Below are positions 1 to 60,824 of a stretch of 60,824 nt of DNA, piece after piece. The translations under genes were made by a program, and so were the position numbers. Below the pieces are notes generated by a model. The model made no database searches and was not told the DNA's origin. It was given only the letters and a program-made list of their open reading frames with translations. This DNA is from Gemmatimonadota bacterium. Lineage in GTDB: Bacteria; Gemmatimonadota; Gemmatimonadetes; Gemmatimonadales; Gemmatimonadaceae. The stretch's first letter is position 1. Each line of letters begins with the position of its first letter. Location: positions 1 to 60,824 of the forward strand of contig VHBP01000006.1 in the NCBI GenBank assembly GCA_016871915.1, read 5' to 3'.

Positions 1-319
1 CAAGGGTCCACCGCTCTTTGGCAATCCCGCTGTCGCTGGTGATGGCAACGCCCGCAAAGACGCTCCCCCCACCCGAAATGACCCGGAAGTTGACCACCTG
101 ACCTTTGACCGGTCGTTGCTGCGCGTCGACAATCTTCACTTCGAGGATGGTCGGCAGCTCTTTGCCAACGATTATGGATTGGTCCTGTCCCCCCGTGATG
201 AGCAGCGAAGCTGGGGGACCCGCCACCACCGCAGTCGGTCCATCTCCGGAACAGGCGAGAGATAGGGCGAGTACGCCAGCGAGGGTTCCTGCAAGGATTG
301 GGGCGGACGACTTGTTCAC
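1..319 (-). CDS. Ig-like domain lipoprotein, 3' part cut by window edge
   Basis: The reading frame opens with GTG at 317-319 and runs off the left edge of the window, so only about 106 N-terminal residues are visible. A hydrophobic signal segment ends in the lipobox LSLAC (residues 20-24) followed by SGDG, so the product should be a lipoprotein exported across the inner membrane. After the lipobox come PPASLLITGG and VKIVDAQQRPVKGQVVNF, the pattern of bacterial Ig-like (Big_1 type) repeats, ending in ITSDSGIAKERWTL. Such proteins are surface or periplasmic with unknown ligands. No ATG lies in frame nearby upstream, so GTG is the chosen start. The gene at 58844-59653 has a similar layout. The function is not known. 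Confidence 0.6.
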   Translation of the reverse strand, partial: MNKSSAPILAGTLAGVLALSLACSGDGPTAVVAGPPASLLITGGQDQSIIVGKELPTILEVKIVDAQQRPVKGQVVNFRVISGGGSVFAGVAITSDSGIAKERWTL

Positions 320-560
320 GCGGACCTCAATTTTGACCGGAATGCCCTCTGGCGATGTCTTTCTCCCACGGTATTGAGTGGGGCGATAATAGGCAAGCGA
401 TTCTCACTGCGCGACCGTCCCCTCGGCGGCGCATCACGACCCGGTATGGTGGACGGGGGCGTAAGGCTCTCCCCGACTTCCTCCTCAACGGGGTGCTAGA
501 TTCCACAGGCGGTGGATACTAGGTGGATACTAGCCGAGGCACCTGCGGATTCAACCACCA
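320..560. other. Gene-free stretch with an 11-bp tandem duplication
   Basis: No gene is supported here. It holds the upstream region of the leftward lipoprotein gene and the gap to the tRNA terminator. The only structure I see is a perfect tandem duplication of GGTGGATACTA at 511-521 and 522-532. Confidence 0.4.
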
Positions 561-602
561 GAAACGAAGAGCCCCGCATCGAGCTGACTCTATGCGGGAC
601 TC
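561..602 (-). terminator. Rho-independent terminator after tRNA-Pro
   Basis: Read on the minus strand, GAGTCCCGCAT (592-602) pairs with ATGCGGGGCTC (569-579) with one mismatch across a 12-nt loop, and is followed by the T-rich TTCGTTTC. It lies just downstream of the tRNA-Pro gene, which fits the end of a tRNA transcript. Confidence 0.65.
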
Positions 603-615
603 TCCTTTCCATCAG

Positions 616-689
<74 letters not shown>

Positions 690-710
690 AACTCACGGTA
701 AAGACTTTTT

Positions 711-739
711 CTGACACCTGTCCCCTGTCACCTGCTTCC
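711..739. repeat. Class B heptamer array between two tRNA genes
   Basis: Four consecutive seven-base units CTGACAC, CTGTCCC, CTGTCAC and CTGCTTC (711-738) fill the spacer between tRNA-Pro and tRNA-Arg. In the tRNA reading direction they follow the 3' end of tRNA-Arg as their reverse complement. They match the unit class seen before mlaF, lemA and lpd. Confidence 0.55.
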
Positions 740-740
740 A

Positions 741-814
741 TGCGCCCGGAGAGACTCGAACTCCCAACCTTCTGATCCGTAGTCAGATGCTCTATCCAAT
801 TGAGCTACGAGCGC
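741..814 (-). tRNA. tRNA-Arg (anticodon ACG)
   Basis: Minus-strand cloverleaf with acceptor GCGCTCG/CGGGCGC (one G-U pair) and discriminator A. The anticodon arm is TCTGA/TCAGA around CTACGGA, giving anticodon ACG, and the T-arm carries AGTTCGAGT. It is 74 nt without encoded CCA. The A at position 34 would be converted to inosine by TadA to read CGN codons. Confidence 0.95.
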
Positions 815-897
815 CCAGCACCCTCACCTCGCGATGACCCGCGAAGGGGGAGAGTCCGAAAAGATAGACCCCCCTGATCACAGGGTCAACGCGTCGA

Positions 898-2460
898 TCA
901 AGGACGACGCACCGGGGCCACCGGACGAGCGGGCCCGGCGGGACGCGCCGCCGCCGGCGGCATCACCAGCGGGCGATACCGGAACGCCACGATCCCCACC
1001 GTGGTGGGCTCGAGCAAGAAGTTGCTCCGCGCTCCAGCGGCCGTCTCCGGGACCTCGGCCGTCATGGTCTGAAGCACCTCCCCCTTCGCATCCATAAACT
1101 CGACCGTAACGGTGAACGGTCGCGCCACCTTCGCCAGGTTCTCCACCGCGCCGCCCAGGGCGGCCCCCTGCGCCCGACGTTCGAATCGCGTGATCTGCAT
1201 CTTGTGCGCCGCCGCGAGCTTCGCCTCCTCGGCGGAGAGCGAGTCCTGCAACCGCTGGTACTCAGCCTTCTTCTTGGGATCCTTCTCCGCCGCCGCGAAC
1301 AGCGAATAGGCGTAGGCCTTCATCAGGTAGTTGTCGCCGTTGGACGGGTCGATCGCGATCAACCGATCGGTGAGCGGGAGCATCTTCTCCGCCTGCTTCG
1401 CCTCGTAGTACAAGTACGCGAGGAAGTAGTTCGCGTCACGGATGTTCGCATTCTTGGCGAGGGCGCCCTCATAGAGTGCGATCGCGTCGCCCGACCGCTG
1501 GCTCGCGCGCGCCGTCTCCGCACCCAGCAAGAGCGTCAGGTCGGTGTACTTCGCCGAGTTCGCGACCAGCGGGGCGAGGAACGTCCGCGTCGCCGCCGAA
1601 TCACCCTGCAGCTGCACGATCTCACTCCCCGCCGAGAAGGCGTAGGTCCCGTCCATCGTCGACGGATACTTCTCGAGGAGCCCCTGAAAGAGCGCCAATG
1701 CCTCCGCGTTCAACGCCGCCTTCTGCGCGGCGCCATCGGTCATCGCATAAGTCTGCGCCGTGGAGGCGAGCTGGAAGCGCAGCTGCTTCTCCGTCTCCGC
1801 GAGCGAGGTGTCCTTCGCGGCCGCGGCGACGGCGAGCCGGAGCTGCGCGAGCATCGTCGGGGTATCGCCCCGCGCACTCGCGAGCTGCGCCTTGATGTTG
1901 TAGACGAAGGGCGAGATGGCGTAGAGCAGCGAGGCCCGGTCGGCCCAGTACGAGGCGGAGTCGATGTTGCCGGCGCCGAAGGCGGTGTACGCCTTGTTGA
2001 TTCGCTCGGTCCACGGCTTCGACTGCCGCCACTGGAGCGTCAGCTCGGCGCAGGCCGGCCCCGCCGCCTCGACCACCGTGAGCAGGGAGTCCGCGGCCCG
2101 CGCGAGGTCGATCGGCTGGCTCGTCTGCCCCTTCGGCACGTTCACCCCCAGCTGCTCGGGGGTCATCGTCTCCGAGGTCCCCGCCTGGTGCATCCAGAGG
2201 ACGTAGATCTGCGCCTTGAGGAAGCCGGCGCCGACGAGGTTGGCAGCGAACTTCTTCTCATCGCTCAGCCCCTTCATCGCATCTCGGAGCGCCTTCGGCG
2301 CCGAGGCGGAGTCGGCCTGCACCGCCCGGTTCACGGAGAGCGTGACCGTGGTGAGGGCCGTGGGGGTCAGGGTCTCCACGGGGCACTCCCCCTGCGCCTC
2401 GACGAGGCGGACGGGGGCGGCGAGGAGCGCGAGGGCCGGCAGGGCGCGAGAGAGGCGCAT
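898..2460 (-). CDS. Secreted TPR-repeat protein
   Basis: A 520-residue protein starting at ATG 2458-2460, where MRLSRALPALALLAAP gives a clean signal peptide ending near VEAQG; a longer frame upstream runs into the tRNA-Val gene and is rejected. The body is alpha-helical with TPR-like units, clearest at AIALYEGALAKNANIRDANY followed by the IAIDPSNGDNYLMKAYAYS stretch. The last ~100 residues are beta-rich (FTVTVEFMDAKGEVLQTM). This suggests a periplasmic scaffold that counts or binds partners, but no partner is visible. It sits between two minus-strand tRNA groups, so it may share their transcription. I do not recognise a named family. Confidence 0.75.
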   Translation of the reverse strand: MRLSRALPALALLAAPVRLVEAQGECPVETLTPTALTTVTLSVNRAVQADSASAPKALRDAMKGLSDEKKFAANLVGAGFLKAQIYVLWMHQAGTSETMTPEQLGVNVPKGQTSQPIDLARAADSLLTVVEAAGPACAELTLQWRQSKPWTERINKAYTAFGAGNIDSASYWADRASLLYAISPFVYNIKAQLASARGDTPTMLAQLRLAVAAAAKDTSLAETEKQLRFQLASTAQTYAMTDGAAQKAALNAEALALFQGLLEKYPSTMDGTYAFSAGSEIVQLQGDSAATRTFLAPLVANSAKYTDLTLLLGAETARASQRSGDAIALYEGALAKNANIRDANYFLAYLYYEAKQAEKMLPLTDRLIAIDPSNGDNYLMKAYAYSLFAAAEKDPKKKAEYQRLQDSLSAEEAKLAAAHKMQITRFERRAQGAALGGAVENLAKVARPFTVTVEFMDAKGEVLQTMTAEVPETAAGARSNFLLEPTTVGIVAFRYRPLVMPPAAARPAGPARPVAPVRRP

Positions 2461-2547
2461 CGGTCGTGGGGCTGAGGGAACCCCGCCGCGGTCGGCGGCG
2501 GATCGAAGACGACGACGCCCCACGACCGGAGACCGTTCGTGGGGCGA

Positions 2548-2621
2548 TGGGCGGTACAAGACTCGAACTTGTGACCTCCACGATGTCAACGTGGCGCTCT
2601 AACCAACTGAGCTAACCGCCC
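2548..2621 (-). tRNA. tRNA-Val (anticodon GAC)
   Basis: Minus-strand cloverleaf with acceptor GGGCGGT/ACCGCCC and discriminator A. The anticodon stem CCACG/CGTGG encloses TTGACAT (anticodon GAC) and the T-arm is AGTTCGAGT. It is 74 nt, with no encoded CCA, and lies 3 nt from tRNA-Gly, so the two are surely processed from one transcript. Confidence 0.95.
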
Positions 2622-2624
2622 GAG

Positions 2625-2697
2625 AGCGGGAAACGGGACTCGAACCCGCGACCCCAACCTTGGCAAGGTTGTGCTCTACCAACTGAGCTATTCCCGC
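2625..2697 (-). tRNA. tRNA-Gly (anticodon GCC)
   Basis: Minus-strand cloverleaf with acceptor GCGGGAA/TTCCCGC and discriminator T. The anticodon stem CAACC/GGTTG encloses TTGCCAA, giving anticodon GCC. It is 73 nt without encoded CCA and is the middle member of the Ala-Gly-Val tRNA group. Confidence 0.95.
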
Positions 2698-2787
2698 GTA
2701 CCGGAGCCGACCCGCGCCCCGTCCAACTGTCACCGGTCACCCAGCCTACCACCCACGCCGCGCCGCGTTCCGACCGCGTCCCGGCAG

Positions 2788-2860
<73 letters not shown>

Positions 2861-2960
2861 GTGAGGATCCCGTTACCGGGGTGTCCGTCAGGAACCAAAG
2901 AAGCTATCCGAGCGTACTGCAGGGGTCAAGGCGGAACCTAGCGGAAATCCCGCCGCGTTC

Positions 2961-2968
2961 TATCTTTG
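2961..2968 (+). promoter_or_regulatory. Candidate -7 element (TAnnTTTG type) for the sigma gene
   Basis: TATCTTTG at 2961-2968 matches the TAnnTTTG -7 consensus known from Bacteroidota promoters and lies 33 nt before the sigma-factor ATG. I see no convincing TTG -33 element, so the call rests on one half-site only. Confidence 0.3.
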
Positions 2969-3000
2969 GGCTCGCTCGTATCTTCATTCGTTCCACCGAC

Positions 3001-3891
3001 ATGACCACCGACACCAAACGTCGTAAGCGCCGCACCGCCCCCGCCGGGATCGCCCCGGCGGAGCCGGAGCGCGACATCCTCGATCAGTACCTCTATGAGG
3101 TGTCCACGTACCCCCTCCTCAAGGGGAACGAGGAGATCGAGGTCGCGCGGAAGATCCGCGCCGGCGACCAGGACGCCCTGCAGGAGCTCGTGAAGCGCAA
3201 CCTGCGCTTCGTCATCTCCGTGGCCAAGAAGTACCAGAACCGCGGTCTCCCCCTCATCGACCTCATCGGGGAAGGGAACGTCGGCCTCCTCACCGCCGCC
3301 CGGAAGTTCGATCCCGATCAGGGGGTGAAGTTCATCTCCTACGCCGTCTGGTGGATCCGTCAGGCGATCCTCTCTTCGCTCGCGCGTCAGGGTCGCACCG
3401 TCCGCGTCCCGCTCAACCGCACCGCGGACCTCTCGCGCATCATCAAGGCCTCCGAGATCCTCCGCCAGAAGCTCCGGCGCGAGCCCACCCCGGAAGAGCT
3501 CTCGCAGCTCACCGGCCTCTCCGTCGACGTCGTGCAGTCGCTCGCCGCGCTCAACACCGGCGACGTCCGCCTCGACGCCCCGATGGACCCCGATGGCGAT
3601 CGCTCCCTCATCGAGCGATTCGTCGCTGACGAGATGCCCGACACCGAGGAGGAGGCGATGAACCGCTTCCTCAACGACGAGATCGAGCACGCGCTCGGCA
3701 CCCTCCCGCCGCGCGACGCGAAGGTCCTCCGCCTCTACTTCGGGCTCGAAGGCGGCCGCGAGCACACCCTCGAGGAGATCGGCTCGATGCTTGGCGTGAC
3801 CCGCGAGCGGGTGCGGCAGCTGCGTGATCGGGCGCTCAAGCGGCTCCGTGAGGGGGATGTGGGGCGGGCGCTCGGCAGCTTTGCAGCCTAG
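3001..3891 (+). CDS. RNA polymerase sigma factor, RpoD/sigma-70 family (short form)
   Basis: A 296-residue sigma factor that directs RNA polymerase to promoters. From ATG 3001 the order is a basic N-terminus, region 1.2 (DILDQYLYEVSTYPLL), region 2 (NLRFVISVAKKYQNRG, then ISYAVWWIRQAIL for -10 recognition and melting), region 3 (PTPEELSQLTGLSVDVVQSL) and region 4 with the -35 helix-turn-helix (TLEEIGSMLGVTRERVRQLR). Region 1.1 is absent and the length matches the short primary sigma of Bacteroidota, so this may be the primary or a close group 2 factor. An upstream frame extension to 2881 is ignored because it lacks a start context. A terminator follows 26 nt after the stop. Confidence 0.88.
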   Translation: MTTDTKRRKRRTAPAGIAPAEPERDILDQYLYEVSTYPLLKGNEEIEVARKIRAGDQDALQELVKRNLRFVISVAKKYQNRGLPLIDLIGEGNVGLLTAARKFDPDQGVKFISYAVWWIRQAILSSLARQGRTVRVPLNRTADLSRIIKASEILRQKLRREPTPEELSQLTGLSVDVVQSLAALNTGDVRLDAPMDPDGDRSLIERFVADEMPDTEEEAMNRFLNDEIEHALGTLPPRDAKVLRLYFGLEGGREHTLEEIGSMLGVTRERVRQLRDRALKRLREGDVGRALGSFAA

Positions 3892-3918
3892 TGGCAGAGG
3901 TCAGGTGACAGGTACCAG
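3891..3918 (+). repeat. Class B heptamer array, post-stop arm
   Basis: Directly after, and overlapping the last base of, the sigma-factor stop codon lie four seven-base units GTGGCAG, AGGTCAG, GTGACAG and GTACCAG. They are reverse complements of the CTGNCNC units that precede mlaF at 3999-4033, so the two arrays form the arms of a long imperfect inverted repeat enclosing the terminator. Confidence 0.55.
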
Positions 3919-3953
3919 AGGGCGGTCCGTTCGGACCGCCCTCTCTGTTTTCC
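3917..3953 (+). terminator. Rho-independent terminator of the sigma-factor gene
   Basis: AGAGGGCGGTCC (3917-3928) pairs perfectly with GGACCGCCCTCT (3933-3944) around a GTTC loop, followed by CTGTTTTCC. The 12-bp GC-rich stem plus T-run is a standard intrinsic terminator. Confidence 0.85.
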
Positions 3954-3998
3954 ACCCCTCGGTGACCGGTGCGGCGCCGTCCCCGCGCGACCATATTC

Positions 3999-4034
3999 CT
4001 GAGGTCTGGCCCCTGACACCTGGCCCCTGCCCCT
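3999..4034 (+). repeat. Class B heptamer array abutting the mlaF start
   Basis: Five units CTGAGGT, CTGGCCC, CTGACAC, CTGGCCC and CTGCCCC, then a single T, then the ATG at 4035. The same layout (units, one pyrimidine, ATG) precedes lemA, lpd and atpG. No purine-rich Shine-Dalgarno sequence is present. Confidence 0.6.
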
Positions 4035-4793
4035 ATGATCCGCTTCGAGAACCTCCACAAGTCGTTCGGTGACCTCCAGGTGCTCCGCGGCTTCACGCTC
4101 GACGTGAAGGAAGGGGAGACGATGGTCATCATCGGCTACTCTGGCACCGGCAAATCGGTCGCGATCAAACACATCGTCGGCCTCTTGGAGCCCGATGAGG
4201 GCACCGTCTTCGTCGACGGCCTCGAGGTGCAGACCCTCTCGCGTCGCGACCTGTACGAGCTCCGCGGGAAGATCGGCTATGTCTTCCAGTTCGCGGCGCT
4301 CTTCGACTCCCTCACGGTGGCCGAGAACGTGGCGATGGGGGTGCGCAAGCAGGGGAAGCTCTCTGAGGCGCAGAACCGCGACCGCGTCCATGAGGCTCTC
4401 GAGCTCGTCGACCTCGATGATTCGGTGGGCGAGAAGCTCCCGAGCGAGCTCTCTGGCGGGATGCGGAAGCGCGTCGGCATCGCCCGCGCGATCGCCTTCC
4501 GTCCCAAGTATCTCCTCTACGATGAGCCGACCACGGGGCTCGATCCCGTCACCAGCGCGGTGATCGACGACCTTATGGTCCGCATGCAGAAGCAGTTGGG
4601 GGTGACGGGGATAGTCATCACCCACGACATGCGGAGCGCTTACACCGTCGGCACGCGCATCGCAATGCTCCATGAGGGGCAGGTGCGCGCGGTGGGGACC
4701 GTCGACGAGATCAAGGCGAGCACCGACCCCATCGTCCGGCAGTTCATCGAGGGGCGCGCCGAGCTCGAACCGTCGTCCACCTTCGCCCGGTGA
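4035..4793 (+). CDS. mlaF: ABC transporter ATPase, MlaF (phospholipid transport) type
   Basis: A 252-residue ABC ATPase. Walker A GYSGTGKS is at 34-41, the signature LSGGMRKR at 139-146, Walker B YLLYDEP at 159-165 and the switch ITHD at 195-198. The SGTGKS and LSGGMRKRVGIARAI forms are typical of MlaF/Ttg2A ATPases, which with a permease (MlaE) and an MCE protein (MlaD) move phospholipids between the membranes to keep the outer membrane asymmetric. No mlaE or mlaD is present in the window, so the partners must be encoded elsewhere. The start is followed by a tightly packed run of genes, overlapping the Nudix gene by 4 nt (GTGA). Confidence 0.82.
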   Translation: MIRFENLHKSFGDLQVLRGFTLDVKEGETMVIIGYSGTGKSVAIKHIVGLLEPDEGTVFVDGLEVQTLSRRDLYELRGKIGYVFQFAALFDSLTVAENVAMGVRKQGKLSEAQNRDRVHEALELVDLDDSVGEKLPSELSGGMRKRVGIARAIAFRPKYLLYDEPTTGLDPVTSAVIDDLMVRMQKQLGVTGIVITHDMRSAYTVGTRIAMLHEGQVRAVGTVDEIKASTDPIVRQFIEGRAELEPSSTFAR

Positions 4794-5293
4794 CACCGAG
4801 CCGGCCGGGCGCTCCCTCGCGCCTCCCAGCGCGCGAAGAGGTCTCCGCCGGTGGGATCGTCTTCCGCCGCGACGGGGAGCGCACCTTCGTCCTCCTCATC
4901 CGCGACTCGTATCGCAATTGGGGCTTTCCCAAGGGGCATATCGAGGCGGGGGAGGATCCCGAGCAGGCCGCGCTGCGCGAGGTCGGGGAGGAGACGGGGC
5001 TTGGCGCGCTCGCCATCCGCGCCGCCGTCGAGACGATCGATTGGGAGTTTCGCTTTCGCGGCGCGCGCATCCACAAGACCTGTCACTTCTTCCTGATCGA
5101 GACCGAGCATCGCCGCACCGCGCCGCAACATGCGGAGGGGATCACCGCCTGTCGGTGGGCGACCTTCGATCAGGCCGAGCAGATGTTGGCGTACGACAAC
5201 GCGCGCGCGGTGTTGCGCCAGGCGCGTGCGTTGGTGATGGACCTCCTGACCCCGTCGGCGCCCCCCGCGTCGATCGAGTCTCCCGCCACCTGA
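4790..5293 (+). CDS. Nudix hydrolase
   Basis: A 167-residue protein starting at GTG 4790, overlapping the mlaF stop as GTGA. The Nudix box GHIEAGEDPEQAALREVGEETGL is complete at residues 49-71 and includes the Mg-binding REVGEE core. This class hydrolyses nucleoside diphosphates linked to another group. The upstream SAGGIVFRR strand and the WGFPKGH entry resemble the ApaH-like dinucleoside polyphosphate (Ap4A-type) Nudix group, but substrate cannot be read from sequence. Translational coupling to mlaF is likely. The C-terminal tail (LLTPSAPPASIESPAT) looks disordered. Confidence 0.85.
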   Translation: MTPSRPGAPSRLPAREEVSAGGIVFRRDGERTFVLLIRDSYRNWGFPKGHIEAGEDPEQAALREVGEETGLGALAIRAAVETIDWEFRFRGARIHKTCHFFLIETEHRRTAPQHAEGITACRWATFDQAEQMLAYDNARAVLRQARALVMDLLTPSAPPASIESPAT

Positions 5294-5296
5294 CCG

Positions 5297-6088
5297 GTGG
5301 GGCCCCCGCCGCCGGCGATCGTCGCCTTCGGGGCGCGGGACCGGAGCCGCGCACTCCTGCGAAAGGCCTTTCCGCGTCGCCGCAGCTCGCTCACCCTGAC
5401 GACCTCCCCAGCCGCGACCGTCGAGGCGCTGCACGGGCGATTCACCGATGCGGTGATCGTCGACCTCGGTGCACCAGGGGAGCAGAGCAGGGAAGTCGCC
5501 GCGCTCTCGAGGGAATTCCCATCGATCCCCTTCTTCGCGCTGGCGCCGCTCCGAGCAAGCGAGCTCCCACAGGTCGCGCAGGGGTTCGCCCATGGGGAAT
5601 TCGTAGACCTGCTTGTGGAAGGGATGGAGGACGCCGTCCAGCGCGACCTCATCGCTCCGCATGCGGTGACGACGTGCTTCGCGCGGGCCATGGCGCCGGC
5701 CGCCGAGGCGATCGGGCTGATGAACTCACTCCAACAGCAGGCGTGGGGGCTGATCGTGGGGCAGGGGGGACGCGCCGTTCGGACCGAGGAGCTCGCCACT
5801 GCGGTGGGTCTGACCCGCGAGCACCTGAGCCGTCGGTTCTCCGCCGGGGGAGCACCGAACCTCAAGCGGGTCATCGATTTGGCTCGCCTATTGGCCGCGG
5901 CAGAGTTCGCCAAGAACCCCGGCTTCGATCTCCCGGACGTGGCCCGGGTCCTGGGCTTCGCCTCTCCGACGCATCTCTCGACCACCTGCGAGCGCCTGCT
6001 GGGGGTCCGCGGGGCGTCCCTGGCGCGGCTGCGCGCGGAGGATCTCATGCGACGCTTTCAGGGGGCGGGAGCGAGGTCGAGAGGGTGA
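5297..6088 (+). CDS. AraC-family HTH regulator with receiver-like N-terminus
   Basis: A 263-residue protein from GTG 5297, 3 nt after the Nudix stop. The C-terminal ~100 residues contain two helix-turn-helix units of AraC type: VRTEELATAVGLTREHLSRR, then LPDVARVLGFASPTHLSTTC. The N-terminal ~120 residues have alternating beta/alpha hydrophobicity with VIVDLG, reminiscent of a response-regulator receiver. The acidic pocket and the conserved Lys are not evident, so it is probably a pseudo-receiver. It may be a DNA-binding regulator of nearby genes. It stands directly before the atpA leader, but no link to ATP synthase is shown. Confidence 0.65.
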   Translation: MGPPPPAIVAFGARDRSRALLRKAFPRRRSSLTLTTSPAATVEALHGRFTDAVIVDLGAPGEQSREVAALSREFPSIPFFALAPLRASELPQVAQGFAHGEFVDLLVEGMEDAVQRDLIAPHAVTTCFARAMAPAAEAIGLMNSLQQQAWGLIVGQGGRAVRTEELATAVGLTREHLSRRFSAGGAPNLKRVIDLARLLAAAEFAKNPGFDLPDVARVLGFASPTHLSTTCERLLGVRGASLARLRAEDLMRRFQGAGARSRG

Positions 6089-6093
6089 AGAGG

Positions 6094-6200
6094 GCTGAAG
6101 GCTGAAGGCTGAAAGCTGAAAGCTGAAAGCTGGAAGCTGGAAGCGTACGGCGGTGAGCTTTTCGCTGTAAGCTTCCAGCCTTGAGCCTTCAGCTGTCAGC
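6094..6200 (+). repeat. Class A heptamer inverted-repeat element upstream of atpA
   Basis: Seven units of GCTGAAG-type heptamers run from 6094 to 6142 (GCTGAAG x2, GCTGAAA x3, GCTGGAA x2). A central GCTTTTCGC lies at 6157-6165. Four inverted units (TTCCAGC, CTTGAGC, CTTCAGC, TGTCAGC) run from 6173 to 6200. The arms can pair into a long imperfect hairpin. Three further copies of this architecture occur at 7898, 21718 and 37244 (inverted strand). Confidence 0.7.
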
Positions 6201-6220
6201 GTCTTGCTTGCCCCCTCCCC

Positions 6221-6238
6221 TTGTGATTATTTTCACAA
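6221..6238. promoter_or_regulatory. CRP/FNR-type palindromic operator upstream of atpA
   Basis: TTGTGA-TTATTT-TCACAA is a perfect 6-bp-arm palindrome matching the TGTGA-N6-TCACA consensus of the CRP family. It lies 92 nt before the atpA ATG. A second perfect site is at 12662-12681. The regulator is not in the window. Confidence 0.6.
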
Positions 6239-6329
6239 GCTGTACCTGAACCGGCCGCTTCGCGTCGCGCCCCTCCGGCCGCCGCACCCGCGCGCCGACC
6301 TGACATCACCGCCTTTCCAAACTCCGCTC

Positions 6330-7895
<1,566 letters not shown>

Positions 7896-7897
7896 AT

Positions 7898-7977
7898 GCT
7901 GAAGGCTGAAGGCTGGAAGCTGAAAGCATCGCGCTTTTCGCTTTAAGCCTTCAGCCTCCAACCTCCAGCCTCGAACC
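7898..7977 (+). repeat. Class A heptamer element filling the atpA-atpG gap
   Basis: Starting 3 nt after the atpA stop region are GCTGAAG, GCTGAAG, GCTGGAA and GCTGAAA (7898-7925), the core GCTTTTCGC (7933-7941), and then TTCAGCC, TCCAACC, TCCAGCC and TCGAACC (7950-7977), ending exactly at the atpG ATG. The whole intergenic gap is the element. There is no Shine-Dalgarno sequence. Confidence 0.7.
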
Positions 7978-10522
<2,545 letters not shown>

Positions 10523-10534
10523 GCGCGGGCCCCG

Positions 10535-11842
10535 TCAGTCGGTGAGCACCGTGGCGCTGGTCGGGTCGATGAGACCCTCGACCAGCGCCACGGACGCTTT
10601 GGCCGCGCCAAGTCCCTCGTTCACGACCCCCAGAGCGGCCGCGCCAGCTCGCTCGCGCGTATCCGGCTCCGTGAGGAGGATGCGCAGGGCGCGCGCGAGC
10701 GACTCCGCATCGGTCACCGCCTCCGCCCCACGGGCCGCGAGCAAGAGCGACGCATCGCGACTCCGCCGATGCTGCGGCCCGAACACCACCGGCACACCGA
10801 ACGAGGCGGGCTCGATCACCGAGTGGAGTCCCGCTGCATGGAAGCCGCCCCCCACGTACGCCGCATCGGCGAGGGCGTAGAGCTCGTGCAAGACGCCGAC
10901 GCGATCGACCAACACCACATCGTCATCGGCTGATGCGTTCGCGAGTCGCGCGCACCGCAGCCCGGCCTCGGCGGTCCAGCGCTCGAGGGGCCCGAGATGT
11001 CCGTCCGAGGGTTCGTGCGGTGCGATGATCAGCCGTGCGACAGGTACCGTCGCGCGAACCTCGCGCCAGGCCGCCACGAGCACCGTCTCATCGCTCGGCC
11101 AGGTCGAGCCCGCGACCACGGTGGGTCGATCGCTCACGAGCGGTGCGAGGAGCGCGCTCGTCCGATCGGTCGCCGCGGTGCGTATCGCGCACTGGTCGTA
11201 GCGGGTATCACCCGTGACGGTGATCCGGTCGCGATGCACGCCGAGGGCCACGAGGCGGTCGGCGTCGGCGGGATCGATCGCGCCGACCGCATCCAGCGCG
11301 GCATAGGCATCTCCGAGCAGTGCTGACGCGAGCGTACCGCTCCGACCCGACCCCTCGCTCAACGTGGCGGAGATCATCCCGAGTCGCACCCCGCGCGTGT
11401 GCGCGCGCTCAGTGAGCCGTGGCCAGAGATCGAGCTTCGAGACCACGAGGGCGGTGGGTCGCAGCGCGTCGAGCAGCGCCTCGGCGGCACGGGTGGAATC
11501 GAAGGGAAGGGGCCCAGCGAGATCGACCGGGAGGTGCGACGCGAAACGCGCGGCGCTCGGCGAGAAGTAGGTGTAGAGGAGCTGCCAGGATGGGTGCGCG
11601 GCGCGGAGCGCACGGAGCACCGGGTCCGCCATCAGCCCCTCCCCCACCGAGGGGGCGTGCACCCAGAGGAGAGGGCGCGTGGGGTCGCGATGTGCCGTGC
11701 CCCACGCCACCAGGTTCGCGCGGGCTTCGTGGCGATCGCGGAGCGACCGGACGAGCTTGCTCTCCCCTGGGAGGGGGAGGAGGGTCAGGAGGGTCGCGGC
11801 GCGCGCGACCCCTTCATAGACGGGGGAGAGGAGCGGGTGCAT
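10535..11842 (-). CDS. waaA: 3-deoxy-D-manno-octulosonic acid (Kdo) transferase
   Basis: A 435-residue GT30-type glycosyltransferase that adds Kdo to the lipid A precursor on the cytoplasmic face of the inner membrane. Visible are the N-terminal membrane-anchor segment, LLWVHAPSVGEGLMADPVLRAL (acceptor-site Glu in the SVGE motif), VVAGSTWPSDETVLVAAW, LIIAPHEPSDGHL and the donor-site AAYVGGGFHAAGLHSVIEPASFGVPVVFGP. In the segment that reads TELWP in E. coli KdtA this protein has SKLDLWP. It implies an LPS-bearing Gram-negative envelope. It converges on atpC with a 12-nt gap. Confidence 0.92.
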   Translation of the reverse strand: MHPLLSPVYEGVARAATLLTLLPLPGESKLVRSLRDRHEARANLVAWGTAHRDPTRPLLWVHAPSVGEGLMADPVLRALRAAHPSWQLLYTYFSPSAARFASHLPVDLAGPLPFDSTRAAEALLDALRPTALVVSKLDLWPRLTERAHTRGVRLGMISATLSEGSGRSGTLASALLGDAYAALDAVGAIDPADADRLVALGVHRDRITVTGDTRYDQCAIRTAATDRTSALLAPLVSDRPTVVAGSTWPSDETVLVAAWREVRATVPVARLIIAPHEPSDGHLGPLERWTAEAGLRCARLANASADDDVVLVDRVGVLHELYALADAAYVGGGFHAAGLHSVIEPASFGVPVVFGPQHRRSRDASLLLAARGAEAVTDAESLARALRILLTEPDTRERAGAAALGVVNEGLGAAKASVALVEGLIDPTSATVLTD

Positions 11843-11869
11843 CGCGGTGGAGGGGCGATGCGTCGAGGG

Positions 11870-12589
11870 TCAGCGGCCGTGCGGGGCGCCGGGAGTACCG
11901 CTACGCGGGGCGGCCTTGGCCTGCTCCGCGAGCGCGGCCTCGATCGCGCGCTGGAAGGCCTCGTACGGCTGCGCCCCGACCAATGGGCGACCGCCGACGA
12001 GGAAGCTGGGGGTGGACCCCACGCCGATCTGCGTGGCGCGCGCGTAGTCGGCGTCGACGAGCCCCTTCATCTCGCGGCTGTCCATGCAGGTGGCGTACCG
12101 CCGCTGATCGAGGGGGATCCCACGTGCGAGGGAGTCGAGGACGACGCGGATGTCCCGCCGCGCCCCCCAGCTCCGTTGCGTGCGGAAGAGGGCATCGGCG
12201 GCGGGCCAGAACTGCTCCTGCTCCGCCGCACACATCGCGAACTCGTGCGTGGCGGGGGCGTTCGGGTGCGTGCTCGCGATCGGGAAGTTCATGTAGGCGA
12301 TCTGCACCTTCCCGGTGCGTACGTAGTCCCGATCGATCTGCGGGAGGGTCTCCTCATGCCACTTCTTGCAGAACGGGCACTGGAAGTCGGAGATGACGAC
12401 GATCCAGAGGGCGTCGCTCTTCCCGCGGACACGGCCCCGGTCAGCACGAGCGAGGCGGGCGTCCCGCTCGGTGGTGGGGGAGACCGCACTGGCCCCGGCC
12501 GGCGAACGAGTGGCTGGGGCCGGGGCGGGGCGCTGCGCCCCAGCCGCGAGGGGGGCGAGGAGGGCCGAGAGGAGGAGCAGACGGATCAT
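11870..12589 (-). CDS. DsbA-like periplasmic thiol oxidoreductase
   Basis: A 239-residue protein from ATG 12587-12589. The signal peptide is MIRLLLLSALLAPLAAGAQ. The thioredoxin-fold active site is C71-P-F-C74 in VVISDFQCPFCKKWHEET, and the cis-Pro loop is VGSTPSFLVGG. An alpha-helical insert follows with MCAAEQEQFW. This is the thioredoxin_4/DsbA layout, oxidising or shuffling disulfides in exported proteins. Two extra Cys lie in the helical part. It lies downstream of waaA's start on the same strand and is transcribed divergently from the susC cluster, whose products carry paired cysteines. A CRP-like site lies between the two. Confidence 0.85.
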   Translation of the reverse strand: MIRLLLLSALLAPLAAGAQRPAPAPATRSPAGASAVSPTTERDARLARADRGRVRGKSDALWIVVISDFQCPFCKKWHEETLPQIDRDYVRTGKVQIAYMNFPIASTHPNAPATHEFAMCAAEQEQFWPAADALFRTQRSWGARRDIRVVLDSLARGIPLDQRRYATCMDSREMKGLVDADYARATQIGVGSTPSFLVGGRPLVGAQPYEAFQRAIEAALAEQAKAAPRSGTPGAPHGR

Positions 12590-12841
12590 GAAGGGGAAGC
12601 TAACGCGGGTTTGTGACGGGATCGCGGCCGGCGGAGTAGCACAGGTGGACGACGATCTCCATTTGTGATTTTTGTCACAAACGGATTCGCTTTCCGATTT
12701 GGGTAGTGGAACAATCGGGACGCTCAAGGGTTGCGCGGTTCTTGACCCGAGCGTTACCGTATCGGTTCTCTGGGCCCCCGGCCATCCGGCTGGGGTGCAG
12801 GTGTTGCGTGCAGTCGAACCCCCTTTCACAGAGGTATGCAC
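12590..12841. promoter_or_regulatory. Divergent regulatory region between dsbA-like and susC genes
   Basis: A 252-nt gap without a gene, notably more AT-rich in 12655-12715 than its surroundings. It contains the CRP-type palindrome at 12662-12681 and a possible -35-like TTGACC at 12742. I cannot place a -10 hexamer at the right spacing. Confidence 0.5.
12662..12681. promoter_or_regulatory. CRP/FNR-type palindromic operator in the dsbA/susC gap
   Basis: TTTGTGA-TTTTTG-TCACAAA has perfect 7-bp arms and matches TGTGA-N6-TCACA. It is 81 nt from the DsbA-like start and 161 nt from the susC start, so it could control either direction. Confidence 0.62.
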
Positions 12842-15800
12842 ATGCAGGGACGCAACGGGATGCGGAGGCTCGCCGCCTCCATCCTCGCGCTGATCCTCTC
12901 GGTGGGCTCGGCCTCGGTGGCGTTCGCGCAGGGTAGCGCGACGATCACCGGCCGGGTGACCAGCGACGCGGGTCAGCCGCTCTATGGTGCCAACATCACC
13001 ATCGAGGCGCTCGCCATCTCGGTGGGCACGAACGAGGAAGGTCGTTACACCATCACCATCCCGGGCGCCCGTGCGCGCGGGCAGCAGGCGGTCCTCCGGG
13101 CGCGTTCCATCGGCTACGTCCCGGCGGTGAAGACCATCACGGTCTCAGCCGGCTCGCAGACGCACGATTTCCAGCTCAAGCAGGACGTGAACCGCCTCAG
13201 CCAGGTCGTCGTGACCGGCGTGTCGGGCGCCACCGAGGTGAAGAAGCTCCCCTTCACCGTGGCGCAGGTGACCGCTGAGGACATGCCGGTCCCGGGTGCC
13301 AACCCCCTCGCGCAGCTCGCGGGGAAGGTGCCGGGTGCCAACATCGTCTCGGCCTCGGGTCGCCCCGGCGCCGCGCCGGCGGTCATCCTCCGTGGTCCCC
13401 AGTCGATCAACGCCTCGGGCCGTGGCCAGGACCCCCTCTACATCATCGACGGCGTCATCTCGCAGGGCGGGATCCAGGACATCAACCCGCAGGACATCGA
13501 GAACGTCGAGGTCGTGAAGGGGGCCGCTGCCTCCTCGCTCTACGGGTCACGCGCCGGCAACGGCGTCATCCAGATCACGACCAAGTCCGGCAAGAACGCC
13601 GGTGAGGGCGTGCGCTTCCGCTCGCTTTTGGAGTACGGCCAGTCCGACATCGAGCGCGAATACCAATACCCGCGCACGCATTTCATGCTGATGAACGAGG
13701 ACTACTCCCGCTACTGCATTACTGTCTCGGGGGCCCCGGATTGCGCGAACCATCGCGACATCGAGACCGAGGCGCTTCGCATCAACGATCAGGGCACCTT
13801 CGCCGCGCTTACCCCCGCAAACTTCGTGAACGACGCTGGAATCGCCCGTAACCCGGGGCCGCTCAACGCTCGGTCGCTCTATCAGATCTCGCCCTATGTC
13901 CGTTCCTACAACCCGATCCAGGCGGTGCTGACCAACGGCCAGACCTGGAATGGGACTTTCGACGCGACGGGGCGCATCTCTCGGACAAACTTTTTCGCCT
14001 CGGCGAACCAGTTCCGGCAGGAGGGCGCGGTGCTCTTCATGCGCGGCTACACCCGTACGGCGCTCCGCCTCAACGTCGACCAGCAGCTCGCTTCCTCCTG
14101 GAACTTCTCGGTGCGCACGAACTATACTGACGCCCAGGACTGGAACTCGGGCTTCAACTGGTTCCGCGTGACCCGCCAGCCGGCCAGCGCGAACCTCCTG
14201 CGGCGCGACTCGAAGGGTCGTCTCTTCATTCGCACCGTTGTTCAGCAGCAGGGTGCGCAGAACGAGAATCCGATGTACAACGCGGAGCAGTTCCGGCCGC
14301 TCAACCGCATCGGCCGCTTCCTCGGGCAGGCGACCTCCCGCTGGCAGCCGCTCACCTGGATCGACGTCGAGGGCAATTTCGGCTTCGACACCCGCAACAA
14401 TCACCAGCAGACGAAGACCGAGAAGGAGTATCGCTGCACCACCTGTGCCTCCCCGAATCCCGGCAGCATGTCGGTGAGCTCCAACCGGTCCTACTCGCTT
14501 AACGCCTCGACCGATATTACGGCGCGTGGCTCGTTCTTCGGTGACAAGCTCAATTCTCGCCTCTCCTTCCGCGGCCTCTATGAGGCCCAGGATGACCGCG
14601 GTGTCTCGGGCTCTGGTTCCACGCTTGTCGTGCCGGGCCTGAACACGATTAACGCGACGCTCGCGAGCACCCGCTCGGCCTCCAACTATAACCAGACGGT
14701 CCGGCAGATCGGCGTGTTCGCCAATCTCGACCTCGACTGGCAGGGCAAGTATATCGTGAGCGGCCTCGTTCGCCGGGATGGTGCCTCACTCTTTGGTGCC
14801 GCAAACCGGTGGCAGACCTACGGTCGTGGCTCGGTCGCCTACCGCCTCAGCGAGGAGTCGTGGTTCGGCGTCGACGCGATCTCGGACCTCAAGTTTCGCG
14901 CCTCGGTCGGTCAGGCGGGGAACCGCCCGCCGTTCGGCGCGATCTTCGAGACCTACTCGCTCTCGGCCGGTCTGATCGGCGGCCTCGGGCAGATCGGGAA
15001 TCCGAACCTCGCTCCAGAGGTTTCGACTGAGACCGAGATCGGGTTTGACCTCGAGCTCTTCAACAAGTATGGCCTCACGGTCACCAACGCCCGGAACATC
15101 ATCGACGGGCAGATCATGCCGGTGCCGGTGCCGACGATCGGTGGCTTCACGTCGCAGTGGTCAAATGTGGGCGAGCTTTCCAACAACACCTTTGAAGTGT
15201 CGCTCAACATCCCGGTCATCCAGACCCGCGACCTGAATTATTCGGTTCGCCTGAATTACGACCGCACCACCTCAGAGATTTCCAGGCTCGACATCCCGGA
15301 GTTCTTCTACAGCGCCGCCGGCCAGCAGGGCTCGGAGACGATGTTCAAGATCTTCCAAGGTGGCCGCATGGGCGAGATCTTCGGCCGTCGCTTCATCAAG
15401 AACTGCTCTGACCTGCCGGCGGGCTTCGCCGAGCAGTGTGGTGGTCCAGGGTCGCAGTACCAAAGGAACTCCGACGGTTTCATCGTCTGGACGGGTGGCG
15501 CCTCGCTCGACGAAGGGATCACCAAGAACCTCTGGTTCACTCGTCTTGCCGCGGCCAATGCCCCTTGGGGCGGCGGTACCGGAAAGGAGGCGCTCAATTG
15601 GGGGCTCCCGATTCTCTTCCGCGACGCTACGGGGGCGGTGCCGGTCGTCTCGGTCGGTCAGGCTCTCCCGCGCTATCGCTGGTCGACGGCACAGCAGTTC
15701 TCGTACAAGCGCCTGACGGCCTATGCGCTCTTCGACGCCACGATCGGCAAGTCGGTGTGGAACGAGGCGCGGCAGTGGTCGTTGGGTGACTTCATGCACC

Positions 15801-16174
15801 GCGAGGCGGATCAGGCCGGCCGCGGCGTCGCGGACGCGAAGCCAATCGGCTATTACTTCCGTGCCACCTCGACGGGCGGCATTGGCGGCATTTACGACGT
15901 GCTCGCGCCGAACAACAATACGGTCGAGGACGCCTCGTTCGTCAAGCTTCGTGAGCTCTCAGTTGGCTACCGTATCGGCCGGTTGGCCGGTGTCGGCGAC
16001 TGGGCGCTGACCCTCGTGGGCCGTAACCTCCTAACCTTCTCCGACTACCGAGGCTTCGATCCCGAGGTCGGCGTGGGCGGCGGGGGCTTGGGCTCGGGAG
16101 TGCTCAATGCGATTGATGCCTACGGCTTTCCCAATCTTCGCACTATCTCGTTTGCTTTGAGCACCAGCTTCTGA
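12842..16174 (+). CDS. SusC/RagA-type TonB-linked outer membrane protein
   Basis: A 1110-residue outer-membrane importer. ATG 12842 is preferred over ATG 12836 because GAGG ends 7 nt upstream of it; ATG 12860 is also possible. A signal peptide (RRLAASILALILSVGSASVAFAQ) precedes a carboxypeptidase-regulatory-like domain (ITGRVTSDAGQPLYGANITI). The TonB plug follows (LAGKVPGANIVSASGRPG, PLYIIDGVI, IENVEVVKGAAASSLYGSRA) and then the 22-strand barrel ending in ISFALSTSF with the terminal Phe of Bam substrates. Three close cysteine pairs lie in barrel loops: C292/C301, C532/C535 and C855/C866. The substrate is unknown and no glycosidase is nearby. A 14-bp hairpin separates it from susD. Confidence 0.93.
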   Translation: MQGRNGMRRLAASILALILSVGSASVAFAQGSATITGRVTSDAGQPLYGANITIEALAISVGTNEEGRYTITIPGARARGQQAVLRARSIGYVPAVKTITVSAGSQTHDFQLKQDVNRLSQVVVTGVSGATEVKKLPFTVAQVTAEDMPVPGANPLAQLAGKVPGANIVSASGRPGAAPAVILRGPQSINASGRGQDPLYIIDGVISQGGIQDINPQDIENVEVVKGAAASSLYGSRAGNGVIQITTKSGKNAGEGVRFRSLLEYGQSDIEREYQYPRTHFMLMNEDYSRYCITVSGAPDCANHRDIETEALRINDQGTFAALTPANFVNDAGIARNPGPLNARSLYQISPYVRSYNPIQAVLTNGQTWNGTFDATGRISRTNFFASANQFRQEGAVLFMRGYTRTALRLNVDQQLASSWNFSVRTNYTDAQDWNSGFNWFRVTRQPASANLLRRDSKGRLFIRTVVQQQGAQNENPMYNAEQFRPLNRIGRFLGQATSRWQPLTWIDVEGNFGFDTRNNHQQTKTEKEYRCTTCASPNPGSMSVSSNRSYSLNASTDITARGSFFGDKLNSRLSFRGLYEAQDDRGVSGSGSTLVVPGLNTINATLASTRSASNYNQTVRQIGVFANLDLDWQGKYIVSGLVRRDGASLFGAANRWQTYGRGSVAYRLSEESWFGVDAISDLKFRASVGQAGNRPPFGAIFETYSLSAGLIGGLGQIGNPNLAPEVSTETEIGFDLELFNKYGLTVTNARNIIDGQIMPVPVPTIGGFTSQWSNVGELSNNTFEVSLNIPVIQTRDLNYSVRLNYDRTTSEISRLDIPEFFYSAAGQQGSETMFKIFQGGRMGEIFGRRFIKNCSDLPAGFAEQCGGPGSQYQRNSDGFIVWTGGASLDEGITKNLWFTRLAAANAPWGGGTGKEALNWGLPILFRDATGAVPVVSVGQALPRYRWSTAQQFSYKRLTAYALFDATIGKSVWNEARQWSLGDFMHREADQAGRGVADAKPIGYYFRATSTGGIGGIYDVLAPNNNTVEDASFVKLRELSVGYRIGRLAGVGDWALTLVGRNLLTFSDYRGFDPEVGVGGGGLGSGVLNAIDAYGFPNLRTISFALSTSF

Positions 16175-16182
16175 TGCGGTTC

Positions 16183-16214
16183 CCCGCCCGGTCGGTGTGA
16201 ACCGACCGGGCGGG
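16183..16214 (+). terminator. Perfect 14-bp hairpin between susC and susD
   Basis: CCCGCCCGGTCGGT (16183-16196) pairs with ACCGACCGGGCGGG (16201-16214) around GTGA. No T-run follows directly, and susD begins 25 nt later. It more likely tunes relative expression or protects the susC mRNA 3' end than stops transcription fully. Confidence 0.7.
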
Positions 16215-16239
16215 CATCCAACTTTTCTGAGGATTGAGA

Positions 16240-17841
16240 ATGCGATTCAACACTCGAATGGTCAGCGCCGTTGCGCTCTTGGGCCTCGCCGCCTGCGGTG
16301 ATGGGCTCGACGTGCGCAATCAAGATGTGCCTGACGTAGCGCGTGTGCTCTTCGACGCCGCGTCCGTGGAACAGGCCGTCGCAGGGCTCGGGCCGCAGCT
16401 GAACAACATCCAGCGTCAATCGACGTCTGTGAACACCCAGGCCAAGATCCTGTCGGAGGAGACCTTCGCTACCGTCGCGAACTTCGGCATGGCGGCGCGT
16501 GTGGCCAATCGCTCGCTCATCTCGAACGAGTTGGGCAATGACAATGCAAGCGGTAATGCGGCAGAGTTCAATCAATTTCATCGGGTGCAGCGTCTAGCCT
16601 TTAACGCCATCACGGCATACAAGAACCTTCGCGCTGGAGGGAAGGCGGGGCTTGTTGCCGCGGATGAGAATCGGATGCGCGCGTTCGCGTACCTCATCGC
16701 CGGCCAGGCGGTCGGGAATCTGTCGATTGCGTTTGACTCGGTGGCCGTCGGCTATGAGGGAATGTCGACCACTGAGATCCCCGGTTTCATCGGGGCTTCT
16801 GCCGCGAACGCGAAGGCGATGGAGTTCCTCGATTCAGCAGCCACGATCGCCGGCCGTACGATGTCGACGCTGCCGAACACTTGGATCAGTGGTCTAACTC
16901 TGACGCAGGCGCAGTTTATCCAGCTCGCCCGCAGCTATCGAGCGCGCATCCGAGCAGCAGCAGCACGGACGCCGGCAGAGCGGGCCGCTCTGCCCTGGGC
17001 AACCATCATCGCCGACGCGACCAACGGCATCACCGCCGACCACCTCATTTCGATCAACGGAACAACGGGGTGGAGTGCTGGGTTCGATGCATCGCAGATC
17101 TACATTCCGGGCGGGTGGCACTCCGTCCCAATGAGTTATGCCGGGATGGCGGACACCTCGGGCGCCTACCAGGCCTGGATCGCGACCTCGGCGGGGAGCC
17201 GTCGGGCCTTCCTCGTCACCACGCCGGACAAGCGTTGGCCGCAGGGGTCGACCCGTGGTGCGGCCTGCACCGTGGCGGCGAGCTGCACGGGGCAGCAGAC
17301 GGTCAATAACATCCTCCCGGCCGGCCAGTACATCCGGAACCGTCCTCCGGGTGACGACGTCGTCGCCGCCGGAAGCGGGGAGTCATTCTATGATCACCGC
17401 CGGTATGGGCTCGGGCAGTTCAACACCTCGGTGCCCAGTAATTACGTCGACATGTCGAAGGTCGAAATTGACCTGCTTGCGGCTGAGGGGTACATCCGCA
17501 CCGGGAACACCGCAGCAGCGGTCGCCCTGATCAATGTGTCGCGTCTCAGAAATGGGTTGCCCGCGGTGACCAGCACGGGTGTGCCGGTGGGCAACGCCTG
17601 TGTACCGAAGCTGCCGAACGGGACCTGCGGCTCGCTTCTTGAGGCGATGAAGTACGAGAAGCGCATGGAGACGGCGTTCACTGGCTATATGATCTGGTTC
17701 ACTGACAGCCGCGGTTGGGGAGATCTTCCCCGGGGCACGGCGATCGAGTGGCCGGTCCCGTACCAAGAGATGCAGGCCCGGTTGCAGCCGTACTACAATG
17801 GGAGCAAGGCGACGACCGCCGCTTCCACCTACGGCTTCTGA
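16240..17841 (+). CDS. SusD/RagB-type outer membrane lipoprotein
   Basis: A 533-residue partner lid for SusC. ATG 16240 follows GAGGATTGAG and gives MRFNTRMVSAVALLGLAACGDG, with lipobox LAAC (Cys20 for lipidation). The TPR-rich SusD fold is indicated by FAYLIAGQAVGNLSIAFDSVAVGYEG, RSYRARIRAAAARTPAERAA and the C-terminal LEAMKYEKRMETAFTGYMIWFTDSRGWGDLPRGT, a SusD hallmark. Two close cysteine pairs, C343/C349 and C454/C463, suggest disulfide-stapled loops. It should sit on the outer leaflet and close the SusC barrel after ligand capture. The ligand cannot be inferred. Confidence 0.92.
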   Translation: MRFNTRMVSAVALLGLAACGDGLDVRNQDVPDVARVLFDAASVEQAVAGLGPQLNNIQRQSTSVNTQAKILSEETFATVANFGMAARVANRSLISNELGNDNASGNAAEFNQFHRVQRLAFNAITAYKNLRAGGKAGLVAADENRMRAFAYLIAGQAVGNLSIAFDSVAVGYEGMSTTEIPGFIGASAANAKAMEFLDSAATIAGRTMSTLPNTWISGLTLTQAQFIQLARSYRARIRAAAARTPAERAALPWATIIADATNGITADHLISINGTTGWSAGFDASQIYIPGGWHSVPMSYAGMADTSGAYQAWIATSAGSRRAFLVTTPDKRWPQGSTRGAACTVAASCTGQQTVNNILPAGQYIRNRPPGDDVVAAGSGESFYDHRRYGLGQFNTSVPSNYVDMSKVEIDLLAAEGYIRTGNTAAAVALINVSRLRNGLPAVTSTGVPVGNACVPKLPNGTCGSLLEAMKYEKRMETAFTGYMIWFTDSRGWGDLPRGTAIEWPVPYQEMQARLQPYYNGSKATTAASTYGF

Positions 17842-17850
17842 TCGAGGCGA

Positions 17851-18354
17851 ATGCTTCATGACCTCCGTGACCGGCGGGTGGGTCTCACCCGCCGGCTCAC
17901 GGCCGGGCTCTGCGCGGGGCTCCTCGCGTTCCAGCTCGGATGCCACACCTACCGGCCGATGCAGGAGCCGGTGCCGGCAGCGGGTCGCGAGGTCGCGGTC
18001 GAGTTGAACGATCGCGGACGCCTGATGGTCGCAGGACAGTTGGGCGAGTCGGTGTGGCGGGTCGACGGCACGTTGGTCAGCTCCACCGATTCGATGATCA
18101 CGATGAGGGTGTCACGGACGGTGCAGGTGCGGGGATCCACTGCGGTCTGGGCCGGGGAATCGGTGCAGATCCCGCAGGCCGGGGTGCGAGGGTATCGGCT
18201 CCGGGAGTTCTCGCGAGGGAGGTCGGTGGCGTTGGCGGTGGGGATCGTAGGGGTCCTCGTCTTCCTGGCGACATCGCTCGACCTGTTCGGTGGCGGGTCT
18301 GAAAAGCCCGATCCCACCGACCCCTGTCCGCCGAACTGCACGAACGACAGGTAG
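17851..18354 (+). CDS. Small lipoprotein-like protein with C-terminal membrane segment
   Basis: A 167-residue hypothetical protein that starts at ATG 17851, 9 nt after susD, so it belongs to the same transcript. The N-terminal hydrophobic stretch LTAGLCAGLLAFQLGCHTYRP ends in a lipobox-like LGC. A small beta-rich middle (VELNDRGRLMVAGQLGE, TMRVSRTVQVRG) follows, then a transmembrane helix (VALAVGIVGVLVFLATSLDLF) and a tail with a cysteine pair C159/C163 (DPCPPNCTNDR). I do not recognise a family. It is probably an accessory of the Sus-type system. Confidence 0.7.
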   Translation: MLHDLRDRRVGLTRRLTAGLCAGLLAFQLGCHTYRPMQEPVPAAGREVAVELNDRGRLMVAGQLGESVWRVDGTLVSSTDSMITMRVSRTVQVRGSTAVWAGESVQIPQAGVRGYRLREFSRGRSVALAVGIVGVLVFLATSLDLFGGGSEKPDPTDPCPPNCTNDR

Positions 18355-18410
18355 GCGGCCCCGTGCCGCGCTCATCCCCAGGTTTCGCTCACTCCATGGA
18401 GTTCTCTCTG

Positions 18411-19274
18411 ATGCGTCTCTCTCGATTCTCTCTCTTCGCCGCCCTGCTCCTGGGCGCGGTCGGATGCAAGGAAGCGGATCTCGCGCCGGTCGTGGCGAAG
18501 ATCCCACCCCTCGCCTTCGTCCGGTACATCAACGCGGTGCCTGACACGCTCAACACCACGGTCCGCTGGATCGACAAGGTGGCGTTCACGCCGCAGACCT
18601 TCACCAACGTCCCCTTCCGTGGGATGGGTCAGGGTGGGTATCAGGGGTTGGAGGCCGGGCCGCGCACGCTCCGCGTCTTCACCTATGACCCGAACCTCAA
18701 CTCGTCCACGAACGGGCTCGGGGCGGAGACCAAGCAGCTCACCGAGCTGACCCACACCTTCGAGGCGGGCCAGTACTACACCCTCCTCCACCTCGGGTAC
18801 GCCCGGACTGGCTCGACCCCGGCGCAGCGCGTCCTCGTGATCAAGGACCAGCTCCCGGCGGCGAGCACCAACGTCGCGATCCGTGCGATCCACGCGGGGC
18901 TCGGGATCGCCAACGTCGACCTCCACGCGACCGCCACGGCCACGACGACGCTCGTCGGGTCGACCCCGGCCTTCGCGAACGTGGGGTTGACGAACGGCAC
19001 CGCGGGCATCTCGGCGTATGCCGCGCGTGCGGCGGGCGCCTTCGCGATCCAGGCCGCTGCGACCGGCACGACGACCTCGCTCGTCGCCGCCACGGCACCG
19101 GCCGGTGTCGCTGGCACCACGACCGCGGACCCGATCGCGGGTTCGACTGTCGGGGGCTCGGTCATGACGGCGATCGCCTTCCCGGCCGCCGTGGCGGGTT
19201 CCAAGGCGGCCGCCGCGGCCGCGCCGACGATCCTCTTCTTCCTCGATCGTCAGCCGGCTCGCACCACGCCGTAA
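18411..19274 (+). CDS. DUF4397-type lipoprotein
   Basis: A 287-residue protein. ATG 18411 is chosen because GGAG lies 9 nt upstream; ATG 18396 in frame is the alternative. MRLSRFSLFAALLLGAVGCKEA is a lipoprotein signal with lipobox AVGC. The body has two beta-sandwich repeats of the DUF4397 kind: FVRYINAVPDTLNTTVRW with LEAGPRTLRVF and YTLLHLGYA, then VAIRAIHAGLGIANVDLHAT. The Ala-rich C-terminus (GGSVMTAIAFPAAVAGSK) looks low-complexity. It is likely cell-surface; ligand unknown. It closes the susC-led transcript, since a strong hairpin follows at 19301. Confidence 0.8.
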   Translation: MRLSRFSLFAALLLGAVGCKEADLAPVVAKIPPLAFVRYINAVPDTLNTTVRWIDKVAFTPQTFTNVPFRGMGQGGYQGLEAGPRTLRVFTYDPNLNSSTNGLGAETKQLTELTHTFEAGQYYTLLHLGYARTGSTPAQRVLVIKDQLPAASTNVAIRAIHAGLGIANVDLHATATATTTLVGSTPAFANVGLTNGTAGISAYAARAAGAFAIQAAATGTTTSLVAATAPAGVAGTTTADPIAGSTVGGSVMTAIAFPAAVAGSKAAAAAAPTILFFLDRQPARTTP

Positions 19275-19300
19275 GTCTCAAGGGGCTCGCCCTTGCGATC

Positions 19301-19336
19301 AGCGGCCACCGACCATTGACTTGGTCGGTGGCCGCT
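19301..19336 (+). terminator. Strong 15-bp hairpin terminator
   Basis: AGCGGCCACCGACCA (19301-19315) pairs perfectly with TGGTCGGTGGCCGCT (19322-19336) around TTGACT, followed by GGGCTTTCC. It probably ends the susC-susD-lipoprotein transcript. The T-tract is weak. Confidence 0.7.
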
Positions 19337-19353
19337 GGGCTTTCCCCCCCATC

Positions 19354-20139
19354 ATGTCGCGTTTCCCTCGTCTCCCCTCGAACTGGTCGGGCCACCGCCT
19401 CGGCGGGGCCTCCCTCGCTGGCATCGTCGTTCTGCTGGTTGGGATGGCTGGGCGCGCTGAGGCGCAGCTGTTCCGAGGGACCGTGCGCTCGATCACCACG
19501 GCCATCCCGATCCCGGACGCTCAGATCACGGTCCGCGACTCGCTTGACGATGTGCTCGCCTCCACGGTGAGCGATTCGACGGGGCGCTTCACCCTCCGCC
19601 TACGGCGAGTCCCGACCGGCGCGGTCATCGTCCAGGCCCGCCGGCTCGGCTACGAGGTGGTCCGTACCGGGGAGGCGCGGATCGGTCGTGGGGATTCGGT
19701 CGAGGTCGAGCTCCTCATGACCGAGGTGGCGGCGACTCTCGAGGCCATCACCGTGCGCGGGATGAACTCGCTTAACGAGCAGCGTCTCGTCGACGCCTAC
19801 CGCCGCGGGTGGCAGGTCTATGAGCCGGAGCGGGTGGCGCAGCACCAGAGCCGCGCCACCGATATGATGCAGCTCCTCCGCTCGATGGGGACGCCCAGTC
19901 TGACCCTCCCGCGCCGCATCGACGACTGCGTGCGTAACACCCGCACCGGGGAGTGCCTGACCTGGGTCCTCGATGGGCAGATCCTCGGCCCCAGCGCCTT
20001 CATCCTCCCGACGGATGTCTACTTCTTCGCCGTGCTCTCCCCCTCCGAGTCGCGGGTGGAGTACGGGAACCGGGCGCCCAATGGGGCGATCTCGGTCTAT
20101 ACCCGCTCCGCGACCGATCGCCCGACGCGACGTCGTTAG
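19354..20139 (+). CDS. Secreted carboxypeptidase-regulatory-like / plug-like protein
   Basis: A 261-residue protein from ATG 19354 with signal segment LAGIVVLLVGMAGRAEAQ. Residues ~35-125 form a CarboxypepD_reg-like beta-sandwich (FRGTVRSITTAIPIPDAQITV, GRFTLRLRRVPTGAVIVQARRLGYE). Residues ~125-261 resemble a truncated TonB plug: LEAITVRGMNSL, then VLDGQILGPSAFILP and SRVEYGNRAPNGAISVYTRSA. The barrel is absent, so it cannot be a transporter itself; it may be an adaptor. A cysteine pair C192/C201 (DDCVRNTRTGECL) fits the disulfide theme of this cluster. This type is recurrent in Gemmatimonadota-like genomes as far as I recall. Confidence 0.75.
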   Translation: MSRFPRLPSNWSGHRLGGASLAGIVVLLVGMAGRAEAQLFRGTVRSITTAIPIPDAQITVRDSLDDVLASTVSDSTGRFTLRLRRVPTGAVIVQARRLGYEVVRTGEARIGRGDSVEVELLMTEVAATLEAITVRGMNSLNEQRLVDAYRRGWQVYEPERVAQHQSRATDMMQLLRSMGTPSLTLPRRIDDCVRNTRTGECLTWVLDGQILGPSAFILPTDVYFFAVLSPSESRVEYGNRAPNGAISVYTRSATDRPTRRR

Positions 20140-20148
20140 TTTGTGGGG

Positions 20149-20961
20149 ATGATTATCTGGTTGCGTGGGCTCCTCCTCGCGGGTGCCCTGCTCACCCCCC
20201 TCTCGCTCGCGGCCCAGTCCGCGCCCCCGATCCCGCGTCCCACCGGGCGGGTGAGCGACTTCGCGAATGTGATCGCCCCGGAGGACGAGGCGCGGATCAC
20301 GCAGCTCATCGAGCAGGTGCTGGCGGGGTCGCGAGGGGAGATCGCGGTTTTGACCCTCCCCGATCTTGCCGGCCGCGAGGTGGGGGATGTGGCGCTCGCG
20401 ATCGGACGCGAGTGGGGGGTGGGCGCCGCTGCCGACGTCGGCGATCGTGCGCGCAATGCGGGCGTGGTGGTGCTCCTCGTCCCGCGCGAGACGAGTCAGG
20501 ATGGGAGCGGGCACATCAGTATCCAGGTGGGGCAGGGGGCGGAGGGGTTCATCAACGATGCCGTTGCGGGGGACATTCGGCGCGAGGCGACGCCGCAGCT
20601 CCGTGAGGGCGCCTATGGTCCCGCGCTCGCGTTGATCACTGCGCGGTTGGCCGAGCGCTACGCGGCGGAGTTCGGCTTCGCGCTCGATTCGACCTTGGTG
20701 CCGCCGCGGCGGCGGTCGTCGGAGGAGGGGGGGCGGTTCCCCTTCGTGCTCTTCATCATCCTCTGGCTCATCATCGCCGGGATGTCGCGCCGTCGGCGCG
20801 GGCGCGGGGGTCTGGTGGTGGTCCCCTTCCCGATGGGCCGCAGCGGGTTCGGCGGCGGCTTCGGTGGTGGGGGCTTCGGTGGGTTCGGCGGCGGTGGGGG
20901 ATTCGGCGGCTTCGGTGGTGGGGGTGGCTTCTCAGGTGGCGGCTCGAGCGGGAGATTCTGA
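20149..20961 (+). CDS. TPM-domain (YgcG-like) membrane protein with Gly-rich tail
   Basis: A 270-residue protein; ATG 20149 is preferred to the in-frame GTG at 20143. A signal segment (WLRGLLLAGALLTPLSLAAQ) leads into a TPM domain at ~35-185: GRVSDFANVIAPEDEARITQ, GEIAVLTLPDLAGREV, NAGVVVLLVPRE, GAEGFINDAVAGDI. A transmembrane helix follows (FPFVLFIILWLIIAGM), then a basic patch and a long GFGGG-type tail ending in SGGGSSGRF. Such proteins are often paired with LemA and thought to act on membrane or protein quality control. Here lemA is two genes downstream. Confidence 0.85.
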   Translation: MIIWLRGLLLAGALLTPLSLAAQSAPPIPRPTGRVSDFANVIAPEDEARITQLIEQVLAGSRGEIAVLTLPDLAGREVGDVALAIGREWGVGAAADVGDRARNAGVVVLLVPRETSQDGSGHISIQVGQGAEGFINDAVAGDIRREATPQLREGAYGPALALITARLAERYAAEFGFALDSTLVPPRRRSSEEGGRFPFVLFIILWLIIAGMSRRRRGRGGLVVVPFPMGRSGFGGGFGGGGFGGFGGGGGFGGFGGGGGFSGGGSSGRF

Positions 20962-20963
20962 CG

Positions 20964-21722
20964 ATGGCCAAGGTGACGATCACGCAGGTCCAACTCATGC
21001 AGCGGCTCCAGGCGGCGCTCGCCGACGATCTGGTGGCGGTGGTGCTCTACGGCTCGGCGGCACGGCCCGCCGGTACGACGGGCAGTGTGACGAATGGGGC
21101 GGCCACTACGGGCGGGGCGGCTCCCTCGGGCGCACGGAACATCCTCGTGCTCGTGCGCACCCTGACCCCGAGCACGTTGCGGTCGGTGGCACGCACCACG
21201 CACGAATGGATCGCCGCCGGTCACCCCGCGCCGCTCATCATGACCGAGGGGGAGTGGCGCACGAGCCGCGACATCTTCGCGATCGAGGTCGCCGATATAC
21301 TCGAGCGGCATGAGGTGCTCGTCGGTGCGCTGCCGGCGGGTGTGGCCGGGGTCGATTCCGCCCATCTCCGCCATCAGCTCGAGTTCGAGACGATGGGGAA
21401 GCTCCTCGCGATCCGCCAGGGGATCCTCGCCGCTGATGGTGATCCCGCGCGCGAACTCCAGCTCCTCGCCGCGACCAAGTCCGCAGTGCTCGTCCTCTTC
21501 CGCACGCTCCTTCGGTTGCATGGCGAACCGATCCCGGCAGATGCCGCTGAGGTCGTGCGCCACGCCGCCGCACGCGTCGGCTTCGATCCTGTCCCGTTCC
21601 TTCGCGTGCTCGCGCATGTGGCGGGGACCGCGGCGATACCCACCGCTGAGGCCGACTCGACCCTGACGGGGTATCATCAGGGGATCGAGCGGTTCGTGAG
21701 TTACGTAGATGCTGGAGTCTGA
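20964..21722 (+). CDS. Degenerate nucleotidyltransferase-fold protein
   Basis: A 252-residue protein 2 nt after the TPM gene. Its N-terminus, ALADDLVAVVLYGSAARPAG, carries the GSxxR entry of nucleotidyltransferases (Pol-beta fold). After a Gly/Ala/Thr-rich insertion the expected metal-binding DxD strand reads ARNILVLVRTL, with no acidic pair. An alpha-helical C-terminus (LRHQLEFETMGKLLAIRQGI, RTLLRLHGEPIPADAAEVVR) follows, resembling the helical domain that accompanies such folds. It is probably catalytically inactive. Its stop codon lies inside the heptamer element that precedes lemA. Confidence 0.55.
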   Translation: MAKVTITQVQLMQRLQAALADDLVAVVLYGSAARPAGTTGSVTNGAATTGGAAPSGARNILVLVRTLTPSTLRSVARTTHEWIAAGHPAPLIMTEGEWRTSRDIFAIEVADILERHEVLVGALPAGVAGVDSAHLRHQLEFETMGKLLAIRQGILAADGDPARELQLLAATKSAVLVLFRTLLRLHGEPIPADAAEVVRHAAARVGFDPVPFLRVLAHVAGTAAIPTAEADSTLTGYHQGIERFVSYVDAGV

Positions 21723-21795
21723 AGGCTAAAAGCTGAAAGCTGAAAGCTTAAACCACCTGCTTTTCGCTTCTAGCTTTCAGCTTTCAGCCTTCAGC
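21718..21795 (+). repeat. Class A heptamer element between the NTase-like gene and lemA
   Basis: The units CTGAAG (overlapping the TGA stop at 21720-21722), GCTAAAA, GCTGAAA and GCTGAAA reach 21745. The core GCTTTTCGC is at 21759-21767, and TTCTAGC, TTTCAGC, TTTCAGC and CTTCAGC run from 21768 to 21795. A class B array follows at once. Confidence 0.7.
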
Positions 21796-21803
21796 TTATT
21801 GCC

Positions 21804-21839
21804 CTGTCCCATGACCCCTCTCCCCTGAGACCTGACCCT
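21804..21839 (+). repeat. Class B heptamer array abutting the lemA start
   Basis: CTGTCCC, ATGACCC, CTCTCCC, CTGAGAC and CTGACCC, then T, then the lemA ATG at 21840. This is the one gap where class A and class B lie in series. No Shine-Dalgarno is visible. Confidence 0.6.
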
Positions 21840-22406
21840 ATGAAGCGCCTCCCCCTCATCCTCCTCGGTGTCGTCGCCCTCCTCGCGCTCCTCGGTGTGA
21901 GTGCCTACAACGCCATCCAGACCAAGGACGAGGCCGCCGCCGCGGCCAAGCAGCAGATCGAGGTGCAGCTCCAGCGCCGCGCCGATCTGGTGCCGAACCT
22001 CGTCGAGACGGTGAAGGGGTTCGCGAAACAAGAGATGACGATCTTCACCGAGGTCGCGGAGGCGCGCGCGGGGCTCGCGGGCGCGGTGCGTGGCGGGAAC
22101 GTCGGTGAGATGGCGCGTGCGAACGAGGCGATGACCGGCGCCCTCGGTCGGCTCCTCGCGATCTCTGAGAACTATCCGCAGCTTAAGAGCGATCAGAACT
22201 TCCTGCGGCTGCAGGACGAGCTCGCGGGGACGGAGAACCGCATCGCGGTCTCGCGCACCGACTACAACACCGTGGTGCGAGAGTACAACACCTATATCCG
22301 TCGCTTCCCGGCGGTGATGGTCGCGGGGCTCGCCGGGGCGGCGGCGCGCGACTACTTCGAGGTAGAGTCAGAGGCCGCGCGCGAGACCCCGAAGGTCGCC
22401 TTCTAA
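21840..22406 (+). CDS. lemA: LemA family protein
   Basis: A 188-residue protein with an N-terminal membrane helix (LPLILLGVVALLALLGVSAYN) and a long helical cytoplasmic or periplasmic bundle. The family signatures are RRADLVPNLVETVKGFA, LLAISENYPQLKSDQNFLRLQDELAGTENRIAVSRTDYN and the YNTYIRRFP motif. Its role is not established; LemA commonly occurs with TPM proteins, as here. Full length for the family. It ends 7 nt before the convergent metG stop. Confidence 0.93.
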   Translation: MKRLPLILLGVVALLALLGVSAYNAIQTKDEAAAAAKQQIEVQLQRRADLVPNLVETVKGFAKQEMTIFTEVAEARAGLAGAVRGGNVGEMARANEAMTGALGRLLAISENYPQLKSDQNFLRLQDELAGTENRIAVSRTDYNTVVREYNTYIRRFPAVMVAGLAGAAARDYFEVESEAARETPKVAF

Positions 22407-22413
22407 ACGACCT

Positions 22414-23955
22414 TCAGTGGTCGGTCGCGGGGGGCTCGGGGCGGGGGAAGAGCCCCTCCCCCTTGGTCACCCGCCATCCAGTGCAGTCGAGGGCGTCGGC
22501 GGCGGCGAAGGAGGTCCCAGCGGCCGTCCCAAGGCCCCCTAGGGCGGTCCAGAGGGCCTCGGCCTTCCCTGGCATGAACGGGGCGAGGTAGACCGCCTGG
22601 CGGGCCAGCTGGCGCACGAGCGAGGCGAGGACGCTCTCGAGCTCCGGCCGATTCGCCGGGTCCTTGGCGAGGACCCAGGGCTTGGCGTCCTGGATCGCCT
22701 GGTTGGCGCGCCCGATCGTGCGGACGATCGCAGCCAGCGCCTCGTGCAACGGGTAGCCCCGCGAGCCGTCGAGCGCCGCGCGGGCCTCGGCGTAGTCCGC
22801 GAGGTCGGCGGTATCCTCCGCGGTGCGCGAACCCGCGGGCACGACGCCGTCGCAGTACTTCTCGACCATCGCGGTGGTGCGGCTCGCGAGGTTGCCGAGT
22901 CCGTTGGCGAGCTCAGCGGTGTAGACCGCCTCGAAGCGCTCCCACGAGAAGGCGCCGTCACCATCGAAGGGGATGTCGCGGAGCAGATAGTAGCGGAAGG
23001 CATCGGGGCCGAAGCGCGCGATCGCCTCGCTGAGCTCGAGCTTCACCCCGGCCGATTTGGAGAAGCGCTCGCCGCCCAAGGTGATGAAGCCATGCGCCCA
23101 GACCTGTGCGGGGAGGGGGAGCCCCGCCGCCAGGAGCATCGCGGGCCAGATCACGGTGTGGAAGCGGGTGATGTCCTTGCCGACCACATGCACGGAGGCG
23201 GGCCAGGGCGCACGCGAGCCCGGGAAGAACTGCGCGGTCCAGTAGTTCGGGAGCGCATCGAACCAGACGTAGGTGGTCTGCGTCTCGCCGGTGGAGATCG
23301 GCCGCGGGAAGGGGACACCCCAGGCGATGCGGGCGCGGCTCGCGGAGATGTCGTCGAGCCCCTGGTCTAGGAGAGAGAGGATCTCGTTGCGCCGATGTTC
23401 GGGCTGCAGGAAATCAGGGTGCGCGGTGAAGTGGGCCTTTAGGCGCTCGGTATAGGCCGAGAGCCGGAAGAACCAGTTGCGCTCGGTGACCTCCTCGAGC
23501 GTGCGCGTCGGATGCAGCGCGCAGCGCCCGTCATGGAGATCCGCCGCCTGCTTGAAGCTCTCGCACCCGACGCAGTACTGCCCGGTGTACGAGCGCTCGT
23601 AGAAGGCGTCGGGGGTGTTCGTGAAGATCGTCTCGAGCAACTCGGTCACGGCCGTGTGATGGGCTATGTGCGAGGTGCGCATGAACTGATCGTGCGAGAT
23701 CCCGAGCGCCGACCACATCGTGGTGAAGCGCTCGGCGACGCCATCCACGAACTGTTGTGGCGCGACCCCGGCGGCCTCGGCCGTCTGCGCCACCTTCTGC
23801 CCATGCTCGTCCATCCCGATGAGGAACCAGACGTCGTCGCCGAGCTGGCGGTGCGCCCGAGCGATCGCGTCGGCGCCGATCTTCTCCAAGGCGTGGCCGA
23901 GGTGGGGATCGCCGTTGGCGTAATCGATGGCGCAGGTGATGAAGAACTTGGACAT
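22414..23955 (-). CDS. metG: Methionyl-tRNA synthetase
   Basis: A 513-residue class I synthetase charging tRNA-Met. The HIGH-like motif is PHLGHA near residue 18 and the KMSKS-like motif is RFSKS in GGERFSKSAGVKL. The zinc knuckle region is CVGCESFKQAADLHDGRC, of the compact (single CxxC plus Cys/His) kind. The anticodon-binding helical domain covers the last ~150 residues. No C-terminal tRNA-binding (EMAP-like) appendix is present. It is last in the dnaE-accA-ricT-metG series, 8 nt after ricT, so it is probably co-transcribed. Confidence 0.96.
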   Translation of the reverse strand: MSKFFITCAIDYANGDPHLGHALEKIGADAIARAHRQLGDDVWFLIGMDEHGQKVAQTAEAAGVAPQQFVDGVAERFTTMWSALGISHDQFMRTSHIAHHTAVTELLETIFTNTPDAFYERSYTGQYCVGCESFKQAADLHDGRCALHPTRTLEEVTERNWFFRLSAYTERLKAHFTAHPDFLQPEHRRNEILSLLDQGLDDISASRARIAWGVPFPRPISTGETQTTYVWFDALPNYWTAQFFPGSRAPWPASVHVVGKDITRFHTVIWPAMLLAAGLPLPAQVWAHGFITLGGERFSKSAGVKLELSEAIARFGPDAFRYYLLRDIPFDGDGAFSWERFEAVYTAELANGLGNLASRTTAMVEKYCDGVVPAGSRTAEDTADLADYAEARAALDGSRGYPLHEALAAIVRTIGRANQAIQDAKPWVLAKDPANRPELESVLASLVRQLARQAVYLAPFMPGKAEALWTALGGLGTAAGTSFAAADALDCTGWRVTKGEGLFPRPEPPATDH

Positions 23956-23963
23956 CGCGTGGG

Positions 23964-25121
23964 TCAGGTGGAAGACGCGTCGCCGGTGTTGCCATCGCCG
24001 CGTCCGCGACGACCGCCGCGGCGGCCACGGCGGCGCTTGGGACGACGGGATTCATCGCGCGATTCGGGCGTGGTACGCTCCGTAGGTTGCGGCGCAGGCG
24101 TCGCTGGGCGCTCGGTGGGGCGTGAGCGCTCGGAGTGCTGCGGCGCACGCGGACGCTCCGGTGGGCGCTCGCGTGGTGTGGCGCGCGCGAGTGGCACGAC
24201 CGGGAGATTTTCCTCCTCGTGATCGTCTCCCTCGTGGTCGTACTCGGTCGCCTCATCGGGCTCGGGCATCGGGCCTTCGCCGAGCTCATGCCGCAGCAAT
24301 GCGAGCGCGATGGTGCGGTATTCCCCGGCAGCGTTGCGCAGCGTCACACGCTCGCGGAAGATGTCGTTCGAGATGACCTTCTCCTCACCGACCGCGGTCG
24401 TCAGGAGCTTCCCCTCCTTGGGGAAGCGCTTGCGCTGCTGCACGTAGAATTCGTGCTCGTAGCGCAGACAGCACATCAGCCGGCCACAGGTGCCGGAGAT
24501 CTGCCCGGGATTGAGCGTCGAGAGGCGCTGATCCTTCGCGGCGCTCGACTTCACGGGGTTGAGCTGCGGGAGCCAGGTGCTCGAACAGAAGGGGCGACCG
24601 CAGCGCCCGACGCCATCGAGGCGCTTGGCTTCGTCACGCACCCCGATGTGCCACATGTGCACACGGGTCGAGAAGCGCCGCTCCATCTTACGCACCAGGT
24701 CGCGGAAGTCGATACGCTCCTCAGCGGTGAAGTAGATGGTGAGGCGCCGACGATCCCACTGCCACTCGGTGTCCGAGACCTTCATGTCGAGCTTGAGCTC
24801 GCGGACGAGTCCGATCGCGGCGCGGCGTACCGCGTCCTCGTCGGCGCGGAGCCGGACTGCGGTGTCGATTTCCTTGGGCGTCGCGAGGCGCACGATCGCG
24901 GGCAAGGGCTCGGGCGAGGCCTTGCCGTGCGTGGTCCCCGCCTTCCGCTTCTCCGCGAGCTCGCCGACGCTGTGGACGCGCGCGAAGTCCTCGCCGCGTT
25001 CCACCTGCACAATCACCGGGGTCCGCGGCGCTGGCGCCGTCTCCCCTGACCAGGTGTAGAAGGCCCGCCGATTCCCCTTGAACTCGACCTCGACCAGATG
25101 GGTCGCCACCGCCACGGTCAC
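23964..25121 (-). CDS. ricT: PSP1-domain regulator (RicT/YaaT family)
   Basis: A 385-residue protein from GTG 25121, overlapping the accA stop. The PSP1 domain carries the cysteine sets CGRPFCSSTWLP and GTCGRLMCCLRYEHEFY near residues 177-240, which in Bacillus RicT bind iron-sulfur clusters within the RicA-RicF-RicT complex affecting RNA processing and development. The central TIYFTAEERIDFRDLVRKME and FSTRVHMWHIGVRDEAKRL also match the family. The last ~110 residues are Arg/Pro/Glu-rich and likely disordered (RRPKRRRGRRGGRRGRGD), suggesting nucleic-acid contact. Neighbours are housekeeping genes. Confidence 0.9.
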   Translation of the reverse strand: MTVAVATHLVEVEFKGNRRAFYTWSGETAPAPRTPVIVQVERGEDFARVHSVGELAEKRKAGTTHGKASPEPLPAIVRLATPKEIDTAVRLRADEDAVRRAAIGLVRELKLDMKVSDTEWQWDRRRLTIYFTAEERIDFRDLVRKMERRFSTRVHMWHIGVRDEAKRLDGVGRCGRPFCSSTWLPQLNPVKSSAAKDQRLSTLNPGQISGTCGRLMCCLRYEHEFYVQQRKRFPKEGKLLTTAVGEEKVISNDIFRERVTLRNAAGEYRTIALALLRHELGEGPMPEPDEATEYDHEGDDHEEENLPVVPLARATPRERPPERPRAPQHSERSRPTERPATPAPQPTERTTPESRDESRRPKRRRGRRGGRRGRGDGNTGDASST

Positions 25122-26083
25122 TTCGTGAAGCTCCCCATGCGGAGGTACTTCTCGCGCCGCTTGCGGACGAGCTTGTCGGGCTTGAGCCGCTTGAGTTCGT
25201 CGAGATGCCGGAGGATCACGTCGTGCACCGCCTTCGCCGTGGCCTCATGGTCGGCATGTGCGCCGCCCGGGGGCTCGGGGATCACCTCGTCGATCACCTT
25301 GAGCGCGAGGAGCTCGGGCGAGGTGATGCGGAGCGAGCTCGCCGCCTTCTCGCGCATCTCGGGGCTCTTCCCATCCTTCCAGAGGATCGCCGCACACCCT
25401 TCCACGGTGATCACCGAGTAGACGGAGTGCTCGAGCATCAGCACGCGGTCGGCGACGCCGAGGGCGAGGGCGCCACCAGAGCCCCCCTCCCCGATCACCG
25501 TCGCGACGATTGGCACGGTGAGCTGGCTCATCTCGAGGAGATTGCGCGCGATCGCCTCCGACTGGCCGCGCTCCTCGGCGCCGAGTCCGGCCCAAGCCCC
25601 CGGCGTATCGATGAAGGTTAGGACGGGGACCTGGAATTTCTCCGCGAGCTTGAGCAGGCGGAGCGCCTTGCGATACCCCTCGGGGTGTGGCATCCCGAAG
25701 TTGCGGTGGATGTTCTCCTTGGTGTCGCGCCCGCGCTGCTGCCCGATGATCATCACCGTGTCGCCATCGAGCCGCGCCCATCCACCGACGATCGAGGGGT
25801 CATCGCGGAAGGCGCGGTCGCCGTGCAGCTCGATGAAGTCGCTGAAGGCGAGCCGGATGTAATCGAGGGTAAAGGGGCGGCGCGACGAGCGGGCCACCTG
25901 CACGCATTGGAGCGGGGTGAGGTTCTTGTACGTATCCCGACGGAGCTCGGCGAGCCGCTCCTGGAGCGGCGCGATCTCCGCGGAGAGGTCGAGCTTCTGT
26001 GCCTCCGCCTTCTCTCGGAGCTCCTGGATCTGGCGCTCCAACTCGGCGATCGGCTTCTCGAATTCGAGGAGCGAGGTTCCCAC
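25118..26083 (-). CDS. accA: Acetyl-CoA carboxylase, carboxyltransferase subunit alpha
   Basis: A 321-residue alpha subunit that transfers the carboxyl group from carboxybiotin to acetyl-CoA in fatty-acid synthesis. GTG 26083 gives MGTSLLEFEKPIAELERQIQ, the usual coiled-coil start; longer frames run back into dnaE and are rejected. Diagnostic segments are DYIRLAFSDFIELHGDRAFRDD, GRDTKENIHRNFGMPHPEGY, FIDTPGAWAGLGAEERGQSEAIARNL and VIGEGGSGGALALGVADRV (oxyanion glycines). It starts 2 nt after the dnaE stop. The partner accD is not in the window. Confidence 0.96.
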   Translation of the reverse strand: MGTSLLEFEKPIAELERQIQELREKAEAQKLDLSAEIAPLQERLAELRRDTYKNLTPLQCVQVARSSRRPFTLDYIRLAFSDFIELHGDRAFRDDPSIVGGWARLDGDTVMIIGQQRGRDTKENIHRNFGMPHPEGYRKALRLLKLAEKFQVPVLTFIDTPGAWAGLGAEERGQSEAIARNLLEMSQLTVPIVATVIGEGGSGGALALGVADRVLMLEHSVYSVITVEGCAAILWKDGKSPEMREKAASSLRITSPELLALKVIDEVIPEPPGGAHADHEATAKAVHDVILRHLDELKRLKPDKLVRKRREKYLRMGSFTK

Positions 26084-26085
26084 GG

Positions 26086-29000
26086 TCAGCCTCCACGGAC
26101 GAGGCGCACCCGCTCGTCTCCGAGCAGTGCGCGAAGTTCTCCCAGCGCGGGGCCAGCGGCGGCCACCTTGAGGGAGGTCGAGCGGAGTCGCGCCGGAAGC
26201 CCATCGCGACCTTTCCAACGTAGCTCCAGCGGCGCCGACCCGGGATGGGCCTCCGCCACCGCGCGGACGTCGCGGACCACGTCGGCGGGGAGCCCCGCCT
26301 CGGCATCGAGCTCCAAGGCGATGGCGAACTGCCCCGTGGCCCGGAGCTCGGCGAGGCGCGTGATCTTCTCGACGATGAAGGTCGGGTTCTCCGCGTCCTG
26401 GTCTCGGCGCGAGTAGCCGCCAGAGATCAGGACGGGGACATCGACCTGCACCCGATCGCCGATCGCGGCCCACGCCTCGGGGAAGACCAACAATTCGGCG
26501 GAGCCGGCGAAGTCCTCCACGGTGAGGCGCGCGAACTCGTTCCCCGACTTCTTGCTCACCTGTCGCTTGATCGCGGTGATCACGCCGGCCAGGGTGATCG
26601 CCTCCGAGGTCCAGCTCCCGAGCTGGGCGACGGTGTGCGAGGCGAGGAGCTCGCACTCCGCACGGAACGGGGCGAGCGGGTGCCCAGAGATGTAGAAGCC
26701 GAGGATCGCCTTCTCCTGCGTGAGGCGCGCCGACTCCGAGAGCGGGGGGATGTTCGGGAGGACGGGGAGCAGCGGCGCCTTGGAGGCGCCGTCTACCGGG
26801 GCATCGGCCACGTCGCCGAAGAGCGAGCCCTGCCCGGTGGCGATCTCCGCCTGCGCGAGCGAGGCCGATTGGATCGCGCCATCGAGCGCGGCGATGTGTT
26901 GCGCACGATGGCCGCCGAGCCCATCGAGAGCGCCGGCATGGATGAGCGCTTCGAGCACGCGCTTATTGCAGGTGCGGAGGTCGATCCGCTCGCAGAGATC
27001 GTAGAGCGAGGTGAAGGGCTGCTCGGCGCGCGCCGCGAGGATCGACTCCACCGCCGAGCGTCCGACGTTGCGAATCGCGCCGAGGCCGAAGCGGATCCGC
27101 GTGTCACCGACGACGGTGAACTTCCACCCCGACTCATTCACGTCCGGCGGGAGGATCTCGAGCCCGAGGTCACGCGCCTCGTTGATGTACTTCACCACCG
27201 CGTCGGTGTCGCCGATACTGGCGGAGAGGACCGCCGCCATGAACTCCGGCGCGTAGTGCGCCTTGAGGTAGGCGGTGTGGTATGAGAGGATCGAGTAGGC
27301 GACCGAGTGCGACTTGTTGAAGCCGTAGCGACCGAAGGTCTCGATCTGCCCCGCGATGTCGTCGATCACCTTGGGCGGGAAGCCGTTGGCGACCGCCTTC
27401 GTGGTGAACTTCCCGAGCTCCTGCTTGATAAGCTCGGCGTCCTTCTTCCCCACTGCCTTCCGGAGCACGTCGGCTTCGGCGAGGGAGATCCCCGCGAGCC
27501 GCTGCGCGATCCGCATCACCTGTTCCTGATAGGTGATGACGCCGTAGGTGGGGGCGAGGATCTCCTTGAGCTCGGGGAGCTGGTACGCGACCGCCTCCTC
27601 CCCCTTCTTGCGGCGCTGATAGACCTTGTGCATCCCCGCATCGAGCGGGCCGGGCCGCATCAGCGCGTTGGAGGCGACGAGGTCGTCAAAGCGGTCGGCG
27701 CGCATCGCGCGCACCATGTCGGTGGCGAGCGGGGATTCGAACTGGAAGACGCCGGCGGTGCGCCCCGCACGGAGCATCCGGTAGGTGGGCTCGTCATCGA
27801 GCGGGAGGGCGTCGAGGTCGATCGTGACCCCACGCCGGCGCTGGATCTCCGCGACCGCGTCGGTGAGGATCGTGAGCGTGGTGAGGCCCAAGAAGTCCAT
27901 CTTGAGCATCCCGGCCTTCTCGAGCGCGACCATGTCGTACTGCGTGACGACGACGCGCTCCTCGCTCCCCCCGCCGCTCCCCTTGGACTCCGCGGTGCAG
28001 ACGGGCACATAGTCGTCGAGCGGGCCCGGCGCGATGACGATCCCCGCCGCATGCACGCCCGCATGACGCGAGAGCCCTTCGAGGGCGATCGCGAAGTCGA
28101 AGAGCTGTGCGTGCCGCTCATCCTGCTCGTAGAGCTTCCGGACCTCGGGGACCTTCTCGATCGCCTCGGCCACCGTGAGCGAGAAGTTCGGTTGGTTCGG
28201 GATCAGCTTTGCGATCGCGTCGGTCTCACCGGGGGTGAAGCCGAGCACGCGGCCGACATCCTTGATGCAGGCGCGTGACTTGAGCGTCCCGAAGGTGATG
28301 ATCTGCCCCACTGACTCACGCCCGTACTTCTCGCGCACATACTCGATCACCTCGCCGCGTCGCTCCTCGCAGAAGTCGACGTCGATGTCGGGCATCGAGA
28401 CGCGCTCTGGATTCAGGAAGCGCTCGAAGAGGAGATCGAATTTGAGGGGGCAGACGTTGGTGATCCCGGTGGCGTACGCCACGAGGGAGCCCGCGGCGGA
28501 GCCACGCCCCGGCCCCACGGGGATCCCACGGTCGCGCGCCGCCTGGATGAAGTCAGCGGTGATCAGGAAGTAGCCGGCGTAGCCGGTCTTGGTGATCACG
28601 CCGAGCTCGTAATCGAGTCGCTCCTTCACCTCGGCGGGGAGCGGCTTGCCGTAACGGGCCTTCGCACCATCGGTCGCCAGCTTCACGAGCAGATCGTTCT
28701 CGCTCTTCACTCCCTTCGGGAGGGGGAAGGCGGGGACGAAGTACTTCTTATCGAAGACCACGTTCACCTGATCCGCGATTGCGACGGTCTGCTCGAGCAC
28801 GTCGGGGCGATCGGGGAAGTGCGCGCGCACCTCGTCGGCGCTTTTGAAGAAGAGGCCGTTGTCGTAGCGCATCCGATCGGCATCGAGCCGGTCCTTCTTG
28901 AGCCCGATGCAGAGGAGCACATCGTGCGCGTCGTGATCCTCGGCCTTGAGGAAGTGCGCGTCGTTGGTGGCAAGGACGGGGAGGCCCAGGTCCTTGCCGA

Positions 29001-29577
29001 GGCGGAAGATCTCCGCGTTGAGGCGGCGTTGGTCGCCGGCCTCGTGGGCCTGTACCTCGAGGTAGTAGCGATCCTTGAAGACCTCGGCGTACCAGGCGGC
29101 GACCGCCTTGGCCTCGTCGTAGTGGTCCTCGAGGAGGTGACGCGCGACCTCGCCTGCCATGCAGGCGCTCGAGACGATCAGCCCTTCGTTGTGGCGCGCC
29201 AAGAGCTCGCGGTCGACGCGCGGTTTCCCGTAGAACCCCTCGGTGTAAGCGAGGGAGGAAAGCTTCACGAGGTTCCGGTATCCGGTCAGGTCACGGGCGA
29301 GGAGGACGAGGTGATAGTAGTTCTTCTCCCCCTGCTGGGCGCGCGTCTTCTGGCGGCGGTCCCCGGGGGCCACGTAGGCCTCCATCCCGAGGATCGGCTT
29401 GATCCCTGCCTTCTTGGCCTGCTCCTGGAACGCCCAGGCGGCGTGCAGGTTGCCATGGTCCGTGATCGCGAGGGCGGGCTGCTCGAACTCCTTGGCCCGG
29501 GCGATCAGGTCATCGATCCGGTTCGCCCCGTCCAGCAGGGAGTACTCGGAGTGGCAGTGCAGGTGCACGAAGGACAT
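26086..29577 (-). CDS. dnaE: DNA polymerase III subunit alpha
   Basis: A 1163-residue replicative polymerase. ATG 29575-29577 starts directly at the PHP domain (MSFVHLHCHSEYSLLDGANR; metal-binding His intact), with ITDHGNLHAAW following. The polymerase palm holds PDIDVDFCEERRGEVIEYV with the catalytic Asp pair, and the fingers carry SRHAGVHAAGIVIA and FNKSHSVAYSILSYHTAYLK. The tandem HhH region, the OB domain (ITLAGVITAIKRQVSKKSGNEFA) and a C-terminal domain follow. Full DnaE1-type length. It leads a minus-strand series with accA, ricT and metG, and faces a GC-rich palindromic divergent promoter region. Confidence 0.97.
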   Translation of the reverse strand: MSFVHLHCHSEYSLLDGANRIDDLIARAKEFEQPALAITDHGNLHAAWAFQEQAKKAGIKPILGMEAYVAPGDRRQKTRAQQGEKNYYHLVLLARDLTGYRNLVKLSSLAYTEGFYGKPRVDRELLARHNEGLIVSSACMAGEVARHLLEDHYDEAKAVAAWYAEVFKDRYYLEVQAHEAGDQRRLNAEIFRLGKDLGLPVLATNDAHFLKAEDHDAHDVLLCIGLKKDRLDADRMRYDNGLFFKSADEVRAHFPDRPDVLEQTVAIADQVNVVFDKKYFVPAFPLPKGVKSENDLLVKLATDGAKARYGKPLPAEVKERLDYELGVITKTGYAGYFLITADFIQAARDRGIPVGPGRGSAAGSLVAYATGITNVCPLKFDLLFERFLNPERVSMPDIDVDFCEERRGEVIEYVREKYGRESVGQIITFGTLKSRACIKDVGRVLGFTPGETDAIAKLIPNQPNFSLTVAEAIEKVPEVRKLYEQDERHAQLFDFAIALEGLSRHAGVHAAGIVIAPGPLDDYVPVCTAESKGSGGGSEERVVVTQYDMVALEKAGMLKMDFLGLTTLTILTDAVAEIQRRRGVTIDLDALPLDDEPTYRMLRAGRTAGVFQFESPLATDMVRAMRADRFDDLVASNALMRPGPLDAGMHKVYQRRKKGEEAVAYQLPELKEILAPTYGVITYQEQVMRIAQRLAGISLAEADVLRKAVGKKDAELIKQELGKFTTKAVANGFPPKVIDDIAGQIETFGRYGFNKSHSVAYSILSYHTAYLKAHYAPEFMAAVLSASIGDTDAVVKYINEARDLGLEILPPDVNESGWKFTVVGDTRIRFGLGAIRNVGRSAVESILAARAEQPFTSLYDLCERIDLRTCNKRVLEALIHAGALDGLGGHRAQHIAALDGAIQSASLAQAEIATGQGSLFGDVADAPVDGASKAPLLPVLPNIPPLSESARLTQEKAILGFYISGHPLAPFRAECELLASHTVAQLGSWTSEAITLAGVITAIKRQVSKKSGNEFARLTVEDFAGSAELLVFPEAWAAIGDRVQVDVPVLISGGYSRRDQDAENPTFIVEKITRLAELRATGQFAIALELDAEAGLPADVVRDVRAVAEAHPGSAPLELRWKGRDGLPARLRSTSLKVAAAGPALGELRALLGDERVRLVRGG

Positions 29578-29713
29578 GGGAGAGGAAGGATAGCGCCTCG
29601 AGGGGGCCCGCGGGCCCCCTGGCGCCCCCTCTGGAGGGGGGTCCCTCTGGCCCGCCGACTCGGCGGATGCCATGTTCACCCCGCGTCCCCCCCTTTTTTC
29701 GGAGACACCCCCC
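29578..29713. repeat. Divergent gap with three stacked GC-rich palindromes
   Basis: The dnaE/S9-peptidase gap contains a perfect 20-bp palindrome AGGGGGCCCGCGGGCCCCCT (29601-29620), then CCCCCT-CTGG-AGGGGG (29625-29640), then CCGCCG-ACT-CGGCGG (29652-29666), and a T-run at 29693-29699. I see no standard -35/-10 pair. Confidence 0.55.
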
Positions 29714-31783
29714 ATGCGGTCTCGGCTCCTGTCGGTCGGTGCGCTCGTCCTCCTGCTCGGGGCCCCGGCCCCGATGGCAGCCCAGCGCGACACCGTTCTC
29801 ACCATCGCCTCTTATCTCGACCTCGAGACGGTGAGCGATCCCCAGCTCTCCCCTGATGGGAAGCAGATCATCTTCACCCGTCGCTTCGTGAACACGCGAG
29901 AGGACCGGTGGGAGACGGCGCTCTGGATCATGGACGCCGATGGCGGTCGGCAGCGCTTCCTCACGAAGGGCAGTGCGCCCCGTTGGTCCCCGGACGGGAC
30001 GCGGATCCTCTATCTCGGCGCCGGGGAGCCGGCCGGTACCCAGATCTTCGTTCGGTGGATGGACGCGGAGGGGGCCACCAGTCAGGTGACGCGTCTCGAT
30101 GAGGCGCCCAAGGATCCCAGGTGGAGCCCCGATGGAAAGTCGATCGTCTTCGGGCGCTTCGTCGCCACACCGTCGCGCTGGTCGATCCCGATGCCCGCCG
30201 CCCCGGCTGGTGCGCGCTGGGACGAGGGCCCGCGCGTCATCGAGGATCTGCACTACCGCCAGGATTATGCGGGCTTCATGCGCCGCGGCTTCGTCCATAT
30301 CTTCACCGTGCCGGCGGAGGGCGGGAGCGCGCAGCAGCTCACCTTCGGGAGCTGGAACGTCGGCTCGCGGTTCGATGGGCTCGAGGCTGCGGTGAACTTC
30401 GATTTCACCCCCGATGGCCGGACGATCGTCTTCGACGGGTGGAAGGGGGATTGGGACGCCGTCTATCGGCGCTCGCACATCTATGCCCTCGATCTCGCCT
30501 CGGGCGCGGTCCGGCAGGTGACACGGACCGAGGGGAACTGGACGAACCCCACCGTCTCCCCCGATGGCCGACTCGTCGCCTTCCTCGGCTACCCCGAGGC
30601 CCCCGATACCTATTCGCAGCCCGACATGCAGGTGGCGCAGCTCGACGGGAGCAACCAGCGCAACCTGAGCCGGGTGCTCGACCGCTTGGTCAGTGACATG
30701 CGATGGTCACCGGACAACAGCGGGATCTATGCGAGCTATACGAATCATGGGACGACCAATGTCCGCTTCTTCCCGCTCACGGGGGCCTCGCGAGAGGTCA
30801 CCTCGGGGCAGCATCTCCTCGGCCTCTCGTCGATGGCGGGAGGGCGTGATGGGTTCGGTGTCGGCGTGCGATCGGCACCCGACGCCCCCTCGGACGTGGT
30901 GCGCTTCTCCCTGCGCGGTGGCGCGCCGTACCAGCAGCTCACGCGGGTGAACGACGATCTCCTCGCCGGCCGCAAGCTCGGCGCGCAGGAGGAGCTCTGG
31001 TTCACCTCCAAGGACGGAACGAAGGTGCAGGGGTGGATCGTGAAGCCGCCGTTCTACGACCCCACCAAGCGCTATCCGCTCCTCCTCGAGATCCATGGCG
31101 GTCCCTTCAGTGACTATTACGCCAACTTCAGCTTCAACTATCAGGCATGGGCGGCACTGGGCTACGTGGTGCTCTACACGAATCCGCGCGGGTCGACGAG
31201 CTACGGGGAGGCCTTCGCTCGCGGGATCAACTTCCGCTATCCAGGCGTCGACCATGAGGATCTGATGGCGGGAGTCGATGCGGCGATCAAGACCGCGTCG
31301 ATCGACACCGATCGCCTCTATGTCGGCGGCTGCTCGGGTGGTGGTGTGCTCTCCAGCTGGGCGATCGGGCATACCGATCGCTTCGCTGCCGCCGCGGTGC
31401 GGTGCCCGGTGATCAACTGGATGAGCATGTTCGGGCAGACCGACATCCCCTTCTTCACGATGAGCTTCTTCAAGCAGCCCTTCTGGGAGGATCCGTCGCG
31501 GTGGCTCGAGCAGTCATCGATGATGCATGTGGGGAAGGTCACGACGCCGACCCTGCTCATGACGGGAGAGGCCGATCTCCGTACGCCGATCGCACAGACG
31601 GAGGAGTACTACGCCGCGCTCAAGTACCGTGGCGTGCCGGCCAAGATGCTCCGCTTCCCGGGGCAGTTCCACGGGACGGGGACGCGGCCATCGAACGCGA
31701 TGCGCACGATCCTCTACATGCACGACTGGTACGATCAGTGGGCACGCAGTGGCGGGAAGGCGCAGTCGCGCCGGGCGAAGTGA
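29714..31783 (+). CDS. Secreted S9-family serine peptidase (prolyl oligopeptidase type)
   Basis: A 689-residue exported peptidase from ATG 29714 with signal segment SRLLSVGALVLLLGAPAPMAAQ. Residues ~40-420 form a WD/beta-propeller (repeated SPDGKQIIF, WSPDGTRILY, SPDGRLVAFLG). The C-terminal alpha/beta hydrolase has the oxyanion HGGP (ILEIHGGPFSDYY region), nucleophile Ser in GGCSGGG, acid Asp in GEADLRTP and His in FHGTG. The family cleaves short or Pro-containing peptides, so it probably feeds peptide uptake in the periplasm. It converges with lipB over 29 nt. Confidence 0.92.
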   Translation: MRSRLLSVGALVLLLGAPAPMAAQRDTVLTIASYLDLETVSDPQLSPDGKQIIFTRRFVNTREDRWETALWIMDADGGRQRFLTKGSAPRWSPDGTRILYLGAGEPAGTQIFVRWMDAEGATSQVTRLDEAPKDPRWSPDGKSIVFGRFVATPSRWSIPMPAAPAGARWDEGPRVIEDLHYRQDYAGFMRRGFVHIFTVPAEGGSAQQLTFGSWNVGSRFDGLEAAVNFDFTPDGRTIVFDGWKGDWDAVYRRSHIYALDLASGAVRQVTRTEGNWTNPTVSPDGRLVAFLGYPEAPDTYSQPDMQVAQLDGSNQRNLSRVLDRLVSDMRWSPDNSGIYASYTNHGTTNVRFFPLTGASREVTSGQHLLGLSSMAGGRDGFGVGVRSAPDAPSDVVRFSLRGGAPYQQLTRVNDDLLAGRKLGAQEELWFTSKDGTKVQGWIVKPPFYDPTKRYPLLLEIHGGPFSDYYANFSFNYQAWAALGYVVLYTNPRGSTSYGEAFARGINFRYPGVDHEDLMAGVDAAIKTASIDTDRLYVGGCSGGGVLSSWAIGHTDRFAAAAVRCPVINWMSMFGQTDIPFFTMSFFKQPFWEDPSRWLEQSSMMHVGKVTTPTLLMTGEADLRTPIAQTEEYYAALKYRGVPAKMLRFPGQFHGTGTRPSNAMRTILYMHDWYDQWARSGGKAQSRRAK

Positions 31784-31812
31784 TGTGCGCGCCGTGAGGC
31801 GAGAGGGGTGAC

Positions 31813-32511
31813 CTAGACGGTCAGGTGATCGACGGAGCGGGGAAGGCGCTGGAAGACCTCCCCCCACACGGCGATCACCGACGCGCGCACCAGGCGAGGC
31901 AAGGCGAGGGGGATCGCATCGGCGGTTCCCCCCGCCTTGCGTTCGATTTCCGCGGCCACCGACGTCATCTCCACATCGGCGATCCCGCACGGAACCATGA
32001 GGTCGAAGTACGAGAGGTCGGTGGTCACATTGAGCGCGAACCCATGCCAAGTGACCCACTGCCGCGCATGCACGCCGATGCTCGCGAGCTTGCGCCCGTT
32101 GGTCCAGATCCCGGTCTTCCCCGTGATCCGCTCGGCCACGATCCCAAAGGGTGCGACGGCGCGGATCAGCACCTCCTCCACCTGACGCAGATACCAGTGC
32201 AGGTCCTGCGTGTGCTCGGTGAGATCGACGATCGGGTAGCCAACGAGCTGGCCCGGACCATGGAAGGTGACGTCACCGCCTCGCTCGACCTCGAAGAGCT
32301 CCACGCCGCGCGAGGCGAGGAGCTCCGGCGCTACGAGGAGATGCTCCTCCTTTGATGACCGCCCGAGGGTGATCACCGGCGGATGCTCTACCAACAGGAG
32401 GACGTCGAGCGGGATCTCTTTGGATATCCGCTGCGCCGCCACCTCCCGCTGGAACGACAAGGCCTCCGCATAGCTGCGGAGGCCGAGGTCGTGGACCAGG
32501 AAGTCGGTCAC
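31813..32511 (-). CDS. lipB: Octanoyl-[ACP]-protein N-octanoyltransferase
   Basis: A 232-residue transferase moving octanoyl from acyl-carrier protein to lipoyl domains, the first step of endogenous lipoate synthesis. The active site is intact: RGGDVTFHGPGQLVGYPI, Lys141 in GRKLASIGVHAR and Cys175 in MVPCGIADVEMTS. It lies 18 nt after lpd and is the final gene of the lipA-pdhA-pdhB-pdhC-lpd-lipB series, so synthesis of the cofactor is tied to the complex that uses it. A second octanoyltransferase-like gene (LipM type) is at 43223-44035. Confidence 0.95.
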   Translation of the reverse strand: MTDFLVHDLGLRSYAEALSFQREVAAQRISKEIPLDVLLLVEHPPVITLGRSSKEEHLLVAPELLASRGVELFEVERGGDVTFHGPGQLVGYPIVDLTEHTQDLHWYLRQVEEVLIRAVAPFGIVAERITGKTGIWTNGRKLASIGVHARQWVTWHGFALNVTTDLSYFDLMVPCGIADVEMTSVAAEIERKAGGTADAIPLALPRLVRASVIAVWGEVFQRLPRSVDHLTV

Positions 32512-32529
32512 TGCAATGATGCCGCGCGC

Positions 32530-33933
32530 TTACGCGTGCAGCATCTTCCCCATCGAGTCGAGCACCGCCTCGGCGATCGCCTCGCTGAGGGTCGGGTGTG
32601 CATGGATGGCGAGGTCGATCTCCTCCACCGTGTACTCGTTCTCACGGGCGACGGCGAACTCGTGGATCATCTCGGTCGCATGCGCCCCGATGATGTGTGC
32701 GCCAAGGATCTCGCCATGCTTCTCGTCCCGGATGACCTTCACGAAGCCCTCGGTCTCGCCGCTGGTGCGGGCGCGGCCGTTCGCCGAGAAGGGGAACTTC
32801 CCGACCTTATACTTCAGGCCCTTCTCCTTGCACTGCCCCTCGGTGAGGCCGATGCTCGCGACCTCGGGGTGGCAGTAGGTGGCGTTGGGGATGTTCCCGT
32901 AGTTCACCGGGTGGTGCGCATGGCCGGCGAGGATGGCGGCGACCACATGCCCCTCGCGCGACCCCTTGTGCGCGAGCATCGGCGGGCCGGCGACGTCGCC
33001 GATCGCGTAGATCCCCTTGACCGAGGTCTCGAAGCGATCGTTGATCTTGATGAAGCCGCGCTCGGTGGTCTGCACGCCGGCCTCCTTGAGGCCGATGCTC
33101 TCGATGTTCGGCGCGCGCCCGGCGGCGACCAAGACCTTATCGAAGGTGAGCTCCTTCTTCTCGCCGTTCACCTCGACGGGGATTGTGATGTTGGTCTTCC
33201 CCTTCTTGATGGGACCGAGCTTGGCGCCGGTGATCACCTCGATCCCGCGCTTCTTGAACGACTTGCCGAGCTCCACCGAGCAGTCCTCGTCCTCGACGGG
33301 AAGGATCCGCGACATCACCTCGAGGATCGTCACCGTGGAGCCGAAGGCGTTGAAGACGTCGGCGAACTCGCACCCGACAGCGCCCGCGCCGATCACCGCG
33401 AGGGTGGCGGGGGCCTTGTCGAGGGTGAGCGCCTCATCCGACGAGAGCACGAGGCTCTTGTCGAGCTCGAGCCCGATCTGTGGGAGTCCCTTCACGCGCG
33501 AGCCGGTCGCGATGACCACGCCCTTGGTCGCGGTGTGGGTCTCCACGGTGCCATCGGCGGCGGTGACCTTCACCGTCTTGTTCGCGCCGAGCACGCCGGT
33601 GCCTTTGAGCCAAGTGATCTTGTTCTTCTTGAAGAGGAACTCGACCCCCTTGGAGTTCTGGGCCGAGACCTGACGAGAGCGCTTCATCGCGACGCCGTAA
33701 TCGAGCGTCACCTTCTCCGCGGTCACGCCGAACTCCTTCCCCTTCGCGACCTTCTGCGCGATCGAGGCGGCCTCGAGAAGGGCCTTGGCGGGGATGCACC
33801 CCCAGAGGACGCAGGTGCCGCCGAGCCCTTCGCGCTCGACCACCGCGACCGACTGCCCGAGCTGGGCGGAGCGGAGGGCGCCGACGTAGCCGGCGGGGCC
33901 GCCGCCGAGGTAGATCACATCGAATTGAGACAT
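32530..33933 (-). CDS. lpd: Dihydrolipoyl dehydrogenase (E3)
   Basis: A 467-residue flavoprotein that reoxidises dihydrolipoamide on E2 with NAD+. The FAD motif is VIYLGGGPAGYVGALRSAQL, and the redox disulfide is C41-x4-C46 in GGTCVLWGCIPAKALLEA (most family members have GGTCLNVGCIPSK, so VLW is unusual). The NAD-binding LAVIGAGAVGCEFADVFNAFG and the C-terminal His-Glu dyad region AHPTLSEAIAEAV are present. Its ATG follows a class B heptamer array that also contains the pdhC stop codon. It is part of the PDH operon, so it likely serves PDH and also the glycine system. Confidence 0.96.
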   Translation of the reverse strand: MSQFDVIYLGGGPAGYVGALRSAQLGQSVAVVEREGLGGTCVLWGCIPAKALLEAASIAQKVAKGKEFGVTAEKVTLDYGVAMKRSRQVSAQNSKGVEFLFKKNKITWLKGTGVLGANKTVKVTAADGTVETHTATKGVVIATGSRVKGLPQIGLELDKSLVLSSDEALTLDKAPATLAVIGAGAVGCEFADVFNAFGSTVTILEVMSRILPVEDEDCSVELGKSFKKRGIEVITGAKLGPIKKGKTNITIPVEVNGEKKELTFDKVLVAAGRAPNIESIGLKEAGVQTTERGFIKINDRFETSVKGIYAIGDVAGPPMLAHKGSREGHVVAAILAGHAHHPVNYGNIPNATYCHPEVASIGLTEGQCKEKGLKYKVGKFPFSANGRARTSGETEGFVKVIRDEKHGEILGAHIIGAHATEMIHEFAVARENEYTVEEIDLAIHAHPTLSEAIAEAVLDSMGKMLHA

Positions 33934-33962
33934 GGTGTCAGGGACCAGGGGTCAGAGGTCAG
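33934..33962 (-). repeat. Class B heptamer array filling the pdhC-lpd gap
   Basis: Read on the minus strand: CTGACCT, CTGACCC, CTGGTCC, CTGACAC, C, then the lpd ATG. The pdhC stop TGA (33959-33961) is inside the first unit. The phase relative to ATG (units, one pyrimidine, ATG) equals that before mlaF and lemA. Confidence 0.65.
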
Positions 33963-35233
33963 AACGACAGCAACAGAGGGTTCTCGATCAGGCGGCGCAG
34001 CGTCTGCAGGAAGGCGGCGCCGACGGCGCCATCGACGGCGCGATGATCGCAGCTCATCGTGACGCGGAGGCGGGGCTGGACGGTGAAGCCACCGTCTGGA
34101 CCGACGACGACCTTGTCCTCGATCGCCCCGATGGCGAGGATCCCGACCTCGGGGGGATTGATGATCGCGGTGAACTGATCGATCTGCATCATCCCGAGGT
34201 TCGAGACGGAGAAGCTGGACCCCGTGAACTCCTCAGGCTTGAGCTTCCGTTCCCGCGCCTTCTTGGCGAGGGCCTTGGCCTCGGCCGAGATCGCGCGCAG
34301 CCCCTTCTGGTCGGCATCAAAGATCACGGGGACGATCAGTCCGTCGTCGGTGGCGACCGCCATCCCGAGATGTACGCTACCGAAGCGCCGGATCCGATCG
34401 CCGAGCCAGTGCGCATTCACGTCGGGGTGCTGCGTGAGGGCGGTGGCGACGGCCTTCAGGATCACATCGTTGAACGAGACCTTGAACGCATCGCCGATCG
34501 CGAGCGCCGCGGTGCGCATCTCGGCGACGCGCGAGAGGTCGAACTCAGCGGTGAGATAGAAGGTCGGGATCGGCCCGATCGACTCGCTGAGGCGCTTGGC
34601 GATCGTCTTGCGGATCTGCGTGAGCGGGATGTCCTCGAACGCTTCGCCGGTGCGGACGGGGGCGGAGGCACGAGCCGGCGCTGCGGGCGAGGATGCCACG
34701 GGGCCGCGCGCGAGCGCGGCCTCGATGTCGCGCTTCACGATGCGGCCACCGGGGCCAGAGCCTTGGACCGCCCCGAGGCTCACGCCCGACTCGTCGGCGA
34801 GACGCCGCGCGAGGGGGGAGACGAGGGCGCGGCCGGCGGGGGTCGCAGGCGCAGCCGGAGCTGCCGGGGCCGCTGCACGCGGGGCAGGGGCCGCCGGCAC
34901 GCTCGGTGTGGCCACCGCTGGGGCACTCGCCGCAGGAGCCGCGCTGGTCGCCCCGCCGGGGGCCGCACCGCCGAGCAACGCGGCAATGTCCTCGTCCGCC
35001 GCCGCGATGATCCCCACGAGCGTGCCGACCGCCGCGGTGGTCCCCGCCGCGACGACCTGCTTGCGCAGCACCCCATCGCCGCGCGCCGTGAGCTCCATCA
35101 CCGCCTTGTCGGTCTCGACCTCGGCCAAGACCTCGCCGCTCTTCACGGCATCGCCTTCCTGCTTGAGCCACGTGACGAGGCGCCCTTCCTCCATCGTGGG
35201 GCTCAACGCCTCCATGAACACTTTGGTCGCCAT
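33959..35233 (-). CDS. pdhC: Pyruvate dehydrogenase E2 (dihydrolipoamide acetyltransferase)
   Basis: A 424-residue core enzyme from ATG 35231-35233. The order is one lipoyl domain with the lipoylated Lys43 in EVETDKAVMEL, an Ala/Pro linker (~85-135), a peripheral-subunit-binding domain (VSPLARRLADESGVSLGAVQGSGPGGRIVKRDI), a second Ala/Pro linker, then the acyltransferase domain with the DHRxxDG motif in MSCDHRAVDGAVGA. A single lipoyl domain matches PDH E2 of mitochondria-like and many bacterial complexes. It transfers acetyl to CoA. It is 8 nt from pdhB upstream, and its stop lies in a heptamer array. Confidence 0.95.
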   Translation of the reverse strand: MATKVFMEALSPTMEEGRLVTWLKQEGDAVKSGEVLAEVETDKAVMELTARGDGVLRKQVVAAGTTAAVGTLVGIIAAADEDIAALLGGAAPGGATSAAPAASAPAVATPSVPAAPAPRAAAPAAPAAPATPAGRALVSPLARRLADESGVSLGAVQGSGPGGRIVKRDIEAALARGPVASSPAAPARASAPVRTGEAFEDIPLTQIRKTIAKRLSESIGPIPTFYLTAEFDLSRVAEMRTAALAIGDAFKVSFNDVILKAVATALTQHPDVNAHWLGDRIRRFGSVHLGMAVATDDGLIVPVIFDADQKGLRAISAEAKALAKKARERKLKPEEFTGSSFSVSNLGMMQIDQFTAIINPPEVGILAIGAIEDKVVVGPDGGFTVQPRLRVTMSCDHRAVDGAVGAAFLQTLRRLIENPLLLSF

Positions 35234-35241
35234 TGGGTTTC

Positions 35242-36222
35242 TCAGTCGAGGTACATGACCTTCCGGACCGCCGCGATCGTCTTCTGCAGATCGGGCTTGG
35301 CGAGCTTCTCGAGCCCCTTCGCGTATGGCATCGGCACATCGGCCTGATGGACGCGGATCACCGGGGCATCGAGGTGATCGAAGCACTCGCGCTGGATGTA
35401 ATCCACCACCTGCGCCCCGATCCCCGCGATCTCCCACCCCTCCTCGAGGACGACGGCGCGATTGGTCTTCTGGACCGAGGTGATGATCGCCTCGACGTCC
35501 ATCGGGCGGACGGTGCGGAGGTCGACGACGTCGACGCGGATCCCATCCTTGGCGAGCTGATCGGCGGCGTTCATCGCGACGAGGACCATCTTCCCATTCG
35601 TGATGATCGAGCAGTCGCTCCCCTCCCGCTTGAGCTCCGCCTCCCCGATTGGGACGATGTAGTCGTGCTCGGGGACCTCGCCCTTCGTGTTGTAGAGCAT
35701 CTCCCCTTCGAGGACGATCACCGGATTGTCATCGCGGATCGCTGCCTTGAGGAGCCCCTTCGCATCGTAGGGCGTCCCCGGCGTCACGACCTTGAGCCCC
35801 GGGATATGCGCGAGCCACGACTCGAAGTCCTGCGAGTGCTGCGCCGAGAGCTGCAGCGCCGCGCCATTCGGACCACGGAAGACCATCGGCATCGGGTACT
35901 GGCCGCCCGACATGTAGAGCATCTTGGCGGCGGCGTTCACCACCTGGTCGATCGCGAGCAACGCGAAGTTCCAGGTCATGAACTCGATCACGGGGCGGAG
36001 GCCGACCATCGCGGCCCCCACGCCGACGCCGGCGAAGCCGAGCTCGGTGATCGGGGTGTCGACGACGCGCATCTCGCCGAACTCCTCGAGGAGTCCCTTG
36101 GAGACCTTGTACGCCCCGTTGTAGACGCCGACCTCCTCCCCCATGAGGAAGACGCGGTCGTCGCGGCCCATCTCCTCACGGAGGGCCTGGTTGAGGGCTT
36201 CGCGGTAGGTGATGATCGCCAT
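35242..36222 (-). CDS. pdhB: Pyruvate dehydrogenase E1 subunit beta
   Basis: A 326-residue E1 beta chain, one half of the heterotetrameric thiamine-diphosphate enzyme that decarboxylates pyruvate and acetylates the E2 lipoyl group. Diagnostic segments are TYREALNQALREEMGRDDRVFLMGEEVG (Glu activating ThDP), VVDTPITELGFAGVGVGAAM, RPVIEFMTWNFALLAIDQ, FRGPNGAA and HSQDFESWLAHIPGLKVVTP. It begins 2 nt after pdhA's stop and is full-length. The two-chain E1 differs from the single-chain AceE of enterics. Confidence 0.96.
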   Translation of the reverse strand: MAIITYREALNQALREEMGRDDRVFLMGEEVGVYNGAYKVSKGLLEEFGEMRVVDTPITELGFAGVGVGAAMVGLRPVIEFMTWNFALLAIDQVVNAAAKMLYMSGGQYPMPMVFRGPNGAALQLSAQHSQDFESWLAHIPGLKVVTPGTPYDAKGLLKAAIRDDNPVIVLEGEMLYNTKGEVPEHDYIVPIGEAELKREGSDCSIITNGKMVLVAMNAADQLAKDGIRVDVVDLRTVRPMDVEAIITSVQKTNRAVVLEEGWEIAGIGAQVVDYIQRECFDHLDAPVIRVHQADVPMPYAKGLEKLAKPDLQKTIAAVRKVMYLD

Positions 36223-36224
36223 GG

Positions 36225-37238
36225 TCAGCTCACCGTATCCACGAGGACATCTTCGTAGAGCGCCTCGGCCGAGGGTTCGGGGCTCGCATCGGCGAAGTCC
36301 CAGGCATCCTGACAGATCGTCTTGATCTCGCGCTCCATCTCGGCCACGTCGGCCTCGGTGCAGTCGCCGGCCTCGAGCATGCGCGCCTTGAGCATCCAGA
36401 CGGGGTCGCGCTTGAGCTGCTCGTCGAGCTCCGCCTTGGTGCGATAGGTGCCGCTCACCGCGTCGGACATCGAGTGGCCCATGAAGCGGTAGGTGCGGAT
36501 CTCGAGGAGCGCCGGACGCGATTCCTTCCGGCAGATCTCGAGCGCGCGCTCCGTGGCCTCGCGCACGGCGAAGACATCCTGCCCATCGACATGCTCGCCG
36601 TGCATCCCCTGATACGAGTCGGCGCGACGATCGAGGTCCTTGATCGCGGCGGCGCGCTCGACGGCGGTGCCCATCCCGTACTTGTTGTTCTCGATGATGA
36701 AGAGGCAGGGGAGCTTCCAGAGCGCCGCCATGTTGAGCGCCTCATGGAAGGCGCCGGTGTTCACCACCGACTCGCCCATGAAGCAGACAATGACCTGATC
36801 GCCGCCGCGATACTTGATCGCGAAGCCCACACCGGCCGCGACCGGCACATGCCCGCCGACGATCCCGTGCCCGCCGAGGAAGTTGAGGTTCCGATCGAAG
36901 AGGTGCATCGAGCCCCCCTTCCCGCGCGAGCACCCATCCACGCGCCCGAAGAGCTCCGCCATGATCGCCCGCGGCGACATCCCGCGCGCGAGGGCCTGTC
37001 CGTGATCGCGATAGGTCGTGATCACATAGTCGTCGGGGCGGAGCATTGAGAGGATACCGGTCGAGACCGCCTCCTGCCCGATGTAGAGGTGGCAGAAGCC
37101 GCCGATCTTCCCGAGGGCGTAGGCTTCGCCGACCTTCTCCTCGAAGCGGCGCTGCAGGAGCATCGAATGGAAGAGCTCGCGGCGCAGGGCCGGATCGCCG
37201 GGGAGGGCGCGCGGATCGGGGCGTTTCTTGGGGGGCAT
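36225..37238 (-). CDS. pdhA: Pyruvate dehydrogenase E1 subunit alpha
   Basis: A 337-residue E1 alpha chain. The ThDP-Mg motif is GGHGIVGGHVPVAAGVGFAIKYRGGDQVIVCFMGESVVNTG ending in LFIIENNKYG (GDG-type motif here reads CFMGESVVN, so the usual GDGAxxxG is altered to GESVVNTG). Phosphoacceptor-region segments GGSMHLFDRNLNFLGGHG and YRFMGHSMSD follow the PDH pattern. It starts at ATG 37236-37238 right after a class A heptamer element and has no Shine-Dalgarno. It is translated with pdhB (2-nt gap). Confidence 0.94.
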   Translation of the reverse strand: MPPKKRPDPRALPGDPALRRELFHSMLLQRRFEEKVGEAYALGKIGGFCHLYIGQEAVSTGILSMLRPDDYVITTYRDHGQALARGMSPRAIMAELFGRVDGCSRGKGGSMHLFDRNLNFLGGHGIVGGHVPVAAGVGFAIKYRGGDQVIVCFMGESVVNTGAFHEALNMAALWKLPCLFIIENNKYGMGTAVERAAAIKDLDRRADSYQGMHGEHVDGQDVFAVREATERALEICRKESRPALLEIRTYRFMGHSMSDAVSGTYRTKAELDEQLKRDPVWMLKARMLEAGDCTEADVAEMEREIKTICQDAWDFADASPEPSAEALYEDVLVDTVS

Positions 37239-37243
37239 AAGAG

Positions 37244-37354
37244 GCTGAAGGCTGAAGGCTCAAGGCTCAAGGCTGAAGGCGAAAAGCAAAAAAGCTCGTA
37301 GCTGGATGGGAGTGGCTGGGTGGGCATTCCGCCTCCAGCCTTCCGCCTTCAGCT
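37244..37354 (-). repeat. Class A heptamer element between lipA and pdhA
   Basis: Read on the minus strand, units AGCTGAA, GGCGGAA, GGCTGGA, GGCGGAA (37354-37327) come first and contain the lipA TGA stop. After a longer loop comes the core GCTTTTCGC (37287-37279), then CTTCAGC, CTTGAGC, CTTGAGC, CTTCAGC, CTTCAGC (37278-37244), ending 5 nt before the pdhA ATG. Orientation relative to transcription is the same as at 6094, 7898 and 21718. Confidence 0.7.
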
Positions 37355-38263
37355 GTCCACTCCCGCTGCCTGCACCTGCTCCCAGGCGTGGTACGACGAG
37401 CGCACGAGCGGACCCGACTCGACATGCTTGAAGCCCATCGTCATCCCCTGCTCGTAGAACAGGCGGAACTCGTCGGGGGTGACGTAGCGGTCGAGGCGGA
37501 TATGATCGTCCGACGGCCGGAGATACTGGCCGAGGGTGAGGATGTCGACGTCGACTTCGCGCAGCTCGCGCATGGTCTGCAACACCTCTTCATTGGTCTC
37601 GCCCATGCCGAGGATGATCCCCGTCTTGGTGGGGATGTCGGGGGCGAGGCGCTTGCTGATCCGGAAGATCTCGAGCACGCGCTCATACCGGCCACCGGGG
37701 CGCGCCTTCTTGTAGAGGCGCGGGACGGTCTCGGTGTTGTGATTGTAGATCTCGGGGCGCGCCTCGAGCACGGTGCGGATGGCGTCGGCATCCCCTTGGA
37801 AGTCGGGGACGAGGACCTCGACCGAGCATCCGGGTACCGCCTCATGGACCTGGCGGATGGTCTCGGCGAAGGCCCAGGCCCCGAAGTCGGGGAGGTCGTC
37901 GCGGTCGACACTCGTGATCACGAGGTGCCGGAGATTCATCTTCTGCGCCGCCTCGGCCACGCGGCTCGGCTCGGCCGGGTCGAACTTCGGCGGACGCCCA
38001 TGGGCCACGGCGCAGTAGGCGCAGTTCCGGGTGCAGACATCGCCCAGGATCATGAAGGTCGCGGTGCCATGCTCCCAGCACTCGCCGACGTTGGGGCAGT
38101 GGGCCTCCTCGCAGACCGTATGGAGGTCGAGCTCCCGCATCAGCCTCTTGAGGCGCAGGTAGTTCTCGCCGCCGGGGGCCTTCACCTTGAGCCAGGAGGG
38201 CTTCCGCTCCGGGAGGGGTTCGGCGCGATGCCGACCCATGATCTGATAGAGGACCTCAGCCAC
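37349..38263 (-). CDS. lipA: Lipoyl synthase
   Basis: A 304-residue radical SAM enzyme that inserts two sulfurs into octanoyl-lipoyl domains. The auxiliary cluster is bound by C51-x4-C56-x5-C62 (CEEAHCPNVGEC) and the radical SAM cluster by C77-x3-C81-x2-C84 (CTRNCAYC), both complete. GTG 38263 with AGGTG a few bases upstream is taken as start; ATG 38239 is the alternative. It leads the PDH operon, an arrangement that makes the enzyme complex and its cofactor together. The stop codon is inside a class A heptamer element. Confidence 0.95.
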   Translation of the reverse strand: MAEVLYQIMGRHRAEPLPERKPSWLKVKAPGGENYLRLKRLMRELDLHTVCEEAHCPNVGECWEHGTATFMILGDVCTRNCAYCAVAHGRPPKFDPAEPSRVAEAAQKMNLRHLVITSVDRDDLPDFGAWAFAETIRQVHEAVPGCSVEVLVPDFQGDADAIRTVLEARPEIYNHNTETVPRLYKKARPGGRYERVLEIFRISKRLAPDIPTKTGIILGMGETNEEVLQTMRELREVDVDILTLGQYLRPSDDHIRLDRYVTPDEFRLFYEQGMTMGFKHVESGPLVRSSYHAWEQVQAAGVDS

Positions 38264-38497
38264 GACTCACCTGCCGGTCGAAGGGGGGCGGAACCGCATG
38301 GTGGGGAGGATAGGGGGTGCGGCGAGATAACGGGAGGTGTAGTAACCGTCTTTAGATGCTTTTGAAGGGTATTCAAAATCCGTCCGAGCAGGATCTCTGG
38401 GCCCATGGAAATTGGGCGAGGACCTCGGCGTGGCGACGAAACCTCGAGGGGGAGGCTATCGTACGAAGGGACAGTCCTCACCACCCCACCCCCACCC
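38264..38497. promoter_or_regulatory. Divergent promoter region between lipA and the 61-aa membrane gene
   Basis: A 234-nt gap without a gene. It should hold the promoter of the PDH-lipoate operon (leftward) and of the small membrane protein (rightward). The main structure is the palindrome at 38360-38378. Confidence 0.45.
38360..38378. promoter_or_regulatory. Palindromic operator candidate upstream of the PDH-lipoate operon
   Basis: TTTTGAA-GGGTA-TTCAAAA has perfect 7-bp AT-rich arms in an otherwise GC-rich gap, 97 nt before the lipA start. It looks like a dimeric repressor site. No regulator gene is adjacent. Confidence 0.5.
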
Positions 38498-38683
38498 ATG
38501 TTCAAGACCGTCATAGTCCTCGGCGTCCTCGCCCTCCTCGCGATCTTCGCCCTGAAGCTCCTCTTCGTCCTCCTGGGCTTCGCGATCCCCGTGCTCCTCC
38601 TCGGCTTCCTGATCTACGGGGTTCTCGTGGTCTTCGCGCCGGAGAAGGCGGCCCGACTCAAGGCCCGGATCGCCGAGATCTGA
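38498..38683 (+). CDS. Small two-helix membrane protein
   Basis: A 61-residue protein from ATG 38498. Two hydrophobic stretches (VIVLGVLALLAIFALKLLFV and LGFAIPVLLLGFLIYGVLVV) are followed by a basic amphipathic tail PEKAARLKARIAEI. An in-frame extension upstream (to 38405) is Arg-rich without a plausible start and is left out. Base composition at third positions is coding-like. No family recognised. Confidence 0.6.
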   Translation: MFKTVIVLGVLALLAIFALKLLFVLLGFAIPVLLLGFLIYGVLVVFAPEKAARLKARIAEI

Positions 38684-38734
38684 ACTAGGGTGCGGGCTCG
38701 GTTGCGCCGACGCCCGCCACAACCCCCAGCCAGC

Positions 38735-39706
38735 TCAGCCGGCGTCGAGCGCCTCGGCGACCGCCCAGCCGAGGAGGGGGATCAGCAGCTCATGGTGCCC
38801 GGTGATCTCGTACCCGGTCCCGCCGGCGAGCACTGGGCGCTGCACCACATTCATCCGCGGCCGATAGTGCCGCTGCATGTCGAAGTCGACCGTCGTGAAC
38901 TCGATCGGGCGCCCCGCCCCGATGTTCCGCGCCACGGTCAGCGCCTTGAGGAAGACCTCGGGCATGATCACCGCGCTCCCCAAGTTGAGCACGACGCCCC
39001 CCTGATGGAGATCGTCGCAGGAGGAGGCGAGGCGGCGGAAGTCGCGATGGCTCGTGTCACCGATCGCGGCGCCATCGGCGGCGGGATGCTGATGGATGAT
39101 CTCGGCGCCGAGTGCGGCGTGCACCGTGACGGGGATCCACTGCCGATGGGCCGCGAGGATGATCGAGTGCTCAGAATGCGCGAGCGACGGCGCCGCTTCG
39201 AGGGCGCGCGCGACCGACTCCCCCATCCCCCAGCCATGGTGGATCCCCTGGGTGAAGGCCTCGTTGAGGCCACGCCCCGTCTCCTCTGCCATCCCGAAGG
39301 TCCCGTCCTTGAGCCCCGCGGCCACATCCTCGGAGGTCCCGCCGAAGCGAGCGATCTCGTAATCGTGGATCGCGGCCGAGCCATTCATCGCGAGGTGGGT
39401 GATCACCCCGCGCTGCATGAGGTCGACGAGGATCGGGCCGATCCCCGTCTTCACCACATGACCGCCGAGCATGACGATCACGCCCTTCTTGCGGCGCGCG
39501 GCGGAGACGACGGCGTCAACGATCGCGCGGAAGTCGTGCGCCTTGAGCGATTCGGGGAGGGCGCGGAGGAAGGCGGCGAAGGAGCGATCGCTCCCGGGAG
39601 CGGTGGCGAACTCCTCGGCGCGCACCTTGTTGGGGCGCGTCGCGACCGGGATGGTGCGCACCTTGGAGAGATCCGCTTCGCGCGGCGGGCGACGGTCCTG
39701 GGTCAT
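38735..39706 (-). CDS. Conserved enzyme-like protein, possibly deoxyhypusine-synthase-like fold
   Basis: A 323-residue soluble protein overlapping the DUF3108 gene by 4 nt (ATGA). It has strong enzyme-like signatures: GVIVMLGGHVVKTGIGPILVDL, THLAMNGSAAIHDYEIARFGGTSEDVAAGL, FGMAEETGRGLNEA, IPVTVHAALGAEIIHQHP, GGVVLNLGSAVIMPEVFLKAL and AGGTGYEITGHHELLIPLL. The alternation of Gly-rich strand ends and His/Asp clusters suggests a Rossmann-like nucleotide-binding fold. The layout loosely recalls deoxyhypusine synthase (NAD-dependent), but the catalytic Lys region is not aligned with certainty. Function unassigned. Confidence 0.7.
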   Translation of the reverse strand: MTQDRRPPREADLSKVRTIPVATRPNKVRAEEFATAPGSDRSFAAFLRALPESLKAHDFRAIVDAVVSAARRKKGVIVMLGGHVVKTGIGPILVDLMQRGVITHLAMNGSAAIHDYEIARFGGTSEDVAAGLKDGTFGMAEETGRGLNEAFTQGIHHGWGMGESVARALEAAPSLAHSEHSIILAAHRQWIPVTVHAALGAEIIHQHPAADGAAIGDTSHRDFRRLASSCDDLHQGGVVLNLGSAVIMPEVFLKALTVARNIGAGRPIEFTTVDFDMQRHYRPRMNVVQRPVLAGGTGYEITGHHELLIPLLGWAVAEALDAG

Positions 39707-40566
39707 GGCGATGGTGTGCCTTGGGTGGCGCCGGAACCGTTCCGGCGGTAGCTGCGCAGGAAGAGACTCAGGCTCCCAACGGACATCCGCGACTTCATCT
39801 GCACCATCATCCGGTCCTCGTCGTCGGTCATCCAGAGCTCGGCCTGCCCCCCTTCGGCGAAGATACCACGCGCCTTGATGATCGGCTGGATGACGATCGT
39901 GTTGAAGGTGCCGGCGGGGACCTGGATCCGCTCCCGGCGGAGCACGCGGATGGTCACCGGGTTCCGGTCGGGTTTGAAATAGCGGTTGAACGAATAGGTT
40001 CGGCCCACCTCGAGTGGGACGGTGCGTATGAAGTAGAGGAACGAGCCATCGTCGAGTGGGTCAAGCACCGAAGGGACCTCGCGGTTCTGCTTCCACGTCT
40101 CGTGGAACACCGCGCGCTCAGGGAAGATCTCAAAGATCCGCTCGCGCTCGCGTGCCCCCTGTTGCTGATCCTGACGGAAGCGGAGCGAGTTGAGTGTCGT
40201 CACGTCCATCCAACTTTCGTAGGCGTCGTTCACCTGGTAGAAGAAGGTGCCGCCGCTGATGTCGAAGCGGACGTGCCAGGCGCTCCGGTCGCGAATCGGT
40301 TTCACCCCCAGCACGGCGAGTCGAGCCGACCCGACCTTGATGGCGCCGAACTTCACGTCGTAAGTGAGCTGTTCGCCGGCTTCGAAGGGGACCGTGAGTC
40401 GACCGCGCTCGGGCGTCTGAGCGCCCAGCGGAGCGAGCCCCGCCATGAGCACTCCCATGAGCGCTCCTACGAGTCCCACCACGCGGCCGACGCCGCCGCG
40501 ACGGCGCGCGGCGAGGCGGGGGATCACGCGACGGGTTGCGGGCGCCGTCGCCGTCGGGCGGCCCAC
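39703..40566 (-). CDS. DUF3108 exported protein
   Basis: A 287-residue protein. Its Arg-rich N-terminus is followed by a signal segment (VGLVGALMGVLMAGLAPLGAQ), so the true start may be internal (for example at the first Met of GALMGVLMAG). The mature part is the DUF3108 beta-barrel-like fold: PFEAGEQLTYDVKFGAIKVGSARLAV, YQVNDAYESWMDVTTLNSLRFRQDQQQG, FLYFIRTVPLEVGRTYSFNRYF and AELWMTDDEDRMMVQMKSRM. Such proteins are periplasmic and may handle lipids. It overlaps the glycosyltransferase gene by 43 nt, which also suggests a later start. Confidence 0.82.
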   Translation of the reverse strand: MGRPTATAPATRRVIPRLAARRRGGVGRVVGLVGALMGVLMAGLAPLGAQTPERGRLTVPFEAGEQLTYDVKFGAIKVGSARLAVLGVKPIRDRSAWHVRFDISGGTFFYQVNDAYESWMDVTTLNSLRFRQDQQQGARERERIFEIFPERAVFHETWKQNREVPSVLDPLDDGSFLYFIRTVPLEVGRTYSFNRYFKPDRNPVTIRVLRRERIQVPAGTFNTIVIQPIIKARGIFAEGGQAELWMTDDEDRMMVQMKSRMSVGSLSLFLRSYRRNGSGATQGTPSP

Positions 40567-41291
40567 GCGGCGCGGGCGAGGGCCAAGACATCGGGCCAGG
40601 GATCGCGGCGCGTCTCGCGCTCGCGCACGTCGAAGCGGGTGGCGACCGGAACCGCCTCAATCCGCCGCGCCTGTGCCGCCGCAGCCTGCAACAGTTCGAG
40701 GTTCGCCTGCCACGGGGTCTTAGCGGTCGACGCGGGGCGATCACCCCCCGCCTTGAGCATGTCGCGCACGACGGTGATGCGCAGCAGACGGAAGGTCCCG
40801 AAGGGATCCTGCACACCGGGCACGGTGACGGCGGCGCGGATCGGCCAGAGTCGCGGGAGCCAGCGGACGAGCCCATGGAGCTTGCGGATCGCCTCCGGTG
40901 CGGTCTCCGCCACCGTCCGTTCCGCGACCACCACGTCCGCGCCACCCTCGAATCGCTTCACGAGCTCGGGGATCCCCTCGGGGAGATCGGTGAAATCCCC
41001 CTGCATGAGGAGGACCGCATCGCGCCGAGGATAGCGCGTCCGCTGCGAGGCCTCGCGGAGCAGGGCATCCACCGCGCGGGCATACCCCACGCGCGCCTTC
41101 CCGCCGAGGACCGTCATCGGCATGACCTTGGCGTAGGGCTCGAGCACCTCGCGCGTGGCGTCGGTGCTCGCGTCATCGTAGACCAGGACCTCGTACTCAC
41201 GGGGATACTCCTGGAAGAGGGTGCGGATCTTCCAGAGGAGTACCCCGATGGTGGGGCCCTCGTCGAGCGTGGGGATGCAGACGTACAGCAT
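40524..41291 (-). CDS. Family 2 glycosyltransferase
   Basis: A 255-residue GT-A enzyme. LYVCIPTLDEGPTIGVLLWKI and YEVLVYDDASTDATREVLEPYA are the UDP-sugar-binding N-terminus with the first Asp. RYPRRDAVLLMQGDFTDLPEGIPELV holds the DxD-equivalent (GDFTD), and GVQDPFGTFRLLRITVVRDML the acceptor part. No membrane helix is seen. The closest functional group is polyprenyl-phosphate mannosyl/glucosyltransferase-like (DPM1-like) GT2, but the substrate is not established. It heads a three-gene minus-strand unit with DUF3108 and the 323-aa protein. Confidence 0.85.
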   Translation of the reverse strand: MLYVCIPTLDEGPTIGVLLWKIRTLFQEYPREYEVLVYDDASTDATREVLEPYAKVMPMTVLGGKARVGYARAVDALLREASQRTRYPRRDAVLLMQGDFTDLPEGIPELVKRFEGGADVVVAERTVAETAPEAIRKLHGLVRWLPRLWPIRAAVTVPGVQDPFGTFRLLRITVVRDMLKAGGDRPASTAKTPWQANLELLQAAAAQARRIEAVPVATRFDVRERETRRDPWPDVLALARAAWAARRRRRPQPVA

Positions 41292-41303
41292 CCCTGAAAA
41301 CTA

Positions 41304-41338
41304 GCGCCCCCCGCCCTGGAGATGGGGGCGGGGGGCGC
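41304..41338 (-). terminator. Rho-independent terminator after the POT transporter
   Basis: A 13-bp stem GCGCCCCCCGCCC (41304-41316) with GGGCGGGGGGCGC (41326-41338). Read leftward it is followed by TAGTTTTC, fitting the end of the leftward transporter transcript. Confidence 0.75.
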
Positions 41339-41357
41339 GTCGCTCTCGGATGAGGAG

Positions 41358-42929
41358 TTACTTGACCCCGACCATCATCCGGCGGATCGGGACGATCATC
41401 AGGCCGAGGATCAGCGTCGCCGCGAAGAGGGCGAGCGCGGTGCCGCTGAAGACCGCGGGGGTCTGCTCGAGCTTCGTCGGGTCCACATGGCCTCCGACGA
41501 GGCCGGCCACGAGGTTGCCGACAGAGGCGGCGAGGAACCAGATCCCCATCATCTGCCCCACGTAGCGCCGCGGGGCGAGGGTGGTCATCGAGGAGAGTCC
41601 GACGGGGCTGAGGCAGAGCTCGCCGACCGTCTGCAGCAGGTAGCTGAGGATCAACCACCAGGGCGAGACGAGGACGGTGCCGTTGCTCGCGACGACGGTG
41701 TTCGCCGCGAAGAGCATGAGCAGGAACCCGAGGCCGGCAAAGCCGAGACCGAGGGCGAACTTGCTCGGGCTCGAGAGTTCGATCCCCCGCTTCGCCATGC
41801 CGACCCAGAGGGCCGCGAAGACCGGCGCGAGGACGATGATGAATGCGGAATTCACCGACTGGAACCAGGTCGCCGGCATCTCGAAGCCAAGGATGGTGCG
41901 ATCGGTGAAGTCGTTGGCGAAGAGCTGGAGCGAGGTCGGGGCCTGTTCGAAGGCGGCCCAGAAGATCGCGGCGAAGACGAAGAGGACGAAGATCACCGCG
42001 ACGCGCTTCTTCTCATCGCCGGTGAGGCCGCCGAAGAGGAACATCCAGGCGAAGAAGGCGACGGCGAGGCCGACGAGGACGAAGGTCATCGCGCCGCCGA
42101 TCGCGACCGGATCGACGGTGACCACCCCGAGCGAGGCGAGGACGAAGAGGAGGGCGACGATCCCGACGCCCCCAAGGGTGGTATTGCGCACCATCGACTC
42201 CTGGCGCGCCTGCACCGCGGGATCGGGGTCGCGCACGATGTCCTGCCCGATCGGGCCCAACGTCGAGCCCGCCTTGAGCCAGAACCAGAGGAGACCGGCG
42301 GCCATCCCGATGCCGGCGGCGCCGAACCCCATGTGCCAGCTGACGCGCTCACCCAGGTAGCCGGTGATCAGCTGCCCGAGGAAGGCGCCGACGTTGATCC
42401 CCATGTAGAAGATCGAGAAGCCGGCGTCGCGGCGGGCGCCGCCCTGCGGATAGAGATCGCCGACGATCGCGGAGATGTTCGGCTTGAGGAGTCCCGTGCC
42501 GAGCACGATCAGCACGAGCCCGAGGAAGAAGAAGGTCTGCGAGAGCGCGGCCCCCGCGAGGCCGGAGAGGCCGATCGCGAGATGGCCCCCGGTGATCAGC
42601 AGCGCGCCGATGAAGATCGCGCGGCGCAACCCGAGCCAGCGGTCGGCGATCCATCCACCGGGCAACGAGGCGAGATAGACGCAAGCCGCGTAGATCCCGA
42701 CGATCGCCGAGGCCTGCGTCCGCTCGAAGCCGAAGCCGCCATCGGCGAGCGCGGCTGCCATGAAGAGGACGAGGAGGGGGCGGAGCCCGTAGTACGAGAA
42801 GCGCTCCCACATCTCCGTGAAGAAGAGGGTGGAGAGCCCACGCGGGTGGCCGAAGAAGCGCGTGTCGTTGGTGTAGGGCGCGGCATCGGCCGCGGCGTAC
42901 GCGGCGGGACGATCGCTGGACTGGGCCAT
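41358..42929 (-). CDS. POT-family proton-coupled oligopeptide transporter
   Basis: A 523-residue, ~14-helix major-facilitator protein. The POT signature ExxER is in TEMWERFSYYGLRPLLVLFM near residue 40, with GGWIADRWLGLRR and FSIFYMGINVGAFLGQLITGYLGE matching the PTR2 motifs. It imports di- and tripeptides with protons across the inner membrane. It lies 29 nt after an ABC oligopeptide ATPase remnant, and the window also encodes a secreted S9 peptidase, so peptide use looks like a lifestyle trait. A terminator follows the gene. Confidence 0.94.
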   Translation of the reverse strand: MAQSSDRPAAYAAADAAPYTNDTRFFGHPRGLSTLFFTEMWERFSYYGLRPLLVLFMAAALADGGFGFERTQASAIVGIYAACVYLASLPGGWIADRWLGLRRAIFIGALLITGGHLAIGLSGLAGAALSQTFFFLGLVLIVLGTGLLKPNISAIVGDLYPQGGARRDAGFSIFYMGINVGAFLGQLITGYLGERVSWHMGFGAAGIGMAAGLLWFWLKAGSTLGPIGQDIVRDPDPAVQARQESMVRNTTLGGVGIVALLFVLASLGVVTVDPVAIGGAMTFVLVGLAVAFFAWMFLFGGLTGDEKKRVAVIFVLFVFAAIFWAAFEQAPTSLQLFANDFTDRTILGFEMPATWFQSVNSAFIIVLAPVFAALWVGMAKRGIELSSPSKFALGLGFAGLGFLLMLFAANTVVASNGTVLVSPWWLILSYLLQTVGELCLSPVGLSSMTTLAPRRYVGQMMGIWFLAASVGNLVAGLVGGHVDPTKLEQTPAVFSGTALALFAATLILGLMIVPIRRMMVGVK

Positions 42930-42958
42930 GGGAGCCGGGGTGGGGGGAGGGGGGACGG

Positions 42959-43210
42959 TCAGGGCGCGGCCGGCGCGCCACTCCGACCGAGATACATCGA
43001 GATGACGCGCGACGCCAGTCTCTCGTTCACGGCCTCGTCGTGTGAGATCAGGAGGATCGAGAGCCCGCGGGCACGCTGGAGCGCGGCGAGTAGATCGAGG
43101 ATCTGCGCCCGCCGCATCGGGTCGAGGTTCGCGACGGGCTCATCGCAGACGAGGAGGTCGGGTCGGGCGGAGTCTAGCGAGCCGCGGCATCGAGGCGTCC
43201 AGGTCGCGAG
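42959..43210 (-). pseudogene. 5'-truncated ABC transporter ATPase (OppD/F-like) remnant
   Basis: A minus-strand frame ending in TGA at 42959-42961 encodes the C-terminal third of an ABC ATPase. SARPDLLVCDEPVANLDP is the Walker B and D-loop, then RAQILDLLAALQRARGLSILLISHD with the switch His, then ASRVISMYLGR. Walker A, the Q-loop and a recognisable LSGGQ signature are missing; upstream the frame decays into non-matching sequence before the lipM-type stop at 43223. The DEPVANLD and MYLGR forms are those of dipeptide/oligopeptide ATPases. No start codon in a sensible position exists, so this is a decayed gene. Confidence 0.8.
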
Positions 43211-43222
43211 AGGGGAGAGCGG

Positions 43223-44035
43223 TCAGCGTCGCCAGGTCCAGTTCGGATCGGCGGTCGATATCAATAGACGCGCGAGCGACGGTCGAAGTGACGCGGGATC
43301 GAGGGCGGACGGGATGGTGCCGATCGCGTCGGTCAGCGAAATGATCAGGGCGTCGCGGACCTCAGCGTACGTCACGGGCCGCCCGAGGACGTCGGTGAGG
43401 GTCGCTGCGGGAACTATCGGGCTTTCCGGCGTCCCTGGAGGGCGGAGCCGCGCGATCCGCGGCTGGACGTCCTCGAGGAGGATCGAGCCGTGCTGAAGCA
43501 GGGCCCCCTCCTCCCGCCATTGGGCCGACCCGACGAGCTTGGCCCCGCCGACCACGATCTCCCCCTCGCCCGGCTCCGCGAAGCAGGCAGCACCGTCTGG
43601 GCGAAGGGCGAGGCGCTTTGCCGGGTCGCGTTCGATCGCGGTCGCGGCGACGCCCAGCCGTGCGAGGGCATCGAGGAGAAGCGCGTTGATCGCGACGTAG
43701 CTCTCGCGTAGGGTCATCGTCCCGACGGGGGCGGCGATGCTGTAGGTGACCTCATGGTGGTGCAGGAGGGCGCGCCCCCCGGTGGGGCGCCGCACCACCT
43801 CGATTCCCTCGGCGCGCAGCGCCGGCGCGTGGATGGTCCCGCGGGCCCGCTCGTTCCGCCCGAGCGAGAGGGTGGGGCGCGACCAGGCGTAGATCCGGAG
43901 CACCGCCCGCCCGGTCGCCCGCGCATGCGCCAGCAGGGCGAGGTCGGTGGCCATGTTCTCCACGCCGGTCGCTGGGCCGGAGTCGAGCAGCGACCAAGGG
44001 AGATCGAGGAACGCCGCGCGGGGGGATGCCGACAC
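43223..44035 (-). CDS. LipM-type octanoyltransferase / lipoate ligase-like protein
   Basis: A 270-residue BPL_LplA_LipB-fold protein. GTG 44035 is preferred to ATG 44092 because it restores a normal start just before [18 protein letters not shown] and leaves an 80-nt divergent gap to gcvP. The motifs are [20 protein letters not shown], then [23 protein letters not shown], with Cys151 and Lys166, and [11 protein letters not shown] Cys in this position is the catalytic nucleophile of Bacillus LipM (Cys150), which octanoylates GcvH, whereas LplA lacks it. Its position beside gcvP supports that role. Confidence 0.78.
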
Positions 44036-44115
44036 GGATAGGAATGTACGAGCGTCACCCCGCCCTTGTAGTTTTCCCTCGCGGTCCTTCATCCGATCTT
44101 CGAGGTCCCCCCACC
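44036..44115. promoter_or_regulatory. Divergent gap between lipM-type gene and gcvP
   Basis: An 80-nt gap if the GTG starts are right. It must hold both promoters. I see no glycine riboswitch and no clear -10/-35 hexamers. Confidence 0.3.
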
Positions 44116-46992
44116 GTGACGACCAGCGTGCATCCGCAGCCTGATACCTTCGTCTCTCGCCACATCGGCCCCTCCGACGCCGACATCCAGGCGATGCTCG
44201 CCGAGCTGGGGTACGCCTCGCTCGACGCCTTCATCGTCGACACGATCCCCGAGACGATCCGCTTCCGGCGGACCCTCGCGATCCCCGGTGGCCAGTCGGA
44301 GCAGGAGGCGCTCGCCGCGTTCAAGGCTGAGATGTCGGCGAACGAGGTGCGTCGCTCCTTCATCGGGATGGGGTACCACGACACGCACACCCCGACGGTG
44401 ATCCAGCGCAACATCCTCGAGAACCCGGGGTGGTACACTGCGTACACGCCGTATCAGGCGGAGATCGCGCAGGGGCGCCTCGAGGCGCTGCTCAACTATC
44501 AGACCGTGGTGAGCGATCTCACCGGGCTCCCGATCGCGAACGCCTCCCTGCTCGACGAGGGGACGGCGGCCGCCGAGGCGGTGACGATGGTGCACGGGAT
44601 CGTCGGGAAGGATGGGCGCGACGTCTTCCTGATCGCCGATGATTGCCATCCGCAGACGATCGAGGTGGTGACGGCGCGTGCCGAGGCGCGCGGGGTCGCG
44701 GTGCAGGTGCTATCGCCGAAGGCGATGCGCCCCGATGCGACCACCGCCGGTGTCCTCCTCGCCTATCCGAACACCTTCGGGTCAATCGAGGACCATCGGG
44801 CGCTCTGCGAAGCGGTGCACGCGGCGGGCGGGCTCGTGATCGTCGCGACCGATCTCCTCGCGCTCACCCTCCTCGCCCCGCCGGGCGAGTGGGGCGCCGA
44901 CGTCGCCGTCGGGAATTCGCAGCGCCTCGGCGTGCCGTACGGCTACGGCGGCCCGCACGCCGCCTTCTTCGCCACCAAGGATGACTACAAGCGGCAGATC
45001 CCGGGCCGTCTCATCGGCGTCTCACGCGATTCGTCTGGGAAGCCGGCGCTGCGCATGGCGCTGCAGACTCGCGAGCAGCACATCCGCCGTGAGAAGGCGA
45101 CCTCCAACGTCTGCACCGCGCAGGTGCTCCTCTCGGTGATGGCGGGGATGTACGCCGTCTGGCATGGGCCCGAGGGGCTCGTGCGGATCGCGCGCCGTCT
45201 GCAGCACTTCACCGAACTCTTCGCGGCGGGCGTGCAGCAGCTCGGCCACACCCCGACGGCGTCGGTGCGCTTCGATACCGCCATCGTCGAGGTCGGGGCG
45301 CAGCAGGGGACGATCCTCGCGGCGCTCGATCGTGAGCGGATCAATGTTCGCATCGTGAACAGTCGCACCCTCGGCGTCTCGATGGGGGAGACCACCTCAC
45401 TCCGCGATGTGAGCGATCTCCTCGATGCGTTCAACGGAGGGCGTCCGCATGGGCTCGATCTCGACGCCCTCGCGAAGACCCTCGACACCCGCTTCGACGA
45501 GCGCTTCGCGCGCACCTCGGAGTTCCTCACCCACCCGACCTTCCATCGCTACCGCAGCGAGACGGAGATGCTGCGCTACATGCGGACGCTCGAGTCGCGG
45601 GATCTCTCCCTCGCGCACTCGATGATCCCGCTCGGCAGCTGCACGATGAAGCTCAACGCGTCGGCCGAGATGTATCCGGTGACCTGGACCGAGGTCGGCG
45701 GGCTCCATCCCTTCGCCCCGCGTGAGCAGGCCAAGGGGTACGCCTCGATGTTCACGCGGTTGGAGAAGGCGCTCGCCGAGGTGACTGGGTTCGCTGCGGT
45801 CTCGCTCCAGCCGAACGCCGGTTCGCAGGGAGAGTACGCCGGGCTCCTCGTGATCCGTGCCTTCCATCGGGCGCGTGGACAGGGGCATCGCCATATCTGC
45901 CTGATCCCGCAGTCCGCACACGGCACCAACCCCGCCTCCGCGGTGATGGCGGGGATGCAGGTCGTGGTCGTGAAGACCGATGCGCAGGGGAACATCGATG
46001 TGGCCGACCTGCGCGCGAAGGCGGAGCAGCATGCACCGAATCTCGCCGCCCTCATGGTGACCTATCCGAGCACGCACGGCGTGTTCGAGGAGAGCATCAA
46101 GGACATCTGCGCGATCATCCACGAGCATGGGGGCCAGGTCTATCTCGACGGCGCCAACATGAACGCGATGGTCGGGCTCTGCCGCCCGGGCGACATCGGG
46201 GCTGACGTCTGTCACCTCAACCTCCACAAGACCTTCTGCATCCCGCACGGGGGCGGTGGTCCGGGGATGGGGCCGATCGGCGTGGTGGCGCATCTCGCGC
46301 CCTTCCTCCCGGGGCACTCCGTGGTCCGCACCGGTGGGGAGCAGGCGATCGGCGCGGTGTCGGCCGCGCCGTGGGGGAGCGCGAGCATCCTCCCGATCTC
46401 GATGATGTACATCGACATGATGGGGGGCGAGGGGCTCGCACATGCGACCAAGGTCGCGATCCTCAATGCTAACTACATGGCGCACCAGCTGCGTGGCCAC
46501 TTCGAGGTCCTCTACAAGGGGAAGAACGGGCGCGTGGCCCACGAGTGCATCATCGACACGCGACCGATGAAGACGTCGGCGGGGGTCGAGGTGGAGGACA
46601 TCGCGAAGCGCCTGATGGACTACGGCTTCCATGCGCCGACCGTCAGCTTCCCCGTGGCGGGGACGCTCATGATCGAGCCTACGGAGTCGGAGTCGAAGGC
46701 GGAGCTCGATCGCTTCTGCGAGGCGATGATCGCGATCCATGGCGAGATCCAGGATATCGAGCGCGGCGTGTTGAGCCGCGAAGATAACCCGCTCGTGCAC
46801 GCGCCGCACACGCAGGAGGTGGTGGTGAGCGATGCCTGGACGCGTGGCTACTCGCGTGAGCGGGCGGCCTATCCGTTGCCGTGGGTGCGGGAGCGGAAGT
46901 TCTGGCCCGCCGTGGGGCGCGTCGAGAGCGCCTTCGGCGATCGCAACCTCGTCTGCTCCTGCCCGCCGCTCGAGGCGTACGCCTCGGCCTAA
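44116..46992 (+). CDS. gcvP: Glycine dehydrogenase (decarboxylating), P-protein
   Basis: A 958-residue single-chain P-protein that decarboxylates glycine and passes aminomethyl to lipoyl-GcvH. GTG 44116 gives [33 protein letters not shown], the family N-terminus; frames extending to 44026 overlap the divergent gene. Both halves are present. The PLP-binding Lys705 is in [22 protein letters not shown], with [15 protein letters not shown] and [25 protein letters not shown] around the cofactor. GcvP is followed by a 20-bp hairpin and a convergent gcvH. gcvT is not in the window. Confidence 0.96.
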
Positions 46993-47010
46993 GGACACGA
47001 AGATGGTGGG

Positions 47011-47054
47011 TAAGCGAAAGGGGCGCCGCGGAGATCCGCGGCGCCCCTTTCGCT
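47011..47054. terminator. Bidirectional 20-bp perfect hairpin between gcvP and gcvH
   Basis: Arms at 47011-47030 (AAGCGAAAGGGGCGCCGCGG) and 47035-47054 are perfectly complementary around an AGAT loop. Sited between two convergent genes, it can fold in both transcripts. Neither side has a long U-tract. Confidence 0.8.
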
Positions 47055-47094
47055 TGGTATCATCGAGCGCGGCGCTCAACGCGCCGCGAGAGAC

Positions 47095-47481
47095 TCACTC
47101 GCCGAGGTGCGCCTTATAAGCGTCAGCCGACATGAGGCCGGCGAGGGCGCTGGCGTCGATCTTGAGCTTGATCATCCAGCCATCACCGTAGGGGTCGCTG
47201 TTCACGAGCGCCGGCTCGCCATCGAGGCGCGGATTCATCTCGACCACCGTACCCGCCATAGGCGAGTAGAGCTCGGAGACCGCCTTCACCGCCTCGATCG
47301 TGCCGAAGACATCGTGGTCGCCGAAGGCGGCCCCTGCCTTGGGGAGGTCGAGGAAGACGATGTCGCCGAGCTCGCCCTGGGCGTAGTCGGTGATGCCGAC
47401 GATGACCACCAAGGGATCATCCGTCCGCTTCACGTACTCATGGTCCTTGGTGTACTGCAGGTCGGCGGGGATCGAAGACAC
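47095..47481 (-). CDS. gcvH: Glycine cleavage system H protein
   Basis: A 128-residue lipoyl carrier that shuttles the aminomethyl group between P, T and L proteins. GTG 47479-47481 has GGAG six bases upstream. MSSIPADLQYTKDHEYVKR opens the family fold and the lipoylated Lys66 lies in GTIEAVKAVSELYSPMAGTVVE. The C-terminal GDGWMIKLKI-ALAGLMSADAYKAHLGE is standard. Full length. It is on the opposite strand from gcvP, so the two partners have separate promoters. It may follow coaE on the same strand. Confidence 0.96.
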   Translation of the reverse strand: MSSIPADLQYTKDHEYVKRTDDPLVVIVGITDYAQGELGDIVFLDLPKAGAAFGDHDVFGTIEAVKAVSELYSPMAGTVVEMNPRLDGEPALVNSDPYGDGWMIKLKIDASALAGLMSADAYKAHLGE

Positions 47482-47547
47482 GAGCGCTCCAGGGTGGTGA
47501 ACGATTAACGCATCTTGGACGAAGGCTACCCCGTCAGCGAGAGGCGG

Positions 47548-48153
47548 TCAAGCTGTTCCGATGGCGCGAAGCGAGGGGATCAGCGCGTCGACCTGATGCG
47601 CAAGCGCCTCGAGGCTCCCCGCGTTCTCGATGATCCAGTCCGTGCGGGCCCGCTTCTCCTCCACGGGCCACTGGGCGGCGATCATCGCGTCGGCCTCAGC
47701 CGCACTGAGCCCACGGTCACGGACCAGCCGTTCCCGGCGCACATCGACCGGGGCATCGACGAGAAGGATCTGGTCGACCGATGCGGTCAGTCCTGCCTCG
47801 AAGAGCAACGGGATGTCGAGGATCACCAGCGTCTCCCCTCGGGCGGCGGCCTCGGCGACCCGCTCCGACCGGAGACGCTCGATCGCCGGATGCATGATCG
47901 CCTCGAGTGCGGCCCGCTCCGTGGGATCCGCGAAGACGATCGATCGGAGGACCGCGCGATCCAACGTCCCGTCGGCTCGTCGTACCCGCGCCCCCCAGCG
48001 CGCGACGATCGCCTCGAGTGCTGGCGTCCCCGGCGCGACGATCTCCCGTGCCAGCGCATCGGCATCGATCACCGTGAGCCCATGGGCGCGCAGTCGGTCG
48101 GCAACCGCCGATTTGCCCGCGGCGATGTTTCCGGTGAGTCCGATCGTGCGCAC
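47548..48153 (-). CDS. coaE: Dephospho-CoA kinase
   Basis: A 201-residue P-loop kinase for the last step of coenzyme A synthesis. GTG 48153 gives MRTIGLTGNIAAGKSAVADRL, with the P-loop GNIAAGKS at 8-15; longer frames run back into tdk and are rejected. The ADALAREIVAPGTPAL motif (DxxxR region), HPAIERLRSERV, LVILDIPLLFEAGL and DQILLVDAPVDVRRERLVRDRGLS are all typical. The start is 11 nt after the tdk stop, and the gene is in series with the helicase-like gene and tdk. Confidence 0.95.
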   Translation of the reverse strand: MRTIGLTGNIAAGKSAVADRLRAHGLTVIDADALAREIVAPGTPALEAIVARWGARVRRADGTLDRAVLRSIVFADPTERAALEAIMHPAIERLRSERVAEAAARGETLVILDIPLLFEAGLTASVDQILLVDAPVDVRRERLVRDRGLSAAEADAMIAAQWPVEEKRARTDWIIENAGSLEALAHQVDALIPSLRAIGTA

Positions 48154-48164
48154 CGGAATATCGA

Positions 48165-48782
48165 TCAGGTGAGGGAGAGCTGGCTGCCACCCGCCGGCGG
48201 CGCGACGTCGTGGCAGGCACGGCATCGCGCCTCGTAGCTGTCGGCGCCACCGACCATCACCACCGGCGAGTCGTATGCGGCCGGCCGACCGTCGATCAAT
48301 CGTTGATTGCGGCACGCCGGCGCCCCGCAGCGTACACAGATCGCGTGCAGCTTGTCGACGACCTCCGCCACACACATGAGCTGCGGCATCATTCCGAAGG
48401 GCTCGCCGCGGAAGTCGGTGTCCGTGCCCGCGAGGATCACACGGCGCCCGCGTGCGGCAAGATCGTTGACCAGCGCGACGATCCCCTCGTCAAGGAACTG
48501 CACCTCATCGACGGCGATCACCTGCGCCATCGGTTCGAGCCGGAGCGCGATCTGCTGAGCGGAATCGACGGGGATCGCCTCGATGGTGCGGCCATCGTGG
48601 CTTCCGACGGCGTGGATCCCGCCCGCGTAGCGATCATCGAGATGCGACTTGAAGACCTGCACGCGCTTCTTGGCGATCATCGCGCGGCGCACCCGCCGGA
48701 TGAGCTCCTCGCTCTTCCCGCTGAACATCACGCCGGCGACGACCTCGATCCACCCGCCGGTGAGTTGGAGCGTCCCACTCAT
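48165..48782 (-). CDS. tdk: Thymidine kinase (type II)
   Basis: A 205-residue salvage kinase phosphorylating thymidine. The P-loop is GVMFSGKS (17-24), the Walker B region [14 protein letters not shown], the lasso domain has zinc ligands [12 protein letters not shown] and CRACHD, and the substrate loop [18 protein letters not shown] follows. It starts within the ATGA overlap with the upstream helicase-like gene. The C-terminus ([11 protein letters not shown]) is a short extension. Normal length. Confidence 0.96.
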
Positions 48783-50188
48783 CGCGGGCTCCTCGGGCCC
48801 CCACGCGGCGGGCCACCGCGTGGGCCGCGCGGACCATCCCCACGCGGCCGATCCCCGCGCGGTGGACCACTGCGCGGCGGACCACTCCGCGGGCCACGTG
48901 CGCCGAACCCACCAGGCTTCGGTCCGCGATCGCGCCCCTCGCGTCCGTCACGCCCCCCGCGCGGCTCACGCTCGCGCTCGGCGGTGCGGGCCGCCTCCTG
49001 TTGCTGCTGATGCTGCTCGCGGACCCGGCGGACCGCGGCCTGCACCACCTCGTTCTGCGCGGCGCGAGTCTGCTCCAGCAGTCGCAGCGCCGCCGCCGCG
49101 ATCTCGGTGCCATCGTACGACGCGAGCAACGGCTCCAGCGCGAGGATCTCGCGCGCGGGGAGCCCGGTGCTCAGGATCGTCCGCAGCTCGCTGCGTACCC
49201 GTGCGTCCGCGGTGCGCGCCCGCTCGATGGTCCCGGCGGCGCCGAAGGGCTGCAAGCGCATCGCCCCGACCACCTGCTGTAGCGCCCGCTGCTGCCGCGG
49301 CGCGATCACGACGACGGTCTGCGCGGGGTGCGCGGCGGTCACCGCGGCCCAGCGCGAACCCGTCGGGAGGCCGAGCACGATCAACAGCGCGGCGTTGGGA
49401 GCGATCTCGCCATCGGTCACCGTCACGAGCGCGCCGTCGGTGTAGCCGAGCGATCGCACGAGGTGGCGCGCCCGCTCGGCGCACGCGGGATCGTCGGTCA
49501 CGATCGCCGTCGAAGGGACGTCGATCTCATCGAGGATCAGCGGGAGCGTCTCCACTGAGGCGCCGGCGGTGGTCAGCACCAGCGTTGACCCCTCGGTCAG
49601 GCTCGCCGTCGCCTCTGTTGCCGGCGCGACGTCATCGGTCACGCGCCGCGCCTTGTGGAGATGGCGCTCGATCAGCACCTCGACGTTCGGTGTCGCGGCG
49701 AGCGCGGTGAGCCACCGAGATGCGGCCTTCGGGACCTCGGCCAGGACCGTCGCGAGCGCGGGATCCTCGGCATCGAGCTCGTCGGCGGCGATGAACCCGA
49801 CCGTGGTCACACCAGCCAAGGGTGCGAGCGAGGCGGCGAGCGCCTCGGCGATCACCGCCGGCGCCCCGATCACGACCGGGGCCGGGCCGGCGCCGAGGAG
49901 GCGACGCGCACGGGCCGGGGTGGTCGCCGCGACCACGCGGTGGCCATGGGCGGAGGCCTGCGGCGCGAGGGCGCGCGCGAGCGCCGTGGCCGCGTTGGCA
50001 TCGGGGACCAAGAGGAGGAGCTGCGTGCCCGTCGCCTCGGCGGTGAGGCGCTCCAGCGCGGGCAGGGCGAGCTGCGCGACGCGGGCCCAGTCGGCGGGAA
50101 GGAAGTGCGCCACGTGGGCGGAGCGGACGGCACCGGCCGTCTCGCGTGGGGAAGGGGTCACGGCAGGCTCGGTTTTCAATGGCGCCAC
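48779..50188 (-). CDS. Degenerate DEAD-box helicase-like protein with R/G/P-rich tail
   Basis: A 469-residue protein from GTG 50188. The order of segments follows a DEAD-box helicase: [20 protein letters not shown] in place of [18 protein letters not shown] in place of [18 protein letters not shown] in place of [25 protein letters not shown] in place of FSATMP, then [19 protein letters not shown] and [30 protein letters not shown] where the HRIGRTGR block would be. No Walker A (GxGKT) exists and the motif residues are lost, so ATP-driven unwinding is unlikely. The last ~75 residues are an RGG-like disordered tail ([20 protein letters not shown]) suited to RNA binding. tdk overlaps its end. 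Confidence 0.7.
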
Positions 50189-50287
50189 GAGGGGCGCATG
50201 TGGTACACTCAGGCGAGCGCGGAATATAGCGATTTCGTGTTCGCCCCGTCCGCATCCTCTTTCTGCGCCCCCTCACGGAGGTCGTTC
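50189..50287. promoter_or_regulatory. Divergent gap between the helicase-like and aminotransferase genes
   Basis: A 99-nt gap, with a locally AT-rich stretch around 50221-50238. TACACT at 50212 could be a -10 element for the rightward gene, but no matching -35 is clear. Confidence 0.25.
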
Positions 50288-51496
50288 GTGTCCACCCCCC
50301 TCGTCTTCCACCCCTCGGCGAACATCGTGGCGCTCCGTGAGTCGGCCACGATCGCGGTCTCTCAGCGGGCGAAAGCGTTGAAGGCACAGGGGCGCGAGAT
50401 CATCGACCTCGGGGCAGGAGAGCCCGACTTCGACACCCCGGAGCCGATCCGTCGTGCGGCGCAGGCCGCGATCGATGCCGGCGCCACGCGGTATACCGCG
50501 ACCGAGGGGATCCTCCCGCTCCGCGAGGCCATCGCCGTCGATGCGAATCGCGCGTACGCGGGTCCCGATCGCGTCTCCGCTGCCGATGTCGTCGTCTCCA
50601 CGGGGTCCAAGCAGTCGCTCTACAACGCTTGCCTCGTGCTCTTCGGCCCCGGTGACGACGTGCTCGTCCCCACGCCGAGCTGGACGAGCTACTACGAGAT
50701 GGTCGGGCTCGCCCGCGCGAACGCGATCGAGGTACATGGCGATCCGGCGCGTGGCTTCAAGGTCGATCCTGCGTTGCTGGCGCGGGCGGCGACGCCACGC
50801 ACCAAGGGGCTCATGCTCAACTCCCCGAGCAATCCGACAGGGTCGGTCCACTCGCCGGACGAACTGTGCGCGATCCTCGATCTGGCGGCGGCGCGCGGGT
50901 GGTGGGTGATCAGCGATGAGATCTATCGGCGCATCGCATACGATGCGCCGGCACCGAGCGCGCTCGATGTGGCCTCGCATCGCGACCATCTCATCGTCGT
51001 GAACGGGGTGGCGAAGGCGTATGCGATGACGGGGTGGCGGATCGGGTGGACGGTCTCGCCCACGGCGGTCGCGAAGTCGATGAATGCGCTCCAGTCGCAC
51101 ACCACATCGAATGCCGCGGCGGTCTCGCAGCACGCCGCGCTCGCGGCGCTGACGATCGGGGAGCCGGTGGAATCGGCGGTGCGGGCGATGGTCGCGGAGT
51201 TCAAGCGCCGGCGCGATGCCGCGTTGCCGATCCTGCGTGAGGCGGGGCTTCGGGTGCTCGATCCCGCCGGTGCCTTCTACTTCTACTTCGAGGCGCCTGG
51301 TGCGGGGACGGTCCCCGATGCCGGGGGCGCCTTCTGCGCCACGCTCCTCGATGAGTCCGGGGTGGCGATCGTCCCCGGGTCGGCGTTCCGCACGTCGGAT
51401 TGGGTACGCGTCTCCTATGCGGCCGATCAGGCGCAGGTCGTCGAGGCTTGTCGCCGCATCGCGCGTGTGGCGCGCGCTGCGTGCGTGAGTCGGTGA
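50288..51496 (+). CDS. Class I/II PLP-dependent aminotransferase (aspartate aminotransferase-like)
   Basis: A 402-residue transaminase. GTG 50288 gives MSTPLVFHPSANIVALRESATIAVSQRAKAL, which matches bacterial aspartate aminotransferases (I-gamma). Cofactor and substrate residues are in LGAGEPDFDTPEPI, LNSPSNPTGSV, ISDEIYRRIAYD, Lys243 of VVNGVAKAYAMTGWRIGW, and the terminal Arg in SDWVRVSYA. It likely exchanges amino groups between glutamate and oxaloacetate or a related acid. The frame continues upstream to 49655 but that part is antisense to the helicase-like gene. Confidence 0.92.
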   Translation: MSTPLVFHPSANIVALRESATIAVSQRAKALKAQGREIIDLGAGEPDFDTPEPIRRAAQAAIDAGATRYTATEGILPLREAIAVDANRAYAGPDRVSAADVVVSTGSKQSLYNACLVLFGPGDDVLVPTPSWTSYYEMVGLARANAIEVHGDPARGFKVDPALLARAATPRTKGLMLNSPSNPTGSVHSPDELCAILDLAAARGWWVISDEIYRRIAYDAPAPSALDVASHRDHLIVVNGVAKAYAMTGWRIGWTVSPTAVAKSMNALQSHTTSNAAAVSQHAALAALTIGEPVESAVRAMVAEFKRRRDAALPILREAGLRVLDPAGAFYFYFEAPGAGTVPDAGGAFCATLLDESGVAIVPGSAFRTSDWVRVSYAADQAQVVEACRRIARVARAACVSR

Positions 51497-51524
51497 GCGT
51501 CCGGCGAGGGGCGAGGTGAGCGGG

Positions 51525-52715
51525 ATGCGCCTCGTTCACCTCTCCGATCTCCATCTGGGCTTCCGCCAGTACCATCGGCAGACGCCCGCTGGGATGAATC
51601 AGCGGGAGGCCGATGTCGCCGCGACCTTCTCGCGTGCCGTCGACCAGATCATCACGCTCGCGCCGGAGCTCGTCGTGATCGGGGGCGATGTCTTCCACAC
51701 GGTGCGCCCTGCCAACACCGCGATCCTTCATGCGGTGCGGGAGTTCGGACGGTTGCACGCGGCGCTGCCGGAGACCGTGGTCGTGATCGCCGCGGGCAAT
51801 CACGACATGCCACGCTCCACCGAGAGCTCGGGGATCCTACGACTCCTCGAGCGCCCCGATCGGTGCATCGTCGCCGACCGGGAGGCGGTACGCGTCGCGC
51901 TCCCGCAGTGGGACTGTGCTGTGCTCGCGGTCCCAGATCTCCCGCCGGGGACCGTCGAGCTCGCGCCCGATCCGGCCGTCCGGCGCAACGTGCTCGTGAT
52001 GCATGGTGAGGTGCCGGGCATCGTCCCAGCGGGCGCCGCCGCCGATCGGGCGGCGATGCAGATCCCGTTGGCGGAGGTCACGCGCCCTGGGTGGGATTAC
52101 GTCGCGCTCGGGCACTATCACGTCTATCGCCGCATCGCCGATCACGTCTACTACTCAGGGTCGATCGACTATACGAGCACGAATCCGTGGGGCGAGCTCG
52201 CTGAGGAGCGCGCGACGAAGCTCCCCGGGAAGGGGTTCATCGAGCGGGATCTCACGACGGGGAAGCAGACCTTCCATCCGCTCGCGCCGGCGCGACCGGT
52301 GCTCGATCTCCCCGCCATCGATGGCCGCGGGATGTCGGCGGAGGGACTCGACGCGGCGATCCAGGCGGCGATCGCGCGGATCCCGGGTGGGATCGACGGG
52401 AAGATCGTGCGGGTGGTGGGGCATCAGGTGCCGCGCCATATCGCCCGCGCGCTCGATCACCGCGTGCTGCGCGAGTTGGCGCGACGCGCCACACATCTCC
52501 ATCTCGATCTCCGCCGGCCCGATCTGGTCCGTCCGCGCGCCGCGCTCACCCCCGGTCGGCGTCCGTCGCTCGATGAGACGCTGCGCGCCACGCTCCTCTC
52601 GCGCGCGCTCCCGGTGGGGCTCGAGCGCGAGGCGCTCGTCGCGCTGGGGCTGCGCTATCTCGAGGCGGCGGAACCGATCGAGCCGGTCCAGCGCCTCGTC
52701 GAGGAGGAGACGTGA
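51525..52715 (+). CDS. sbcD: SbcD-type nuclease subunit
   Basis: A 396-residue metallophosphoesterase, the Mre11-like nuclease of SbcCD. ATG 51525 is preferred (GAGGTGAG seven bases upstream) over GTG 51516. Metal-binding motifs are intact: VHLSDLHLGF, VVIGGDVFHTV, VVIAAGNHDMPR, VMHGEVPG and VALGHYHVYRRI. The C-terminal part differs from E. coli SbcD. With SbcC it cleaves hairpins and protein-blocked DNA ends. Its stop overlaps the sbcC start. Confidence 0.92.
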   Translation: MRLVHLSDLHLGFRQYHRQTPAGMNQREADVAATFSRAVDQIITLAPELVVIGGDVFHTVRPANTAILHAVREFGRLHAALPETVVVIAAGNHDMPRSTESSGILRLLERPDRCIVADREAVRVALPQWDCAVLAVPDLPPGTVELAPDPAVRRNVLVMHGEVPGIVPAGAAADRAAMQIPLAEVTRPGWDYVALGHYHVYRRIADHVYYSGSIDYTSTNPWGELAEERATKLPGKGFIERDLTTGKQTFHPLAPARPVLDLPAIDGRGMSAEGLDAAIQAAIARIPGGIDGKIVRVVGHQVPRHIARALDHRVLRELARRATHLHLDLRRPDLVRPRAALTPGRRPSLDETLRATLLSRALPVGLEREALVALGLRYLEAAEPIEPVQRLVEEET

Positions 52716-54838
52716 GACTCCGTCGACTCCGCCTGCAGAACTTCCGGCAGCATGTCGATAGCGAGCTCGTCTTCTCGGCGGGGCTGACCGGGATCATCGG
52801 GCCCAATGGGGCCGGCAAATCGACGATCCTCGAGGCGATCGCCTGGGCGCTCTATGGCAGCCATACCGTGCGTGGCGGGAGCGATTCGCTCCGCTTCGCG
52901 CGCGCCGCCCCGCGGGCCGCGGTGCGTGTCGAGCTGGAGTTCGATCTCGCGGGTCATCGCTATCGCGTGGTGCGCGGTCTCACGATGGCGGAGCTCTACC
53001 TCGACGATGGCCCGACGCCGATCGCGAACGCCGTCTCTACGGTCACCGAGTTGCTCCAGCGGCGCATCGGGATGACGCGCACGGAGTTCTTCAACACCTA
53101 CTTCACGGGGCAGAAGGAGCTCGCCGTGATGCAGGCGCTCTCCTCATCCGAGCGCGCGCACTTCCTCTCTCGCGTCCTTGGCTATGAACGCCTCCGACTC
53201 GCGCAGGACGCCTGTGGCTTGCGCCGCCGCGACCTGACCAATGAGATCGCGGGGCTGCAGGCGGGACTGCCCGACCGAGCATCCATCGAGGCGACGGTGG
53301 GAGAGGCCGAGGCGACGCTAGAAGGTGCGGAGGACGCGTGGCGCGCCGCCACGGAGGCGGTCGCGACGACCAAGACGGCGCTCGATGCCGTCGCGCCGCA
53401 GTGGCTCGCCGCCCAGCAGGGCCGCGAGGCGCGGCAACGGCTCGAGACGGAACAGGCGACCCTTGATGGCGAGCTCGTCGCGGTGACGCGGGAATTGGAG
53501 CGCCTCGCGCTCGAGCAGACGACTCAGGAACGCCAACTCGCCGAGCTCGATCCCACCGCCGCGGAGGCGACCCCCGCCGAGCGGCGCGAGCGGGTGGCCG
53601 CCCTGCACGCCGCGATCGCGACGCAGCGTGCCGAGCTCGCGACACTCGAGGAGGAGATCACGCAGCGACGCACCGCGTGGGTCCGCGAGCAGCAGGAGGT
53701 CGAGACCCGACTTCGGGCGCTCCGAGCCCAGTACGCCGAATTGCGGGACCAGCGCGATCGCCTCCTCTCGCTCGGTGAGGACGGGGATTGCCCCACCTGC
53801 ACGCGACCGCTGGGCACGCACTATCGCGACGTCCTCGATCTGCTCGAGCGGCAGATGGAGACCGTCGAGGCGGATGGGGCCTATTTCCGCAGCCGCCAAG
53901 GGCAACTACGGGAGATGCCGGAGGAGCTCGCGACGCGTGAGGCGCGACGCCGTACCCTGCGCGAGCAGGGCGAGGTCGCGGAGGACCACCGGGCGCAGCT
54001 CGAGGGGATCCTTGACCGGCTCGAACGCGTCGTGCGTGAGGTCGCCGAGCGATCGGCGCGTCGCAGCACTGTGCAGGCGCGTCGCGACGAGACCGCGGGA
54101 CGTCTCGTCGCGCTCGGTCCCCCGTCGGCGGATGACGCCGCCCTGCGCGAGCGGCATGAGGCCTGTGCCGCGGCCTTTGCCCAGGCGAGCACGCGCGCGG
54201 CCGGTGCGCAGGCGACCCGCGAGATGGCCGGCGCCGCGCTCACGCGGGCGCGGGAGGAACGGGCAGCGGTCGAGGAGCGACGCGCGCGCGTCGAGACCCT
54301 CGAGCAGGAGCGCGTCCTGCACGACGAGCTCCATCGGACCTACTCCGACCTACGGACGGATCTCAACTACGCGCTCCGTCCCGAGCTCTCCGAGATCGCG
54401 TCGCGACTCCTCAGCGAACTCACCGATGCGCGTTACACCGAACTCGAGCTTGACGATCGCTATCGCCTCGTGGTGCTCGAGGAGGGGGTGCCCAAGCCGG
54501 TGATCTCCGGCGGCGAGGAGGATGTCGCCAATCTGGTGCTGCGCCTCGCGATCTCGCAGATGATCGCGGAGCGCGCGGGGCAAGCCTTCTCGCTGCTCAT
54601 CCTTGACGAGATCTTCGGCTCGCTTGACGCACAGCGCCGCGACGCCGTGCTCGCGCTCCTGCGCGGCCTCCAGGCTCGCTTCGAGCAGGTGATCGTGATC
54701 AGTCACATCGATGATGTGCGCGATGGGTTGGACCAGGTCTTCTCGGTGGGCTTCGATCCGGAGACGGGGGCGGCCGTCGTCGCCGCCGCGGAGGGGCCGC
54801 GCCTCGGCTCCCTCCCACTCGCCGAGATGGTGGGATGA
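52712..54838 (+). CDS. sbcC: SbcC-type SMC-like ATPase subunit
   Basis: A 708-residue Rad50-like protein from GTG 52712 (GTGA overlap with sbcD). The N-terminal ATPase half has GPNGAGKS (30-37) and the C-terminal half VISGGEEDVANLVLRLAISQM (signature) and LLILDEIFGSLD (Walker B, D-loop). The coiled coil between is short and Arg/Glu/Ala-rich, with a zinc hook C360-P-T-C363. It is about two-thirds of E. coli SbcC length, mostly from a shorter coil. It powers the SbcD nuclease. It is coupled to the following GNAT gene (ATGA). Confidence 0.93.
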   Translation: MRLRRLRLQNFRQHVDSELVFSAGLTGIIGPNGAGKSTILEAIAWALYGSHTVRGGSDSLRFARAAPRAAVRVELEFDLAGHRYRVVRGLTMAELYLDDGPTPIANAVSTVTELLQRRIGMTRTEFFNTYFTGQKELAVMQALSSSERAHFLSRVLGYERLRLAQDACGLRRRDLTNEIAGLQAGLPDRASIEATVGEAEATLEGAEDAWRAATEAVATTKTALDAVAPQWLAAQQGREARQRLETEQATLDGELVAVTRELERLALEQTTQERQLAELDPTAAEATPAERRERVAALHAAIATQRAELATLEEEITQRRTAWVREQQEVETRLRALRAQYAELRDQRDRLLSLGEDGDCPTCTRPLGTHYRDVLDLLERQMETVEADGAYFRSRQGQLREMPEELATREARRRTLREQGEVAEDHRAQLEGILDRLERVVREVAERSARRSTVQARRDETAGRLVALGPPSADDAALRERHEACAAAFAQASTRAAGAQATREMAGAALTRAREERAAVEERRARVETLEQERVLHDELHRTYSDLRTDLNYALRPELSEIASRLLSELTDARYTELELDDRYRLVVLEEGVPKPVISGGEEDVANLVLRLAISQMIAERAGQAFSLLILDEIFGSLDAQRRDAVLALLRGLQARFEQVIVISHIDDVRDGLDQVFSVGFDPETGAAVVAAAEGPRLGSLPLAEMVG

Positions 54839-55800
54839 GCGCGCCGCGCGTGCGACTTACGGGGTCCGAACCCATCACGGTGGACGAGATCCCCGCGCTC
54901 AATCTCGTCTTCAGCGATGCCTTCAGTGAGCGCTACCGGCGCGATGGGATGACCGGGGTGCGCGTGCCACCGCTCAATCCCGTCCTCTGGCGCTTCGCGA
55001 TCGAGGCGGCGGGCGCCGGGGCGATGTGCTGGCGTGATGCGCAGGGGCGCATCGCCGCCTTCAACCTGGCGCACGTTTCGGGGAGCGAAGGGTGGATGGG
55101 GCCGCTCGCGGTGCGCGAGGATCTGCAAGGGCAGGGGGTGGGACGCGAGATCGTGACGGCGGGGATCCGTCGTCTGCTCGATGCCGGCTGTCGCACCGTC
55201 GGGCTCGAGACGATGCCACGCACGATGGACAACATCGGCTTCTATGCGCGGCTCGGCTTCGTCCCTGCGCACCTGACGATCACCGTCACCCTCGACGCGG
55301 GGTCGCCAGCGGGACCGCGACCGGAGCGGCTCAGTGCGCATCAGGGGGTGCTGCGGGCGCGCGCGATGACGGAGATCGCCGCCTGCACCGATCAGGTGCG
55401 CCCTGGCGCGGATTACGCGCGGGAGATCGAGGGGACGCTGCACCATGGCGTCGGTGACTGCGTGATCGTGCGCGATCCAGACGGGGCGGTCCGTGGCTTC
55501 GCGCTGGTGCACGAGGTGCCGCTCGTCGAGGGGCGCGTGCTCGAGGAGCTGCGCGTCCTCAAGCTCGTCGTGCGGGAGGCGGAGGCGCTCCCCGGGTTGA
55601 TCGAACGGCTCGGGGTGGCGGCGCGTCAGGCGGGGGCGTCACGGGTCGCGGTGCGCCTGCAGGGCGCCTATCCCGATCTCTTGCGGCAGTGCGTCGCGAC
55701 GGGCGCGCGAGTGCGCTGGACCGATCTGCGGATGACCCTCGCCGGCTACGGCGAGCCGACCCCGACACGCGGGATCGTGCTCTCCAACTGGGAGCTCTGA
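54835..55800 (+). CDS. GNAT-family acetyltransferase (tandem domain)
   Basis: A 321-residue protein from ATG 54835, overlapping the sbcC stop. The first half is a standard GNAT domain: DAQGRIAAFNLAHVSGSEGWMGPLAVREDLQGQGVGREIVTAGIRRL with the acetyl-CoA R/QxxGxG/A loop QGQGVG, and NIGFYARLGFVPA. The second half (~170-321) has no loop of that kind but keeps beta-rich segments (GFALVHEVPLVEGRV), so it is probably a pseudo-GNAT. The substrate is unknown. Coupling to sbcDC suggests only shared expression. Confidence 0.82.
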   Translation: MSAPRVRLTGSEPITVDEIPALNLVFSDAFSERYRRDGMTGVRVPPLNPVLWRFAIEAAGAGAMCWRDAQGRIAAFNLAHVSGSEGWMGPLAVREDLQGQGVGREIVTAGIRRLLDAGCRTVGLETMPRTMDNIGFYARLGFVPAHLTITVTLDAGSPAGPRPERLSAHQGVLRARAMTEIAACTDQVRPGADYAREIEGTLHHGVGDCVIVRDPDGAVRGFALVHEVPLVEGRVLEELRVLKLVVREAEALPGLIERLGVAARQAGASRVAVRLQGAYPDLLRQCVATGARVRWTDLRMTLAGYGEPTPTRGIVLSNWEL

Positions 55801-55801
55801 C

Positions 55802-56002
55802 TCAGCGCTTGGGCGAGCGGCCGGCGGTGCGGGCGCGCTCGGCGCGCTTCACCACGCCGAACACCACGAGGAAGGTGCCGAGGGTCAGGAAGGCGTGGAT
55901 GACGCCCGGGGCATCGAGCGCGAAGGTCGCGATCGCCCAGAAGACGAGCATCACGACACCGACGAGGGAGAGGAGGTCCATGGTGTGGGAAACAACGCGC
56001 AT
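55802..56002 (-). CDS. Small membrane protein, DUF5670/lmo0937-like
   Basis: A 66-residue protein from ATG 56000-56002 with GGAG eight bases upstream. LLSLVGVVMLVFWAIATFAL and VIHAFLTLGTFLVVFGVV are two membrane helices separated by a short DAPG turn, then a basic tail VKRAERARTAGRSPKR. The GV-LVxW and I/VIHxxL pattern resembles the lmo0937 (DUF5670) family of unknown function. It converges with the GNAT gene by 1 nt. Confidence 0.65.
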   Translation of the reverse strand: MRVVSHTMDLLSLVGVVMLVFWAIATFALDAPGVIHAFLTLGTFLVVFGVVKRAERARTAGRSPKR

Positions 56003-56330
56003 TGACGCTCCGCTGTCCAGTCTCGTAGCTTTGCAGGAGATGATGACGGGACGGAGAGAATTCACTTTTTGAGCCGATAAGTCCTCCGAAGCGGATCCGA
56101 CATCTCTGCCGACGCCATGCCCGGATGCCGGGAAGACGGACGTAGGGTGAGGGCCTCATGCATTCGACAGGGCTTCAAAAACCTCTCTTCGCTCCCTCCT
56201 CTGCCGGGGCCTCGTTCCAGTGGGACGGGGCCCCGGCGCTCTTCGCCTCACGGAACCTCGATGCCGCATCGGGGATTCATGAGGGAGCGGGCGCACCGGC
56301 CCGTTCGTCCCTTTGCCCGATCTCTTTGCC
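56003..56330. other. Gene-free leader upstream of the pterin genes, with a long hairpin
   Basis: A 328-nt gap. It contains a GC-rich stem GCCGGGGCC (56203-56211) with GGCCCCGGC (56229-56237), whose inside pairs further (GTTCC with GGGAC), and further short inverted repeats up to 56310. It could be a structured 5' leader of the PTPS-folE-SDR mRNA. I could not match it to the preQ1 or THF (folE) riboswitch patterns I know. Confidence 0.35.
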
Positions 56331-56744
56331 ATGTCCGTCGTCCAGATCACCCGCATCGTCCGCTTCAACGCCGCGCACCGCGTCTTCAACCCGACGCTCA
56401 GTGACGCGGAGAATCAGCGGCTCTTCGGGAAGTGCAACAACCCGAATTGGCACGGGCATAACTACACCCTCGAGGTGACGGTGGAAGGGGGGATCGATCC
56501 GGTGACCGGCTACGTGGTGAACCTCCGCGACATCAAGCAGGTGGTGGAGCGGGAGATCGTGGAGCATGTCGACCACAAGAACCTGAACCTCGAGGTCCCC
56601 TTCATGCAGGGGATCATCCCGAGCACGGAGAACTTCGTGCTCGCCATCTGGCGCGTCCTCGCGCCCGCCGTCGCCCCCGCACGGCTCGCACGCCTCAAGC
56701 TCTGGGAGACGGACAATCAGTATGTCGAATACGACGGGCGGTAA
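56331..56744 (+). CDS. 6-pyruvoyl-tetrahydropterin synthase family protein (PTPS-II-like)
   Basis: A 137-residue PTPS/QueD-fold enzyme from ATG 56331. Zinc ligands are His16 (FNAAHRVF) and His41/His43, and the catalytic Cys35 lies in [11 protein letters not shown], so the spacing is C-x5-HGH. That spacing is the one reported for PTPS-II (tetrahydrobiopterin-type) enzymes, whereas QueD has C-x3-HGH. It acts on 7,8-dihydroneopterin triphosphate, the product of FolE next door. folE overlaps its end by 23 nt and an SDR follows. No other queuosine genes are present nearby. Confidence 0.85.
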
Positions 56745-57387
56745 GCCCGCGGTGCACCCGACCAAGCCGATCACCAGCTCGGATCAGTTCGAGGCGGCGC
56801 CGCCGATGGCAGCGGCGCGGATGGCGGAGTTCGAGGGGATCATCCGGCGCGAGCTCGAGCTCGTCGGGGAGGATCCCGCGCGCGAGGGGCTCGTCAAGAC
56901 GCCGGAGCGCGTCGCGAAGGCGATGTCGTGGCTCACGCGGGGGTATGGGATGGATGTCGCCGATGTGGTCGGCGACGCGGTCTTCGCGGAGGAGCACGCC
57001 TCGATGGTCATGGTGCGCGACATCGAGTTCTACTCGCTTTGCGAGCACCACATGCTCCCCTTCTTCGGCCGGGCGCACATCGCCTACATCCCGAACGGCC
57101 GGATCGTCGGGCTCTCCAAGCTCCCGCGCATCGTCGAGGTGTTCGCGCGCCGGTTGCAGGTGCAGGAGCGCCTCACGCAGCAGGTGGCGGAGGCGATCGA
57201 GGAGGTGCTGCGCCCCGAAGGGGTCGGTGTCGTGATGGAGGCCTCGCATCTCTGCATGATGATGCGCGGGGTGGAGAAGCAGGCCTCGAGCACGATCACC
57301 TCGGCGCTCCGTGGGAGCTTCAAGGACGACGCCAAGACGCGTGACGAGTTCCTGCGACTCGCCTACGCGCACACCTCGTCGCGATGA
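56722..57387 (+). CDS. folE: GTP cyclohydrolase I
   Basis: A 221-residue enzyme converting GTP to 7,8-dihydroneopterin triphosphate. Its N-terminal ~35 residues are a non-conserved extension. The catalytic core has [13 protein letters not shown], zinc ligands C107 and H110 in [22 protein letters not shown], and the third zinc Cys in [28 protein letters not shown] and [11 protein letters not shown] complete the signature. It starts inside the PTPS gene and ends in an ATGA overlap with the SDR, so the three proteins are translationally coupled. Confidence 0.96.
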
Positions 57388-58103
57388 GCCGTCCGCTTGC
57401 GGGGCGGACGGCGCTCGTCACTGGGGCCTCACGCGGGATCGGTGAGGCGACGGCACGTGCGCTGGTGGCCCTCGGGGCACGCGCGCTTCTCGTCGCGCGA
57501 GATGCGGCGGTGTTGGACCGCGTGGCGGGCGAGTTGGGCCACGGGGCCCTCGCGCTCGCGACCGATCTGACCGCACCCGGGGCGACAGAGCGGCTCGCCG
57601 CGCGCGTGCTCACGGCCCTCGATGGGGCCCCCGATATCGTGGTACATGCCGCAGGGAGCTTCCCGCTCGCGGCGGTCGAGGCGACCACCGACGCAGATCT
57701 CGACCTCGCCCTTGCCCTCAATGTCGCCGCGCCGCTCCGGCTCACCCGCGATCTCCTGCATGCCATGCGTGCCCGTGGCTCGGGTGACATCGTGACGATC
57801 GGCTCGGTGGCCGACCGCGCCGTCTTTCCCGGCAACGCGACCTACGCGGCCTCCAAGCATGCGCTGCGCGCCGTCCACGAGACCCTGCGCATGGAGACCC
57901 GTGGCTCGGGGGTGCGGGCGACCCTCGTCTCCCCCGCCGCGACCGATACCGCGCTCTGGGATCCCCACGATCCTGACACGTCCACGCATCTCCCCTCGCG
58001 CACCGAGATGCTGCGCGCCGCGGATGTCGCCGAGGTCGTGGCATGGGCGGTGACCCGCCCCGCGCATATCAACGTCGAGGAGATCCGGCTCGCGCGGAGC
58101 TAG
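57384..58103 (+). CDS. Short-chain dehydrogenase/reductase, sepiapterin reductase-like by context
   Basis: A 239-residue SDR. The NADPH motif TGASRGIG is at 13-20, catalytic Ser141, Tyr154 and Lys158 lie in [23 protein letters not shown], and the C-terminus ([15 protein letters not shown]) fits classical SDRs. Sequence alone gives a generic reductase. Position directly after PTPS and folE, with an ATGA overlap, suggests it reduces 6-pyruvoyl-tetrahydropterin as sepiapterin reductase does. Alternatives are 3-oxoacyl-ACP or unrelated carbonyl reduction. Confidence 0.85.
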
Positions 58104-58155
58104 ACGCGCACGCCGCGAGTCTCACGCGCGCACCAGCCCGATTCGCGCTCCCTTC

Positions 58156-58815
58156 ATGCGCCTCGAACTCGTCGAACGGCTGCAGTGCCCCGCCGATCAC
58201 CGCCCGACCCCCCTCGTCGTCGTCGCGTCGGAAGTGGTCGATCGCGACCTTCGTCGCGGGACGGCGGGGTGCATGCAGTGTGGACGCGAGGCGCGGTTCC
58301 GTGCGGGGGACCTCTGGGGTGCCTCCGTGGGTGCCGCGACGTCAGCTTCCAGCGAGAGTCCTGAGCGTCGTGAGCGGGATGCGACGTATGCCGTATCGCC
58401 GTCGCTCGAGGCCCTCGATCGTTTGCAGGCGCTTCTCGGGCTCACCGAATCAGGGGGCGCGGTGCTCCTCGGCGGACGCTATGCGGCATTTGCCGCCGGT
58501 CTCCAAGCACGGCTCGACCTGATGGTGATCGTCACGGATCCCGACGCCTCCCTCTTCACCTCGGCCGCGCGCGTCATCGGGTGGGCCGATGGGGTGCCCT
58601 TCGCCGAGGGGACCTTCCGTGCCGCCGCCCTCGATGGGGCGCGGCTGGTGGACGCTGCGGTCCGTACGGTGCGCGCCGGTGGACGGATCGTGGCCCCGAT
58701 CTCCTGCCCCCGACCCTCGACCGTCACCCTGCTCGCTGCGGATACCGCCGAGTGGGTAGGCGAGCGTGGGGCGACGCCATCCGTGATCCCACTCGAGCGC
58801 GCCGCGCCACGGTGA
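58156..58815 (+). CDS. Trm112-like / degenerate methyltransferase-like protein
   Basis: A 219-residue protein. The N-terminus LVERLQCPADHRPTPLVVVAS with GTAGCMQCGREARFRAGDL is Trm112-like, a zinc ribbon in which one usual Cys pair reads CPADH. Residues ~90-210 resemble the end of a class I SAM methyltransferase (DGVPFAEGTFRAAAL, VRTVRAGGRIVAPIS) but the SAM-binding GxGxG motif is absent (SGGAVLLGGRYAAF instead). It may be a regulator or partner. It is 52 nt after the SDR and may belong to the same transcript. Confidence 0.6.
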   Translation: MRLELVERLQCPADHRPTPLVVVASEVVDRDLRRGTAGCMQCGREARFRAGDLWGASVGAATSASSESPERRERDATYAVSPSLEALDRLQALLGLTESGGAVLLGGRYAAFAAGLQARLDLMVIVTDPDASLFTSAARVIGWADGVPFAEGTFRAAALDGARLVDAAVRTVRAGGRIVAPISCPRPSTVTLLAADTAEWVGERGATPSVIPLERAAPR

Positions 58816-58843
58816 GGCGGTCGGGCCGGCCGCTCTGGTGAGA

Positions 58844-59653
58844 TCAGCTCTTCGGGGTGATGCGGACCCAATAGCGGATGGGACTTCCCGCCACCGGACG
58901 GCCATGTCGCCGAACTTCTGCCACCACTTGGAAGCTGTCGGTCGCTACGGGGAGACGATTCGAGAAGACCCGAAGTCGTCGGATGGACATCCCGCTCGTC
59001 GAGGTGGTATCGACGACGCCCCGCCGGCCGGCGTTGCTCTGGAGCACGGCAATCGTCGTGTCGCCTGGCGACAACGTGTCACCACGGTAGATCAGCTGCC
59101 AACGCACCGGCCATCCGACGACATTGCCGGGAGTCGCCGTCGGGCCCGAGAGGTTGCGAACCGAGACGCCGATGTCGCTAGTCAGATTCGCGGCACCATC
59201 GGGGAGCACGTAGTCGAGGGTGAGGCGCGTCGACCCCATCGCACTGACGGTATCAGGGCGGGGGGTCACGACGATCGTCCGTCGTGCGCTCTGGAGCGTA
59301 CCGAGCGAGGCGAAGACACGAATCGTCCCACTCGCACGCGTCGTGGTGAGGAACCCCGTCGCGCCGATCGTGACGCCCGTATCCGGCGAAAGGAAGCGGA
59401 AGTCGACACCGGCGATCACGGCGCCACGCCCATCGTAGGCCGTCGCCTGGAGCGGTGTCGCGACGCCGAACGAGTCTCGCAGCGTGTCGCCGACGATCAC
59501 GGCGGGGAAGGGGATGCCGGAGAATTCGATCGCAGTGAGCTCGCCTTCCGACGCGACGGGGGTATCACACCCGAGGAGCAGGGCGAGGGAGAGGGACGCG
59601 AAGCCCCAGTGGCGCACCGCGCGCGGGGTGGCACGTCCGCACAATCCCATCAT
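58844..59653 (-). CDS. Ig-like domain lipoprotein
   Basis: A 269-residue lipoprotein whose ATG shares one base with the parA stop (TGATG). RHWGFASLSLALLLGCDTP gives a signal with lipobox LLGC. The mature part is beta-rich with AIEFSGIPFPAVIVGDTLRD, ATAYDGRGAVIAGVDFRFLS, TGFLTTTRASGTIRVFAS and TPRPDTVSAMGSTRL, typical of Big_2 Ig-like repeats, followed by a longer C-terminal beta domain of unrecognised type. It has the same layout as the partial gene at 1-319. Surface exposure is likely; function unknown. Confidence 0.8.
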   Translation of the reverse strand: MMGLCGRATPRAVRHWGFASLSLALLLGCDTPVASEGELTAIEFSGIPFPAVIVGDTLRDSFGVATPLQATAYDGRGAVIAGVDFRFLSPDTGVTIGATGFLTTTRASGTIRVFASLGTLQSARRTIVVTPRPDTVSAMGSTRLTLDYVLPDGAANLTSDIGVSVRNLSGPTATPGNVVGWPVRWQLIYRGDTLSPGDTTIAVLQSNAGRRGVVDTTSTSGMSIRRLRVFSNRLPVATDSFQVVAEVRRHGRPVAGSPIRYWVRITPKS

Positions 59654-60423
59654 CAGTAGCCCAACCGTTCGGCCAGGCGCGTCGCGAGGTTCACGTACGC
59701 CTGCGACGCGGGATCAGCTGGCGAGCGCACCACCACCGGTTGGCCCGTCGCGAAGGCCTCGGCGGCGGCCGAGCTCCGCGGGATCACCAGATCCATCATG
59801 AGGTGCGCCGGCACCTTCTGTCGGATGTAATTCGCCGTCGTCTCACAGGCGGGGTTCCCCGCCTCATACATCGTGAGCAGGATCCCATCGAAGATGAGCC
59901 GCTCGTGCTGCGTCACGATGTCCTGGATCCCACGTAGGATCTGCGGGGTGGTCTGGAGGGCGAGGGGCTCTGCCTGCAGCGGGACGAGCACACGATCGGC
60001 ACAGGTGAGCGCGGCGCGCGTGACCGGGCCGAGCCCCGGTGGCGTGTCCAGCAGCACGATATCGCACCGTTCGCTCGCCTCGCCAAGCATCAGGGCCAAG
60101 AGGTCGGAGGAGGCGATCCCCTCCTGATAGGCCGTATGGTCGGCCGCTTCGGTCACGCTCCCAGCCAGCATCACCCGCAGCCACGGGAGGGTGGTGGGGA
60201 GCAGGATCTCACGGAGGCCGCGCAGGCCGAGGAGATAATCGGCGAAGCCGTACTGGGGATGGCCCTGTCGGAGTCCCACCCCGAAGCGCACCGAGCCCTG
60301 AGGATCGGTGTCGACGAGCAAGGTGCGAAGGCCGCGCCGCGCGAAGGCGGCGGCGAGATTCACCGAGGTCGTCGTCTTTCCGACCCCGCCCTTTTGGCTG
60401 ACGATCGCGATGGTGGTGCCCAT
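59653..60423 (-). CDS. ParA-family partition/positioning ATPase
   Basis: A 256-residue ParA/Soj-like ATPase from ATG 60421-60423. The deviant Walker A is KGGVGKTT (11-18), with VDTDPQGSVRFGVG, DIVLLDTPPGLGPVTRAAL (Walker B) and VLVPLQAEPLALQTTPQIL. Such proteins position DNA or protein cargo by ATP-dependent dimerisation on the nucleoid. No parB follows; the neighbours are a TPR gene (1-nt gap) and an Ig-like lipoprotein. This suggests an orphan ParA for another cargo, although chromosome segregation cannot be excluded. Confidence 0.88.
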   Translation of the reverse strand: MGTTIAIVSQKGGVGKTTTSVNLAAAFARRGLRTLLVDTDPQGSVRFGVGLRQGHPQYGFADYLLGLRGLREILLPTTLPWLRVMLAGSVTEAADHTAYQEGIASSDLLALMLGEASERCDIVLLDTPPGLGPVTRAALTCADRVLVPLQAEPLALQTTPQILRGIQDIVTQHERLIFDGILLTMYEAGNPACETTANYIRQKVPAHLMMDLVIPRSSAAAEAFATGQPVVVRSPADPASQAYVNLATRLAERLGY

Positions 60424-60424
60424 C

Positions 60425-60824
60425 TCAGCTCCGCGTCGGCTCACCCGCCCCACCGCTCGCGCCATGGAGCTGATCGAGCGTGGCCTGCGCGTGCGCGATC
60501 CAGCGGGCGGCATCTTCCCCCCTGGGGGGGTGGGCCAGGAAGGCCTCGAGATGTGCCGCCGCCCCGACGGCATCACCGCGTTTGATCAGCAAGAAGGCCA
60601 GCCCGTATTGTGCACCGCTCGCGGTCGCATCGACCTCGATGGCCCGACGGTATGCGCGGATCGCCTCCTCCACGCGCCCGACCTTGGTCAAGGCGATCGC
60701 CATGTTCTGCAGGATGCGGAGATCGGTCGGGTGCTCCCGCAAGGCCAATCGGTAGCTCGTCACCGCCGCGTCGAAATCCCCTTGGCGCTCCAGAACCAAC
60801 GCCTCGTTCAGATAATCGAGGCGC
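60425..60824 (-). CDS. TPR protein, 5' part cut by window edge
   Basis: The frame is open at the right edge of the window and ends at TGA 60425-60427. About 133 residues are visible, opening with RLDYLNEALVLERQGDFDAA. They contain consecutive TPR units: AAVTSYRLALREHPTDLRILQNMAIALTKVGRVEEAIRAYRRAIEVDATASGAQYGLAFLLIKRGD. A Gly/Ala/Pro tail follows. TPR arrays mediate protein contacts. It is 1 nt before parA, so it is probably its operon partner. Confidence 0.8.
   Translation of the reverse strand, partial: RLDYLNEALVLERQGDFDAAVTSYRLALREHPTDLRILQNMAIALTKVGRVEEAIRAYRRAIEVDATASGAQYGLAFLLIKRGDAVGAAAHLEAFLAHPPRGEDAARWIAHAQATLDQLHGASGGAGEPTRS

Follow-up and report, generated by a model that had tools for sequence, protein, structure and literature searches.

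Degenerate seven-base tandem arrays, usually facing, in the intergenic gaps of a freshwater Gemmatimonadota bacterium

Arrays of a degenerate heptamer, GCTNRAR, lie in intergenic gaps of a freshwater Gemmatimonadota bacterium. Their arms face each other and evolve independently. The arrays are present in one species and mostly absent from its sister, the unit family at one gap differs between species, and the same architecture occurs in multiple phyla. With moderate confidence, we read them as a dispersing repeat of gene borders, consisting of degenerate seven-base tandem arrays in gaps, usually facing, with constraint at the level of the unit. The window analysed here is a whole stretch of 60,824 nucleotides, contig C6 of a 2.07 Mb genome in 120 contigs (G000). 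Direct reading of the window gave facing arrays at 6094-6200, 7898-7976, 21711-21795 and 37244-37353, each with two GCTNRAR arrays that face each other across a short centre:

6094-6142, plus strand: 5' arm, seven GCTGRAR units (direct reading, repeat scan).
6159-6200, minus strand: 3' arm, six units, from outer to inner GCTGACA, GCTGAAG, GCTCAAG, GCTGGAA, GCTTACA and GCGAAAA.
6157-6165, plus strand: the GCTTTTCGC 'core', a variant unit at the inner end of the 3' arm.
7898-7925, plus strand: 5' arm, four units, in the atpA-atpG gap (flanking genes by Pfam).
7928-7976, minus strand: 3' arm in the atpA-atpG gap, with core at 7933-7941.
21711-21752, plus strand: 5' arm ahead of a LemA-family gene (gene by Pfam).
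21759-21795, minus strand: 3' arm ahead of the LemA-family gene, with core at 21759-21767.
37244-37292, plus strand: arm adjoining the start of a pdhA-like E1 gene, which is on the minus strand (Pfam).
37279-37287, minus strand: core in the pdhA-side arm, part of 37244-37292.
37326-37353, minus strand: arm past the stop of a lipA-like gene, which is on the minus strand (Pfam).

The original prediction had described mirrored seven-base arms at 6094-6200, with the same plan at 7898, 21718 and 37244. Facing arrays were seen at all four places. The seven 5' units at the first locus were confirmed, but its 3' arm held six units instead of four, so the counts differ between arms. The exact seven-base period was also borne out. 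In TRF and a period scan, period 7 was the clearest intergenic-only array period in the window (four arrays, 4/4 intergenic); the multiples 14, 21 and 28 picked up the same four arrays, and neighbouring periods gave almost none in intergenic DNA. Two genes end inside an array: the stop codon of the gene upstream of the 21711-21752 arm is the TGA of a unit TCTGAAG, and the TGA of the lipA-like gene (37351-37349) falls within a GCTGAAG unit. Rfam at the gathering score found only tRNAs in the window and no match for the arrays. Five tRNA genes are located on the minus strand at about 616-814 and 2548-2860. A palindrome, TTGTGATTATTTTCACAA, lies at 6222-6240 upstream of atpA and is kept almost unchanged in those genus genomes that were examined; it resembles a CRP/FNR-type operator.

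The sequence GCTTTTCGC occurs exactly four times in the window, always within the four elements, against 0.40 expected. It had been taken for a conserved core shared by all elements. It is the variant unit GCGAAAA on the other strand, innermost in the 3' arm; only about 8 of the 34 elements listed genome-wide have it. The constant orientation relative to transcription, which had also been pointed out, mostly follows from inverted symmetry because a facing pair reads identically on both strands; the core alone breaks the symmetry.

The whole genome was scanned with a 21-mer probe of three units, allowing up to three mismatches. The probe matched 143 times and its reversed control 0 times. Merging the first 100 of the 143 matches gave at least 34 arrays, a list in which a few weak arrays may be absent and in which L056 and L059, at contig ends, count as two but appear to be one element. 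Decayed arrays are under-counted because unit detection demanded near-consensus units. Of the arrays listed, 33/34 lie outside genes as placed by a simple codon-usage gene caller (binomial P = 3e-33; 9.3% of the window is intergenic). The expected further copies were thus found, and their placement, tabulated against stop codons and gap type, was not random. The claim that the flanking genes are always co-oriented held within the window but failed genome-wide, where the arrays listed occupy about 16 co-oriented, 8 convergent and 6 divergent gaps. In about two thirds of the arrays listed, an arm and a stop codon are separated by about 20 nt or less, and the TGA of a GCTGAAG unit is the stop codon of several genes. 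All two-armed elements of this type (family A) run plus then minus, that is, facing, and one-armed arrays are common in G000.

Unit composition was tallied over 52 arms holding 226 units. Positions 1, 2 and 6 deviated in at most 1% of units and T stood at position 3 in 96%, a fixity owed partly to unit detection, though the criterion allowed single deviations. At position 4 G prevailed (73%); position 5 held A or G, and position 7 held G or A. The A unit is therefore GCTNRAR, with positions 1, 2, 3 and 6 fixed and 4, 5 and 7 variable. The strictly kept positions suggest a function or a recognising enzyme. Position 7 also showed a gradient, with G in outer units and A in inner units, which was reached by 0/5000 permutations and is not explained by neutral slippage. 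Identical neighbouring units were in no excess over the expectation from arm composition, and therefore recent slippage is not evident in G000 and was dropped as an explanation there.

The two arms of one element did not resemble each other more closely than arms drawn from different elements, indicating that they evolve independently. Among 23 two-armed elements of G000, facing units agreed at variable positions at 0.574, versus 0.597 when arms were dealt among elements (p=0.84). Best-shift alignment of the arms gave p=0.90, as did pairing that counted G-U, with a power of 0.83 if 20% of units had co-evolved. In Stutzerimonas kirkiae, 20 two-armed elements gave p=0.40 for arm agreement, and the unit numbers of the arms did not match (2 vs 13 in one element and 2 vs 6 in another). 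No compensatory changes between arms were found in either genome, and RNA covariation was rejected.

These tests do not support the proposal, made originally for translation control or mRNA processing, that the arrays act as RNA hairpins. A hairpin that stabilises or processes intercistronic mRNA, with a REP-like function, agrees with the strong predicted folding (z -3.3 to -7.7) and with the placement of arrays against stop codons. It conflicts with the missing covariation at adequate power, the unmatched arm lengths, the arrays in divergent gaps and the array-free operons of sister species; in the two nearest genomes, G028 and G385, the atpA-atpG gap is a 12-mer without a hairpin. At the four window loci, no terminator-like site (GC hairpin plus U-run) was found, which also ruled out an intrinsic terminator. 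We give this mRNA role little chance. A selected RNA hairpin is unlikely, and the genus data speak against conserved RNA switches. The predicted hairpins are strong because the consensus faces itself; the hairpin would not be what selection acts on but would follow from the facing polarity.

Presence and absence of arrays were compared within a genus sample of 17 genomes. The nearest genome, G028, shares 98% AtpA identity and about 92% DNA identity with G000; for the next, G385, the values are 97% and about 88%. At 16 of 17 testable loci the array was absent in G028, two of the 16 retaining a two-unit stub, and the remaining locus (L043) carried a degraded array. The G028 gaps at the tested loci were mostly 4-37 bp of unrelated sequence. 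G385 had no array at 10 of 14 loci, an A-type array at two and a B-type array at two. The data are most simply read as gain along the branch to G000, since G385, as outgroup, was also array-free at at least 7 of the loci empty in G028; this direction rests on parsimony with few genomes. Going by these comparisons, the arrays look young.

A clean insertion was observed at L040:10504, where both flanks of the empty site AAAGATA/CTACATT are kept in the filled site. No target-site duplication was recognised there by eye, and most other sites drop the old gap sequence. The longest pairwise alignments of A elements within G000 gave none above about 82% identity, and plain copy-and-paste of a master element is therefore not seen. 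The main puzzle is that the arrays are recent, yet are not copies and are constrained per unit. The differences between sisters and the clean insertion fit a classical MITE, whose terminal inverted repeats let a transposase mobilise it in trans, and some S. kirkiae copies share sequence outside the heptamers (by eye). Yet the G000 arrays have no conserved interior and no near-identical copies, their one-armed forms are common, and the clean insertion has no duplication that the eye could recognise. A MITE is an improbable explanation. REP/BIME elements with their RAYT are likewise extragenic inverted repeats near stop codons, but seven-base tandem units are no REP feature. The RAYT Y1 transposase (PF01797) was found in 0/17 genus genomes, with positive controls found, and REP/RAYT was ruled out.

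A dispersing border repeat remains our preferred reading. The suggestion of a mobile repeat family was supported by the presence and absence of arrays at orthologous sister gaps and by their recurrence across phyla. Most of the arrays would be intergenic repeats of a selfish or neutral kind, spreading through insertion or templated repeat addition, after which slippage would alter the unit number. A reader of the seven-base unit, either a DNA-processing enzyme or a binding protein, may preserve the fixed positions, and selection would purge array insertions from genes. Arrays would end against stop codons because many gaps are short and genic insertions are removed, and because many units hold TGA, TAA or TAG and soon end a reading frame.

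Other heptamer families were found at the same gaps. The atpA-atpG gap is about 12 bp without an array in G028, G385 and G188; its arms are GCTGAAG in G000, CAGGTGA/CCCTGAY in G248, GGATGAA in G205, GGACGAA in G004 and GACGGAT in G073. G004 and G205 have the centre AGAGGCGnGGCCGTACGGCCnCGC in common between arms of different unit. The arms at the lipA-pdhA gap are A-type in G000 but B-type in G248 and G290. Between the latter two, the centre and right arm of the B element are identical, and the left arms diverge at several variable positions and in their number of units. By-eye alignment suggests that the G000 centre at this gap is related to that of G248/G290. Family B (CAGGKNY) has 32-160 matches in each of G000, G028, G248, G290 and G385 and 0 in the other 12 genus genomes. 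The following B-family features are in the window:

3895-4029, in the region 3892-4034, no strand assigned: facing arms flanked by genes for a sigma-70 factor and an ABC transporter.
3917-3944: terminator-like hairpin between those arms.
33934-33963, plus strand: single array that fills the gap separating two pdh-cluster genes.
21802-21839, minus strand: C-rich array ahead of the LemA gene, common to G028.

The pdh-cluster gap at 33934-33958 is B-type, with about 25 to 87 nt, in G000, G028, G248 and G290, and GGATGRA-type in G205. B-family elements were facing in 10/11 cases. The purine-rich strand pointed away from the nearest ORF border in 21/35 B arrays, which was not significant.

The best rival to a border repeat is a protein-binding role. 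Each heptamer would be bound, as DNA or RNA, by a host protein such as a nucleoid, mRNA-end or translation factor, and the lineage-specific units would mirror the shifting specificity of that protein. Fixed and variable positions in the unit, independent arms and the change of unit family between species at one gap all fit this role, and similar proposals have been made for TAACTGA arrays (PMC4679880) and Geobacter hepta-/octamers (PMC2700814). Against it, array sites are not kept between species with 92% identity, sister operons are array-free, the window genes flanking the arrays have unrelated functions (Pfam), and no candidate protein was found in a search that covered PF01797 alone. We consider protein binding possible but doubtful.

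Outside the genus, at least one probe match was found in 33/395 genomes of the phylum, often as a GCTGAYG variant; matches were abundant only in close relatives and a few members of the same order. The exact facing-pair pattern occurred in at least 105 stretches among about 85,000 species genomes; chance matches were estimated from the information content of the pattern at well below one. The matches listed include Pseudomonas, Stutzerimonas, Azomonas, Desulfobacterales, Omnitrophota, Armatimonadota, Leptolyngbya, Mucilaginibacter, Pedobacter, Phycisphaerales, Verrucomicrobia, Acidobacteria, Nitrospinota, Chloroflexaceae, Clostridia and Gemmatimonadetes; Desulfobacterota, Bacteroidota and Acidobacteriota are also among the phyla with facing GCTNRAR elements. 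Two loci from Gemmatimonadetes genomes, L193 and L141, come with AtpA 95% and 97% identical to that of the window, which puts the window genome in Gemmatimonadota. For 80 pan-bacterial loci, stop-to-stop frames overstate the 'inside ORF' class, and the location count was set aside. Only one viral contig carried the pattern, and phage carriage was rejected.

S. kirkiae (G399) had 169 probe matches. A run of 12 identical units makes recent slippage evident there. The GCTGGAG arrays at its loci L241-L290 have CGAAAAGC/GCTTTTTCG as the inner motif and CGAYAARAGC/GCTTTTATCG as the outer one, and the inner motif resembles the GCTTTTCGC 'core' of G000. In a by-eye comparison, some of these copies were more MITE-like than those of G000.

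The original prediction knew of no named element of this kind, which was right only in part. Exact-sequence searches of open-licence PMC papers found no description of the GCTNRAR element, but Xanthomonas has convergent intergenic heptamer pairs (PMC4692102), and paired tandem hepta-/octamers have been described for Geobacter metallireducens (PMC2700814). The Xanthomonas convergent arrays are the closest known kind. Rehm et al. 2015 described GGGAATC arrays in Xanthomonas and GGGGA(C/T)T arrays in Nostoc (PMC4692102). The Xanthomonas unit is a degenerate GGGANTN with fixed and variable positions; arrays have mostly four units, are about 90% intergenic and near the 5' ORF, form 70-75 convergent pairs per genome and vary in length and sequence between close species (PMC4692102). 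That paper also cites earlier work for heptamer over-representation and Calothrix heptanucleotides. The G000 arrays likewise have fixed and variable unit positions, 33/34 listed intergenic and facing pairs. Unlike GGGAATC, GCTNRAR has no GGG tract and therefore no G-quadruplex logic. The positional gradient, the presence and absence in a close sister, the unit families differing at one gap of the genus and the test of arm independence go beyond the Xanthomonas description. GCTNRAR arrays are thus built and work like the Xanthomonas arrays, yet are not the same repeat.

In Geobacter metallireducens, paired tandem hepta-/octanucleotides (units such as MTYCTGA) on opposite strands with variable spacing were called 'predicted global regulator binding sites', with IHF/HU sites suggested without a test, and a sister species has a different conserved sequence in the proBA gap (PMC2700814). 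The opposite-strand pairing of tandem 7-mers and the different sequence at the same gap in a sister are alike in G000, but the units differ and the Geobacter copies are fewer. TAACTGA heptamers form intergenic arrays in Beggiatoaceae, cyanobacteria and Bacteroidetes; the near-invariant unit is repeated directly, with a single inversion among 170 cases, and mostly points to start codons (PMC4679880). Both kinds are intergenic heptamer arrays that recur in unrelated phyla, but GCTNRAR is a degenerate unit with facing arms. The STRR of cyanobacteria are intergenic tandem heptanucleotides, alike by description only.

An excess of heptamers in the intergenic DNA of bacteria has come up time and again (Xanthomonas, Nostoc, Geobacter, Beggiatoa), with no mechanism attached to it. 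The genus supplies what earlier studies lacked, namely matched filled and empty sister sites, differing families per gap and independent arms, and the nature of bacterial heptamer arrays becomes a testable question. It is conceivable, though rather unlikely, that one widespread unrecognised machinery writes degenerate seven-base units (GCTNRAR, CAGGKNY, GGATGAA, GACGGAT and the Xanthomonas GGGANTN) into gene borders from a lineage-specific template. New arrays would then not be copies, arms would be independent, and a lineage might switch its unit and keep the site.

A separate observation concerns the reversed control, three RAAGTCG units, which had 34 matches in G105, a genome from the family of the window genome. 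RAAGTCG is probably another lineage-specific heptamer there.
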